Shown: piece by piece, positions 1-64,000 of the stretch
How the letters are laid out: each line of letters begins with the position of its first letter
How positions within the stretch are numbered: position 1 is the first letter of the stretch
Source: Leuctra nigra
Taxonomy: Eukaryota; Arthropoda; Insecta; Plecoptera; Leuctridae
Direction: 5' to 3'
DNA length: 64,000 bases
Assembly: GCA_934045905.1 (NCBI GenBank)
Contig: OW203762.1
Location: forward strand, 25,080,345-25,144,344
Notes under the pieces: model-generated
Databases searched by the model: none
Told to the model about the DNA's origin: nothing
The model's input: the letters and a program-made list of their open reading frames with translations, nothing else
Program-made: the position numbers and the translations under genes

Positions 1-530
1 GTCGTGTGTTTTATTCGAGTTTTCAGATGATCTTTGAGAGAAGCGATATTTTCCTAAGACGAAGTTATTCATGTACCTGACTTATATTTTGCTCGTGCAT
101 TTTGTTTAGTTTTTATATACGCGCTTGGTGGCAACTGTGAATTCTGAATGTGCCATCACTTCTAGTTTTATCTTTACGTGTTGTTGAGATATTTCCAGCT
201 ACAATGTGATGTCTGTGTGTCTTTTGAACGAAACTATGATTGTAAATACTCAGTGGAAATAGAAACAGGGTAATTCATGAGGTGTTTATTTATGAAATCA
301 AGCTGAAAATTTTATTTAAAGTCAATGAATGTATTAATTTTTACGTTTGGTTGTATACTTACTCAGAAAGTTTTTGATGGTAATGAACAGAAATGAGGAG
401 AAAATTACGTGTATTTTTTTAATAACAACGTATTTTAATAAATGAGATAAAAATATATTTATATATTATCGTTTATTTGTGTTTCCCTCGAATTCGCTCT
501 CGGGTCGACGAATGATTTTTGAGATAAATA
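1..530. other. Intergenic, no gene seen
   Basis: AT-rich DNA with stops in all frames. I see no convincing exon, RNA gene or structured repeat before the small inverted-repeat element that starts at 531. Confidence 0.5.
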
Positions 531-685
531 ATTAGGCCCGGTCTTTCAATGCCTTGCTAACTTTTATACAGTCAATTAGGACTATGTTGCCATGGCAACA
601 ACCAATGACATTCATAGAATGACCACTAACTAACTGTTAAGAGCTAATTGAGACTTAAGCAGAGTATTGAAAGACCGGGCCTAAT
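531..685. mobile_element. MITE, GGCCCGGTC family, copy 1
   Basis: A 155-bp element with near-perfect terminal inverted repeats: the left end reads TTAGGCCCGGTCTTTCAAT and the right end is its reverse complement. The termini are flanked by TTA/TAA, so a TA or TTA target site is likely. The inside shares a block (gttgccatggcaacaacc and following) with the related copies at about 10545-10690 and 20113-20222. There is no coding capacity. The superfamily cannot be fixed from this alone. Confidence 0.75.
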
Positions 686-2006
686 TTGTAAAATTGACTC
701 GAAAAATATTATTCAATCATATTTTCCTAAAACCACGGTTCAAAATAAATTCAAATAAATTCTGAACACTTGTGATTTTTTTAAAAATGAAACGTAATAA
801 ATGTAAAAGGAGCGTGTACCTATATGTAAGTTAATAAATTATAATTCAACAGAATATTAGTATTCATATTTATTTTTAATCGTTTTACCCTGTCTAAAAA
901 CAAACACTAAGTAATAATGAATCTCTTCTCTAGAACCAGAAGGCTGTGTACATTTTTTTAGATTTTGACGTAGGTAAACACTTTTGGAATCATGAAATTA
1001 ACCTCAATCAAATGAAAATTGACTGAAGTCCATATACTAAAGTCTAGGGGAAAGTTATTCTCTTTCAAAATGAATCGTGTCGCCAAAAATAACGTGTGTG
1101 CCTTTGTCCAATATTATTTTTAATGTTCGACGAAGGCCCACACTATTTTTTACTCTGCTGAAGAATTAATTATCGAAATGAAATGGACCTATCAGGACAA
1201 ATTGATATGTTTTCATTGTTTCATCACGTCATGTAGTTAGTTCGTGTGCACGCCGCTACGGATCGCAGCGCTGTGTTATCAGCAGCTTGCAGGGATGCTG
1301 TGGGGGTGGATAATGGACCAACGGGTGACTGGCGAGGGTGAGGGGAAAGAATTCAATTTGCCAAGTCCTTATCAGTGCTGAACACTCAGGTGCGCGCGCA
1401 TGCTGACATGAAACCAGGAGTCAGGCAGAATCTCTCTCACAGAGAGAAGTCAGGATGGTCCAGGAATATGGAGGATATGGAAACAAATACCTGGCGAAGA
1501 GACTGTTTCGAATGAAATGACATGTGTACAATAGGGAAGTCTCTTAGAATGTAGAATGAAATAAATACTTGGATTTTTAAAAATATACACGTTTCTGATC
1601 TCGATGATCAAAAAATTTAATCTGTGGGATAAATACTCTAGTAGCAAAGCTTTAATCGAATCTGAATTAAAAGAGTCACTTATCGCGAGCGCAAGAACGA
1701 CCCAAGGGACAAATGACGTCAAAAACGTGTATTGAATCACATAAACCCAATGTATAATCATGATGAGACCGGTTGCTGATAACATTGCTGTCTACGTCAT
1801 AATCGTTCATGTTGTCCAACTCCGTTTTACCAGCCTGAATGTTAGGCGATATTTCAATGCGAGATTTGACAATGAAAATGACAAACAAGACAAGGAAAAC
1901 AAGTGTTGACATTTATCATTTTTCCTCTAGTTTTTATTTTCAATTTAAGAAAAAATGAGGAGACTTCCCTATTGCATCAATCACCAGGATTCTTATTGAT
2001 TCGAAT
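686..2006. other. Intergenic with one weak secreted-peptide ORF
   Basis: Mostly AT-rich sequence with no recognised gene. The only item of note is a minus-strand ORF at 1676-1912, listed separately. A GC-richer patch at about 1230-1440 has no open frame worth calling. Confidence 0.4.
1676..1912 (-). CDS. Possible small secreted peptide or first exon, unrecognised
   Basis: A 78-residue ORF whose first 15 or so residues (MSTLVFLVLFVIFIVK) look like a signal peptide or membrane segment, followed by a polar, Asp/Asn-rich stretch. It could be the first exon of a split gene, since a GTAGAC donor-like site lies within it. I recognise no family. Hydrophobic N-termini arise easily by chance in T-rich DNA, so confidence is low. 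Confidence 0.2.
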   Translation of the reverse strand: MSTLVFLVLFVIFIVKSRIEISPNIQAGKTELDNMNDYDVDSNVISNRSHHDYTLGLCDSIHVFDVICPLGRSCARDK

Positions 2007-2220
2007 GTACCCTTGGAACAACTAATGATTGCTTGACTGAAGAATGTTAGAACGCACCATCAGAAGTCAATCCAAGCGATCTCCTTGTCTCACTCTAGTA
2101 GGTGACTTCACATTTCAATGTTAATAATAACAAACATTGATTGTTTGTTATGAAACATGACCAGCGCCCAGTAGTCATTCAAACTTATTCAACGATCGTT
2201 TTTTATTTGGTCAAGTGTAC
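2007..2220. mobile_element. MITE, 215-bp GTAC-ended family, copy 1
   Basis: A 214-bp element that starts GTACCCTTGG and ends with the complementary TCAAGTGTAC. The core (accatcagaagtcaatcc, then ctctagtaggtgacttcaca) is shared with copies at 19804-20019, 29177-29393 and 53095-53308, all 214-217 bp long. It is non-coding. The conserved length and ends argue for one transposed family. Confidence 0.75.
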
Positions 2221-3233
2221 TTACTTGAAGCATTTAATAACAGTATAGTAATCACAGAACAGTTTATCACACACACAGTACAGTAATCACATAGTGGGCT
2301 TGGCTCAAGGGGAACCATCCCATAATTTTTTAAAGATTTCATTGTGAAGCATAATTTGCCTAAAGTTTTAATTAGTAATAATCATTATCTTATAGGCACC
2401 GAGTGTTCGCCACGAGTGAGAGAAATTAGCAACTTTTGTGGGAAGATCGTCAACTGTTTTATTTCTCATTGGCCGTGACCTAGCAACCGATCAGATGTCA
2501 ACAAATGTACTCAAAATATTTCGGAATCAGAACTTAGTCGCGCAAATTAATATTGTGATCAGATTCAGTGAAATTGTGAACACTTTATTATTAATATTTT
2601 GTAGGCGAATAAACATTAGATAAACATGTGTAAATTTTAAGAATTGATAATGCGTAATATGTGCAGCAACATAACATATAACTGCAGCGACTTGGACGCC
2701 TTGCCAAAAGGTAAGCTTCCTTCCCACAGATTAGGTGGCTCTGTCTGTACTTTTTACAGTGCCATCTGTTGTCTAAACACGCTGCCTATACTATTCTATG
2801 CAAAATTCTATGAAATTATAAAAACTAATCTATCATGGAATAAAAAGTAAATGTAGTTATTTTAAGTTTCCACTGAAAAGTCACCCTTACTCCCTTCCAA
2901 CATATGCACAATGCTTGGGGTGCCACAAAGACATTTTCCACAATAATAGTTTTCTATTTTATTGACGATTTATATATTTAAATTACAGACATTCAATAAT
3001 ATTCTATGGACGTTTTGAGGGCGGGAGGACATTAAGTTGATAGATGATAAAATTATCTGGATTTTTATGACATTTTTTTTGGTATACAATTTTCACAAAA
3101 ACAGATGTGATGTTTGTGCAAATTGTATAAAATGGCTTTTATTATTAATTGTTGAATCACTAATAGTATACGGCATACACCGATACAAATTAATTTTAAA
3201 ATCAATTTGAAAACATGATCTGATTCTGAAGTA
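2221..3233. other. Intergenic, no gene seen
   Basis: Short open frames on both strands overlap one another and have no recognisable motif. I see no structured repeat before the target-site duplication of the hAT element at 3234. Confidence 0.45.
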
Positions 3234-3391
3234 CCTACAATCAGTGTTGGACTGGGCCGCCGGGCAACCGGGCAATGCCCGGTGGGCCGGTTCAAAATGG
3301 GCCGATCGACCTGTAGAAAAGGGCCGGTGTCTACTTTCATAAAGTATCCCTACTTAATTCATAGTCCTGAATTACAATGTTACGTAGAACT

Positions 3392-3735
3392 TGTAATGTT
3401 CCAATCTACCCACGGGATGGGAAGAGGAGTAATGAGACTCACTTATTACGCATAATAAGGTTTATTGAATAATAGAGGCCGCCGTAGCAAAGCCAACCGC
3501 TTGGGACTGGTGTCCGAAGATCACTGACTACCCTCCCCTACCTCTCTACCTGTCTTCTTACGCTTCTTACCACCCGCATACCAGAGGGGTAGAGGGCTAG
3601 GACACTTCCCCTCGCTCGCTAGGGTAGGTGCGGTCGACACAATGACGTTGACCGGAAACAATACATAAGAGACAGATACATGGAAAAGAATGTGTACTAT
3701 CTAAGGTGCAAATATGATACAAATGATTCGTTACA
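3392..3735 (-). repeat. 3' LTR
   Basis: 344 bp with TGTAA/TTACA ends. By eye it is identical over its length to the LTR at 5542-5885, which implies a recent insertion. The contained taataaggtttattgaata may serve in 3'-end formation. Confidence 0.92.
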
Positions 3736-3970
3736 TCACCCCTCCAGATCAAAGTAGGGTGAGAACATAGAAACATACTTTTATCTAAACAGAAGTAACG
3801 AATTGACATACTCTAATTAATTGACATAACTTGAAATGAAATAGATAATATGAGACTATCCTAGATGAGACTGTAATACATATCATGTAACTACTAATGC
3901 TAATGCTCGTGCACCACCTCCCCAGATCAAAGTAGGGTGACTATCGAGAAACACACTTTTATCCACAACA
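3736..3970 (-). repeat. Duplicated polypurine-tract region of the LTR element
   Basis: Immediately inside the 3' LTR, the minus strand carries a purine run (GGAGGGGTGA) as expected for the plus-strand primer. A diverged second copy of the same block lies at about 3914-3975. Both contain ccagatcaaagtagggtga on the plus strand, followed by a similar acacttttatc segment. The duplication is seen directly; a role for the second tract is inference. Confidence 0.6.
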
Positions 3971-4005
3971 CAAAAATCATACCATGAACAATGAATAGTT
4001 TAGCA

Positions 4006-5298
4006 TTAGGACCAAAGCATCGGAATTGAACATGATATTATACGTTTGTAGCAACATCGCAAATCAAGCGGTTTCTTGTCTCTACCCTTGTGCTTCACTT
4101 GCCAGCTAAATGGATTTGACACTGATGTTTTATCGCAGCATCGCACTTGCTGGGGCACACGACGAGACACAGATATGGGATTGACACTCTCTGACATTTC
4201 ACTCGACTTTAACACTGATGTTGTTTCTTCAAAATCGTCGCACCGTGATGGTTCAGGTGGAGGTGGTTCAGGTAAAGGAATATTGTCTACGTCGCTTGTC
4301 GTCGCCATGTCCTCGTCTTCACGCGGCGTCGCTGAGTCGGTGGCGAACTCGTGCGTCGTTAACTCGATGCCTCCCGCGTACGACGATTCCTCTTGGGTCG
4401 CTGCTTCAGCCTCGTGAGTCGTTAACTTGGCGTCTTCACATGGGATCACCTCGCGTCGTGTTATGAGGAGTATCGGCACTTGCGTATGAGAGTCGGGTTT
4501 TTGACATGTTTGTTTCATCTCGCTCTTTTCTTCTGTCGGAAAGCGCCTTGCCTCATCTCGCCAATTGCTCACGTGATTGACGTGTACTGGACGTGGCTTA
4601 CTGGCTGTCTGTTGGAATGACTGTCGGCTCTGGTTGTTCATGGCCTCGGGCTTGGGCTCTGTCCTCGCCGTCCTCTCGCGGCGTCGACTGGCTGCGTCGT
4701 CCAGGCGTCGTAGCAGATCCAGGTAACCTTCCGCCGTCGTCTCTCGCGCGCAAATCAGCACATTCTCGACATTGGCGGAGAACATGTGTGACATCAGTCG
4801 TTGAAATGTGCGGACGGGAACAGCCGGAGTCAGGTACTTGACGCGCAGCATCCACTGCACACAGAATTGCGTCATCGAGCCGTGGACTGTCCTTACGTAT
4901 CTGTCAGAGTGGAGTTGCCGTAAGATGCGATCCTGACGCTCGTCGGACCAGAACATGTGTGTGAAGGAGAGACGAAATGCCTCCCAGTCAGGCCATGTTT
5001 TGAAAAACACTGTGCTCCAATCTCGTGGCAAGTCGGCCATGTTGTTGATGGCTGTTCGCACCCACTGGTCTTCGGCAATCTCGTAGCGCTCGAAAAATCG
5101 CTCAAACGTCTCAAGATACTCCATGGGATGTACGACGTCGTCATCGCGGAATATCGGCAGGTCTTCATGTACCCAGGTGGAATGGTATGTGATGGTCGGT
5201 ACTGCAGAATCACCTTGCTGCAGTCGTGTGTTCAGCGCACACAGGCGCTCGCTCAACTCGCTGACCGTTGCTTGAATGTGCGGCAACATCGCTCGCAT
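4006..5298 (-). CDS. Gag-like structural protein of the LTR element
   Basis: 430 residues starting at an ATG. An N-terminal part (about residues 45-215) has the helical, Trp/Arg-rich character of retrotransposon gag capsid domains, with motifs such as YLETFERFFERYE and FTHMFWSDERQDRILRQL. The C-terminal half is acidic and low-complexity. No CCHC zinc knuckle is visible and no protease motif follows. The frame is intact, with no stop or shift, which fits a young insertion. The protein presumably packages element RNA; host co-option cannot be judged from one copy. Confidence 0.75.
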   Translation of the reverse strand: MRAMLPHIQATVSELSERLCALNTRLQQGDSAVPTITYHSTWVHEDLPIFRDDDVVHPMEYLETFERFFERYEIAEDQWVRTAINNMADLPRDWSTVFFKTWPDWEAFRLSFTHMFWSDERQDRILRQLHSDRYVRTVHGSMTQFCVQWMLRVKYLTPAVPVRTFQRLMSHMFSANVENVLICARETTAEGYLDLLRRLDDAASRRRERTARTEPKPEAMNNQSRQSFQQTASKPRPVHVNHVSNWRDEARRFPTEEKSEMKQTCQKPDSHTQVPILLITRREVIPCEDAKLTTHEAEAATQEESSYAGGIELTTHEFATDSATPREDEDMATTSDVDNIPLPEPPPPEPSRCDDFEETTSVLKSSEMSESVNPISVSRRVPQQVRCCDKTSVSNPFSWQVKHKGRDKKPLDLRCCYKRIISCSIPMLWS

Positions 5299-5528
5299 TT
5301 CTCTCTTTCTCTCTCTCTATCGGTGAAATAAAATGTAACACCAAGACGTACACAATAATGAGTTCGATTCCCGTAGATATCAAAACACAGTATATTAGGT
5401 AAACACACAGTAGTAAAAAAATTTCACAACACGAATGTTGGTCGAGCAGTCACAGAGCGCGAACACGTATGTTCGTTCGATTGATTGTTTCTTTGATTAT
5501 CAACACGTATGTTAATATTGGTTCATTT

Positions 5529-5541
5529 CGTTGGGCGCCAA
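5529..5541 (-). promoter_or_regulatory. Primer-binding site, tRNA-Lys type
   Basis: Directly adjoining the 5' LTR, the minus strand reads T then TGGCGCCCAACG. This matches the start of primer-binding sites complementary to a lysine tRNA 3' end, as used by Drosophila gypsy and lentiviruses. Only about 12 bases match before the sequence diverges. Confidence 0.7.
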
Positions 5542-5885
5542 TGTAATGTTCCAATCTACCCACGGGATGGGAAGAGGAGTAATGAGACTCACTTATTACG
5601 CATAATAAGGTTTATTGAATAATAGAGGCCGCCGTAGCAAAGCCAACCGCTTGGGACTGGTGTCCGAAGATCACTGACTACCCTCCCCTACCTCTCTACC
5701 TGTCTTCTTACGCTTCTTACCACCCGCATACCAGAGGGGTAGAGGGCTAGGACACTTCCCCTCGCTCGCTAGGGTAGGTGCGGTCGACACAATGACGTTG
5801 ACCGGAAACAATACATAAGAGACAGATACATGGAAAAGAATGTGTACTATCTAAGGTGCAAATATGATACAAATGATTCGTTACA
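5542..5885 (-). repeat. 5' LTR
   Basis: 344 bp, same sequence by eye as 3392-3735. It lies upstream of gag on the minus strand and would carry the promoter. It is followed by the second AACT target duplication at 5886-5889. Confidence 0.92.
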
Positions 5886-6439
5886 AACTAGAATGTAGAT
5901 CACATCCCATTAAGCACACTATCTACTTCAATTGCAAGGTATTCTTATCTTAGAGTATTGTATACTGTGGTGTGATAATATGATATCGGACCTCTTCTGT
6001 CTGGGCCGCTCAAACGGTTCTTCAAGTTCGGGCCGAGCCGCACTGCAATGGACTGTTTACATTGGCGGCTTAGAAAATATGCTCTCTCCTTCAGCTCTAT
6101 CGGCTGTTAAATGGCTGTTTCAATTAACACCAGAATTTTTAAAAAAAAATTATCCAATTGTTTTGATTTTTTCTGCTTCCTAAAAGATTGGCTGCGCTCG
6201 CAGAAAAATTTTGATTAATTCAGACTCTGTAGCAGGACCAGAAAATTCCAAGTGACTAGCAAAATCGAAAAAAAATTGGTGGGAACGGAAGGAAAATTCA
6301 TAAATGAGTACAATTTAATAATAATACGAACTATTTGATACCAAAACATATAGAAACATATTTTGATCATTGCTGTTGCTTATTGCACCTTCTTAAAAGG
6401 AATTAAAAAATCGATTCATAATCCATTATCTTTTACCAG

Positions 6440-7420
6440 AAATTCAAAAAATTTCCTGCCAGGGCCATTGGGGATTTGATAAAATAACAAAATTTGCATA
6501 TTATATTGCATTTTGTCTAATTTCCCAAGAATATTGCATATCACACGTTTTAAATTTCTTTGAAATGGATGCAACATAGCTTCAAATTCGATTATTTTGG
6601 ATCAAAAACTCAAAAAATGCCCTGCGGGGCCAATTGGGTTTCAGATTTTACCACATGTGTCTAAAGTTTCCACAGGATAATACATATCACAAATTTAAAT
6701 TTCTTTGAAATTGATGCCAAAATAGCTTCAAATTCGATTCTTTTATATCAAAAACTCAAAAAATGCCCTGCGGGGCCAATTGGGTTACTATAAGACAAGT
6801 TTGAGATGAGTATATCGCATTTGTCTAAAGTTTCCCCAGGATAATGCATATCCCAAATTTTAAATTTCTTTGAAATTGATGCCAAAATAGCTTCAAATGC
6901 GATTCTTTTGGATAAAAAAAACTCAAAAAATGCCCTGCGGGGCCAATTGGGTTTATATAACACAAATATTATCAGATTATATGACATTTGTCTAAAGTTT
7001 CCACAGGATAGTGCATATCCCAAATTTTAAATTTCTTTGAAATTGATGCCAAATAGCTTCAAGTGCGATTCTTTTGTATCAAAAACACAAAAAATGCCGT
7101 CAATGGGATTTGATCAAATAACAAAATTTGCAGATTATATTGCATTTTGTTTAAAGTTTTTCCCAGAAGATTGCATATCCCACATTTTAAATTTCTTTGA
7201 GTGGATGCAAAATACCTTCAAACTAGATTCTCTTGAACAAAACTCCAAAAAAATGGCCTGCGGGGGCCTAAGACAAATAGCTACAGATTATATTACATTT
7301 GTCTAAAGTTTCCACAGGATAATGCATATCACACATTTAAAATTTCTTTGAATAGAATGCCAAAATAGCTTCAAATTCGATTATTTTATATAAAAAATTA
7401 AAAAAATGCCCTGCGGGGCT
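6440..7420. repeat. Tandem repeat inside the hAT element, about 150-168 bp units
   Basis: Six to seven imperfect units, each with aaaaaatgccctgcggggcc, then ctaaagtttccacaggataatg, then aaatttctttgaaattgatg. The unit landmarks fall near 6450, 6615, 6762, 6930, 7095, 7250 and 7405. Units vary by small indels and two have lost the GC core. Such subterminal repeats are common in non-autonomous hAT elements. No gene is present. Confidence 0.8.
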
Positions 7421-7647
7421 ACCTGGCCCCCCTTGTGGCGGCGCACTACCTTTTCCTTACATTCATTGATCACCGATAATTTTAACCCCCACCCAAAATA
7501 AAGTTCCTACGCGCCTGCCGCTGGCTTGTAGCATATAGTTTTGCCAAAAAAAGTTCATTCTGAAAATGGGCCGCTTTTTTACCGTGGGCCGGTTTCTAAT
7601 CTGTTGCCCGGTAAGAAATTTTACCCCAGTCCGACACTGCCTACAAT

Positions 7648-10540
7648 GTTCTAAAACCGTAACTAAGCTACCTACTCAAATAATCATCTTGTTTTGTTTC
7701 CTAATTCTTGATAACTATTCAACACCACGCACTATGTCATAATCACCATTTTGCGGCCGATTCGACACAAATATCATCAACACACTCATTGAAGTGTATC
7801 GACACACTTCCTATTAGCCGTGTGTCAAATGTGACACCACAGAGTTCTCACAGTCCAAGTGATGTTGGGAGAGATAAACAGAGATGATATCAGAAATGAT
7901 CTTTTAATATTCCCACAGGCGCGAGTCGGTCGTGTGTCGACTTTCATCCCCCCCCCCCCTCCCTGGACAAACACCCCATGACCATTCACCGTATGAAATA
8001 TTTATTCACTATTAAAGGGCGCCCCCCACCCCTAAGGCACACCCCAGGTTCAACTGTTTAACATAATAATACGCTTGGTGGCAACATAAAAAGGCATACA
8101 AAGAAATGTGAAAAATCAGTTAAATTGTTATTTTGAAATACAATTTTTACTAACTAATATCTACTAACAATGGCGGGTGCTGATTCATTTGTATTGTACC
8201 TTTGTATTTTATGCTCATTTAGAATGGTAAAAAATTGTAAACACATTGTAGTTTAGCATCCCTTTCTCCCTTTCTCAGAAATATCAAATAACCTGCCCCA
8301 AATTAAAGGGCAGAGAATCTACATAAATGGTCACCCTTTCTCAGTAATAAAGCATTTTTATGTAGATTCTACATTATTCTTCAATATACTCTGTACCACT
8401 AGAGAAGGGCAATAATAGCATGGATGGTATTATAAAATGATCAAGGGATTATTTGTATTGTAAAGGGATACTTTTCTCAGAAGTAAGATGAGAAATTGGA
8501 ATTCAAGGAGGCTTTTAGTGTAGATTCTATTCTCCTTGGTTGGTACATATTGTTAGTAAAATTCTAAAATAAAATTAAAATTTATACCAAAACTTACCTC
8601 ACGTGTATTCCAACAATTTTAATCCACTGGTGACGAATCAAGATACAGATTTGTATGAATCTACCCATAATCCCCAAAACCTCCCCTACTGTGTTTCATT
8701 CAAACGTAAAAAAGCTGACTACGAGAGTTGCTATCTTGACTTGGTGGATGGAAATTAGGCTATTGCATTCATCCCTCTAAAGTCTAAACACAAAGTGAAG
8801 AGTGGCCACACCCCTCTCAACGGGTCACGTGTCGTGAATAATTAGCATATTATGTCCGCCACAATATTGCCGGGTGGCAATTGAATAACTAATCTCCATG
8901 CAAGTGGCCGCCATCTTGGGATGAATCGTGCCACGAGGCTTGTTGACAAGATATCGAAATCACTTCCGGTCCGAAGGGGCAGATAAGCGTGTTGCTGATT
9001 ACTGTTTTGTATGGTGCTTCTTTTATCTTATCTTGCAAATAGCAAATAGCAACTAGAGCCAACGAACCAGAGCAAAGCAATTTGTCTTCCGGTTATATTG
9101 CATTCGATTTATTAATTGAGATATTAATTAAATTTGATTCCAGAACTTTTCAAATATTCAAATGATGAAGCATGTTTTAGAATGTTTTTTCAATGATTTG
9201 TTAAATTTAAATAGTTTATTATATTGTGTATTGAAACCTGCGGGATTTGGCTCAGAGGGTAGAACACAAAGAATCAGCAATATTATAATTTGTTTATTAC
9301 AGAGAAAATAAATGTTCATTGATGTGAAAAGAGCAATCAAAAATTATGAAACAATATTACGTTCGATACGTCGGCAGTAGTGATGATGTCGTCTGGTTTG
9401 TTTACTTCCGCGTAAACAAGTGGATGGCGTTGACTCTTGCGTAGTGTGTCCCGTGAACTCCAGTCCACCAGCAGAATGAAATGACTGGATATGTCACCTC
9501 CTTCAGCTGCGATGCGATGATGTTGTCTAATAACCCCTTGGTTACCAGGACGTCCAGCAGTCCGTGCACAAGGAGTGACCTCCTCGAGCAGTTGGATCAA
9601 GTTGGCTCAGGCTGATGACGTTCGTGGCTGCATACTCGTCGGTTTCTCCCGGAGTTGCAATTCACTAACTTTTATACTTTAACATTTACTGACTTTAATG
9701 TTGAAACTGTTCAGTTGATCACTTGTAACTTGAAATTGTCTTAATGCGATATTATTTGCCTCAGCATTAGGCTTGAAGTTTGAATTTACTGGGTTGACGT
9801 TTATACAAAAATGTTATTTTAATGTTTACCTTCGATCACATCGGCACTGTCTCGCTGAAATTATACTATGTTGCGTGCACAAGGCTTCACGGTTCGCGAG
9901 GCAGGTCTCACTGCTCTGAGAAAACTCCGACTGATGATGTTTGGCTGGTAGCCTGACGTTTTTATACCCTCTCACCTCGGTTTACCGCCAAAGAATATGA
10001 TTGGTTGGTTTCGTACACGTGGTAGCTATTTTTAGGCATTCTGTCATTTCTAAAGCCCGCGAAACGACTTTCTTTCTGCACGTAGGCCCATGCTTTTCTT
10101 GGAATCACTGAAAACTAGTCTGGCTGACTGGTTTTGTAGCGTTATCACAATGACTGGTTCACTTGTTATTACGTGGTGACATCACAATTTAGGTAAGGTC
10201 ACATACTTTTTATATGGATTCACTCACTTTCTTGATATAATTGCACATTGTTAAACTTATTTGATTGCTCGTTATATTTTTGTCTATATTTTGATTGCTA
10301 TTGAAATTTAAAGATTGTAAGTTTACATAATGATTCTAATTAATTACTTTGTGTTCAGTTAACCTTGACTCTAAGAATGCCATGCTACAAGCTTGTTCAT
10401 TCTTTAAACCTACTTCAAGCAAACATTATTATTTTTAAAGTTAATTTTCTAACCTAGATAGGCCAACTTGTTACAGTATTGTCATCATCCATGGCAACAT
10501 TGGCATTCCTAGAATGACTGTGTTAACTTAATTACTGGTT
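7648..10540. other. Intergenic, no gene supported
   Basis: Contains a C-run near 7950 and a hairpin-prone stretch at 8300-8560 in which agaatctacataaa and its complement face each other. A GC-richer block at about 9330-9970 has an 87-residue minus-strand open frame (9337-9600) without recognisable motifs and a tttttatacc TATA-like site near 9959. The block could be a decayed element or a promoter region; I cannot choose between these. Confidence 0.4.
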
Positions 10541-10544
10541 TTAG

Positions 10545-10695
10545 GGCCATGTCTTTCAATACTCTGATAACATTTAAACGGTTGATTAGGACTGTATTGT
10601 TATGGCAATCACCAATAACATTCCTATAATGACTCTGTTAGTTAATTACTTGTGTTAGCTGAGTATTGAAAAACAAATAGGACCTTAGCAGAGTA
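10545..10695. mobile_element. MITE, GGCCCGGTC family, decayed copy
   Basis: Shares the inner block (ggactgtattgttatggcaa, then tcctataatgactctgttag) and the ctttcaatactctg / gagtattgaaaa ends with the copy at 531-685. A second partial copy of the inner block precedes it at about 10465-10540. The terminal GGCC motif survives only on the left. Confidence 0.5.
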
Positions 10696-11312
10696 TTGAA
10701 AAAATAGTAGACATTTTGAGAAGTTCCCTCCTATTTGGGCCGGTTTTCCATGCATTGGTGAATAAGAGGACTCCTTATTTTATTGAAGTTAGATTGCACG
10801 CCCTCTTGATTTCATAGTCGGGGGAAGTTGCTAATTCTCGAAGAGTTAAACTGTTATCTTTGCTGCTTGTCAAGAGAAGAGAAGAGGGTTGCATTCATCC
10901 ACGTTTCACTGCTAAATTATCACCGACTAAAGATAATCCTACTTCTGTTTTTCAAGCCAGATTAAATTTTACATTTAAACGGATTTAATAATCGTCTTCG
11001 AAACTTAGCATGGGTTTAAAAGTGGGACGAAACTGCAGACTGAATTAATGAATTTACTTTAATTGTCGCGTTTATGAGCAATGCATGCTTATTGAACCGG
11101 ATTTGGGAGGCTGTCTTCTGAGCGTGTGCAAGGACATTGATTTTGATGAGGGATGAATGGAAGTAGAGAGGGCGTGACTGAGTTATTTCATGAAGAAATA
11201 ATTCATATCAGAGGAGGGATGGTTGTGTAGTTTATAGTTGACATGCATGAGAGCCGACATGTTGTTCATATTGACAGCTTGAACAAATCAAAGATAAAAT
11301 TGACAAATAGCA

Positions 11313-11545
11313 AGTTGGCTCAGTCAGTAATGCTTTGGAGGTCCCGGGTTCGATTCCCGCGGCCGTCGTTCCTGACTGATGGTTTTTCTTGGATTTTCTG
11401 AGTCGAGAGGCGAATGCTGGGTGGGTTCCTTGCTAAAAGGTCACGACCCTCTCCTTCCCATCGTCCAACCTTACCTATTCTTCATCTCCTTCGCTGTCGC
11501 CATTTTAGCCTATTTAGTTGCAGAACAGGTCGACTTTAAGTATAC
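11313..11545 (+). repeat. tRNA-derived SINE, full-length-like copy
   Basis: The head has an A-box-like segment (tggctcagtcagtaatgc) and a clear B box (GGTTCGATTCC at about 11348-11358), the internal RNA polymerase III promoter of tRNA genes. It is followed by a body (ttcccatcgtccaaccttac, tcatctccttcgctgtcgcc, gcagaacaggtcgac) that recurs in other copies of this window. It does not fold as a complete functional tRNA. Other copies: 17862-18015, 22187-22405, 43815-43955 (minus) and 54476-54605. Confidence 0.75.
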
Positions 11546-11691
11546 AAGAACCTAAATTACAACGATAAACAATAAGTAAACAGTACCTAATTAAAAAAAG
11601 TCGTTTAAAAAAATAGTGTTTAATATTAATAATTTAATATTACTATTTTATAAATGATCAAGAATTCGCCGGATGAACAGTTCAAAAATCT

Positions 11692-11697
11692 TTTATT
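11692..11697 (-). terminator. Candidate poly(A) signal for the repeat-protein gene
   Basis: AATAAA on the minus strand, about 165 bases past the stop codon of the long ORF. Confidence 0.4.
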
Positions 11698-11861
11698 TAA
11701 ACAAGGTAAACATTGTATCAAAAGAAAATATTGAAAAGTACAGGATACGGAACAGACCAAACATTTCGTTTTTCTAATGAATTCTACAAATTTTAAACAG
11801 TTATCTAAATAACTCCTGGTTAGAGAGTTTTACATACAATTTTTGGTAAATAATGAAGTTA

Positions 11862-14800
11862 CTATGGCCTGCGCAATATGGATCGTGATGAAGTGAAAAT
11901 AACTCCCGAGGACAAAGCTCTTTCGTTGTGATTCAACGCATTCCCGTCTTCCTTCAGCGGCGCTTTTATCGGATATCTGTCAGAATCTCCTTGCGTCGTT
12001 GTCTCGCTTCCCTCCTCCGTGACAGCATCCTGAGTTGGTCCTGGCTCGCCGCTCGCCATTCCCTCAAAGCTCGCGGCTTCCTCAGCATTCCCTTTTCGAC
12101 CAATAAACGACGTGATGTACTTCATGAATCCCGTGTAGTTCTCCTCAAAGAACGAGCGGGGACTTAATAACGGGTTTGGAACGTCCAACTTTACTTCACA
12201 TTGATTCTCAGAAGATGAGAAGGACACTCCTTCGCGCTCCTCTGGCAGCGATGGAGCCGCTGAAAAGTCCCTCGTCTGAGTATGATTGGGTTTATTCAAA
12301 ATCTTGATTGTCTTAGTCGGATGGCTGACGGTTTCCAAAGAATGAGAACTAGAGCTCACAGAATCTCGAGGCGACTTTGGTGGTTCATTACCACTTTTCG
12401 TTTCGTAAAGTACTTCGAAGTTCTTTAAAGCTGGAGTAAACTCCATAAGTTCTTTTAAATAATTAGGGTACTTCATCGCTGCAAACTTTTTGATGGTACG
12501 TTGTGGTTTCTCGGAGGAATGAGGGATGCTGCTATCATTAGGACGGTCCCGAAGATCACAGAAATCATCGTCAAAGTCGGTGTCGTTATAAGCAGTTGAC
12601 ACGATGCCAAATGAAGGGTATGATGCGGCACTCGGATAGCTTACGCCCGATGAACTACTACAACTCGTTTTAGGATCTTTATTACATTCTGTGGGTTTAT
12701 CTTTTGACGAGGACGAATTATCTTTGTCACATGAAGGACCAATTCCCCTTGACTTGGGACCCCTTTTACAATCGCCATCAGAAGATTTATCATCCTTACA
12801 GGGGGGGAAAGGCATCTTCTTGCATGAGCCAATACCATCATTCGGCTTACTTGTATCACCACATGGCGACTCTTTCTTAGGTGCTTCTTTCTCTGTCTTC
12901 TTTGGTTCTTCTTTTTTGCCGCAAGGGTCTATCTTTTTTGGTTCTTCCTTCTTAACGCACGGTTCTATCTTTTTTGGTTCTTCTTTCTTAGCGCACGGGT
13001 CTATCTTTTTAGTTGACTCTTCCGGTTTGGCACAAGGATCTATCTTTTTACATGGTTCTTCTTTCGTTGCGCAAGGCTTTTGACTTGGCTCGTCTTTCTT
13101 TGGAGGCTCTGGAATCTTAGCACAAGGATCTTTCTTTTTGCAAGGATCGTCTTTCTTTTGACTTAATTCGTCTTTCGTTCCACAAGGCTTTTGACTTGAC
13201 TCTTCTTTCTTTGGAGGCTCTGGCATCTTAGCACAAGGATCTTTCTTTTTGCAAGGATCGTCTTTCTTTTGACTTGATTCGTCTTTCGTTCCACAAGGCT
13301 TTTGACTTGACTCTTCTTTCTTTGGAGGCTCTGGCATCTTAGCACAAGGATCTTTCTTTTTGCAAGGATCGTCTTTCTTTTGACTTGACTCTTCTTTCTT
13401 TGGAGGCTCTGGCATCTTAGCACAAGGATCTTTCTTTTTGCAAGGGTCGTCTTTCTTTTGACTTGAAGGGTCATCTTTCTTTGCACACGGATCCTGCTTT
13501 GGTTCATCTTTCTTATCACACGGATCTTTCTTTGCACATGGGTCTTGCTTTGGTTCTTCTTTCTTTGAACTTGGTGGATCCCACTTTGGCTTTTTAATAT
13601 TGGCACAAGGATCTTTCTTTACACATGGAGGATCCTCCTTCTTTTTTGATTCATCTTTCTTTTTACATGGATCCTGCTTTGGCTCATCTTTCTTTTTACA
13701 TGGATCCTGCTTTGGTTCTTCTTTCTTATCACATGGCCCCTTGTTTGCACATGGGTCCTGTTTTGGTTCTTCTTTCTTTGAACTTGGTGGATCCCACTTT
13801 GGCTTTTTAATATTGGCACAAGGATCTTTCTTTACACATGGAGGATCCTCCTGCTTTTTAGATTCATCTTTCTTTTTACATGGATCCTGCTTTGGCTCAT
13901 CTTTCTTTTTACATGGATCTTGCTTTGGTTCTTCTTTCTTATCACTTGGCCCCTTGTTTGCACATGGGTCCTGCTTTTGTTCTTCTTTCTTTGAACTTGG
14001 CGGATCCCACTTTGGCTTTTTAATATCAGCACAAGGATCTTTCTTTAAGCACGGAGGATCCTCATGCTTTTTAGATTCATCTTTCTTTTTACATGGATCC
14101 TGTTTCGGTTCATCTTTCTTTGCACATGGGTCCTTCTTTGGTTCATCTTTCTTTGCACATGGGTCCTTCTTTGGTTCATCTTTCTTAGAACCACCCTTTT
14201 TCTCTTTCTTGCATGGATTTTCCATTTTCATCATTTCTTTACACGGATCTTCTTTCTTGGTGTCTTGCGGTTTTGTTGCATCTATGTCCGTCTTCTTTGA
14301 GCATGGCGGCTCGATCTTTAAGTAATCTTTGCAAGGGTCCTCTTTCTTATCTTTACTACAAGGATCTTCTCTTTTTGAGTGGGCATCTTCCTTCTTGGGC
14401 TTATCACTTTTCTTCTTCCAAAACCACGAGCAATCCTCTTCTGGAGCCTCAATACCAGGACATATCTTGACTTCATTGTTGAGTTCCATATATTTTGCCG
14501 GTTCTATCAGCTCTAAATGTTCCTTTGCACTTGCCATCTGGATGCCAGACGGGCCGCGTTTTACTCGACTTATGACTTGGACCTTTTCGGTGGCATTGAC
14601 GTCTACAGATTCAATCACAGGTGGCTTTGTTTTAAGCTGTTTTCTCCTCCTAAAGTTTGATGGCGCAGGTTTTGGGGCCCTGAGAGGTTTATAGTCAGTC
14701 GCTTTCTTCATGAAGTGCTTAGCGGATAAATCTGTCGTTACATTTTGAACAAGAGCAGCGTCTTTACTCTTGATCCACTTGCCCTCGATGTCTTCAGACT

Positions 14801-17675
14801 TGTCCCACATTTCAGCGTTCACCGCAGCTTGTATTTGAGCTTCTTTCACTTTAGACATCGACGACGTCGAAACAGCTGGGTGCCCTTTGGGTGGTTGGTC
14901 GTACTTTGAAGCGGCGATTCGAGTCATCGATGGACTTAGCTTTACATCAACGAGTGGCATCCGGTCACGTTCATACTTTTCTTCTGGTCTGCCCTCTTCT
15001 GGTCTCGGCGATTTACTAGCCAAGGTTTTAATAATGGCCAATGTCACTTCGCTTTCTTGCGCCTTCTCTCTAGCTGCTATTTCTCTTTTCAGATTCTCTA
15101 TTGCTGCCTGATTCAAGGACGGCGCTTTACTTGCAACTTTCTTAGACGGGGACGCCACTGCAAGTGGATCTTTGTTCTCGGCGTGTTCCAACGACTTCTT
15201 CGCAGCATCAATGACTGCCAATGTGACTTGTGTCTCGAGCGTCATTGCTGCTGGAGGTGGTTTTGCTGGTGCTACTCGAGTCATTTTTACTACACGTGGT
15301 CTCAACTTCGCCGGCAATTGATAGGCAGTAAACCATTTGTTATCGGCATTCAACACTTCTGCCTCCTCAGCGTTATTCATTCTTTCTTTTACTATTGCTG
15401 CTCGATTTGACACGTTAAAATACCATGCCCCTAGCTCCGTGTTTCCTTTAGATTTTCCTGATGATATTTTCACCTCGGCCAACGACCTTTTGGGAACATT
15501 GCCTACTTTATCAATCTTTCGTATATTTGGCGTTGTTTTAACGTTGACGTATTCAGAGTAGGAAGGATGTGGAGGCAGTTTCTTCTCGAACGATTCTTGC
15601 TCGCGTAAATGAGACAAAGAGAGGTTGGGAGTCTTCTTGTCTGCTGTCCACTTCGAGTAATGGCGTTTCTCCTTCAATTCAATCGAAGGGTCTTGTTCGT
15701 AAGAAGTATGTGGAGGCACTTTCTTCTCGAATGCATCTTGCTCGTGTAAATGAGTCAAGGAGAGGTTGGGGATCTTCTTGTCTACTGTCCTTTTCGAGTA
15801 ATGTCGTGTCTCTTTCAATTCAATCGATGAGTCTTGCTCGTAAGCTCGGTTCGCCTTCGGTTGTGTTTTAACATTGGTTTTGTGTTGAGACGTCAGATAG
15901 GTGTCGTTGATTGACAGAACGGCTGGTTTGGTCTGCGCAGGCTTCGGAATGATCGGCCTCTTCGCCGTGGTGGCGCTGTTGCTGAACTGTCGGCCGTGGT
16001 TGGTCATCGCGGAGAATCGAACCGGAGACTGCGACCTCGACCTCGGCAAGTACATGTTGCTGGATACGTGCGTGCCGTCAACCAACGCGATGGCACGAGT
16101 TTTGTTCCTCGCTCGGTGTTGAATTACCTCAATGTGTTCGCCGTAGTTTGGTTTGAGTCCACTCAGAATCAATTTCGTATCTCGTGAAATTGTCGCCGGT
16201 TCTATGCTAACTGGTTTTGGAATAACGTTACGACCCATCAGTTGAACAATCGGTTCGTCGGCAAAAGTTTGTTTTGTTTTCTTTTTCGCCGCAGTTATGA
16301 TCTTGTTAGAATTCTCTTTGCTGTCATTTACCACAACACGGTTGACTTTCATTGTAGCACGCACTCCTAAAGGCAGAGATTTGTGGGTTTTCAGACTATT
16401 CGTTTTATTTGTAATGAGTACTTGATTTCTCTTGTCTCCTTTTAGTTCAACTTTACTGCTTTTCAGTGGAACTTTTGGAGGCGGAGTTAAATCCGCAATT
16501 ATTTGATCCGGCATGATAACGATTGGCGGTTTTTCAGGTTCTCTTTTACCAACAAAGAATGTCCTAATGGGAGACAAATACTCCAATGACGGTTTTGCAA
16601 TCGGTGGAGGAGCCTCAAATCTCACGGGCTTAATGAGCGGCGCCTCCACTTTGGCAAGACGAGGAACCAACGTGATCGGCACCTTGAGAATCGGCTCCGG
16701 GATGACTTTAATCCGGGATGATATGATCCTCATCTTCGGCTTCTGTCGAGTGGACTTCACGGAGTTGCTCTTGTTGGAATAGGATCGCTGTTGGCATGTA
16801 GTCGTACCTCGCAGTCGACTACGACTACCTTTCACTTCAAGAGGCCCCTTCGCCGTATCATTGGTCAACATGTCTTGCGTTTGACGAGCTTTCTCGCCAG
16901 ATCGCGGTCGAGTCACCACTTCAACTTTCTTTTTCTGAGCATTCGCTTTAAGCGTTAACTCATCCTTCAGTTTAGCGAACATTTTGCGCGGTGACATGGC
17001 ATATTTATAAGGGTAAGCAAGGCTAATTTCAGGCGCAGGCTTCGCGCTTTTGATGGATATCGTCGACTTCGGTTTGGATACACTAAACTTAGCTGTTTGA
17101 TTTACCAATCTTCTGAATGGAAGCTTGAACTCTGAAGACAGGTTCTTCTTTAGTTCCTTACTCTTAATTTGCAGACTATTCTTCGAGGTTTTTGGTTGAG
17201 TTTTCTCTGCACTACGAGACCTCAACACCTGTGGCTTAACTGCCGCCACTCTCGGCTGACTAGCTGCATTGTAACTCAGATTCTGTCTCGAATGCGCATT
17301 CGCAGAACTTACCTTCTCCGAGTTCTTCTGATTGAAGAGATAAGCAATCATCGCATTCTTGTTCGCGATCCATGACTCCTCCGGCTTCTCGTTGTTCTTG
17401 GCATGTTTCTGGGCGACGCCGAGCTCCTGGTCGCCGCGAAAGAAGCCGGTGATCCAGGACTTGGCGCGGAATGGGATGCGAATCACAGCGTAGCGCTGGT
17501 CACATGGTAACACGGTCCGCAATAGAGGCAGAGGAGCTTGGCGGAACGACGCGCGGCTCTCGCTGAAGCATCGCGGTACCAATCGATGTGACTGGACAGT
17601 AAACATAACGTCAAACAATATTATAAAGTGACAGCAGATGTAACAACAATCTTTCAATCTGAACCTCTTGAACAT
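11862..17675 (-). CDS. Lys/Cys-rich repeat protein, about 1,937 residues, function unknown
   Basis: One uninterrupted frame of 5.8 kb. The first ATG in frame is at 17675 and the next at 17606. The segment from the second Met on is Arg-rich with few acidic residues (MFTVQSHRLVPRCFSES), as in a mitochondrial presequence, but a good splice acceptor (TTTACTGTCCAG) at about 17595 means upstream exons may instead supply the start. Residues about 620-720 hold a twofold repeat around ELKE.RHYSK and KIPNLSLTHL. Residues about 1095-1610 are dozens of DPC-centred repeats such as KKDEPKQDPCKKK, with nested higher-order copies. The C-terminal 340 residues are less repetitive and acidic, with FDDDFCDLRDRPND and FFEENYTGFMKYI. 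I recognise no family; cysteine-bearing Lys-rich repeats could suit a disulphide-linked sperm or cuticle structural protein, which is only a guess. Confidence 0.75.
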   Translation of the reverse strand: MFKRFRLKDCCYICCHFIILFDVMFTVQSHRLVPRCFSESRASFRQAPLPLLRTVLPCDQRYAVIRIPFRAKSWITGFFRGDQELGVAQKHAKNNEKPEESWIANKNAMIAYLFNQKNSEKVSSANAHSRQNLSYNAASQPRVAAVKPQVLRSRSAEKTQPKTSKNSLQIKSKELKKNLSSEFKLPFRRLVNQTAKFSVSKPKSTISIKSAKPAPEISLAYPYKYAMSPRKMFAKLKDELTLKANAQKKKVEVVTRPRSGEKARQTQDMLTNDTAKGPLEVKGSRSRLRGTTTCQQRSYSNKSNSVKSTRQKPKMRIISSRIKVIPEPILKVPITLVPRLAKVEAPLIKPVRFEAPPPIAKPSLEYLSPIRTFFVGKREPEKPPIVIMPDQIIADLTPPPKVPLKSSKVELKGDKRNQVLITNKTNSLKTHKSLPLGVRATMKVNRVVVNDSKENSNKIITAAKKKTKQTFADEPIVQLMGRNVIPKPVSIEPATISRDTKLILSGLKPNYGEHIEVIQHRARNKTRAIALVDGTHVSSNMYLPRSRSQSPVRFSAMTNHGRQFSNSATTAKRPIIPKPAQTKPAVLSINDTYLTSQHKTNVKTQPKANRAYEQDSSIELKETRHYSKRTVDKKIPNLSLTHLHEQDAFEKKVPPHTSYEQDPSIELKEKRHYSKWTADKKTPNLSLSHLREQESFEKKLPPHPSYSEYVNVKTTPNIRKIDKVGNVPKRSLAEVKISSGKSKGNTELGAWYFNVSNRAAIVKERMNNAEEAEVLNADNKWFTAYQLPAKLRPRVVKMTRVAPAKPPPAAMTLETQVTLAVIDAAKKSLEHAENKDPLAVASPSKKVASKAPSLNQAAIENLKREIAAREKAQESEVTLAIIKTLASKSPRPEEGRPEEKYERDRMPLVDVKLSPSMTRIAASKYDQPPKGHPAVSTSSMSKVKEAQIQAAVNAEMWDKSEDIEGKWIKSKDAALVQNVTTDLSAKHFMKKATDYKPLRAPKPAPSNFRRRKQLKTKPPVIESVDVNATEKVQVISRVKRGPSGIQMASAKEHLELIEPAKYMELNNEVKICPGIEAPEEDCSWFWKKKSDKPKKEDAHSKREDPCSKDKKEDPCKDYLKIEPPCSKKTDIDATKPQDTKKEDPCKEMMKMENPCKKEKKGGSKKDEPKKDPCAKKDEPKKDPCAKKDEPKQDPCKKKDESKKHEDPPCLKKDPCADIKKPKWDPPSSKKEEQKQDPCANKGPSDKKEEPKQDPCKKKDEPKQDPCKKKDESKKQEDPPCVKKDPCANIKKPKWDPPSSKKEEPKQDPCANKGPCDKKEEPKQDPCKKKDEPKQDPCKKKDESKKKEDPPCVKKDPCANIKKPKWDPPSSKKEEPKQDPCAKKDPCDKKDEPKQDPCAKKDDPSSQKKDDPCKKKDPCAKMPEPPKKEESSQKKDDPCKKKDPCAKMPEPPKKEESSQKPCGTKDESSQKKDDPCKKKDPCAKMPEPPKKEESSQKPCGTKDELSQKKDDPCKKKDPCAKIPEPPKKDEPSQKPCATKEEPCKKIDPCAKPEESTKKIDPCAKKEEPKKIEPCVKKEEPKKIDPCGKKEEPKKTEKEAPKKESPCGDTSKPNDGIGSCKKMPFPPCKDDKSSDGDCKRGPKSRGIGPSCDKDNSSSSKDKPTECNKDPKTSCSSSSGVSYPSAASYPSFGIVSTAYNDTDFDDDFCDLRDRPNDSSIPHSSEKPQRTIKKFAAMKYPNYLKELMEFTPALKNFEVLYETKSGNEPPKSPRDSVSSSSHSLETVSHPTKTIKILNKPNHTQTRDFSAAPSLPEEREGVSFSSSENQCEVKLDVPNPLLSPRSFFEENYTGFMKYITSFIGRKGNAEEAASFEGMASGEPGPTQDAVTEEGSETTTQGDSDRYPIKAPLKEDGNALNHNERALSSGVIFTSSRSILRRP
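12880..14420 (-). repeat. Coding minisatellite encoding DPC repeats
   Basis: Internal to the long ORF. Short units encode PKQDPCKKKDE and PKKEESSQKKDDPCKKKD. Two larger segments of about 220 bp, each with GGATCC-containing units and the peptide KKPKWDPPSSKKEE, repeat at about 13570-13800, 13790-14020 and 14000-14060. The frame is preserved throughout, which suggests selection for the peptide or expansion in codon multiples. Confidence 0.85.
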
Positions 17676-17861
17676 TTCACAATGCAATGTGTTTTCACTC
17701 AACACAAAAACACCAAGAAGCAGAATGAGACATCGTATGAAAATATGAGCTCAAAGTGTGTGAGCAAAATATTGGTGATGCTGCAACAGTAAATGACTGG
17801 ACACTATATTATTTGCAACCTCTTTAACAATCGCTCTGGACTAGATCTATGGATCTCTTTG

Positions 17862-18015
17862 GATCCCTACAAATGGCCACGACCGCCTCCTTCTCACCGT
17901 CCAGCCTTCCCCATTCTTCATCCTCATAACCCTATCATCATCAAAATCATTCATCCGCCGCCATTAGCCAAGTTGCAAATAAGTGCGACGTTAAAAATCA
18001 TTAAAATGTAATAAA
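17862..18015 (+). repeat. SINE 3' fragment
   Basis: Resembles the body and tail of the tRNA-derived SINE at 11313: accgtccagccttccccatt, then ccattagccaagttgcaaat and gcgacgttaaaaatcattaa. The tRNA-like head is missing. Confidence 0.55.
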
Positions 18016-19183
18016 AAATAACAACTTGCAGGAATCTCCTATTTTACCAAAGTGTTGATTGATAAGGTACCTATAGATGTGCGATTGCGTATTCATAGCA
18101 AATTATGTTTATAGTTTGAAGTGTCAAGTCAACACACTACATCTGTGGTAGTACCTGTCAATCTTGACTACCCACCAAATGACCTTGGAATGACGTTTCT
18201 GATCTTGAATTTCAATCTTGCCTTACAGGTAGGTAGGTACTTGTCATTCCTGGATTGTTATGCTAGTTATCAAGAAAGTGTTGTGTTCTAGTGTTTTAGG
18301 TACGTAAAAGGGTCAAATCCCAAATGAAATGACGTTAGGGAGACGAAGATATAATCTCTCCAAACAACTGATTCACATGGTGGGTTTGACACATTCCTAA
18401 TAGAAAGAAAAACATCCCTATAAGATCAATCATACATCGAAATGTGTATACTTACTTGTGTTAACGATAAATCACACAAAAATTTTCCTCCTGTGCGGAA
18501 ATGGGCCATAATACATTAATTTCACCATTTCCCGATCATTGCTTTAAAAATTGACAACAATCCGTATATGAACGAAATCAAACATTTCCTGACTTTTTAC
18601 CTTCATTCACGGCTATTTGGAGAACGGAAAAACATTTTAAGAGCCTTCTTTGATGCTATCATCAGTACAGTTGTACCAATATAATAAACTAGACATCTAC
18701 AATACTCATTTCTAACTTAGATAATCTAAAAATAATCTTTGTTGGCTTAAAAATGTCCGGTTCATACCGTTCCGATCTTACCATCAATTTACATACGAAT
18801 TCATATGAAAAAAGTATGGGTCGCACCTTCATTAATTTACAATTGAGCTTCAAACGTATTTGGAAGTTTTGATTGGAAAAGTCAAGGTCGGGGGAAATAA
18901 CGTGAATAACTACTGATAAATATCGTAATCTTATTTGTAATCGTTAATTTAACATGATGTTTTTTATGTTAAATAAAAAATAAAACGTATTCGCTGATAA
19001 TACTTTTTGTGAATCCAGTCCCAAAAAAGAATCATTACTTGAACAGCAATTTTCTTGATAGAAGTAAAAATATTACTATTCTATAAGTCATAAATTATTC
19101 CTTCCTAACCATTTTGTGTGACGACAATATTTGTATTAATAGGCAATCAAATATTATTTGCTAAATTCACCCTCACGACTGCT
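18016..19183. other. Intergenic between repeat-protein gene and bHLH gene
   Basis: AT-rich. I see no exon, RNA gene or clear repeat. It separates the divergently transcribed genes on each side. Confidence 0.4.
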
Positions 19184-19408
19184 ACCCCCCCCCCCCCCCC
19201 CCCCACTCGGGTGCAGCCCTGCGATTGGCTGATTTCACCCCGTCAATGCGCAGTAGATGAAGGGTAGAAGTCGGGGGAGGGTCCACGAAGAAAATCTCTC
19301 CAGCATCCAATGTCAGTATTCACCACAAATTAGTGACAATCGCAAGCGGATCCCAGTTCAGAATATCATATTCTACGGTTACCGGAGAAAGAGGAAGGGC
19401 AGAAAATG
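19184..19408 (+). promoter_or_regulatory. Candidate promoter and first exon of the bHLH gene
   Basis: A C-run of about 20 bases is followed by a GC-richer, less repetitive 200 bp with a CCAAT-type box (gattggctga near 19223) and an initiator-like tcagtatt near 19313. The stretch ends at an ATG that abuts a strong donor (ATG|GTAAGT at 19406-19410). This ATG joins in frame to exon 2. The transcription start is not determinable from sequence alone. Confidence 0.4.
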
Positions 19409-22400
19409 GTAAGTAAAATCTTGTTTTTTCAGTGTTCTCGCAATAACCATGGGCTTGACGGAAATATGGACAGATTTCCGCCATGTCCAATAATATATAT
19501 TTGTCTTTGTTCGAGATAATGTTGTTATATAATATTTTTTATTTTTTTATATCAGATATACTATTTCCATGCCTAAAATGTCAACTGTCAGTCTACATAT
19601 TGTCGGGTTCTCGACAATTATTTACAGATGTTCACGGATTTCGGTAAAAATCATTCTGTGAATGTGAGAACGAAGAGCAGGTAGATCATGTAGTTGTCGG
19701 ACAGGATGTGAAGAACATTGCGGGGAATCTGTTTTCATACGAATAACTGATTGATTGAATACTAATTCTTACAGTGAAACAACGTATCATGTGATGTGGT
19801 CTGGTACACTCAAACCAATAAAATCGGCACTCGAAAAGAAAAGGATTAGCTGATTATGGTTTGATGGCATCATCCCATGAAGGCTGTGTTAACGCATCAT
19901 CTACCTCTAGTAGTTGAGCTCTTATTTCATTGATAATAACAAGGATTGATTGTCAAGGAACCTTACCAGCAGCCAATCCTTTTCTTTTCGAGTATCAATT
20001 TTTATTGGTTTGAGCGTACATAGATTATGGTGAAAAACGAGATTTTCGTTTTATGAGTTGTACTTTTTTTATTGAGAATATTTTTCTGTTTATTTTTTTA
20101 AAATAGGTACAATTAGGGCCGGTTTTTCAATTCAACGAGTTGCATTGGTTGTTGCCATGGCAATAATATAGTCCTAATCAATGGTATAAAATTTGGCAGA
20201 GTATTGAAAAACTGGCCCTTAATCTTCAATATTGCCGAAGTTACAATTCTTTTAACTAAACTGAAAAACGATAATTTTGAGACAAACAGCGTTTATTTAC
20301 AAATTAATTTTTACGGGTACTAAATGCCTTGTAATAAACAAATAAAAGTTTAAAATAACAAAGAGTAGAAAAAATAAACATCAATCATTTTCAGTTCAGC
20401 TCAGTTCATTTTTATTTCCAAAAAACATATCTTTTTACAGTACATGTTAAAGACTCCTTAACGTTGACAAGTTAGCGAAGGTAATTTTTCTCTGACCTCA
20501 TCATATAATATAATTCCTCCCTCATTCTGAAATGCTGCATTATAAGTGAATGAAAGGTATACTTTGATGATGTTACAAAACTATTTTGGGGAATCCTCAC
20601 CTGTGGTACGGGTACAAATCATCGACTTGATTCGGCTTATGAAAGGGATTTTGCTCTGAAATATGCTAGATTTACAAAGTCATAAAACTCAATAAAGGGC
20701 GCAAATGTACACCTAGTGGTTTTTTCAAAATAGCGACCAAGTCTAAGTTATAGTTGAAGAACAGCCTATTGCTGAAAGAGAATAATGTTTTAACGACGCT
20801 CGCTCAACTACAAATCAGTAGGTACTCGATATTAATGGATAGAAACAAATTATTCTCTACAAAATGGGTGCAACAATATTTTCGAAACAATATTAAACAA
20901 CATTGCCGAACAATATTAGAGGTACACTCTGGACACTGCAATTGGTCCGCGGTCAATGTTCAAGTGACACTACGGCTAGTATATTTAACATTTATTTTAA
21001 TGTATTTTTTTGGCACAAAGACCGGATGGCTAGTGTGAGTTAAGGGCCGAAAAATTACTTTAAAAAAATAAATAAATAGGTACTAGCCTAGAAGTCGAGT
21101 GAATATTGACTGAGGACCATTTTCCGTGTCCTGGGCTGCGATATTGTAAAATGACAACTTTCTTGTCACGGTGGCAAGCTTCTCATCTCAATGTTATTCA
21201 CGGCCTTCTAGGGTCTTGTCACCGTGACAAGGGAGTTGTCATTTTATACGATCGCAGCCCAGAAGTGTTCCTACATGTTTTTTTTGTTTTTTTAAATTAT
21301 TTTCGGTATTTTAATTTTTTGAAATTTAAGGGAGTTAAATCATTCCTGTGGACGTCCAATGGCCACCACAAAACTAAATTTTCTACAATTTTTATTTACT
21401 CTCCACTTTTCAGCCTATGATTCCGTTCATGTTTGAGATCGAGTGGTCCGCGGACGGCGAGGGGACCGACTGCAGCACGACGTCGTCCCCCCGTCTCTCC
21501 GCCCCGGGGGAGGTTCGAACCCGCGACTCCATGAGCGACGACGACCTCATGTCCGACGACTTCTTCCTGCCCGACTCCGAGGACGACGAGCTCGTCAATC
21601 CACCGAGGCACGTGGTAACCATGAGCAATCATGACGACGATGAGAGGGTAGCTACGTCACATCCGCCGCGAATAATTGTGAGGAAAATGTTCACCAATAG
21701 CCGAGAACGATGGAGGCAGCAAAACGTGAGCGGTGCTTTTGCTGAGCTGAGACGTTTGGTGCCGACGCATCCTCCCGATAAGAAGTTGTCCAAGAACGAG
21801 ATCCTACGCATGGCGATCAGGTGAGGATGGCGGTAAAGATCGGGGTTGAACTGATGATAAGTATTTTGATTAATTAATAGTCGTGCTTGAAGACGCACAA
21901 TAGCGGTGGATCAATGATTATGATGATGCTATTCATGGTTTGCACGTGATGCTATCTCATTGATTCCTGCCACCATCTTGATGGCACGCAGAATAGCAGT
22001 GATTCTCTGCTTTTTTGACGATATTTTATCGGAGATATCTTAAGTACGAAGAGGAATCACTCGCATCACAAAAATACATCGACTTACTCAAATAAAGTTA
22101 TAATCTGACCCGTCAACGTGCCAACAAAATGTCCGTCCTCAGGTGGAAAATTCAATAATTTTGCATTGCTGATATAAATAAAAGAAGTTCGATTCCCGCG
22201 ACCATCCTTCCGGACTGAGGAAGTTTCGTGGTTTCCCTCAGTCTAGAGGCAAATGAGGGGAAGGTTCTTATGCGCGACGCCGTCTCCTTCCTACATTCTA
22301 TCCTTTCTTTCATCATAGTCTCCCAATCATGATCAAAATCATTTATCCTTCTTCAATAGCCTACTTGTAGAACAGTACGACGTTAAATAACATTAAATTA

Positions 22401-25400
22401 AAATAAAAATGTATCCGGACCTATTTTACTGTATGAGTATGGGGTTTATTACGACAATGATATCGAGGACTTTGACGGGGGATTGAAAGTATAGACCCCC
22501 AAATGCAGTAAAAATCATGTCAATCAACACTTTGACAACCGATTGGGAACGTTCAACGTTCAACGAATCAGTAACGAAACTTAACAGTTCGAATGCTGGA
22601 GACAAACAAAATACGAGTATAGGGGCAGAATACATAATTTGATTGCTTTGCATAACATCTCACAATTAACGTCGTGTTGTCTAGAAATTAAGTCGAATGA
22701 GAGCAAAACAAATTAATTACTATTTGAACGTTGAACCTTAGAACACACTTACATACTGGCGTTGGCGTATAGAATAAGCAGTCAGTCAAAATAATGTTGT
22801 TTATTTCGAGATTCGTTGAGCATTGAGGAAGGAAGTTCTGAAAATGGAGAAGGCGTGACATATTACCTAAGTTAAGTTTCATTCCACATGTTTTAGTTTT
22901 TAGGAAGTGCCAATGTGGCTGCAAGCTTTAGTGAATAGATATTTAGACTACCTACTCGTACTTAATTTCAATGCAAATTCTTGATTGAACGAGGAATCGC
23001 TGCTGGTCTCTTTAAAGAGTTCAAATTCATTTTTTTTTTATTGAAACAAATACACAAGATAAATACACTTTACAAAAATTATACACTCAGGTCCACAAAG
23101 CCATAAATGGATTGAATGTGGAAGTAAACAAATTAAGATATAAACATAATAACTTAACAGAAAATAACTTGCATTACGATTGCAACAAACAAACAGTCAA
23201 ACAGCATTGACGGATGACAAGAACAAAAAACAAAAATATGACTGACTCAAAGATGATGATTTATATTATATAACCCTAAAAATTTATTGAAAATCTACCT
23301 GCACTGGCAGTTGTGCACTGTTGCCATATTGCCCGCCCGACTATACGATATTATAACTACTTAGTACTTACCTACCTATTATATGCACTAAAACTGATGA
23401 CAGGCTGATGGCAAATGTACAATAGATAATGGGGTGAAAAAGCACAGCTCACCATCTGATTCGTGATCCCCTATTCCAAATTTGTAAAGAGTAAATGACA
23501 ATTAATTGCATTCCCAATCACCCTCATCAAGAAATGAGGTCGCACGGTTGGTCAAAGCGATTTTTTGAAATTTTTCATCACACTTATAAGATAAAAAAAA
23601 ATCAGATAGTAGCGACCTATTACAGCTAATGCCACACACATGGAGTACTTTATTTGATTTTTTTTTAAATTTATAAGTGTGATGAAAAATTTCAAAAAAT
23701 CGCTTTGACGAACCGTGCGTTTTTTATTGGTCTTTTATTCTCCTCGTGCACATTGCAACATTCTTGCAGGTATATCCGACTGTTGAGCAACGTGCTGGCT
23801 TGGCAACATTGCAACATTCTTGCAGGTATATCCGACTGTTGAGCAACGTGCTGGCTTGGCAACATTGCAACATTCTTGCAGGTATATCCGACTGTTGAGC
23901 AACGTGCTGGCTTGGCAACATTGCAACATTCTTGCAGGTATATCCGACTGTTGAGCAACGTGCTGGCTTGGCAACATTGCAACATTCTTGCAGGTATATC
24001 CGACTGTTGAGCAACGTGCTGGCTTGGCAACATTGCAACATTCTTGCAGGTATATCCGACTGTTGAGCAACGTGCTGGCTTGGCAACATTGCAACATTCT
24101 TGCAGGTATATCCGACTGTTGAGCAACGTGCTGGCTTGGCAACATTGCAACATTCTTGCAGTATATCCGACTGTTGAGCAACGAGCTGGCTTGGCAACAT
24201 TGCAACATTCTTGCAGGCATATCCGACTGTTGAGCAACGTGCTGGCTTGGCAACATTGCAACATTCTTGCAGGTATATCCGACTGTTGAGCAACGTGCTG
24301 GCTTGGCAACATTGCAACATTCTTGCAGTATATCCGACTGTTGAGCAACGTGCTGGCTTGGCAACATTGCAACATTCTTGCAGGTATATCCGACTGTTGA
24401 GCAACGTGCTGGCTTGGCAACATTGCAACATTCTTGCAGGTATATCCGACTGTTGAGCAACGTGCTGGCTTGGCAACATTGCAACATTCTTGCAGGTATA
24501 TCCGACTGTTGAGCAACGTGCTGGCTTGGCAACATTGCAACATTCTTGCAGGTATATCCGACTGTTGAGCAACGTGCTGGCTTGGCAACATTGCAACATT
24601 CTTGCAGGTATATCCGACTGTTGAGCAACGTGCTGGCTTGGCAGAAGAGTCAGGACTCCAGGACGACTGTGAAGTGTGAGACTCCTGGATGCGAGGGCAA
24701 GATGAACGGGAGATGTCGTCTGCATCCGCGAGGACATCTGGCAACAGCGCGACCTCACAGAGATCAGAATGGCAACACACTCATGGGACACATCAAGGTA
24801 GTTTGACTTTCTCTTAATTCAAGCTATCGGATTTTCGAAATGTTTGAGATAAATCGAGTAAAATTCAGTGATCTCGTTGAGGCCAAGAAAATCGTTTAAA
24901 TTTTAGAGAATGAACAAACATAATTTTTTGAATAGATGGATTTCTAACAAAAAATTGAAAAATTTTAAACAGGGAAAGAATGCTAAATGTTTTTTTTTTA
25001 AATTAGTTGAATGTGTAATATTGCAGTGATTTTTTATGAGTTTTCAGAATATACCCTCGGTTTTTAGAAAATATTGCCACAAAGTCTTGAAAAACGCAAT
25101 TGAAATATTGATTTGTATGGAAGATAGATCAGGCTTCAACATAATTAAAAGCTAAACAAAAGCAGAATGATTTTCGAATCCATCATTTTTATTTATCCAT
25201 ACTCCGAAGACATACAATTTAAACCAATTGTATACTAGGTAGGTACTTACCTAGGTAAGTTGGAAAATGTGGTACAAAAATAATCTATTCTCGCAAAAAA
25301 CAATTCTATATGATTTTGATCTGGAAGCCTATTCTTGAGTTTTCACATTTTGAACCCATTTACGTTTTCATCGTTTAAAACGTAAAAAATTTGAAACTGT

Positions 25401-25726
25401 TTCAAGTTTTATGCATACAAACGTAAATGGTTTCAAAACGTAAAAACTCAGGCCTCCAGAGGTTGTCTTATGTGACACTTCTCCAGAAACAGGAAGTTTA
25501 GTTTTAGAGTGTCACATTCTTGGAACTTGTCTGTTTTCAGGCCGAGCACATGGAAGAGGGCGAAGACCAGGACTCCGTCAACGTCAACGACAACATGGCA
25601 TCTCCCAAACTCATTCCATCTGCCGGGCCCAAGCGCAGGCCCAGGAACAGACGGGCCCGATTACCGTGGACTTACTGGACCGGGTCCAGCTTCCCACTGC
25701 CAGATCCTGACAAGGTGAAGAAGTAG
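19406..25726 (+). CDS. HLH3B: bHLH transcription factor, TAL1/SCL class
   Basis: Predicted exons: 19406-19408 (ATG only), 21414-21820, 24608-24797 and 25541-25726, giving 261 residues; a start at the internal Met two codons into exon 2 is equally possible. Residues 91-149 form the bHLH: the basic region [15 protein letters not shown], helix 1 and loop with [17 protein letters not shown], then helix 2 reading [13 protein letters not shown] across the exon 2/3 junction. The basic region and loop are characteristic of TAL1/SCL/LYL1 and Drosophila HLH3B, which bind E-boxes as heterodimers with E proteins and often act with LMO and GATA factors. The N-terminus is acidic ([18 protein letters not shown]); the C-terminus is basic and unrecognised. 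Exon 3 begins at the last of 16 tandem copies of its own acceptor. The symbol is by class, not by proven orthology. Confidence 0.85.
19804..20019. mobile_element. MITE, 215-bp GTAC-ended family, copy 2
   Basis: 216 bp with long inverted ends: GTACACTCAAACCAATAAAA at left and the complement of GTACGCTCAAACCAATAAAA at right; the match continues through cactcgaaaagaaaaggatt. This is the best-preserved copy of the family. It lies in intron 1 of the bHLH gene. Confidence 0.8.
20113..20222. mobile_element. MITE, GGCCCGGTC family, short copy
   Basis: About 110 bp with ends TTAGGGCCGGTTTTTCAAT and the complement of TTAAGGGCCAGTTTTTCAAT. The middle shares gttgccatggcaa and gtcctaatcaatgg with the copy at 531-685. 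It lies in intron 1 of the bHLH gene. Confidence 0.7.
21131..21262. mobile_element. Short inverted-repeat element in bHLH intron 1
   Basis: A 132-bp near-palindrome. Both arms read CTGGGCTGCGAT, then aaaatgacaact, then cttgtcacggtg, with a few mismatches over about 45 bp. The RNA would form a long hairpin. It lies 150 bp upstream of exon 2. No target duplication is obvious. Confidence 0.7.
22187..22405 (+). repeat. SINE copy, 5'-truncated
   Basis: Starts inside the B box (gttcgattcccgcg) and continues with the shared body, including gactgaggaagtttcgtggt, then gtagaacagtacgacg and an A/T-rich tail. It lies in intron 2 of the bHLH gene. Confidence 0.7.
23541..23719. mobile_element. MITE with 50-bp inverted ends, abutting the acceptor array
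   Basis: The left arm begins CGCACGGTTGGTCAAAGCGA and the right arm is the complement of CGCACGGTTCGTCAAAGCGA. Homology extends about 50 bp through ttgaaatttttcatcacact. A T-rich stretch (ttttttattggtcttttatt) follows at once and leads into the first copy of the 56-bp array. No target duplication is clear. Confidence 0.8.
23747..24642 (+). repeat. 16-copy, 56-bp tandem array of the exon 3 splice acceptor
   Basis: Each unit is about 20 bases of intron end (cattgcaacattcttgcag) plus the first 36 bases of exon 3 (gtatatccgactgttgagca onward). The gcag landmarks run from 23766 to 24604; two units are 55 bp because one G after the AG is missing. Units are otherwise almost identical (one unit has gagctgg for gtgctgg and one has ggcatat for ggtatat). 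Only the last unit runs on into the unique exon 3 sequence. Confidence 0.95.
25319..25461. mobile_element. MITE-like inverted repeat in bHLH intron 3
   Basis: 143 bp. The left arm tctggaagcct, then ttgagtttt, then acccatttacgttt is matched by the complementary right arm (tctggaggcct, then tgagttttt, then aaccatttacgttt). It is non-coding and ends about 80 bp before exon 4. Confidence 0.6.
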
Positions 25727-27087
25727 AGTCATAATTGTTACTGTTGTCAATGTCATCTTAAATGAAACGATCTTTGAAGCATAGCTGCATATTGTTGGTG
25801 GGCGAGTAACTTTTTATCAGTGAATCAGAGGAAGGAAATGTATAGGAAGAAAATACAATAATGGCGATTCCAATCAATTTACCAAAGAAAATTAATTGTC
25901 GTGAATATTTATGTAATTTTATGTTGCTTTATCAATACCATCAGTGGTGGTAAGAGCAAGGGAGGCTCTTGCCGTCCCTGGAAGACTATAAAGAAAGAAC
26001 GAAAAATTAACCCGGAAAAAATAGAAAAGTGAATGCTTTGTGTGATATTTTTGGCAATTTCTGAATGATCATGTGTACGCGACTCTATAAATTTGAAAAA
26101 TATTGCTAAAATCGGAAGAAAACTTTGTACTACCTACATATTCTGTTCCAAAACGCACCGAAATGCTCTCTACGAATTAAGTTAAGATCTAAATTTTTCC
26201 ATGGGCCAGGCTCCCAGAGACCGCATGTTCTGGGCGGAGGGGGACCCCCTCAGACTCCCCCTTGAACTTTCATTACTTGCCCCTCCCCATGGCAAAATTC
26301 CTGCGGGCGTCTATGCTGAAGTGAATACTGAGAGCAGACCAGAAACTTTTTTATTTTTATTTTACATAGTAGTGAACCTACTACCTTCTACGTCAAACAC
26401 TTACAATGCCGTCATGCCATATCAGTACAGTATAGACTTATGCATAAAGTTGATTTGTGCAAGAATTAGGTAGATGGATGGTTTCAAATTTTCTCTGTGC
26501 AAAAATGTGAAGTGAATGATCTCGATATCATAGGAAGAATATCATTTTGAAACTGTTAAAATAAATAATCTATTCCCAAAACAAACATTCCAAATGTCCT
26601 TGGTATTGTATTTTGAAGAAGTGGAATGTCACAGAATTTTACAGGAAGATGGAAAGAGAGAAAAATGATGTATTGTATCTATCTATATCTGTAGATACCC
26701 AACCATACGAATATAATCATTAAAGACATTTTGTGTCACCTCCTCAATGAGGGTATTAACTTTACCAAGCATTTTTCTTTCGAGCAAAATGTGTCTCTTC
26801 ACTACTACACTTTTGTAAATAACATTGTTTTTTTTAAGTATTACCTCTTGTTGTGAAAGAAGAGTAACAACAATATTGTTAAATTTGCATTACATTAATT
26901 AAACACTTCTACTTGGGATATAAATTTGTGTATATTTTTGTAAGATACATGAAATATTATTTCTTTTGATTTATGGGAAAAGAAAAACAGTTGAGTGATC
27001 AAGATGTGATGGAGGTTCAGTGGACAGGGCCGAGAAGAAATATAGCGAGATACATTTTGTGGTGGTGCCACCTTGTAACGACAGCAA
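25727..27087. other. Intergenic and 3' flank between bHLH gene and BOP1
   Basis: Convergent gene ends. It contains a small hairpin (gagcaagggaggctcttgc near 25955) and a GC-rich patch at 26200-26330 that resembles a transposon fragment. There is no gene that I can support. The bHLH poly(A) site cannot be placed with confidence. Confidence 0.4.
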
Positions 27088-27093
27088 TTTATT
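27088..27093 (-). terminator. Candidate poly(A) signal of BOP1
   Basis: AATAAA on the minus strand about 195 bases beyond the BOP1 stop codon; further AT-rich variants lie next to it. Confidence 0.4.
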
Positions 27094-27286
27094 TATAATA
27101 AATAAGAAGGTTACAGTCATTAAATATAATTGTAAATTCATGTCTGTTGAGTATAGAACTAATTAATATCTGAAATCATAAGCTATAGGTAATATGAAAA
27201 ATAATAAAATCTCAAATTTATATATTGAAAGTGAAGGCACCACGAATATCTTCATATATGTGTAACGGTCGTCTCCTATCGGTGAT

Positions 27287-30200
27287 CTAAGTGTAGAGTC
27301 GTATCGTAGAATCCCCTCCACTTGAGAACAGCCATGGTTGTGACGGATGGAAGACGACGTCGAAGACTCCAAAGTCATTGTGGGGTTCGTGGTACAACAA
27401 CCGCTTCAGCGGAACAATCAGCGGATTCTGCAGCAGGTCACTGGAACATACATCCCCAACATTAAAAATTGCAGCGGACTCGGTTGACAAATACACTTTA
27501 GAAAATAGTGATCCCTGAAAGAGGCGATAAACTTTTACCATTTAATTTTTAATACATCTAGGTATATAATTTTTTAAATAAAATATCAGAATTTCGATAA
27601 CACACATGAGTAAAACACCTAAAGTAGAATTGTAATAATTTATCATACCATTGAACACATCAGAATTTGTCAAATTAAGTGACTAAGCAGCAAGATATCT
27701 TACTTGTAGACCATGCCGTGCGACACTATGATGCCCCTGTCGTCCGATCCCGAAGCAAACAGAGGGTATCGCTTGTGGAACGCCACGCCTCGAACCGCAG
27801 TTCCGTGCAGCTGTAGAGACTGATACGGCTGCGTTGACAAGTCCAGGTCGAACCAGAGCATCTTGCGGTCGTACGTCCCCACAAGGAGATTGTCACCGGC
27901 TGATTGCGCAAAAGTACACAATTAGTTCTTAGTCAAACGATTTCAAAGATTAACACATCATTCCTCACCACTATCAATTCAGTGACAAAAAGTTAATACC
28001 TAATTGCTTTGAACTACCTATATGTTGGTATGATCAAAACGTTTGGTTTGGGGCAACAGAAATTTAATTTTTTCATTTACAAAAACATGACAAATTTCTT
28101 ATAAAGCCAACAAAGACCCATGTATCTACACAACCTATTTTTCTATGTAGGTAATACTATGCACAGTACTATGCACATTTACTGCAAATCTTACACATTT
28201 ATGTTCAGTTAGGTCTGGTAATACTATTACTAACTGAATGTAAAGGAGGATTAACTAATCTTTGTGGATTAAATTAAAATACTAATTCAATAATTATTAA
28301 TTGGAAGTGGAGGAAGAAGAGGAAGACGAGGAGGTGACGCCAGGCGTGGCCAGCCGGTCTCCAGTAGTCCTGCGGCCCTAGTGTTGGTGGGAACACCCAC
28401 CCCCTGACCCATTAAATGGGAACTAGCGGATAGATGATTATTTATTAATTTTGAAGTAGAGCGATTGGCTGTGAAGGCGTGGTAAATACCGGTATCGGCT
28501 ATCCTATCATATCTTCATAAAAAAAAAAAAAAAAAAAAATGGCGCAGATAACCTTGCAGTTGAGCGCCATAAACCATAATATCTATGTACCTATCATAAA
28601 AATTAAAATCATGCCTAGAAAGACTAATGAAAATTAGTATTACCTAATTGTATAAAAATGATGCATAATTCTTACCCGGATGAATTGCCATTGACGAAAT
28701 CCATCTCGAGTTGGACAACAGCTTCTTGAACATCTCCTGCTTCATCAAGTCATACACTCGGATGTTTCGTTGCGTCTGCAAGAGAATCACTGTTCTATTA
28801 CTGGAGCTCAGCGAGGAGTGACATAAGCTCGGGTGTAGAAGCGCTTACCGCCATGAAGAAGAACGGTCTGATCGGATGGAACAAGACGCACTGCACCAGA
28901 CCCTTGGGCTTGTTGAACGGCAGCTGCGACCTCCGCTTGGACAGTTGGTGGATCAGCACGGATCGGTTCTGACCTTCCGGCATCACGGTGGCGAAGTAGT
29001 CGCCCTTCGCATGCCACACCACCTAGTAGAGACGAACACTGTGTTAATAATCCTACTCGGCAAGTAATGACAGTGGAGCGGTTATTGAGCCGAGGCATTT
29101 CCACTCAACACTTTTCACACTCACTCATTCCTCTTTAAAGAAATGTTATTTTTCACTCACACAACAAAGTTTGTAGGTACACTTGGCCAAACAAAACATG
29201 AACGTTCAATAAATCTGATAGGCTGATAAATGTAAGATCGCACCATCAGAAGTCAGTCTAAGCGATCTCATTGTCTCACTCTAGTAGGTGACCTCACATT
29301 TCAATGATAATAACAAGCTTTGATTGGTTATGGGACATGACCAGCAGTCATTCAAATTTGGTCAACGTTCAAGTTTTGTTGGGCCGAGTGTACAAAGAAA
29401 CTAAGAATTAAAATTTTACTGAGTTTTTTTTAGTCTTACCAACTTTTTAGTTCACTGATTGAGCGACCAGATGTTGCATGAAATTAGTCTTATGATTTGA
29501 AGGGCAAAGCAATGTACTAATAACATAACACCAAAGTGGTCTTGTAAATGAATAAATGAACTCTGAAGAGATAGGCAAACAAGTTACATGTAGAAGCCAA
29601 CAGCAGGGGCATACATTTTCATTTTATTGTATTTCTGATTAGCAATTGATTCTCAATACATAGCACGAAAGTTATGAATTATAATCTTTGTATGGCTAAT
29701 TTATTAGAACAATGCAATTTGTATCAAGTTGGCTCACCTGTTTGACTTCCTTGAAGTGATTGAGGATCACGCGAATGCCGTTGTTCCAGTTGGTGTCCGT
29801 CGCCTGCTCCCAGGACACTGCCTTCTTCACTCGTTCAGAAGCTAGACATTAAACAATGTCACACTGCATTATAAAATATCAATGAAAACAAGTATAAAAT
29901 TCAAACCTCATGATCCCATCCCATATTCTCAAAAAGTGTCCTTCTGGGAGTTTTTCAAGACTTTAGATTTAGATCTGATGGAAAATACATTTTAATCGGT
30001 GTTTAATTTGGGGATGAAAGAGGGGAGGATGCATCACCTCATTCTTTTTTCATGGTGGACACCGTCAGCGAACACCCACTTCTTTTTTTATGGGAGTATG
30101 GCTTTAAATTGTGTACAAATTACTCCGAAAGGCACCAAATTCATTCCTGACATACAACATTTTCTCGGAGCTATGCGCTCCGAGCCCGCTTTATACATAT

Positions 30201-33200
30201 TTGTGAAATTGTGGACCTCCCCAAGCCATCTATTGTTTTCATAGTCAAACATGTTTTACCAAGTGTCTATTATTTTACAAATTAACCACGTCATGTTTTA
30301 GGTAAAATGAAAAATTGAGTTAAATGTATACAGATAGCCTAGTACTTCTTCTTGAGGAGACGAGAAATGCAATAATTCTTCATTCAATCCATATTGACGC
30401 ATAATAAGTATTAATCTTACTCATGGCATCTTGCTCCGGCGCTTCCTCCAGCAGCGTGTCTGTCTTGGAGACAATGAGATGGTCGCCGACGCGTGGGTTG
30501 ATGAGCAGCACCTTGCGGTCAGCGGCGACCGCGACCAGCGACAGAGCTTGGTTAGGACACCAGCTCACAGAGCGCACCACTCCACCCACGGGGATCGAGC
30601 GCACACATCGACCCGTTGCCACCTCCCATACTGAAACATTACGAGAATTAATTACTTCTTGTGCCTACTACAACTGACAACTCATATAATAATAGATGAT
30701 AAAATTCTTGCATGTTAATTCTGAAAGGGTAGGTATTTTATAGAAAAGAGGCCAAGAAACAGGAGGGATCTCCTAGCTGTAAGAATAAAAAGAGTATTTT
30801 ATAAGAAAAACGTAAAAGGAATTAACCGATTGGAAATTCTAATGAACCAATGCAGATCTGACAGAACAAATGCATTGCTTACCAAGTTGAGAGTTAGTTA
30901 GCGATGATAGATTACGGAAAATTATATTTGGAAATTTGAAATTTTCCATATTATGACATTACAAAAATTGTTAGTAATAAACATCAGAGAACCTAGGGCA
31001 TACTCTGCTGATTTAAGTTTTAAAAATACAATTTAACTAGGTAAGGGTTCTATCTGAAAGAAAGAAAGCATAATCTACATTTAACATAAAAATGTAATCT
31101 ACACTTACAGCACTAACACAACGTATCTACGTACCTACAACTGATATTGAATAAAAATAAGTATGAAATGTAGACGATAGTCAGCCAAGAGTAAGACTCA
31201 CTCTTGATGGTCATGTCATCAGAACCAGAGATGAGATACTGTCCTTTAGGCTCGATCGTAATGGTGCGGACCATGTCCTTGTGTCCCTTGTAGATCATGG
31301 ATTGCACGGTCGGGAACGGCTGTAGGTCCTTCGGGTTCGGCAGCTGGGGCACCAGGTCTTCCGGCTCGATCGTCAACTAAAAGAACAATTATTTCGTTAA
31401 TCACTGGCTTGAAGACAATGTTTTGGATTATGTTTCAACATCTCCGACACTTACCCTCAACTTCCTAGCCCTGGGACAGAGATAAAGATCCAAACAGCGC
31501 ATGAATCGTTCCCGGATGTATCGCGAATACGCTGGGACTTCCCGCAATGATTGGTACTTTTGTGGAACGAAATGCAGCTTCCTCTGGGATGGCTGTTGCT
31601 TCTCCCAATCTTCCAACTGAAACAAAGAACAGATATTTTTAGGTCCATATTTTACACGACTAAAATGGAAGAATGTTCATTTCATTTTATCTACCTCTAC
31701 TTGGTAAGTAAAATGGGTGGTATGGCATAAAATCACTTTATAAAATTAAAATGTATCAATAAATGTATTAGTATATAGGTACCTACATAGCATAGTATAT
31801 ACATTAATGATTATTTCTTAATAATTTTAATATTAGTTAATAGTTGAACATTTAAATCTCTTTTTGCTGGTAAAATACAATTAGGTTACTACCAAATATT
31901 ATGATTCTGGTATCAAATGTAAGTTCTGAACATAATTAGGTAGAGCAAGTTTGTTTGAAATAATAACACCTATTTACCTCTCTCTTATCGAACAAGTACT
32001 CTGGTGGTGGATTGTAAGACTCGGCATGACCCGGCAGAAGACGCTTCGGAGCTGGAATGTGGTTGTGAATTCTCCTCATTTCCTCAGCAGCGTCATCTTG
32101 TTGCCAGAGCATGTAGAACTGCGGCTCCTTCGAATCCTTCTTCACTTGCTCCTTGCGCGGCTTGATCCAGCCCATCTTCAACGCGTGCACGATCTTTCCC
32201 ACCTTCTCTCGCTCGGTCTTGCTCGGGAGGAATGATCGCTTGTGTTCGGGAAACTTGCGGATCGGCGTTTGCATCACTTCCGATGTGAACCATTCAATCC
32301 AGGGCTGCAATCGAAATGAAACAAGTCAAGTTAATGGAATGCACTGCATGATTAACCAAACAGTTAACAAGAAATAACTCTCACAGCATATTCATTGAAT
32401 TCTGGGTCTGGAATCTTCTGACTCTGCAGTCGTTGAATGGTGTCCATATCCGCGTCACAGATTATGACGTCTTGGCCGGTTTGGGGGTCTTTCACTGTTC
32501 GCCTAAAAAAGAAAACAAAGATTCAATTTATTTATATTTTATCATATTTTTAATACTCAACTCAGTATAAATGTACGCACCAGAAGTTCGGATCCTCCAT
32601 TCTTCGTAAGAAATTGTCCAGTTCGTCACCTTTATCTGGTTTTATTATTTTCTTTCCATCCCAGTTATAGCCAAGATGTGGGTATTCATCGTACCAATTC
32701 ATGGGCACATTACCAACTGTGTTACGAATATCTTCTTCATCGGAAGTGTCACTCTTATACTCATCATCTGCACTTGCAAACTTCAACGGTTGTCTGGCTA
32801 TTTCTTTCTTTGACATAGGTCTCTTTTTAGTACCTGGTTTAGGTCTCCCAGGTCTTTGCTTTACTGTTGATGTGCTCTGTTTAGCTTCTTCATCGGTTTT
32901 CATGATATTGTCATCCTCACCTTCGCTAGCTGACCCTGCCTCTTCGAATGACAATTCACCATCGCTTTCCTCTCCAGAGTCATCTTCTACTTTATTACTT
33001 CCAGAAGCATCCTCGGAATCATCATCATCTCCAGTTTCTTCCTCCTCGCCTTCTTCGTCATCACTTTCATTGCCCGATTCATTTTCATCGCCCGAACTAA
33101 CCTCACTTTCTAACCCATCTTCTTCGTTATCGTCTTCAACGTCTGCTTCATCGCTTGATGAACCCTCTTCTGCATCAGTACTGTCAGCTTCATCATCAGA

Positions 33201-33491
33201 TATTGTTTTCAGAAAATCTTCCTATATGGAATAAGAAATAATTCAGTACAAGGAAATTGAACTGATGTCAAAGCAACAGATGAATATGCCATGTGTCCAG
33301 AAGGAACACCGCATTTTACTTGGCTCAATAATATGCATACTACTTATAAACACGTTCCACATCTTAGTATCACAGATCCATCGGTAGCTTACCTCATTAT
33401 TGCCATTAACATCCTCTGATTCAGTTGAAACTGGCTTTATATTTGTTAAATTATTATGTTTACGTTTCCCAGACACCTTGGGCAGCGCCAT
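27287..33491 (-). CDS. BOP1: Ribosome biogenesis protein BOP1 (Erb1 homologue), complete
   Basis: Twelve exons on the minus strand: 33393-33491, 32581-33221, 32385-32502, 31978-32304, 31455-31616, 31202-31376, 30421-30630, 29738-29841, 28849-29022, 28676-28775, 27704-27899 and 27287-27440. All phases agree and sum to 2,460 nt, or 819 residues, close to known animal BOP1 lengths. Residues about 34-130 are a highly acidic Ser/Asp/Glu tract. From about 198 the BOP1 N-terminal domain follows ([20 protein letters not shown], then [20 protein letters not shown]). WD40 repeats fill about 480-819 ([23 protein letters not shown], split here as [12 protein letters not shown] and YLISGSDD; ending [20 protein letters not shown]). 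BOP1 forms the nucleolar PeBoW complex with Pescadillo and WDR12 for 28S/5.8S rRNA maturation. No lesion is seen. Confidence 0.96.
28290..28600. repeat. Possible retroposon with A-run in a BOP1 intron
   Basis: A GC-richer stretch (gacgccaggcgtggccagcc, then gggaacacccaccccctgac) ends in a run of about 22 A at 28519-28540. This is followed by a hairpin-forming tggcgcagat ... ttgagcgcca. The A-run suggests reverse-transcribed origin, but no target duplication was found. Confidence 0.35.
29177..29393. mobile_element. MITE, 215-bp GTAC-ended family, copy 3
   Basis: 217 bp in a BOP1 intron. It starts GTACACTTGGCCAAACAAAA and ends with ttttgttgggccgagtgtac. The core matches the copy at 2007-2220, including accatcagaagtcagtctaa. 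Confidence 0.75.
29995..30242 (+). repeat. Dispersed repeat fragment in a BOP1 intron
   Basis: Shares several blocks with 43956-44220: gtttaatttgggg, then tctttttt(ca)tggtggac, then aaattgtgtacaaat, then aaaggcaccaaatt, then a gctatgcgctccgagcccgc-like GC core. No terminal repeats can be defined for this copy, so it is a truncated relative. Confidence 0.6.
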
Positions 33492-35460
33492 GTTTCACTA
33501 CAAAAGTTAGTTCAACAACATACCGACACGGGGGGCGCCACATAGAATCTTCGTAGCAGTTTATTGGCCAGAAACAAGACGCAATGATTGGCTCTGGCAA
33601 CTTGCGCGAACATTTAAAAATCAGATTTTCCACTACGTTTTGCCCTAATGTAAAGAAAGCATTCTTTTCTATTCAATATCTTCTAAAATCGTTTCGTTGT
33701 GGAAACTTTAAACCGATATTTCAAAATATGAACATTGGCATTATCAGATCATGATCTTGTTTGCAAGATCTGGAGAAATGTCAAGTTGGCTCAATAACAT
33801 TCTATTTTATACTCATTGAAATTTGATATGATACCTGATTAATTTAAATTGTAAATCATCATACAATTAGCCAACGATTACTTCCCTTTACGACGCAAGT
33901 TTTATTATATGGTCTTTGGGTCAACATCTCCGGCAATAATCAAGTTCTTATGGCAAATTCGCGAAGATCGTCAATGTGACTGCTATCTAGTGACCGGTTC
34001 CTTATTCACTAACGGAATGGTCACTGTATCTTGTTTGCCTGACCTGAGACGTATCGTTTTACGTTGCATCACATTGCAGTGCCTCGAGTTAGCTCCAGAG
34101 CAGACAGTCACCTTGGTCTGTCTTGGCGGTTCCACTAGTGACACAGTACACCTGACCATGAGGCGAGCACAAGTGTGGTAGGAACACCACGGATAGCACT
34201 CGACGGCACATGTGGAGGTAGGACAGAGGAAGGAGGATTTGTTTGTTTTATTATTTTGGGGGTGGGTTTTGAAAATATTTTCGAAATGAGAATCCGAACT
34301 GGGGTCTTAAACAATTTTTTGTAAATAGAAAAATACAATTTTCATACATTATAATTTTGAAAGTATTTTTTTATGAGAAATAAAAGCTTTTGATTGTTAT
34401 TTAATTTTTTTATTCGTGAAATTCACCTATATTTATTTTTCGAAAATAAATAATTTATGAGTACGAGAATAATTTTTTAAATACAGTTCGTCGCGTCATT
34501 CAATGATTATAACTATTTGAGTACCTCGTTTGACCCTTATTTTGTATTAATTTTACAATCCTACCTATGTTAATATGAATTCGAAACATTTATTTTTATT
34601 GCGTTCCAATCACATGTTCGTTTTTATGGTTTGGAATTTGTATCTGTCTTGAAGTTTCCAAAAATCTCATTTGAAATTTTGTATTTTTGAATGGTTGGAC
34701 TTTTTTTATTCCCACTGGATTTTCGACAATTCAAAAGCCTGACCTTGGTTTTCCCACATTAATTCAATTTTTCTACTTATTTTATAGAAAATCTATGTAA
34801 GGTTCTGTCATTTCTTTCTGACATTTTTTTGTTAATTTATTTTATTTGGTTCTATTTTGTATTCTGTATTAGTGAAGATAATTTCGGTGAGTGCATATGA
34901 AGTAAACAAAATTGTGATCTTCATAGTTTTTCTATATACTTATTGATATTCATGTCGTACACAATTCCTCCAAAATTCAGTCACATCTTTAAGTACTGTA
35001 AGCGATTGGTAGGTAAATCAGTTTTCTATATGTATATTATGTGTTACGTATTTTAGACGTCAAGTAAAATCGCAAAATCTAGAAAATTTAATTGTTTAAC
35101 ATTAAATTTGTCTTTTATGTCTGCAAAGGTATAAAATTGAATAATTCTGGGTATTGTATTAAACATTATTGCGATTATGAAGAATTAAAAATATACTACT
35201 TTAACATACTATATTATATTATTTGTTGATTTAGTTATATTTTTACATAATAATTCGATATTTTTTAAAAATTTTAACTTAAGAGTCGACAGGACTCGCA
35301 GAAAATTTCGATTCCGATGTGAAAAAAATCTTAGAAATGCATGAAAATGCATTAGCTCTGGGTTGTACGTGACATTTGTGACATTTAATCGTGTGTTGCA
35401 TGTTGCATATATACTGCTGTGAAGTAAGTTATTTTAATTCAAATATTGAAAACCACAAAA
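33492..35460. other. BOP1 upstream flank, no supported gene
   Basis: The first 100 bases should hold the BOP1 5' UTR and promoter; no TATA box is seen. A plus-strand open frame of 90 residues at 33909-34181 has even composition and several Cys residues but no family resemblance or splice context. The block at 34625-34740 is a diverged relative of 46770-46890 (ggattttcgaca and neighbours). Confidence 0.4.
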
Positions 35461-35467
35461 AAACCAT

Positions 35468-35774
35468 AAAAAGGCGGCCCCTACTTTTTCTTAACGGCTT
35501 GACCGATTGTTTTCAAAATTTAACAGCATAGAAATAAAGAGTAAATCTGTGCCTCTAGTGATCCAAAAAAAGTATAAAAAATGTTTTTTCTCGTTTTGAG
35601 GAAGTGCTAACATGGGCAATATATTAGTCTTTTTGGCACCACTTCCCTGAAAATTCTAAACAAAAAATTACACTTTTGGCTCACTAGAGGCACAGATTTA
35701 TTATTTATCTATAATCTGTGAAAATTTGAAGACAATCGGTAAAGCCGTTTAGAAAAAGTAGGGGCCGCCTTTTT
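35468..35774. mobile_element. MITE with about 110-bp inverted arms
   Basis: The arms begin AAAAAGGCGGCCCCTACTTT at both ends and match over about 110 bp through gcacagattta / taaatctgtgc. The loop between them is about 80 bp. It is non-coding and ends only 45 bp before the next element. Confidence 0.8.
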
Positions 35775-35818
35775 GTGCTTCATAAAACATGGATTTCATC
35801 AAGTATCGTAGACTCTTA

Positions 35819-36394
35819 AGGCCCATGCACAATTGACATAACCCGCAGCCGCAACCCGTAAGCGCAACTGCGTGAAAAGTTGAAACAATGCATACCAATG
35901 CACCCGCGCACAATCGAGATACCCGCAACACGCAACCCGCAGCCGTAGCCCGTAGCCCGCAAGACTTGACCAAGATTCAACAATTTTACGTAAGCTACGT
36001 CAGGCCACGCCCACATTCTGACGGGCAGCCAATCAGAATGAGATAACAAAACCGGAAACGGAAATAGACAAATATCACAGGTTAAAATCAAAGTCAAACT
36101 AGCTTCTACTTACAACAGCATAACCTAACCCAGCCGTCAAAACTGTGTTGTCATTATTTTTCCTGGATTTTTCGTTCTTTTCTTGTTTATTTATGTCTGA
36201 CGAAGAGGAAGCCGTGCCTTGCGAACAATGATGCCGTGATGTGTGCGTCATATTTTTTCACTCTATATGCTTTGGTTTCTTTGGTCCGTAACGTCTTGGT
36301 TATGTCAATTGTGAACAGATAGTGATACGGGTTGCGTATTGCGGTTGCGGGTTACGGGTTGCGGCTGCGGGTTATGTCAATTGTGCATGGGCCT
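35819..36394. mobile_element. PIF/Harbinger-like element, 576 bp
   Basis: Terminal repeats of about 45 bp begin AGGCCCATGCACAATTGACA, followed by CCCGCAGCCGCAACCCGTAA. A TTA target duplication flanks them at 35816-35818 and 36395-36397, the three-base TWA type typical of PIF/Harbinger. Subterminal regions are rich in cccgcaa-type motifs. Near the middle (about 36193-36231) a short ATG-led frame, MSDEEEAVPCEQ then stop, may be the remnant of a first coding exon of the parent element. No transposase is present. Confidence 0.75.
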
Positions 36395-36397
36395 TTA

Positions 36398-38820
36398 AGG
36401 CCAATGTATATCACGTGACTTTATTTCTCTACATCCGATCAAAAGAAATAGTTACCTATGAGTACATACCTTACATCGTTCACGCTCAGTAATCCAAGGT
36501 GATTTATGAAGTAAATTAACTGCATACTGGAGCTTATCAATATTTTCAGTCAATAATATTTATTTTTGCAGTGGTTTAAGAATAAAATAAATGAAAATCG
36601 TGTGTATCCGTACGCGTTTGAAAGCTGTCAAAACCCAGTGCTGTTATTTTAAATATTTCATTCATAATAGTGGATATAATTAATATCTCAACATTTCGTT
36701 GGAAAGATGAAGAAAGAGCGCATGTTTTGTTGGCAAAATTGTGTCAGGTTTGTGATGTATATGTGCCCTTTTATTAGATTAAAGTTTGCTGTTCTTGGCA
36801 ACTCATAGGATTTCCTTAAACTTCATGTCTTGATTTGAGAATATTTAGGTACAAGGAAGTAAAATCATCTAATAAGTTATTTTCGCAGTTCTTTTGTGCG
36901 TAGATTTGTTCCAACAGATGTGTCCTAACTTATCTGATGAGTGAGAAGTATTTGCTAAACTGAACCCTTCCAAATGAAAATGTGTAGCTTTTTGGTTGAA
37001 AAGTCACGTGATATACAGCCACCTTAACCGCAGTAATTTTAAATGCTTGATTTCTTCGATAATATTCGCGACCATGTGACTCGATGACGTGAAGACACCT
37101 GAGCTAATCCCGGTTTAAGTTTAACACGGTACAACCGGTCCTCATAAATATGTAGTCTGATGATCAGCAAATTATACCACAACACATCTTAACATGCGAT
37201 CATCATGGCATATGGGACCATATAATTAATTCACAAGTCAATAAATGACAGATTTTACAGAAGAGTTACAGCACGCAATTATTGAATTTATGTAAAGGAC
37301 GTGATAAATAAAACTTTTGTAATACGTTGGAGTAGCAAACTATGCACTAAGGAAGAAATTGCAAAATCATGTTTAAGTGTGACATGATGCCAAAATCACT
37401 AAAATGTTATCAAATACAATTTTTAAATTTATGAAAATACGCTTATACGAAATTTCAGCTGAATTTGAAAATTATTACAATTGGGTAATTAAAACAAAAA
37501 ATGGAAGACAACTACGAAGAATTTATATAAATGCAATATGACACTAACATTATTCAGCATTTTCTAGCATTATTCTCTACTACTGAGTATTGCGCAGATG
37601 CTACTTAATAACAGTTCCTTTTTGTAGAAGTTTATGTGAATGACAAATGTCTTTTTAGTTTTTATGTAAATTCAAAATAAGGATAATGACAGAAACATTT
37701 CAATTGACCAACATTTGTGACCGAACGAGTCCCCTTAAAATTGCACTAAAAATACATAAATAAATACGTATACATAAAAAAAATAATCGTCGATAGGATC
37801 TAGATCGAAATGCCGTGAATATCAACCAATTAGAAAGTATGTACTCGATATAATTCGTATTTAGACTTCTCAGTCCCCGACAAAGAATGCAAAAACACTC
37901 GATCAACTAGCCACATTAGTGAATCACCTCACGCAAATGTGCTCCATTGTAGTCTTGTCCGCCAAACACGCACGCCAAGTCGCACAATAGAGGTCGATCA
38001 CGTTCAACGCTTCCGTCACCCGCTCTATTAGCTACTTCATTGAGTCCGACAGATTGCCAATTAGAATTCACGTGTCCTCGCACCTTGGCGCATTCCGACG
38101 CCGAGGGATTAGTAATGATGGAGACGCTATTTTTATTTGGTTCATTACTCGACTCTAATAGGAATTTGGCACTGTTTTGTATTTGGTCGACAAAGAATGC
38201 TTACAATTCCACATCACATCTGTAACATATTTGAAATATGGAGAACATGAATATTGAGGTTTGACAAGGACATAGTAGAACAGAGATAGACACTAATCTG
38301 AACCTTAGGACCAGAATGCCAGAAGTTCATTTTCTAGATTATTTTTTAGTTGCACATATTTGGAATCGTTTAATCAAACTATATCAATTGCATAAGTTGA
38401 CTGAAGTCCACAAAATACAAGTAATAAATTGAAGTATTTTCATTAAAATGACAGGTGTTACTATTACAAAAAGATTAGCTGATCAGATTAGATTGGGATT
38501 AGATTATGAGCTCTCCTAAAGAATTATTGTCTGCTGCACCTTCTGCCAGTATTCTGCTTTGCGTTCTTGAATGAAAATAAAATTTTACAGAACTAGTGGA
38601 TAGAACCATTGACTTCTGCTCTATAATGATAGAACTTGGGAAATTGGGCATTGAACAATTATTCGTAGTTTGCAGAAGCAAACACAATAATGTCAAAACA
38701 TGTATTCTCTTTGCCTTCGATGTTACTTTGTAAGAGGAGCGATGCCTATTAGAAACACTTTTTTCCCTCAAATTGTGTTTTCGATGTCAAATAGATTTCG
38801 CTTCCCCTTGTGGGTTGAGT
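36398..38820. other. Intergenic, no gene seen
   Basis: AT-rich with stops throughout. A patch at about 37920-38110 is of more even composition (accgctctattagctacttc and neighbours) but shows no coherent exon. Confidence 0.4.
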
Positions 38821-38823
38821 GAG

Positions 38824-39537
38824 TGTGTAATGTGTAATGTGTATTGTGCCATGTGTAATGTGTGTTGTGCAGTGTTGACTAGTAACATGATACAAAGTAA
38901 CATGTTACTGGTAACATGTAAACTTTTTCGAGCATGTTACTGCATGTTTTCGAGCATGTTTCGAGCATGTTTCGAGCATGTTTCGAGCATGTTACTGTAA
39001 CATGTTACTTTGAAAATAAAGTATTTGTATTCCTAACATGTTACTTATTTTGAGTAACTTAACTGATTGTAACATGTTACAAATTTATTTTGTTTCCATA
39101 GAATATCCAAGTAGGTAAACACCAAAAAGTCAATTTCAGAAGGTTAAAAAACACTAAATATTTTGAAAATGCCTCTTGGAAGGCAATTTTGTTGTCATTT
39201 TAACTTTTTTTCGGTTAATTTCATATTTATTTGTGTATTATTTATGACGTACAGGTTCACAGATTTTTGAAAAGTAGCTGTGAAAGTAACTGCTGACTTT
39301 AAGCAAGTAACTGTAACTGTATCGGTGTTACTTTTGATATCAAGTAACTGTAACTGTAACACTGTTAGAATTTTGGACAAGTAATTGTAACTGTAACACT
39401 GATACATTTTAAAAGTAGCTTTGCCAACACTGGTGTTGTGTAATGCGTAATGTGTATTGTGCCACGTGTAATGTGTCAGTGTGTTGTGCCATGTGTTATG
39501 TAATGTGTAATGTGTATTGTGTAATGTGTAATGTGTG
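38824..39537. repeat. TGTAATG-type microsatellite, split by a hAT element
   Basis: Irregular units of gtgtaatg, gtgtattg and gtgccatg occur at 38824-38869 and resume at 39433-39537. The interruption is the hAT element at 38870-39432. Confidence 0.8.
38870..39432. mobile_element. hAT-type non-autonomous element, 563 bp
   Basis: Ends CAGTGTTG and its complement CAACACTG, flanked by a perfect 8-bp duplication GTGTTGTG (38862-38869 and 39433-39440). The inside is made of repeated gtaacatgttac and tttcgagcatg motifs at left and aagtaactgtaactg motifs at right. No transposase is present. Confidence 0.88.
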
Positions 39538-39549
39538 TTCTTGTGACAG

Positions 39550-39655
39550 CGTATCGGCTGTGACGTCACGCAGCTGGTGTGGAGGAGCCGGGTACATAGA
39601 GCTGACTGTTGCTAGCTTCACCTTCCTCATCGCACAGTCCACACATCGCCATCTG
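39550..39655 (+). other. Orphan exon candidate
   Basis: An acceptor-like ttgtgacag precedes a GC-richer 106 bp that ends at CT|GTAAGT. One frame reads CGGAGYIELTVASF followed by TFLIAQSTHRHL, partly membrane-like. The stretch also holds a palindromic CRE site, TGACGTCA at 39561-39568, so it could equally be a promoter. I cannot connect it to other exons. Confidence 0.25.
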
Positions 39656-39659
39656 TAAG

Positions 39660-41544
39660 TTCATACCACTGTTATTACATTTCACAAAATATCTGGGAAT
39701 TTATCAAGTTTTGTGGAAACACGTATTTTTAAGAATGACAAAATTGTCATTTGTTTCGTCATTGTTATCTACTGAAAAATTCCATGGACATTTTTCTCTA
39801 TCTGAGTTTTATAAATATTTGAAAATTTTACACCTAGCTTGTTTACAGTTTATCCAAAAAATATATTTTTGGTCAAAAAATATTCTAACATTGCATACCT
39901 ATTGCATTTTTCATTTATTAATCGAAATAGGAGATTACCTCTAGGTAGATAAATTAATTGTCTGGACTATCGTTCTATACGCCAAATATTACCTTACTCA
40001 GAGAACCGGTCTCAGCTGTAGGCATCTGTTTATATGAGAATAGAAGAACTAAAAAGATTCAATATCAAAATAAAACTAAACATGTAAAAAAGCTAGAAGT
40101 CGCTCATGTCAACTAAAAAGTAGTACCACAGATTTAAAGACGTAATTTTAATTTCTTCCTTTGCATAATTATAAATGCTTTGAATGAAAATTAAAAGAGT
40201 AATTAATTTCTTTTGGATTATTTTTATGCACTTACCTATAATTACGAAACTGAACTAAATTAATAGTTTAGTGCTCTGAGGCGGACTAAAGTTTTGACAG
40301 CAATTCAATTCGAACGAAAATCATTTGCAAATGAGAACCTCTGTTTTAAATAACAATTGTCACGATAGACCTAGCGCCTGATTGTCGGTCATCCAACAGC
40401 AATCTACAGAGCGTGGTTTCGTTCCATCAAGTGATTGTTTACATTCAATTAGACTTGAGTGAAGTTGGTTCGTGTTTTTGCGTGTTTAGTTGGTATTTTG
40501 TCCTCGTCTCAAGGGTCCACTCGAAGACAATAAGTTTGACGATAAGTATTAGGTGAAACACTTGAAGTTTTTACACAATTCAATCCAGAAGAGTTCTTTA
40601 GAATGGTTTTACAATATCATCTAGTGGAGCGGTCGCTCCACCCAGCCAAGTCGTACCGTACACTCACACACACTCAACATACCGTTAATGCATAATAAAC
40701 TGAGGAGCAGACCAAACACTTTTACTGTAAGCAACAACATAGCATTTTCGGCCTACTGGATCTCAAAAATGGGAAATATCACATTGTTGAGAAATATTTT
40801 AATTTGGAGCTATGGCCCACACTACCAAATATTCCAAATGAGCCAACAATAGGTTATACCATTTGCGAACTAGATGACTAAATTACATCACTTTCATCTT
40901 CTTCTTCTTTTTCTTCAGATGATGATGATGATGATATCAGGAAACACTGCTATCACCGCCACAGCCTAAACGGCTGAACCGATCGATCTGAAATTTTTAC
41001 CACATGTGCACTTTTGGCGTCTGAGGTGCCTTTTTATAAAACCAACCGGTAGTCGCCATTTTGAAACCGGAAGTGATGTCATATCTCGAACCCGGCTAAA
41101 CCGATCTGAACGACACTAGCGTCAAACGATTCAGACGGGCTTATATATGAAAATGCAATAGTCAAAAAATAAATGTACTATTACCGAAACCGGAAATGAC
41201 GTTATAACATGAGGAATCAGTCTTGAATCACCTCTTACTCCAATAACTACATATTCAGAAGGCTTATACTGATACAAAATATTTATATAAATACATTCTA
41301 GGTGCCAGTGATTTCAGCCGCCATTTTGCTAACCGGAAGTGATGCCATATCTAAAACGGCTGGACCGATTTGAACGAATCTTTCGCTTTTCTTCATGGAA
41401 TATTACTTTAAGCATATTTTGTTACCAAACGCAACTTTTCTTAGCAACCAAATTGGAAATGGCTTATTTTTTTAAAGGAATTAGTCATTGTTTCTTCGAT
41501 ATGTGTTACAAGCTGTTTAAATAAACTAAAAAAAGTTGTGATAT
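39660..41544. other. Intergenic with degenerate repeat
   Basis: No gene is supported. At about 40965-41390, three diverged blocks share cggctgaaccgatctgaa-like and accggaagtgatgtcatat-like motifs, a tandem-like transposon fragment. Short GAT and CTT microsatellites lie near 40900-40935. Confidence 0.4.
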
Positions 41545-41944
41545 CCCCATAAAAACACTCCGTGTAAAAATACCAGCCAAGTCTCTTCAACTATAAAAAA
41601 AATATGAAATCTAAAAAATCAGCACTGAAAAGTAGTGATATCAAAAAATGGGCCAAGTCAAAACTTAATTTTAAAAACCAAAATATACTTGGCGCATCGT
41701 TTTTAAGAGCATTATAGGTATATTATAAATAATATTTATAGGTACATTTGATTTTTGGCATATACTTCGTATACTATTTATATACACGATGCGCCAATTA
41801 TATTTTGGTTTTTAAAATTAAGTTTTGACTTGGCCCATTTTTTGATATCACTACTTTTCAGTGCTGATTTTTTAGATTTCATCTTTTTTTTTATAGTTGA
41901 AGAGACTTGGCTGGTATTTTTACACGGAGTGTTTTTTTATGGGG
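41545..41944. mobile_element. Foldback palindrome, 400 bp
   Basis: Two arms of about 160 bp are near-perfect reverse complements: the outer ends are ccccataaaaacactccgtg and its complement, the inner ends cttggcgcatcg and cgatgcgcca. About 85 bp separate them. It is non-coding, likely a foldback-type MITE. The transcript would form a long hairpin. Confidence 0.85.
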
Positions 41945-42026
41945 TTAGGTCTTCTTGAAGAAACATGTGTATGTTCTCTTCTATGTTCTTGTCAACATAC
42001 GTTCATGTATTAAAGATAGTATTATC

Positions 42027-42405
42027 TAGAGTTGGGTAGATATTTTTGGGGTAACTACTAACTAGTTACTGTTCATACTCAGTAACTGTGTGAGTAACTA
42101 AGTTACAATTTTACAGTAACTTCTAACTAAATTTTCGTTACTTTAAAGTTACTTTTAGGTGAAATATTAATTTGACAAAATATAATATTTTGTGGAATTT
42201 CACAGTCTTCAAACTCCCTTTCTATCTCTCGAGAGAAAATCCAATCCCCAAGTTTTAATTTATTTCACATTTCTATCAGGCGTATAATATTGAAAAGTTA
42301 AAAGTGACGCTAAAGTAACTTAAAAGTAACTTTCATTTTTTTGGTATCTTCTCAGTTACTTTTCAATTACGTAACTTACAGAGTAACTAGTTCCACTCAA
42401 CTCTG
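42027..42405. mobile_element. hAT-type non-autonomous element, 379 bp
   Basis: Begins TAGAGTTGGGTAG and ends with the complement of CAGAGTTGAGTGG. A perfect 8-bp duplication GTATTATC flanks it at 42019-42026 and 42406-42413. The inside has many gtaactagttact-like motifs, related in style to the element at 38870. The first base deviates from the canonical C. Confidence 0.85.
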
Positions 42406-42730
42406 GTATTATCCTGTCAAACATATCATTAGCTATAATCGTATAAGGAGAACACATTCTCCTATGGGGGAAGGGGAATTGAATCTACATAACATGGCTC
42501 CATTTATTAGTATATGTCGTACAGATTTGTACAGCTTTTTATATCACTCTAAATTCATGGTGTTATTGTTAGTTATCGTTGTACATACATTTATATCTTA
42601 CGTTTATTAAACCGTCCATTTTTGAAGAATAATGTCTCCTCTACAACTAAATTTAAAAGAGTTCAAAATAAGATTGACATTTTGACCATTAACCATTTCG
42701 GAGGGCGCACTGATGTTTATTACGTACAAC

Positions 42731-43276
42731 CAGGGTGCGAATTGTTCAATTTTCAGAGGGGGGGATAGGAAAAATTTAAATTCCGAGTATGTTGGGAAAT
42801 ATTATAGCAAAGACGAAAAATACGATTGCCCACGAACACAATGGGGGGTCTGGGGGGAGGGCCCTCCAGTACTATGCGGGTCCGGGGCGCATAGCCCCGG
42901 GAAATTTTGAATTTCAAGATTGGATTTGGTGCATTTCTAAGCGATTTGTACACTATTTTTTGCCACTTGTGATGAAAACATCACGACAATTAATTGCAAA
43001 ATAAATCTTGGAATAAATAAATCTTATAAAATACAGTTGATTTGCTAATAAAGGCAATTTGACAGTTGTTTTGTATGACAATTTATTTTTGTAATTTTAG
43101 ATTTATTTCAGAAAATGTAGGTAATCTATTGTTTCGTAGATTAAAAGTCAACATTTTACAGAGGGGGGGAAAAAATTATCCCCCCTGGGATGCTTTATTG
43201 GGAAACAGAGCCAGGGATGAGAAAACCAGAGGGGGGGAAATCCCCCCCATCCCCCCCCCCATCAATTCGCACCCTG
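42731..43276. mobile_element. hAT-type non-autonomous element, 546 bp
   Basis: Both ends read CAGGGTGCGAATTG inward, with a perfect 8-bp duplication CGTACAAC at 42723-42730 and 43277-43284. G-runs near the left end and C-runs near the right end extend the inverted character. No transposase is present. It lies 325 bp from the previous hAT element. Confidence 0.9.
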
Positions 43277-43814
43277 CGTACAACAACACTGGAGTAGAGA
43301 AAATATTTCATCATCGGACTTTCAGCGCACCTTCTCTTTGAACACGTTTTTGCACCGACTCACAGGAATGCTCTCAGCTAAATAATAATATATTCTTTCT
43401 GTGTCCCATTTTTATTTGCTAAGCTCTTTGCCAAATAGTTTGCACACCCATACGTGCACACACATTATTCGGGAATAAAATAAACGGTATCTGCGACACC
43501 TAACCAAAACAAGAAAACAATTACTTCACGTCTTTCTAATCATTCATAGTGGATAGAGCTGTGAAAAAAACACTGTGTGAGCAAGCATACCTTGATAGCT
43601 GCCGAATTAAATTAAAATTATTAAGTATCATTCTTCTCATACAACTGTCATATCCATTGCAATAATTTTTTGTTAGATTATTATAGGTTATAATTTGATT
43701 TGGACATATTTAATTAAGACCTTAGGGCAAAGCACATTAGTTTGTATTAGAGCCGAATACAGAAAGTAATTGACATCAGGTATACTAATTATCATCAGAA
43801 GAATATCTAAGATT

Positions 43815-43955
43815 TTTTAGTGGAGTTTAACGTCGCACTATTCTGCAACTAGACTAATGGTGATGATTGGAAGATAATGATGAAGAAAGGGAAATGATTG
43901 GAAGATAATGATGAAGAAAGGGAAATGATAGGAGCTGCGAAAAGACGGTCGTGGC
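43815..43955 (-). repeat. SINE 3' part, minus strand, with internal duplication
   Basis: On the minus strand this shows the SINE body (ggccacgaccgtcttttcgc toward a gcagaatagtgcgacgttaa tail). A segment of about 33 bp (atgattggaagataatgatg onward) is duplicated in tandem. It abuts the CAGTGGTTAATTTGG end of the next repeat. Confidence 0.6.
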
Positions 43956-44220
43956 CAGTGGTTAATTTGGGGGCGGACGAGGGCGGACGCGTCCCCTCAC
44001 TCTTTTTTCATGGTGGACGCCGTCCGCCCACTTATTTTTCATAGAAATTGGCTTAAAATTGTGTACAAATCGCGTAGAAAGGCACCAAATTTCGTTCTGA
44101 AACTAAATTTTTTTCCCGGGCCTATGCGCCCCGGACCCGCAATGTATTGGGGCAATCTACCTGGTCGGACGACGGACATTTTTCACAACGCACATCCAGC
44201 TTCCTTCCTGACTCCATGAA
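43956..44220 (+). repeat. Dispersed repeat, possible hAT fragment
   Basis: Starts CAGTGGTTAATTTGGGGG, a hAT-like terminus, and shares blocks with 29995-30242. The right end and an 8-bp duplication were not found, so it is probably truncated. Confidence 0.5.
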
Positions 44221-44250
44221 AGTTTTCCACAGAAACCTACTTTTTTATTT

Positions 44251-44721
44251 GAGTGATATAATCACGGTTTTCTGGAAATTTCTACAAATTTGCAAAGAAT
44301 TTTGAATTTCTAGAAGACCGTTTTACCATGGCAACACACTTTTACATGTAAAACTGCACTTTTCAGATAGAAAAACGTAAAAATAATGCAGTAAAACCCT
44401 CATAGCTCGGTAAAACGTCCACGAAGGTATACATTTAAAAATGTAATAATAAAATATTGCATCTGATACACGCTATAGCAGTTTTTCAAAAAATTCGATA
44501 GGTGGGAAAGCAGCCAAATACGCTTTTAAAAATATCAGCATGACTTTTTCCGTATGGTCGCAATGTTAAAATGAGAAAGAAACTGTAACTTTGAAGCGAT
44601 CTCGAAAATTAGTTCACGATGACCACTTATTCTCACCATATTATGATGCAGAACATAAAAATCTATTTATTTGCGAAATTTGAACGATTTCTATACATAA
44701 GGGAAATTCGGAGATCCCTCC
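44251..44721. mobile_element. TTAA-type MITE, truncated copy
   Basis: About 470 bp nearly collinear with 47868-48339, including taccatggcaacacactttt and gtccacgaaggtatacattt. It keeps the right end (ATCCCTCC then TTAA) but lacks the GGAGGGAT left terminus. Confidence 0.8.
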
Positions 44722-44725
44722 TTAA

Positions 44726-47700
44726 TAAGAAATAGATGCCAATATTTAAAAAAGTTCAAAGAAAAGTTCAAAAAAATTTCTTGACAGTGTTTACTGGTTG
44801 TACACTGTACACATCTTTTCCTACAATGTGTATTGTTTGTACCGACCTCCGACGTATACCGTTGTTTGGCTGGAGTATAAATACTTGTGATTTTATACTT
44901 TATGATTCTTCTACTGCTGATAGGCATTGTATAGCTCAACAGGGCCCAATACGTTGGTGCTTATAAAACTTAAAAATATAAAGATTATTTCTTATAAAAT
45001 TGTTGGCCACCAGAGGGTCTGCTGTACAATGATCAAACACACCCTGGATCCTATAATTAGACGGCTATAAATAGTTAATTGTCCCCTGACAGGGGTTATA
45101 ATGAGTAATAAATGAACTATAACTTTATAATCATCACAGCAAATTACGAATTATTATTGGGTTTCTGCGACTGCAAGGTAAAAACTGGGCTCACTCGAGG
45201 CTATACATATCGCAAAGAAACAGTTTCTAGATGATCTTACACACCGTTAGATTTTCTTGTCCAGGAAAATTGTGTATGAAAAAGGCAAGAAATGTCGGTG
45301 TCTGAGTAATTAAGTACCACTTATCCCGTCTTCTTCACTTATATAAGCGACGTCAATAATCATTACACTGACCCTATCACAAACAACTCTAAAATAATTA
45401 TTACGATATAATCAACATGACGAACTATTTATCTATACTAAGTAACTAGGTGTAATTTACTCATCAGTAACGGAAAATCGTCATCTCATCAGCTAAGTTG
45501 TTGTCATTTTGAATTTTAATGTGTGAAATTATGTTCCTATGGTCATTTCATTTTCTAGGTTAACGGGCAATTTGATGATGCACTTCGGAAGTACGCAAGT
45601 AACGTATGTATCTTGGGGTGATTTCCTCTAATACATTCGTGGAATACTTCCTGGTTTTATTTCCCTTACACACGAAGAATAACAATGCTCGTCATTACTG
45701 GAGTACTTCCATAAAATACAAATTCCATGTCTCGTACTACTTCCTATAGGTGTAACCCTTAGAGATTCATACAAAACAATCTAAAAAACTAACATTCAAA
45801 TAGAATTCTTCGTCGTTTGGTCATGCATATTTTGAATACTTACATTTTAAAAATGTCTATGTAAAATTTCTTAAAAATACAATTAAAACTAGATACAAAT
45901 GTCGTGGTCTCGAATCCCACAGGTGGCAAATTATTTGAACAGTTCACTTATATTTTATGGTGTCTACAATCCAAGTAAATTTGGTAAAATCTTCAGATAA
46001 TTAATATTGAAATTAATAATTAATAATGTAAGGTGCTAAATAGTAAACTCAGTATTTTACCTACGATTTGATTACCTAACACTTTTATACCCAACGTGAA
46101 TGATTATGCCATCCAATTTTCATTTTTAGCCCTGGGTTTATACCTACACTGGATTTTAGTCAGAATCAAAATCTAAATTGCCCATTCCATATTTATTTGT
46201 GTTCTCTTCGCAACTATAAATCTCATAACATCAAATTCTCGATACGGTCACAAAAAATAAAATCCTTCCACCAATCAACGAAGTCAACTTAACTGGATTA
46301 ATTTCGATTTCACTTAACAACAAACCACGTTCATCTTCGATACAAATTCTCGCTAAAAGAAAAGCATCTCACTTCTCCATCTTGTATCAGAAGTAAAACC
46401 GATCAGGCAGCCGTTATACGTACAATGATATGTCGTCCAACTTGTCTGGAGTCAACACAGTTCTTGTGAGCAACGGCAAGTCTGATCTTGACCATCTTTA
46501 TCAACCACATATTTAGACCCAGGTCACCTGTTAGCTTCTTTGACCGCACGTAGACATCGCTCTGACGCAAGAGGGTATCACTTTAGCAGCAATTATCAAT
46601 CAATCCATATAGGGATTGACAAGTTTAGATAGGAGAGCATTCGACAGCTACCTTAAATAGGGATACTTAGAGGATTAATATTTAAATTCTAGAATGTTTT
46701 GAACATCGAACTCCCATCCCTCTTCCCTGTAAGTTTACTATTTGTACAACGAGGTAAGGATATAATCTACAGAAATGAGCTCCATTTTGTGGGGATTTTA
46801 TCTGTTTTTAAGTTGCCAAAAGTCTACTTCGAAATTTTATAACTTTGAATGGTTGAGCTTCACTCTTTCCAAATTGGATTTTCGACATTTTAAAAGCATG
46901 TTATAGAATCTTAGATAAAATCTTCATTTCTTGGTGTATTTATGGTGTATAATTTAAACAGCTTTTGAGTTGACAAATGTTCACGTATAGTAGCAATAGA
47001 AACTCATCCATGTCAGATATACAGGACCTCGTAGACTTTTCAGAACTTGAAAGCTTCTAAACTCTAACAATAGCGTCATTCATTTAGCTATCAAGCTATT
47101 ATTAATTAACCAATAAATGAAGCCTTTTATATAGATGCAATTCCATCTTTTTAGTTGTCGAAAACTTGGAAGCAAAAACGCCCAACCATTTAAATTTACA
47201 GTACCTTACCTACCTACTTAAAATTTGACTTTTGACCAACCCAAGTCGACCTATTCAAACATAGCTTGCCCAAAATGAAATGAAATTGGTCACTAGAAGC
47301 ACAAAAACTTTTAATAACTTTTTATGGAATCGAATCTCTAATGCTTTGCTAATATTATCTCTCTAACTTTCACTTGCAATTATCGTGTTAGTCCAATTAG
47401 CAATTCCAAATAGTTCGCAAACCTAATTTCAAGTGTTGGAAGTCAATCATGGTTAACTGAATGAATGGTATTAAAAAGCAAGTAGTTCTAAGCGTCATTG
47501 CACGAAATTCAAAATGCAAATGAATTCATTTGATTAGGCAATCGGTCAAGGCAAGGTTGTTCACCCTAACACACCCAATCTGTTTCTGAGTAAGATCTAC
47601 TCCACGCTATTTAGATCAGTTCCCCTTGCAAAGGAGACGGTGGGCAGAAAAACAGGTTTATGTAAAACTGAAAAGGAATGCCGAATGTTACCAAAGGCCC

Positions 47701-47853
47701 ACAAAATTAATTGTCTTAGTAATGGTGATGACTTTCATTAATACTGTTTGTAAAGTTACTACACAAACATGAATACTTTGCCTACTTTTTATTTATAATT
47801 TAAGTAAAAAAAGTAGCAAATATTTTCTGTTTAATACAGTGCATGAAATTGAA
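44726..47853. other. Intergenic, no gene seen
   Basis: AT-rich, with no exon that I can support. A TATATAAG box near 45339 is followed by an unremarkable sequence with no coding region, so any promoter role is speculative. The 46770-46890 block matches 34625-34740 as an old repeat. Confidence 0.4.
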
Positions 47854-47857
47854 TTAA

Positions 47858-48339
47858 GGAGGGATGAGTGATATAATCACGGTCTTCTGGAAATTTCTAC
47901 AAATTTGCAAAGAATTTCGAATTTCTAGAAGACTGTTTTACCATGGCAACACACTTTTACATGTAAAACTGCACTTTTCAGATGGAAAAACGTAAAAATA
48001 AGGCAGTAAAACCCTCATAGCTCGGTAAAACGTCCACGAAGGTATACATTTATAAATGTTATAACAAAATATTGCATCTGATACACGCTATAGTAGTTTT
48101 TCAAAAATTTCTATAGGTGGGAAAATAGCCAAATACGCTTTTAAAATTTCAGCATTACTTTTTCCGTATGGTCGCAATGTTAAAATGAGAAAGAAACTGT
48201 AACTTTGAAGCGATATATCTCGAAAATTAGTTCACGTTGACCACTTTTTCTCACCATATTATGATGCAGAACATAAAAATCTATTTATTTGCGAAATTTG
48301 AACGATTTCTATACATAAGTGAAATTCGGAGATCCCTCC
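47858..48339. mobile_element. TTAA-flanked MITE, full copy
   Basis: 482 bp with ends GGAGGGAT / ATCCCTCC and TTAA on both sides (47854-47857 and 48340-48343), as for piggyBac-type target sites. It is non-coding. Against the 44251 copy it differs by scattered substitutions and small indels. Confidence 0.8.
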
Positions 48340-48343
48340 TTAA

Positions 48344-50690
48344 TTAAAGTGCATTGAAGTTCATTACAATATACAATGAAATTGTTTGACAATGCAAATT
48401 ACGTTTTTTTTTGTTAAGGGATATATTTGGTGAAGTAAAGGGCGAAATTAAACTAAATAAATCTAAATAAACTTGGTAGGTATACATTGCATTAGGTATA
48501 TTCGGTTCCGATTTTTGGTCAAATTAGAAACATTTTTATATTTTTTTTGATAATTTGATATTAAATCAAATTCCTAATTTAGAAGTAGTCATTTATAATT
48601 TGTTCTTTATCCCAATATTATACTATCAAAATTAAGTACAGGTATTTTAGTTCCGGTGAAAAATTATAATTTATAATCTTACGTAGGTGGGTTGGAATTG
48701 AAAATTCAGAAGGTGTACCAACAGTACAGCACAAAACACGATAAATCACTTAAAGGAATATTTTTAAAATGTAAAATTCAGTGAATATCTGAGCACATGT
48801 TCAGGACGTGTTCTCCATTCGCCGCTGGCTGTTCTTCACAGCAAGGTCAGTAGTGAACAGTCTTGAACAAGTTTGGTGGATGCGGAAAACACTGCAACGT
48901 GATTTAAATCCCCTTTTGGCAAAGACTGGGTTACGATGTCTGGTTTTATCTCTTTTCTTTTTATTAAAACCTATCAATAACGCGTCCAATGTTACAGTTA
49001 CGTAATAATGAATTCCTAGACTCTTTAATACCCGTTAATAATAGTCTATTCTTTGTTGTAGCTAATTCTTTTTTAATATAATCATTAATAGATGCACTTG
49101 CATTTTAAAACAGAATGAACAAATTATATTATCAACACGACCGCCATTATCTGAAATGTTGGCAACATGTTGCTGAAATTTAAAGAGTGTAATAAAATAA
49201 GGAACTTGGACGAAGTGTCTAAAACAATCGCTTATTATGGAATTGGTATTGAGTATTTTCTTGAGGCAAACTTGGTACTAAAAATCACAATTAAACATAA
49301 AAATGGCTGAATTTAAGTTTTCTGTTCTTTGCATTGCTGTGTTCTCTTGTAACCAGAGTTTGTGTGATAATATTTATAATAGTAACTTGAGATTTGAAGC
49401 CTTAAACTGAATGATTATTTATTTATTATGCTGTGATAAATGTGTATTCATTAAATTATCATTATTTTGTATCGCCCCGGGAATGATGGATCTTGAAATT
49501 GAAATTAGTGTAATAGTTCATAATTTACATACATTTAGTAGAACAAGATGTAACATTTATGATGCTACATGTTGTGATCTAGACAAAACACTTTCTCAGG
49601 AAGCGCTTGACTGACTACACAATTACAGGTTCATGAAAGCAATGTGATAACAAATTAATAATTATAAATAGCTAAGTAAATATTTAAATTAGGTATTATC
49701 TGAAAACTGCATAACTAAAAGCACTGACATTTTCTTTAAAATATTTGCTCTCTCTTTTTCTAAAAAGAAAAATGTTTCTTCTGTTTACCTTGACTTAGTG
49801 GCCATCTCGTCCTTACTTAATCAGATCTTCGTTGGCTGTTGATTTAAAAGAACTGTCCAGCCTGCAATCAGTCTGCAATTGAAACAATCATTAGTTTCAA
49901 TTAGTGGCATCGACATTTTGTTGCCTGGAGCTCTGCCTGCTGTCCAGCAGAGTCTCCTGGATTTCTATTGAAATCTTCTGGAACTCTTGCTGCTGGTTCA
50001 TTCACGGATGCAGCGAGTGATCTTAAAAATGGTTCCTAGAATATATATTTGAAACCGATAATTACATTATTACTGTGTAATACCTAATAATAAGTTTCAA
50101 AAACTATTCGTCCCATCGATTAGTTTCCGTTCATTAAATTATGGTTGTGTTTGTCATTGGAAGAGGCATCAGGAATATTCTTAGAGCAGCAATACAATGA
50201 TCATTGAACTAGTAAGATTGGAGTTGCAACCTTTTATGGTGCATCTGAATGTCTAGACAAAAACACACGCAAAATTGCACACAAAAACTTGATGGTATAA
50301 ATTCATTTTTTAGAACTCTGCGAATACGATGTTTAAACTTTAATTATCAAAAACAACACAAAGCTATATGCCTGGCGAGAAAATCTTGATTATAATTTTA
50401 CATTCTAATTTCCGATTCAAATGCTTGCCGCATTGCGTCATGGTTTACAACTTCTTTACATAAACATGTCCGGTTGTATTCAATTAAATTGCCTATGATC
50501 TTCCATTTACCGTTTTCTTGAATAAAACGTACGATTCAAATAACTTATATGGGTTTTATTGCACCGACCTCACTTTGCAGTCCTGGATGCATTGCGCTTG
50601 CGTAGGTAAGTCAGGTCAGTGTAACTTTACACACCACTATGTCACATGAGGATATTCATATAATTAAAAATTGACTATTTATTATGGGTT
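48344..50690. other. Intergenic, no gene seen
   Basis: Short frames at 48801-49005 and 49411-49614 have no recognisable motifs or splice context. No structured repeats were noted. Confidence 0.4.
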
Positions 50691-50700
50691 GGGTGCGCAT

Positions 50701-51095
50701 AGAGCGTTTTACGTTTTGCGTTTTTTCAAATTAAACGTCGCCGCGTTTGCTATTACCTTAGACTAAATAACTGCCTATTGATTTGATTCGATTTATTTTT
50801 ATTTTTCAAAACGGTACAGAGAGTGAAGATTGTGTTCACACAGTGTTCACATATTTGTTTGATATACCCCAATAAGTCACGAAGACTTGTGTCGGGGCAT
50901 ATTTTACATGGATATAAGCACTTTATAACTTCTAATCATGTTACTAATCATATAATATTTCTAAGCTATTACGGTTCAAATAGAGTGTGTAAGTATCATT
51001 CACATCCTCAATGAAGATTTTACAGCGCGCGAAAATAAAATCTATACTTGTGATTGGTAAAAGAAAAAACGCAAAACGTAAAAAATGTTTTGCGT
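50701..51095. mobile_element. Possible MITE with TTTTACGTTTTGCG ends
   Basis: The left end has cgttttacgttttgcgtttt and the right end its complement aaaacgcaaaacgtaaaaa; the right end also carries a second inverted copy (gttttgcgtttttg). Target duplication is not clear. It is non-coding. Confidence 0.5.
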
Positions 51096-51099
51096 TTTT

Positions 51100-53094
51100 G
51101 AGATATCTTAAAATTAATGAAATTCACCATAGCACGTTTGATTCCATCCATTTATTAAAGCATGGATAAATAATTGTTGCCATTTTTTATGAGAAGGAAT
51201 CTCTTATTAAAAATATGCTGAGTGGCTTGTTGAATTAATTGCAACTACATTTCTACTACCTTCAATACATAAAGTGAATATTCAAAATTGACATAAACAG
51301 CAGAGTCACTGTTGAATATGAATGAATCCTATTTTATAATTTTATTCCATAGCTGAAATATTACTTAAAATCTGCAACAGGAACCTGCTCTAAAACTCAA
51401 CCAAGAATCTCCGCACTCTAAGGCAATGTGCCACGAACCATGCGCCTGTGAGGAATAAACAGTTTAAGTTTTACACCTGAATCATTTAAACTGGTCCAGT
51501 AGTGATGCTGTGAAACTTGTTTGCTCCACGAGCGGATTAGATGAGCACTCTGCTAGTTGACAGCTAGTCGGCCAGGGATTACCAGCTTCTTGAGAGCGAG
51601 ATAGATTCTCCAGGAGTGAGACAGTTGCGGTTCAAAGTGTGTAATTGCCGGTAATATGTAGCCACTTGGTGTAAGAATCGCGTGTGGGATAAGTTGCTTA
51701 ATTGTTCGATAGAAAAATGTAAGTCACTAGATATTCATTATTTTTACATGTATTTTGGGTGTATCGTGAAATATTTTAAGGTTCTTTAGTATTAATTTAT
51801 GGACGTGATGTGAGGAAATACGTACCTAGTGTCATTGTATTTTAATCACAAGAGACTCATGTTTTTACATTTCATCTGACCATTATCTACCACATTATTC
51901 CATTTAGAAAATATTTCAATGGATTTTCTGTTCATTTCAGATGCGTTTTGCATCATAATTTTTGAACTTTTGGAACACTAATATTAAGTTTTAAACTACT
52001 AATTTTGTAGTACAAAATCCAGCCCGTTTCTTTTTGTTATTATTGAGTATAAATGAAGGAAACATCTGAAGGAACAGTATAACTACAGTGAATATTCACT
52101 TTATGTTTCGTCTATTTCATGCGGGTTTGCCAATTATCTGGCTAAAGTAACAGGAAGGCATATTACACAATTGAACAATAATTGTGAATGCCCAGGATTT
52201 TTTGTGACGTCAAAAATGATTAATGTCACTTCATAATTATGTTACAATAGGTAAGCACGAATAAAAATAATGCGATTTTTAAAACTAAATGTGGGGTGAT
52301 TGCACACCTTATCTAGGATTTAATTATATTATTACTTACTATGGTATGTCTCATAATTCGTGAGCACCACACACAACCTGTAGATCAACTCCACAAAAAA
52401 ATACGAAATCGTTAGGTAGCTAAATTAGTTCCAGGAAAAAGTAAAACAATTATGTGAAGTGGTTGCGATTTTACAATACATACCAAAACGCTACAATAGA
52501 ATTTCATTCTCCAAGATTTATGGAGGGTGGGTCCAAAACATGAAACTCGACTTAATTTCCTGTTACGACCGCAATAATTCACTTTTACTGTATAGATAGT
52601 CACATACCTAACACGATTCTCGCAATTTCTGTCAAGTTCGCCAATTTACAAATACCTCAATGTCTGCCTGACTGAGAGGATTCTGCCTCAGGGATGCACG
52701 TGTTAATAGTTAGTCTTTTCTCAACTTACTAAATACATCAACACACGCAGAAGTCTGACAATCAATCGAACACGTTCAGAAATCATTTGGTTTTCTCTTG
52801 TTTTATAAACATTCAAATTCTCATGTTTTTTTTAACAATTAGAGTATTGTGGAATAAAATCAACATAAGAACTTGGAACGATTCAGAAAATCTGTATACC
52901 TATGTGCGTTTGGCAAAATTGGTATAGTACCTATTAATTGATGGTTACAATTGAAGGCTCCGGAGAAATATTTAATATGCAAAAGAATCACTAATTGTAC
53001 TAAAATCAAACGAATAACCTCAATTTAAAAGTTTTATCTGACCTGTCAATGTGCTAACATAATGTCCACCATGAGATTTTTTTGCATTAGTGAT
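51100..53094. other. Intergenic, no gene seen
   Basis: No exon or RNA gene is supported. The final part (about 53035-53090, tgacctgtcaatgtgctaac) resembles 22102-22140 in the bHLH intron, so it is probably repeat-derived. Confidence 0.4.
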
Positions 53095-53308
53095 GTAACT
53101 CAGCAAATGATAAAATGGTATTTGAAAGAAATGTATTGGTTGAAAAACGTTTGATGCCATCGTCCGATGAAGTCTATGCTAACTCATCATCTACATCTAG
53201 TAGGTGAGCTCTGATTTCTTTGATAATATCATGGTTTGATTGTCAAGGAACCTGACAAGCAGACAATCCGTTTCGTTCAAATGCCGTTTTATGATTTGTT
53301 GGGTGTAC
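53095..53308. mobile_element. MITE, 215-bp GTAC-ended family, copy 4
   Basis: 214 bp. The core (ctcatcatctacatctagta, then ggtttgattgtcaaggaacc) matches the copy at 19804-20019. The ends are more diverged (GTAACTCAGCAAATGATAAA against the complement of GTACACCCAACAAATCATAA). Confidence 0.7.
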
Positions 53309-54475
53309 CTAAAACAAAAGAACTTCATTCAAGCTAGCTTGACAGTTCTTAAAGTGCATAAACAAAACAATCGGTTTAATCGACAGCTTTTTAGAGCTTA
53401 AAAAGCTGTAAAAACGTACACAACTCTCAATAAATGGAGCCCATTTATGTATATTCTATTCCCCTCTCTCGTGGTACATGGTAAACAACGTAAATAGATT
53501 CTCACTTCACGTGAATTTATTGGTTATTGCAGATAATTACTGTATTGGTCAATTAAAATCTACAAATTGATCGTCAATACAGTTAATTCAATTATATTGT
53601 CAACATACGATTAAACTTTATCACCTATAATAACATAGTAACAGGTTAATTGTCTCTTCTCGGATTTAATTAGGTCATCTGGATGGATCGAGGCAATTAG
53701 CTCCATGTTTATTTGCAATTAAACCTACTAATTACTAACACGTGGTGTTGATATCGCCAGTTGTGACGTATTATTGCAATCACGTGCACTAAGAGTCAAA
53801 CCTAACAATTGCAAGGCGAGGTGATTGCTATTGAACTTGTATTGAAACAACGGTGCTCGTTGGCTGATCATCAAGTATGATAGTAAATCATTCCAGGCAG
53901 AGAGCTGATTGACTTATTGATTATTGCGATCTTTGATTGGCACTTGCTTTATTCCAACCTAACCTACTGTAGAGCAGTGTTTTAGTTGTGTTTTAATTTG
54001 TTCTATTTTAGGACTGTTTAGATTTGCGTTCAATTTCATTTTCAATTTTTCTATTCTATGAAAATATTGCTCGGTTATTATGTTGTATTGCATTGATCCA
54101 TAAAATAGTGTTTGGTAATAAAGCCAGATCCTACTCGCAAGTACATTGATTGCACTATATGTGTCCGCTGCACCCTTGGCACTTGGGTAATCATCAACTT
54201 TTAACTAAAAAAACTAATTATTATTGCATATTAAATCTGAAATGGTGCTACAATATGCATACAAACAGCACAGTACTAATAACTAATAAACATGAATGAT
54301 TAATTAGTGATTAATTCTAATCCAGTCCTGTGATCGTTCCTGCATTCTAACACTGAAAGACCAGAATGATTAGAATATTATCCCACACAATTCTCTGATT
54401 TGCTAATATCAAGAAATTAATATCAAATTCACATTTTGGAAAGTATTATCCTGATAGTTACAAATATTGACGGAG
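53309..54475. other. Intergenic, no gene seen
   Basis: AT-rich sequence with frequent stops. No exon, RNA gene or clear repeat is recognised. Confidence 0.4.
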
Positions 54476-54605
54476 CAAATTGGCTTAGGCAGTCGCTAGA
54501 CTTGTACTCCGGAAGTCCAGGGTTCGATTCCCTCATGACTGAGGATATTTCGTAGTTTCCCTCAGTCGACCCGCACCTTCCCACCATCCACCCTTACCTA
54601 TTGCA
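54476..54605 (+). repeat. tRNA-derived SINE, head-containing copy
   Basis: A-box-like ttggcttaggcagtcgctag and B box GGTTCGATTCC (54521-54531), followed by gactgaggatatttcgtagt and a shortened body. The head is tRNA-like, but the rest does not make a functional tRNA. Confidence 0.65.
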
Positions 54606-55280
54606 TCGGTCTAATAATACAGATGATCGCTTATCAATATCAACGCGTTACGCAATTGCTTCCTACAGGTTGTGGTCACAAGAGCGAGCACCACTGCCGT
54701 CGGAGCAATAATCTGTCCAATACCGCAACATGTCCTGATAGTCCTTGAACCTTATTGCGATTACCTTAAGGTCGAAGTAATAATGTTAAGAAGCTAGGAA
54801 ATCACCCTTAATGCATTCAGGTGATGGATCAATCAGGACATTGCTGTGACTCCGCCGCATTGACTACAATTAATTGGAGCTCATCTCCATGTCCTCTCTG
54901 GTTGGATGTTGACCTAGTCCTGGCGCCAAGTGCGTCAACCTGACAGTTGACAGCGAGGTCACGGGCAAGGCGATGTGCCAACCTCCAGCAGGAAGCTCCA
55001 CATAACTCATGTCCAAGATGGAGTCACAGCATCTTCGGCACACGACACGACAGACAAGCTTCGCTCCGGGCGACGAGGAAGACGTTACTTGATTGGTTGG
55101 ATTTTCCCGGGATTTCCAGCAGACATTTTATTTTATTTTACGAAAAAAATGTATGACCTGATGCATTTAATGTTGCGTTGTTGAATTACCTGCTCTAAAA
55201 CCTTACCCTATTTGAAGAGGTCAATTATCTTGCCACTCACCTGCCAGTATATAACTTGATCATCATTAACATCTGTAATA
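54606..55280 (+). other. Upstream region of the DM4/DM12 gene
   Basis: From about 54650 the sequence is more even in composition, with short plus-strand frames (54947-55156) that do not resemble a protein family. It may hold promoter or 5' UTR sequence, but no element can be named. Confidence 0.3.
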
Positions 55281-55890
55281 GTTGACGATGATACTAGGAG
55301 CAGCCCCTAGGGTCCCTCGTCGTCGCGGTGCTCGTCAATGTCGACGACGTCCTCCATTCTCCCGCCACGACCTCCAGTCACTAACTCCTACATGTAGCCG
55401 TTGACGATGCCCCGCTTAGTTTGACGACGTCCTCCACTCTCCCGCCACGACCTCCAGTCACAAACTCCTACGTGTAGCCGTTGACGATGCCCTCGCCGTG
55501 ATCGACGACGTCTTCCACTCTCCCGCCACGACCTCCAGTCACAAACTCCTACGTGTAGCCGTTGACGATGCCCCGCTCAGTTTGACGACGTCCTCCACTC
55601 TCCCGCCACGACCTCCAGTCACAAACTCCTACGTGTTGCCGTTGACGATGCCCTCGCCGTGATCGACGACGTCTTCCACTCTCCCGCCACGACCTCCAAT
55701 AACTAGCTCTTACATGTTGCCGTTGACGATGCCCTCGCCGTGATCGACGACGTCTTCCACTCTCCCGCCATGACCTACAGTCACTAACTCCTACATGTTG
55801 TAGTTGAGGATGCCCCCGCTCAGGTTGACGACGTCCTCCACTCTCTTGCTACGACCTCTAATCACCGACTCCTCCGTGTTGTAGTTGACG
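55281..55890 (+). repeat. About 81-bp tandem array derived from exon 1 of the DM4/DM12 gene
   Basis: GTTGACGATG recurs at 55281, 55400, 55480, 55561, 55641, 55722, 55803 (as gttgaggatg) and 55884, where it becomes the true start codon. The spacing is 80-81 bp after the first, longer unit. The first unit resembles exon 1 itself: gcggtgctcgtcaatg against gcggtgctcgtgaatg, and gacgacgtcctcc against gacgacgtccctc. Every unit has an ATG, and unit-derived frames soon stop. Confidence 0.85.
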
Positions 55891-58800
55891 ATGGAGCTAC
55901 GAGCGGCCCCCGCGTGGCTGTCGGCTCTGCTCGCCGCCGCGGTGCTCGTGAATGCCGCCTCCGACGACGACGTCCCTCACTCACGACAGAAGCGACTCCT
56001 CTGGTTGACGACCGACGGACGCTTGGCGCTACCTCCCGGCTCCGTCCTCGTCATCACGCCGTCGCTCTCCATGCCCTTCGTGCGCTACCCTCCTGACGGA
56101 TTCTTCTCCAACATGACCGTCAGCTTACCATTCACGAGTAAGTATATCGTCGTCGATGGGCGAAAGGAAAGGTTCCACAATAATTGAGTTTATAGAACTT
56201 GACTTAAAGAATAGTTAAAAAGATTGTGAGAACCAAAGTAAATGCCCATCGTAGAGCCATTGGAATAATTTCATAATTCAATTCAATACAATCAGTTATA
56301 AAATTGCACAAACCAGAATTGACTGATTGGTTTGTAATCAAAATATTCATATATTTCTGCAAACCCTGATCAAATCCTTTGATCATCCAACAGCATTTTG
56401 GAACCAGGATGAAATTGCCAGGATGAAATTACGAGGATGAAATTGAGTTGGAATTCCTTCTTGATCAAGATTAAACTGTAGCAAAACTTTTTGTTCTCAA
56501 TGTTCTAATGAAACATGACGTTTTTAAAGAGGTGTATACCATAGTGAACCAACATCTACGTTTGTACGTAGTTTAATTTCATGTAGAATTTGATTAAATA
56601 TTTTCATATCAACTCGTTTCTCTAATATCCAGTTTCTAATTTTAATGTCTGCAAAGCTGAATCGAAAAGCTTCATGGATTTGATACGAGCTTAATTTTCA
56701 AAATGTTTTTGGCATTATTGCATACCTACATTTTATTTCTTGAATGTAATGAAACATGACTATCGATAAGATATTTTTGATTTCACGGTTCATCATCATG
56801 AAATCACCTACATGTGGTCACGTGATACAATAACAGTTTTACAAGTAGAGCTGAAGTCTTGAATCGGCAATCAGTTGACCTTATGGAAGTCCTGTACAGC
56901 GGAATGCAGCCTGCAGTTTTATAATGCGTACGTCAGTGAATCTGGCAGTGCAGTATTTCAACTGCACATGTGAGGATGCACAGCTATTGTGGGAGAATAT
57001 CAATATATTACACATTAATGAACTTGAAAGTGTTAAAGCGCAAACATTAATTCTTCAAGGTACTCGTTTAACCAGCAATGTGTGTTTTAAAAATAATATT
57101 CTGTGTTTATTTATAGGAAATTCAATAAATGTACTAGTATAGCTTTTTAAATTGTATCCCAAGATTTTCTGCGTCAAAATAGTTTATAAACTCGATTCCA
57201 TAATTTAATTTGTATCATTAATACAATACAAACATGTATATAGATTAATACATATATTAATCTATTCTTCTACATAATCTATGCATTAATAGGAAAACCA
57301 TGCATGTATATAATTGTAACGAACCATACATGAATGGTTATGCTTTTTTTGCCTACCATTGAACCTTTCAATTATCTTAATAATGTTATACCCTCAATAA
57401 TTACCTCAGATAATTACCCTCAATAAATGGAGTACATTATTTTTCATTTCCTGTGAAAAGTATCGTCTCGGTAAAACGAAAATACTAATCTGTACTCCGA
57501 AGTGTTTCATACGTAACTAACTCAGTTTAATGACAGATTACTTTATACCGGTTTTTATAATGCCTCTTTTCAAAGACAGCAAAAAGCCGCCGCTATAATG
57601 ATTAGTATCAAATCAAACGTTATCCATGTCATCGATAGGCTTTTAAGCCGAAAGGAGATTAAAATTATCAGAAATTTGCTCTCTGAATTTATATCAGGAT
57701 TTATATTTAGCTTCTGATTTGTTTGCTACATGAAATGGATGTTTAGGATATCCATTTTAATTTTTTTGTTCAGACACGTGTCTAAAAATGATAAATAAAT
57801 ATGTTCATGTGTTCTGATTTCAAAAATAAGTGTTTCACTTTGCCTGAAAATGCCTTTTTCTCATTTTTTTAATATGAATTCAGTCATTTTCTTGCTATTT
57901 TAAGGTCTTCTTGTCCTTTTTTTTAAAAATTATTGGGGAAATTAATATCAAATATTTGTTTCAAGTTTGTCCATCCTCCACTTGGATGACCAAAACGATA
58001 CTTGACACATTGACACATTGATATAATTATTTAACTCCAAATTCAACTCCAAAACCAATAAATCGAATAATATGCTGACGAATATTACAAAGCCTAACAT
58101 TTCATTGGTCCTTTTTCGGGATTTTATAATCCTTTTTTAATAGTTTTAATGTACTATTTGCATGCCATTTTGAACGTGTCATAGGTCCTAATCATCCTAT
58201 GTCTAGTAATGAACTGTTGTTTGTTTTGCTAGTCGACTTCGACAAGCTCGGACTGACGGACAATCAGAACCCCTACGGCGTGTTGCCGCCCATCCTATCC
58301 CGGTCCATGGGTCGGATGTCAGGGATGCTGCTCGCCGACTACGTGGGACAGATGCTGGACCGACGGCGGAACAGACGCGAGGCGTCGCCGTCGCCGCCGG
58401 CGTCGTTACCGCCTCACGCGTTCCATGGGGGAGAGAGGTAACTTTATACTAGGGGGGATGAGGGTTTATCAGCTAATGTTCACTTTGTAGTCGGTAAACC
58501 TGAATGAAGCCTTTTTATGTATATTTTCCCCTTCTCTTGTGGATTGGATATATCGTATGTCAAGGCACTTCATGTAACCTATTAGGAATGTTCAGACATT
58601 TAAACTTACATTCAATTTTTATTCATAATGTACAAAGATAGAGTATCATCAACATGTTAAACAAGTTTTACAACTAACTCATAGTGGTCACAATTATTCG
58701 TAGAATTGAAAAACTCGTGTTCAACTTTTATTCATAACGCACAGATACTGTATCATCAACGTGTCAAACAAGTTGTGAAACTAAATAAAATGTCAAGCAA

Positions 58801-61800
58801 GAATGCGATAAGACTGACTTCCAACAATTAATATGGCACTCAAAGCAAATTGCAGTAAAATTCACGTTTTATTTAATATTAGGTACCTATCCTTATTTTA
58901 GAAGAAACGTGTAAACAAAAATGTTTTCAAGTCCTTGCAACTTTATTCTATTTTCTATTCCCATAAAATGAAAGCTATCTGCGTATAGATAGAATTCGCA
59001 TAGTACAGGATAAATGTTACCTAGATAAAACCCTTCCTTTCAAGAACCGTTGTCGAATATTGCGTTACGCACACAATTTCTACGCATTATACAATTAGTC
59101 ATAACTCGAATGAAGTAAGATTTATGAAATTCCTAAATCTTAATCCGAAAAAATGTTGAGTGTCTCTAACTCTCAATTTAACTCTTCTTCATCAAGATCT
59201 TCATTCTCTCCCCTCGCATTATATTACGCCGACCATGAAGTTAAGACGGAAATTGCATTTCTTCTGGTTCTAATCTCTCCCTCCAGTAGCGCTGGCGACG
59301 CTAAACATGATTCCATCCCTTATCTTGGCGCTCATTAGCATGGTCGTGTTACGTCAGTGCTGCCAGCCCCTGGTGGTGCGAACAATACACCGAATCAACG
59401 TTAATTAACACGCGCCAAGCGGCGACAAGCGGCGACAAGGGGAACTAGATTATTGGCTTTATGGGAAATGTTTTCAAATAAAAAACGTTCCATTTCTGTT
59501 TGGTAGCAAAAGATTTAAATAAAAACATCGAACGGATGTAGTTGGAGTTAAATTTCAGAATATTTGAAGAATATCGTCCTAAACATGCTCTAATATATCA
59601 AGAGGCATAACAAATCGGGATTTTATAAAATCCCGATTTTTTTTAAGTTACGGAAAGAATGTAACCCCCGGTGATTATAAAATATGATAAGGACAAAATG
59701 ATGAAATTTGATAGATGTGATGTGATCTCTGTTCAACTTTGCCGAATAATTTTAAAGTTCTGTCAATTAAAATATTCAACGTAGAAAATGGGAATATTGA
59801 AAGAAAGTCTGTAGTCGGTATAACTTGTCATTTGAAAGTTACAACGAGCGAGCGCAATTTGAAATGTAAATGATAGCGTATTTCTCTTTCACGTAAAAGA
59901 TTTTTAAAACGTTTAATTTAACGAAAGTGTAGGTATTCAAAATATTATGGAAGTTGTTGAAGGATCTATACAGTATAATTCTTTGATTTTTTTAATATAT
60001 ATAAACTTTTGAGTTCAAATATAAATTTTAACGAATTTCGATTTCTTAAGCAAACTGTCTAAATTATTATATACACTTTGACATGTTAACACATATCCAA
60101 TTATTTTGAACCATCAACTGTATTCCCAATTATATTGCCATTTGGAACTTTTTAGGATGACCGATTAAAAAGTAATTTGTTGGTTGTGTCAACTCTATGC
60201 GTGCAAAAACAAATATGACACCTGTAGGGCTTATAATTCACAATCCTCAGAATCTGTAACAATTAGCTTTAGCGCTGACTCGGAGTCTGACACGCTAACA
60301 CTTTACACCAATATGATCTGCTGATATCAAGCTAAAATATGATTTATTGATCTGGAATAATGATCTATGAAATTATCTGGAAGAAATGATTGATGAGTAG
60401 AAAATAGAAATACATCCCTTGAAAGGGACGAATCGAACCAACACATTGACTTCTCTTCTAAATCCCTGATCGTTTGTAGTACATAACTATGCTAAACCAT
60501 GTTTGAGAGTAGTACATAACTATGCTAAACCATGTTTGAGAGTAGTACATAACTATGCTAAGCCATGTTTGAGAGTAGTACATAACTATGCTAAACCATG
60601 TTTGAAAGTAGTACATAACTATGCTAAACCATGTTTGAGAGTAGTACATAACTATGCTAAACCATGTTTGAGAGTAGTACATAACTATGCTAAACCATGT
60701 TTGAGAGTAGTACATAACTATGCTAAACCATGTTTGAGAGTAGTACATAACTATGCTAAACCATGTTTGAGAGTAGTACATAACTATGCTAAACCATGTT
60801 TGAGAGTAGTACATAACTATGCTAAACCATGTTTGAGAGTATAGTACATAACTATGCTGAACTATGTTTGATACCTTGCTAATGTATAAGGCGTAGGATT
60901 ATGTTCTCCGGGATGAAGCAAATCAAAAGACTGAAAAAACTTTTAACTCCCATTAATTTAAAATTCTCAACGCTGTCTGTTCGTGTGCCTCTACTTTTGT
61001 CTCTTATTCTGGCAAAAAAAAAGTAATAGAGTTGAATAATTGCAATGAATTTGACTGCTCAGCCTCAGCATAGTAGGGGGGATACAATCTATACTCGTAC
61101 ATGCTACGTGTTCTTCTAAAGGTAAGTTCCCATGTATACATTGTATAGCATTCGCTTCATTTGACGATTTCCTTGGTTAAAAGGTAGCCATTTTGCGAAA
61201 GCGAATCGGAAACGAAGCGAATGCGATGCGAAGTATTGGAACTTAGCTTTACAGTCTTTAGATTGCGAGTAGTCCTCTTTGGAGTCCGATAAACAGCCAA
61301 GAAATTAAACCCTTTTATGTGCATGATAAATATTCCTATCTTGTAGCACAAACAAATAGTATAATCGTTGATTTGTGATGTCCAGAGCGCTCCTGTACGG
61401 TGTTGTCGAGGACTTCCTGAGCAACTTCGGCATGGACGGCAAGGCGTGTCTGCTGAGGGCGATGTGCGAGGTCCACGGACAACACGTCTATCAGCTCGGC
61501 TTCGTCGGGGAGATCATCAAGCTCTTCTTCACGTGAGTGTTGCATTGTTCAAGAAGTTGACATCACGATAAGATATTAACCAGAGTTGGTCGTGCACTTT
61601 TTCGTCGAAGTATTAGATGGCATGGTAATGAATATCCATGTAATGTAATTAAAATTAAAGTTTTATAAATCGAAAGGAAAATGTAATTTTCTCTTTCCTA
61701 TTGGCCGAGTAAAATGAAGACCCAATAAAGGGCTATAATTTCAGACTTTTACTTGCTGTTTACTTGCTGTTTACACTTGATTGAAGGTCTATGCGAGAAG

Positions 61801-62500
61801 GGAAAGGTCAAAAGTCTACTTTGAAAAGCTGATTTTGTAAAGTCCATAGCATAATATACAATTCAAATTTTACAATTTCCTCAAAACGGAATTTATTGTT
61901 TAGAAATTGAACTTGCTAAATTTGAATTGTATGCTAAAATATACCAACAATATGTACAATATGTACTGTACAATTCAAATTTGTAAATTTCCTCAAAACG
62001 GAATTTATTGTTTAGAAATTGAAATTGCTAAATTTGAATTGTATAGTGGGATTTGGTGTGATATGGACTAGAAACATTTTTCTTCTAAGTTGAGTTATAT
62101 GTTCAATGAAACGTTACCAACAAAAACGAGCCTTTTATGTAGGTTACATTCCCCTCTCGATAATAGTTAGAAATGAATTTTGAAAAAGGTTGAAAATATA
62201 TATTTTTATACTTGTACTGTTCCTGAGATCTTTTTAAAGTAGTTTGGGACCCAAACATTGATTCCAATTACTGATCCATTTATTTGATGAATGTTAACGT
62301 ATCTTTATCAATCACTTACAATCTCTGATCATTCTGTTAACGATGAATGTTGCAGGGCAAGCAAGTCTCCATTTGCTCACATGTTGGACGAATACGTGTC
62401 GGCCGAGCGCACGGGCCAGGACCTGGGAGAGTGCTTTCCCTACTACAAAGACTGCCCGAAGTCCTTATTTCTCGGGCTCAGTGAAAACAAATACAAGTAA
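55891..62500 (+). CDS. Secreted DM4/DM12-family protein, four exons
   Basis: Exons 55891-56137, 58233-58437, 61386-61532 and 62356-62500; phases agree and give 247 residues ending at TAA. Residues 1-22 are a signal peptide (LSALLAAAVLVNA). RQKR at 32-35 is a furin-like site, and NMT at 74-76 a glycosylation site. Residues about 151-243 form the DM4/DM12 domain with its conserved cysteines (ACLLRAMCE, ECFPYYKDCP) and the FVGEIIKLFFT motif. The family is insect-specific, secreted and of unknown molecular role. The stop codon overlaps a consensus donor (CAAGTAAGT), so splicing onward is a possible alternative; family length favours ending here. The CDS is bounded on both sides by tandem copies of its own ends. 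Confidence 0.85.
56138..58232 (+). other. Intron 1 of the DM4/DM12 gene
   Basis: Starts GTAAGT and ends TTTTGCTAG. It holds a small triple repeat of aggatgaaatt (56406-56445) and a hairpin near 57240. There is no other gene. Confidence 0.6.
58438..61385 (+). other. Intron 2 of the DM4/DM12 gene
   Basis: Starts GTAACT and ends TGATGTCCAG. A GC-richer patch at 59150-59440 contains no supported exon. The 33-bp minisatellite lies at 60476-60875. Confidence 0.6.
60476..60875. repeat. 33-bp minisatellite, 12 copies
   Basis: Unit gtagtacataactatgctaa plus accatgtttgaga. Eleven copies are nearly identical; the twelfth is shifted by two bases and diverged. Because 33 is a codon multiple and the unit lacks stops in two frames, spurious open frames appear on both strands. 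It lies wholly in an intron. Confidence 0.95.
61857..62046. repeat. Tandem duplication of a short foldback unit in intron 3
   Basis: Two copies (about 61857-61933 and 61968-62046) of acaattcaaatttt ... ctcaaaacggaatttattgt ... aaatttgaattgt. Each unit has inverted ends, so it may be a tiny MITE inserted or duplicated in tandem. Confidence 0.65.
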
Positions 62501-64000
62501 GTCGAATGGGGCCAGGATCTGGGAGAGTGCTTTCCCTACTACAAAGACTGCCCGAAGTCCTTATTTCTCGGGCTCAGTGAAAACAAATACAAGTAAGTCG
62601 AATGGGGCCAGGACCTAGGAGAGTGCTTTCCCTACTAAAAAGACTGCCCGAAGTCCTTATTTCTCGGGCTCAGTGAAAACAAATACAAGTAAGTCGAATG
62701 GGGCCAGGACCTAGGAGAGTGCTTTCCCTACTAAAAAGACTGCCCGAAGTCCTTATTTCTCGGGCTCAGTGAAAACAAATACAAGTAAGTCGAATGGGGC
62801 CAGGACCTGGGAGAGTGCTTTCCCTACTACAAAGACTGCCCGAAGTCCTTATTTCTCGGGCTCAGTGAAAACAAATACAAGTAAGTCGAATGGGGCCAGG
62901 ACCTGGGAGAGTGCTTTCCCTACTACAAAGACTGCCCGAAGTCCTTATTTCTCGGGCTCAGTGAAAACAAATACAAGTAAGTCGAATGGGGCCAGGATAT
63001 GGGAGAGTGCTTTCCCTACTACAAAGACTGCCCGAAGTCCTTATTTCTCGGGCTCAGTGAAAACAAATACAAGTAAGTCGAATGGGGCCAGGACCTAGGA
63101 GAGTGCTTTCCCTACTAAAAAGACTGCCCGAAGTCCTTATTTCTCGGGCTCAGTGAAAACAAATACAAGTAAGTCGAATGGGGCCAGGACCTAGGAGAGT
63201 GCTTTCCCTACTAAAAAGACTGCCCGAAGTCCTTATTTCTCGGGCTCAGTGAAAACAAATACAAGTAAGTCGAATGGGGCCAGGACCTGGGAGAGTGCTT
63301 TCCCTACTACAAAGACTGCCCGAAGTCCTTATTTCTCGGGCTCAGTGAAAACAAATACAAGTAAGTCGAATGGGGCCAGGACCTGGGAGAGTGCTTTCCC
63401 TACTACAAAGACTGCCCGAAGTCCTTATTTCTCGGGCTCAGTGAAAACAAATACAAGTAAGTCGAATGGGGCCAGGACCTAGGAGAGTGCTTTCCCTACT
63501 AAAAAGACTGCCCGAAGTCCTTATTTCTCGGGCTCAGTGAAAACAAATACAAGTAAGTCGAATGGGGCCAGGACCTAGGAGAGTGCTTTCCCTACTAAAA
63601 AGACTGCCCGAAGTCCTTATTTCTCGGGCTCAGTGAAAACAAATACAAGTAAGTCGAATGGGGCCAGGACCTAGGAGAGTGCTTTCCCTACTAAAAAGAC
63701 TGCCCGAAGTCCTTATTTCTCGGGCTCAGTGAAAACAAATACAAGTAAGTCGAATGGGGCCAGGACCTGGGAGAGTGCTTTCCCTACTACAAAGACTGCC
63801 CGAAGTCCTTATTTCTCGGGCTCAGTGAAAACAAATACAAGTAAGTCGAATGGGGCCAGGATCTGGGAGAGTGCTTTCCCTACTACAAAGACTGCCCGAA
63901 GTCCTTATTTCTCGGGCTCAGTGAAAACAAATACAAGTAAGTCGAATGGGGCCAGGATCTGGGAGAGTGCTTTCCCTACTACAAAGACTGCCCGAAGTCC
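62413..64000 (+). repeat. 96-bp tandem array of the last coding segment plus stop codon
   Basis: Seventeen units, the last cut by the window end. Each repeats the final part of exon 4 (gggccaggacctgggagagt onward) through the TAA/donor and 13 bases beyond. The first unit is the real coding end. Two linked variants occur: type A (ctggga with tactacaaag) and type B (ctagga with tactaaaaag, which adds an early stop). Order by eye: AABBAAABBAABBBAAA. Confidence 0.95.

What the first reader, a model, noticed from the sequence alone, without database searches (positions are those of the whole stretch)
23747..24797. Sixteen tandem splice acceptors in a TAL1-class bHLH gene, only the last in frame
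The 56-bp unit spans the intron/exon border of exon 3, inside helix 2 of the bHLH. Use of any upstream acceptor still encodes helix 2 ([12 protein letters not shown]), then reads [11 protein letters not shown] and stops (units before a 55-bp copy read on slightly further). So upstream choices give a protein with an intact bHLH but no C-terminal third, or an RNA exposed to nonsense-mediated decay. The strong pyrimidine stretch lies before the first unit, more than 850 bases from the one in-frame acceptor.
Basis: partly seen in the sequence, partly recalled or inferred. Interest (0 to 1): 0.9.

Follow-up and report, generated by a model that had tools for sequence, protein, structure and literature searches.

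The report
Repeated splice sites in stonefly gene
In a stonefly genome, a 56-base stretch covering the end of an intron and the start of the next exon of a developmental gene is repeated sixteen times in a row, and similar repeats sit on exon edges of other genes of the same insect, a pattern described before in lancelets.

Summary
Window 23750-24643 holds 16 units (14 of 56 bp, 2 of 55 bp; 13 identical) across the intron-2/exon-3 border of an HLH3B (TAL1/LYL1-class bHLH) gene; only acceptor 16 is in frame.

It is best read not as a switch special to this gene but as a "mirage": a minisatellite spanning an exon-intron border, known from lancelets, where normal splicing is reported to persist. 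The same genome holds 13 tandem donors in the nearby APD1-4-like gene (only the first keeps frame), 32 tandem acceptors in a Band_7/stomatin-like gene found at an arbitrary sampling point, and two arrays over coding ends.

Any chain of such splices ending at unit 16 gives the in-frame message. The locus is thus a natural test of intron birth by repeat expansion at dual-specific splice sites. No RNA data were available; which acceptors are used is open.

The parts
21414..21820 (+). Exon 2 of the HLH3B-like gene (basic region, helix 1, loop, start of helix 2); donor ATCAG|GTGAGG
   Evidence: acceptor TTTTCAG before 21414; Pfam HLH
23541..23719 (.). Inverted repeat (61-nt arms, 93% complementary, 57 nt between), a foldback-like element ending 30 bp before the array
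   Evidence: role unknown
23720..23749 (+). Pyrimidine-rich stretch with two YTNAY motifs, the only good branch-point/polypyrimidine context found among the four acceptors checked; first AG after it is acceptor 1
23750..24643 (+). Array of 16 units, each 20 bp of intron end (ACATTGCAACATTCTTGCAG) plus 36 (twice 35) bp of exon start; acceptors end at 23769, 23825, 23881, 23937, 23993, 24049, 24105, 24161, 24216, 24272, 24328, 24383, 24439, 24495, 24551, 24607
24142..24252 (+). Units 8 (55 bp, AG|TA, plus T>A) and 9 (AG|GC): units whose GT after the acceptor is broken
24309..24363 (+). Unit 11 (55 bp, AG|TA): third unit without GT after the acceptor
24608..24797 (+). Exon 3 proper, from the last acceptor to donor AAG|GTAGTT
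   Evidence: similarity of the downstream part to insect orthologs in tblastn
25541..25726 (+). Exon 4 to the stop codon (ends ...PDPDKVKK); acceptor TTTTCAG|GCC
   Evidence: the C-terminal KVKK also ends the Anabrus protein P0001
62413..64000 (+). Second coding-edge array in the window: 96 bp x 18, running on to L008:2143, over the end of a DM4/DM12 gene (...ENKYK then TAA/GTAAGT: stop or donor, undecided)

Best explanation
The array is a 'mirage' minisatellite: a short segment straddling an exon-intron border, multiplied head to tail by unequal exchange or slippage. It grew into the intron, so the copy touching the rest of exon 3 (unit 16) is still the true acceptor and the other 15 units are intronic by position. 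It is tolerated because splicing discards them. I think it most likely that the mature mRNA mainly joins exon 2 to acceptor 16, and that removal is helped by AG|GT in 13 of 16 units: an upstream acceptor, once used, rebuilds a donor (AUCAG|GUAUAU) that can be spliced on to a later unit. Shown: the array, the frames, AG|GT, sister arrays on other coding edges. Inferred: the mode of origin, tolerance through splicing. Not shown: use of any acceptor, or of any unit's GT as a donor.
For: Array and frames; AG|GT in 13 of 16 units and GT...AG of exactly 56 nt from each GT-bearing unit to the next (12 of 12). Mirror case in the nearby APD1-4-like gene: 13 donors, CAG|GTGAGA intact in 13 of 13, only donor 1 keeps frame, junction contiguous in 5 of 5 aligned orthologs. 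Acceptor array in a Band_7 gene at an arbitrary sampling point. Of 12 distinct arrays (period >=20, >=4 copies, >=90% match) in about 312 kb, 5 lie on a coding edge, 4 of 11 without this one. GTATAT and GTATAC serve as donors in myosin genes here. Lancelet mirages reported not to disturb splicing.
Against: No RNA. By sequence acceptor 1, not 16, has the good branch-point and pyrimidine context. GTATAT is a weak donor by the usual consensus (recalled). The shortest of 13 introns read here is 75 nt, so a 56-nt step may be too short; two-unit steps of 112 nt would do. Three of 16 units have lost the GT, which a needed ratchet would not favour. The survey is small, coding edges were judged by eye, and half of it lies around the window.
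Confidence: 0.6

Rival explanations
1. One reading: upstream acceptors are used and stay used, giving a bHLH protein without its C-terminal third or an RNA exposed to nonsense-mediated decay, so the array tunes or truncates HLH3B output.
For: Acceptor 1 is the first AG after the only good pyrimidine/branch-point context among the four acceptors checked; 13 of 15 upstream acceptors keep helix 2 and all 15 stop early.
Against: Same kind of array on unrelated genes of this genome; lancelet mirages reported not to give aberrant mRNAs; the C-terminal part resembles that of other insects, so the full protein was kept at least until the array arose.
Confidence: 0.2
2. A recent, unstable and mildly or strongly harmful expansion carried by the sequenced individual, possibly absent or short in other individuals or on its second haplotype.
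For: 13 of 16 units identical, so the array is young or recently homogenised; lancelet mirages differ in copy number between haplotypes and even somatically.
Against: Several such arrays in one genome argue against a single rare harmful allele; no population data here.
Confidence: 0.15
3. Assembly artefact: a single copy multiplied by the assembler.
For: Tandem repeats are prone to this; one lancelet mirage was misassembled in the draft genome. Exact copy number here is unchecked.
Against: HiFi library sheared to 12-20 kb against an 894-bp array, QV 57.2; units carry private differences, and other arrays have their own variants.
Confidence: 0.03

Closest known systems
'Mirage' minisatellites of lancelets (Adh3, troponin C, globins BflGb6 and BflGb9, PGBD5); PMC3087553, PMC3902484, passages seen
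   Different: Insect instead of lancelet; 16 copies (13 and 32 in sister arrays) against 3 or 6 in BflGb6; RNA support for normal splicing exists there, not here.
Dual-specific AGGT splice sites in tandem repeats, human UBC (PMC10809524, abstract and parts 1-3 of 7)
   Same: Every unit boundary is AG|GT, and introns there are whole multiples of the unit.
   Different: UBC units are coding and a multiple of three, so they can be kept; the 56-bp unit cannot be kept in frame. Use as donor not shown here.
Intron gain by tandem duplication across an intron-exon border, potato RdRp (PMC4974935, abstract and sections 3 and 5)
   Same: Duplicated piece holds the intron end and exon start; the new intron takes its acceptor from the next copy.
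   Different: Two copies there, with a cryptic GTAAG donor and RNA-seq support; here 16 copies and the possible donor lies at the acceptor itself.
Recursive splice sites (ratchet points) of Drosophila (PMC8605326, abstract and introduction)
   Same: Acceptor and donor juxtaposed, so a first splice rebuilds a donor.
   Different: Those lie mostly in long introns and are conserved sites; here a tandem array of near-identical units, with GTATAT.

Membership tests
Mirage minisatellite | Tandem repeat unit spans an exon-intron border | tested here: met
   Units hold 20 bp of intron end and 36 (or 35) bp of exon start; homology of exons 2-3 to HLH3B proteins
Mirage minisatellite | Seen in several genes of the genome, at both acceptors and donors | tested here: met
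   Donor array L016, acceptor array L024
Mirage minisatellite | Normal splicing persists | not testable with these tools
   No RNA data held
Mirage minisatellite | Copy number unstable between haplotypes | not testable with these tools
   Alternate haplotype GCA_934046545.1 exists but is not held
Dual-specific or recursive splice site array | AG|GT at the unit border | tested here: met
   13 of 16 units
Dual-specific or recursive splice site array | The same site used as acceptor and as donor | not testable with these tools
   Needs junction reads or lariats
Dual-specific or recursive splice site array | Donor sequence and intron size workable in this genome | tested here: inconclusive
   GTATAT used in a myosin gene; shortest of 13 introns read is 75 nt against 56 nt per step
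TAL1/LYL1-class bHLH (HLH3B) | HLH domain and best matches to TAL1/HLH3B-type proteins | tested here: met
   next to an APD1-4-like gene as in other insects by consecutive locus tags (listings)

The most novel reading that the evidence does not exclude
In this stonefly, minisatellites with AG|GT at their core are a genome-wide class that can expand across splice sites because each added unit is also a removable mini-intron. HLH3B intron 2 would then be spliced off in steps through dual-specific sites: introns being built by repeat expansion, caught in the act in many genes at once.
Probability: 0.28. Interest if true: 0.82.

Novelty: new member of a known kind. Interest (0 to 1): 0.58.

Why it matters
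In the papers found here, splice-border minisatellites are reported from lancelets. Several in one insect genome, at donors, acceptors and coding ends, would make the phenomenon more general and offer many independent cases in which to ask whether repeat growth at AG|GT sites creates introns, how the spliceosome chooses among near-identical acceptors, and how much repeat growth a gene can bear. The unit length of 56, not a multiple of three, makes the outcome easy to read from RNA.

Tried and rejected
A feature unique to HLH3B: rejected after sampling other DNA. All units read through as exon: rejected, acceptors 1-15 all meet stops. A second copy elsewhere: none at the sensitivity. Myosin motor exons as a test for exon arrays: among 93 listed matches (157 candidates, 65 scored) I saw no run of copies of one query range under 300 bp apart; seven copies of about range 377-436 at C1:19366964-19370357 lie a few hundred bases apart and look like mutually exclusive exons (recalled). 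Units as short as 56 bp would be missed, so the test is weak. Clustering of unit differences at the GT (3 of 4; p about 0.0006, or 0.008 if the two deletions are one event) was noticed after the fact and is not relied on; it could even speak against a needed ratchet. The 96-bp array at 62413 may lie over a stop codon or over a donor; undecided. Whole-genome searches for PF00010 and PF01145 and for TTGCAGGT and AGGTAAGT pairs did not complete.

Literature: searches (0 papers each for 22 and 32). Seen: PMC4974935 abstract and sections 3, 5; PMC8605326 abstract and introduction; PMC10809524 abstract and parts 1-3 of 7; PMC3087553, PMC3902484 and PMC2812944 passages; PMC10280035 part 1 of 3 and passages. 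Adh3, troponin C, Hellsten 2011 and Zhu & Niu 2013 are known only as cited there. PMC2812944 (human repeats at exon-intron borders may form novel introns) is a further related report.

Full report
What is there. The window is G000:C2:25080345-25144344 of a genome held as 536,196,549 bases in 144 contigs. Contig lengths (C1 68,080,570; C2 57,020,912; C5 39,220,573) equal the longest scaffold, chromosome 2 (57.02 Mb) and the scaffold N50 of the stonefly Leuctra nigra, ipLeuNigr2.1, published as 536,298,261 bp in 174 scaffolds, HiFi 32x, QV 57.2 (PMC10280035; taxonomy). At 23750-24643 sixteen units lie head to tail: 14 of 56 bp, two of 55 bp, 13 identical. Each holds 20 bp of intron end and 36 (twice 35) bp of exon start.

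The gene. Exon 2 (21414-21820), exon 3 (24608-24797) and exon 4 (25541-25726) encode a bHLH protein: Pfam HLH E 7.5e-19; best solved structure TAL1, E 3.1e-29; best hits include proteins named HLH3B, lyl-1 and T-cell acute lymphocytic leukemia protein 1. About 22 kb upstream on the same strand lies an APD1-4-like gene (exons in L016:471-9268), with a large unnamed open frame in between. Consecutive locus tags show the same two genes side by side in Blattella, Zophobas, Ampulex, Cryptolaemus, Pyrocoelia, Cardiocondyla and Hypothenemus (listings).

Frames. Joined to exon 2, acceptor 16 alone gives an open frame to the end of exon 4. Acceptors 1-15 all stop early, 173-955 nt before the exon 3/4 junction: eleven end [11 protein letters not shown] (120 aa counted from the ATG at 21531), two (7, 10) read on to 157 aa, two (8, 11) stop at once and lose helix 2. 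So helix 2 is kept in 13 of 15 cases, not in all.

Splice signals. Acceptor 1 is the first AG after a stretch with 0.80 pyrimidine at -50..-20 and YTNAY at -44 and -33. Of the other acceptors I looked at three (2, 9, 16): 0.47-0.50 and no YTNAY. At -20..-3 the units have 0.59 pyrimidine, within the range of 14 acceptors read in this genome, 0.29-0.88. Any chain of such splices that ends at acceptor 16 gives the exact in-frame message. GTATAT is used here: of 13 introns read by eye from translated exons (a fourteenth was dropped because its donor anchor failed; the APD1-4 intron was measured from its last donor), four donors begin GTAT and one, in a myosin gene with a 90-nt intron, is exactly GTATAT. 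Three of 14 acceptors are followed by GT in the exon. The shortest of the 13 introns is 75 nt, in a set chosen in part for short introns; a 56-nt step is therefore doubtful, a two-unit step of 112 nt is not.

A class, not a singleton. I ran TRF on 192 kb around the window and on twelve 10-kb pieces at arbitrary round coordinates, about 312 kb in all. Twelve distinct arrays have period 20 or more, four or more copies and 90% or more match. Five lie on a coding edge, judged by eye with Pfam support: the HLH3B acceptor; the donor of an APD1-4-like exon (L016:629-1967, 103 bp x 13); the stop of the same gene (L016:9201-9717, 121 bp x 4.3); the end of a DM4/DM12 gene (window 62413 to L008:2143, 96 bp x 18); and the acceptor of a Band_7/stomatin-like exon (L024:538-2063, 48 bp x 32). 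Without the array that led me here it is 4 of 11; of the twelve arbitrary pieces, 1 of 5 such arrays. The other seven showed no clear coding edge, but were not tested by homology. In the donor array CAG|GTGAGA is intact in 13 of 13 units while seven other variants occur, and only donor 1 joins the next exon in frame; that junction is contiguous in 5 of 5 aligned orthologs. In the Band_7 array 30 units read AG|GTACTG and two read AG|ATACATG; of the last four acceptors tested, only the final one leads into the exon without a stop in the homologous frame.

Wider signs. A genome-wide search for two TTTCAGGT 38-68 bp apart gave 96 + 79 matches against 62 + 46 for the reversed pattern, a modest excess; only part of the places was listed. 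Two evenly spaced clusters run into open frames: C1:749033-749260 (55 bp, five TTTCAGGT in L045) and C1:61604263-61612059 (41 bp; about 190 units if continuous, of which only the two ends were read). AG|GT was required by the pattern, and neither frame has a Pfam match, so these are candidates only. A leafhopper protein, P0038 (Homalodisca vitripennis), repeats the end of HLH3B exon 2: 1 of the 120 fetched HLH3B hits and 0 of the 120 fetched APD1-4 hits have repeated 10-mers. That suggests a donor-side array in the same gene in another insect, but it is a gene prediction.

Why edges. In the five sampled cases the copy next to the rest of the exon still gives the proper reading and the extra copies extend into intron or beyond the coding end. 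A simple reading is a selection filter: expansions within coding exons break the frame and are lost, those that grow outward from an edge can be spliced off or left untranslated. This is inference.

Known kind. Tandem repeats spanning exon-intron borders were named mirages in lancelets (Adh3, troponin C, globins BflGb6 and BflGb9, PGBD5). The passages seen say that splicing is apparently not disturbed, that many units hold AG/GT, that copy number differs between haplotypes, and that mirages may give rise to introns (PMC3087553, PMC3902484). Duan et al. [quoted passage not shown]). The potato RdRp gene is a two-copy case across an acceptor with RNA support (PMC4974935). Drosophila ratchet points show AG|GT used twice (PMC8605326). 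In the library searched, five papers hold the words mirage, minisatellite and intron: two concern lancelets and three look unrelated by title (not read). I found no insect report in the listings; subscription journals are mostly not held.

Verdict. It belongs to a known but seldom noted class that I have not found reported for insects. RNA across exons 2-3 would settle it.

Noticed in passing
L016:629-1967 (C2:25070629-25071967, about 8 kb before the window start): 103 bp x 13 array over the 3' end and donor of an APD1-4-like exon: 13 tandem CAG|GTGAGA donors, only the first in frame.
   Followed up: yes
L016:9201-9717: 121 bp x 4.3 array over the last codons and stop codon of the same APD1-4-like gene.
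   Followed up: partly
L024:538-2063 (C3:10000538-10002063): 48 bp x 32 array over the acceptor of a Band_7/stomatin-like exon.
   Followed up: yes
window 62413-64000 and on to L008:2143: 96 bp x 18 array over the end of a DM4/DM12 gene; unit variants recur in pairs and triples, pointing to duplication of several units at once.
   Followed up: partly
G000:C1:61604263-61612059 and C1:749033-749260 (minus strand): Evenly spaced TTTCAG|GT arrays of 41-bp and 55-bp units whose last unit runs into an open frame; no Pfam match.
   Followed up: partly
P0038 (Homalodisca vitripennis, protein listing): HLH3B-like protein carrying a misfit name with several tandem copies of the exon-2 end, as if an array covered the donor of the same intron.
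   Followed up: no
window 23541-23719: Inverted repeat, 61-nt arms, ending 30 bp before the array; perhaps a foldback transposon that set the intron end next to it.
   Followed up: no
window 11862-17750 (-): Open frame of 1962 codons with Lys/Cys/Pro/Asp-rich internal repeats and no Pfam match.
   Followed up: no
window 60476-60871: 33 bp x 12 array, open in the minus strand frame, no evident gene.
   Followed up: no
G000:C1:12123130-12126247 and 12136058-12139175: Same myosin exons listed twice about 12.9 kb apart with equal scores, as in a recent segmental duplication; a similar pair about 36.7 kb apart near C1:29082521 and 29119183.
   Followed up: no
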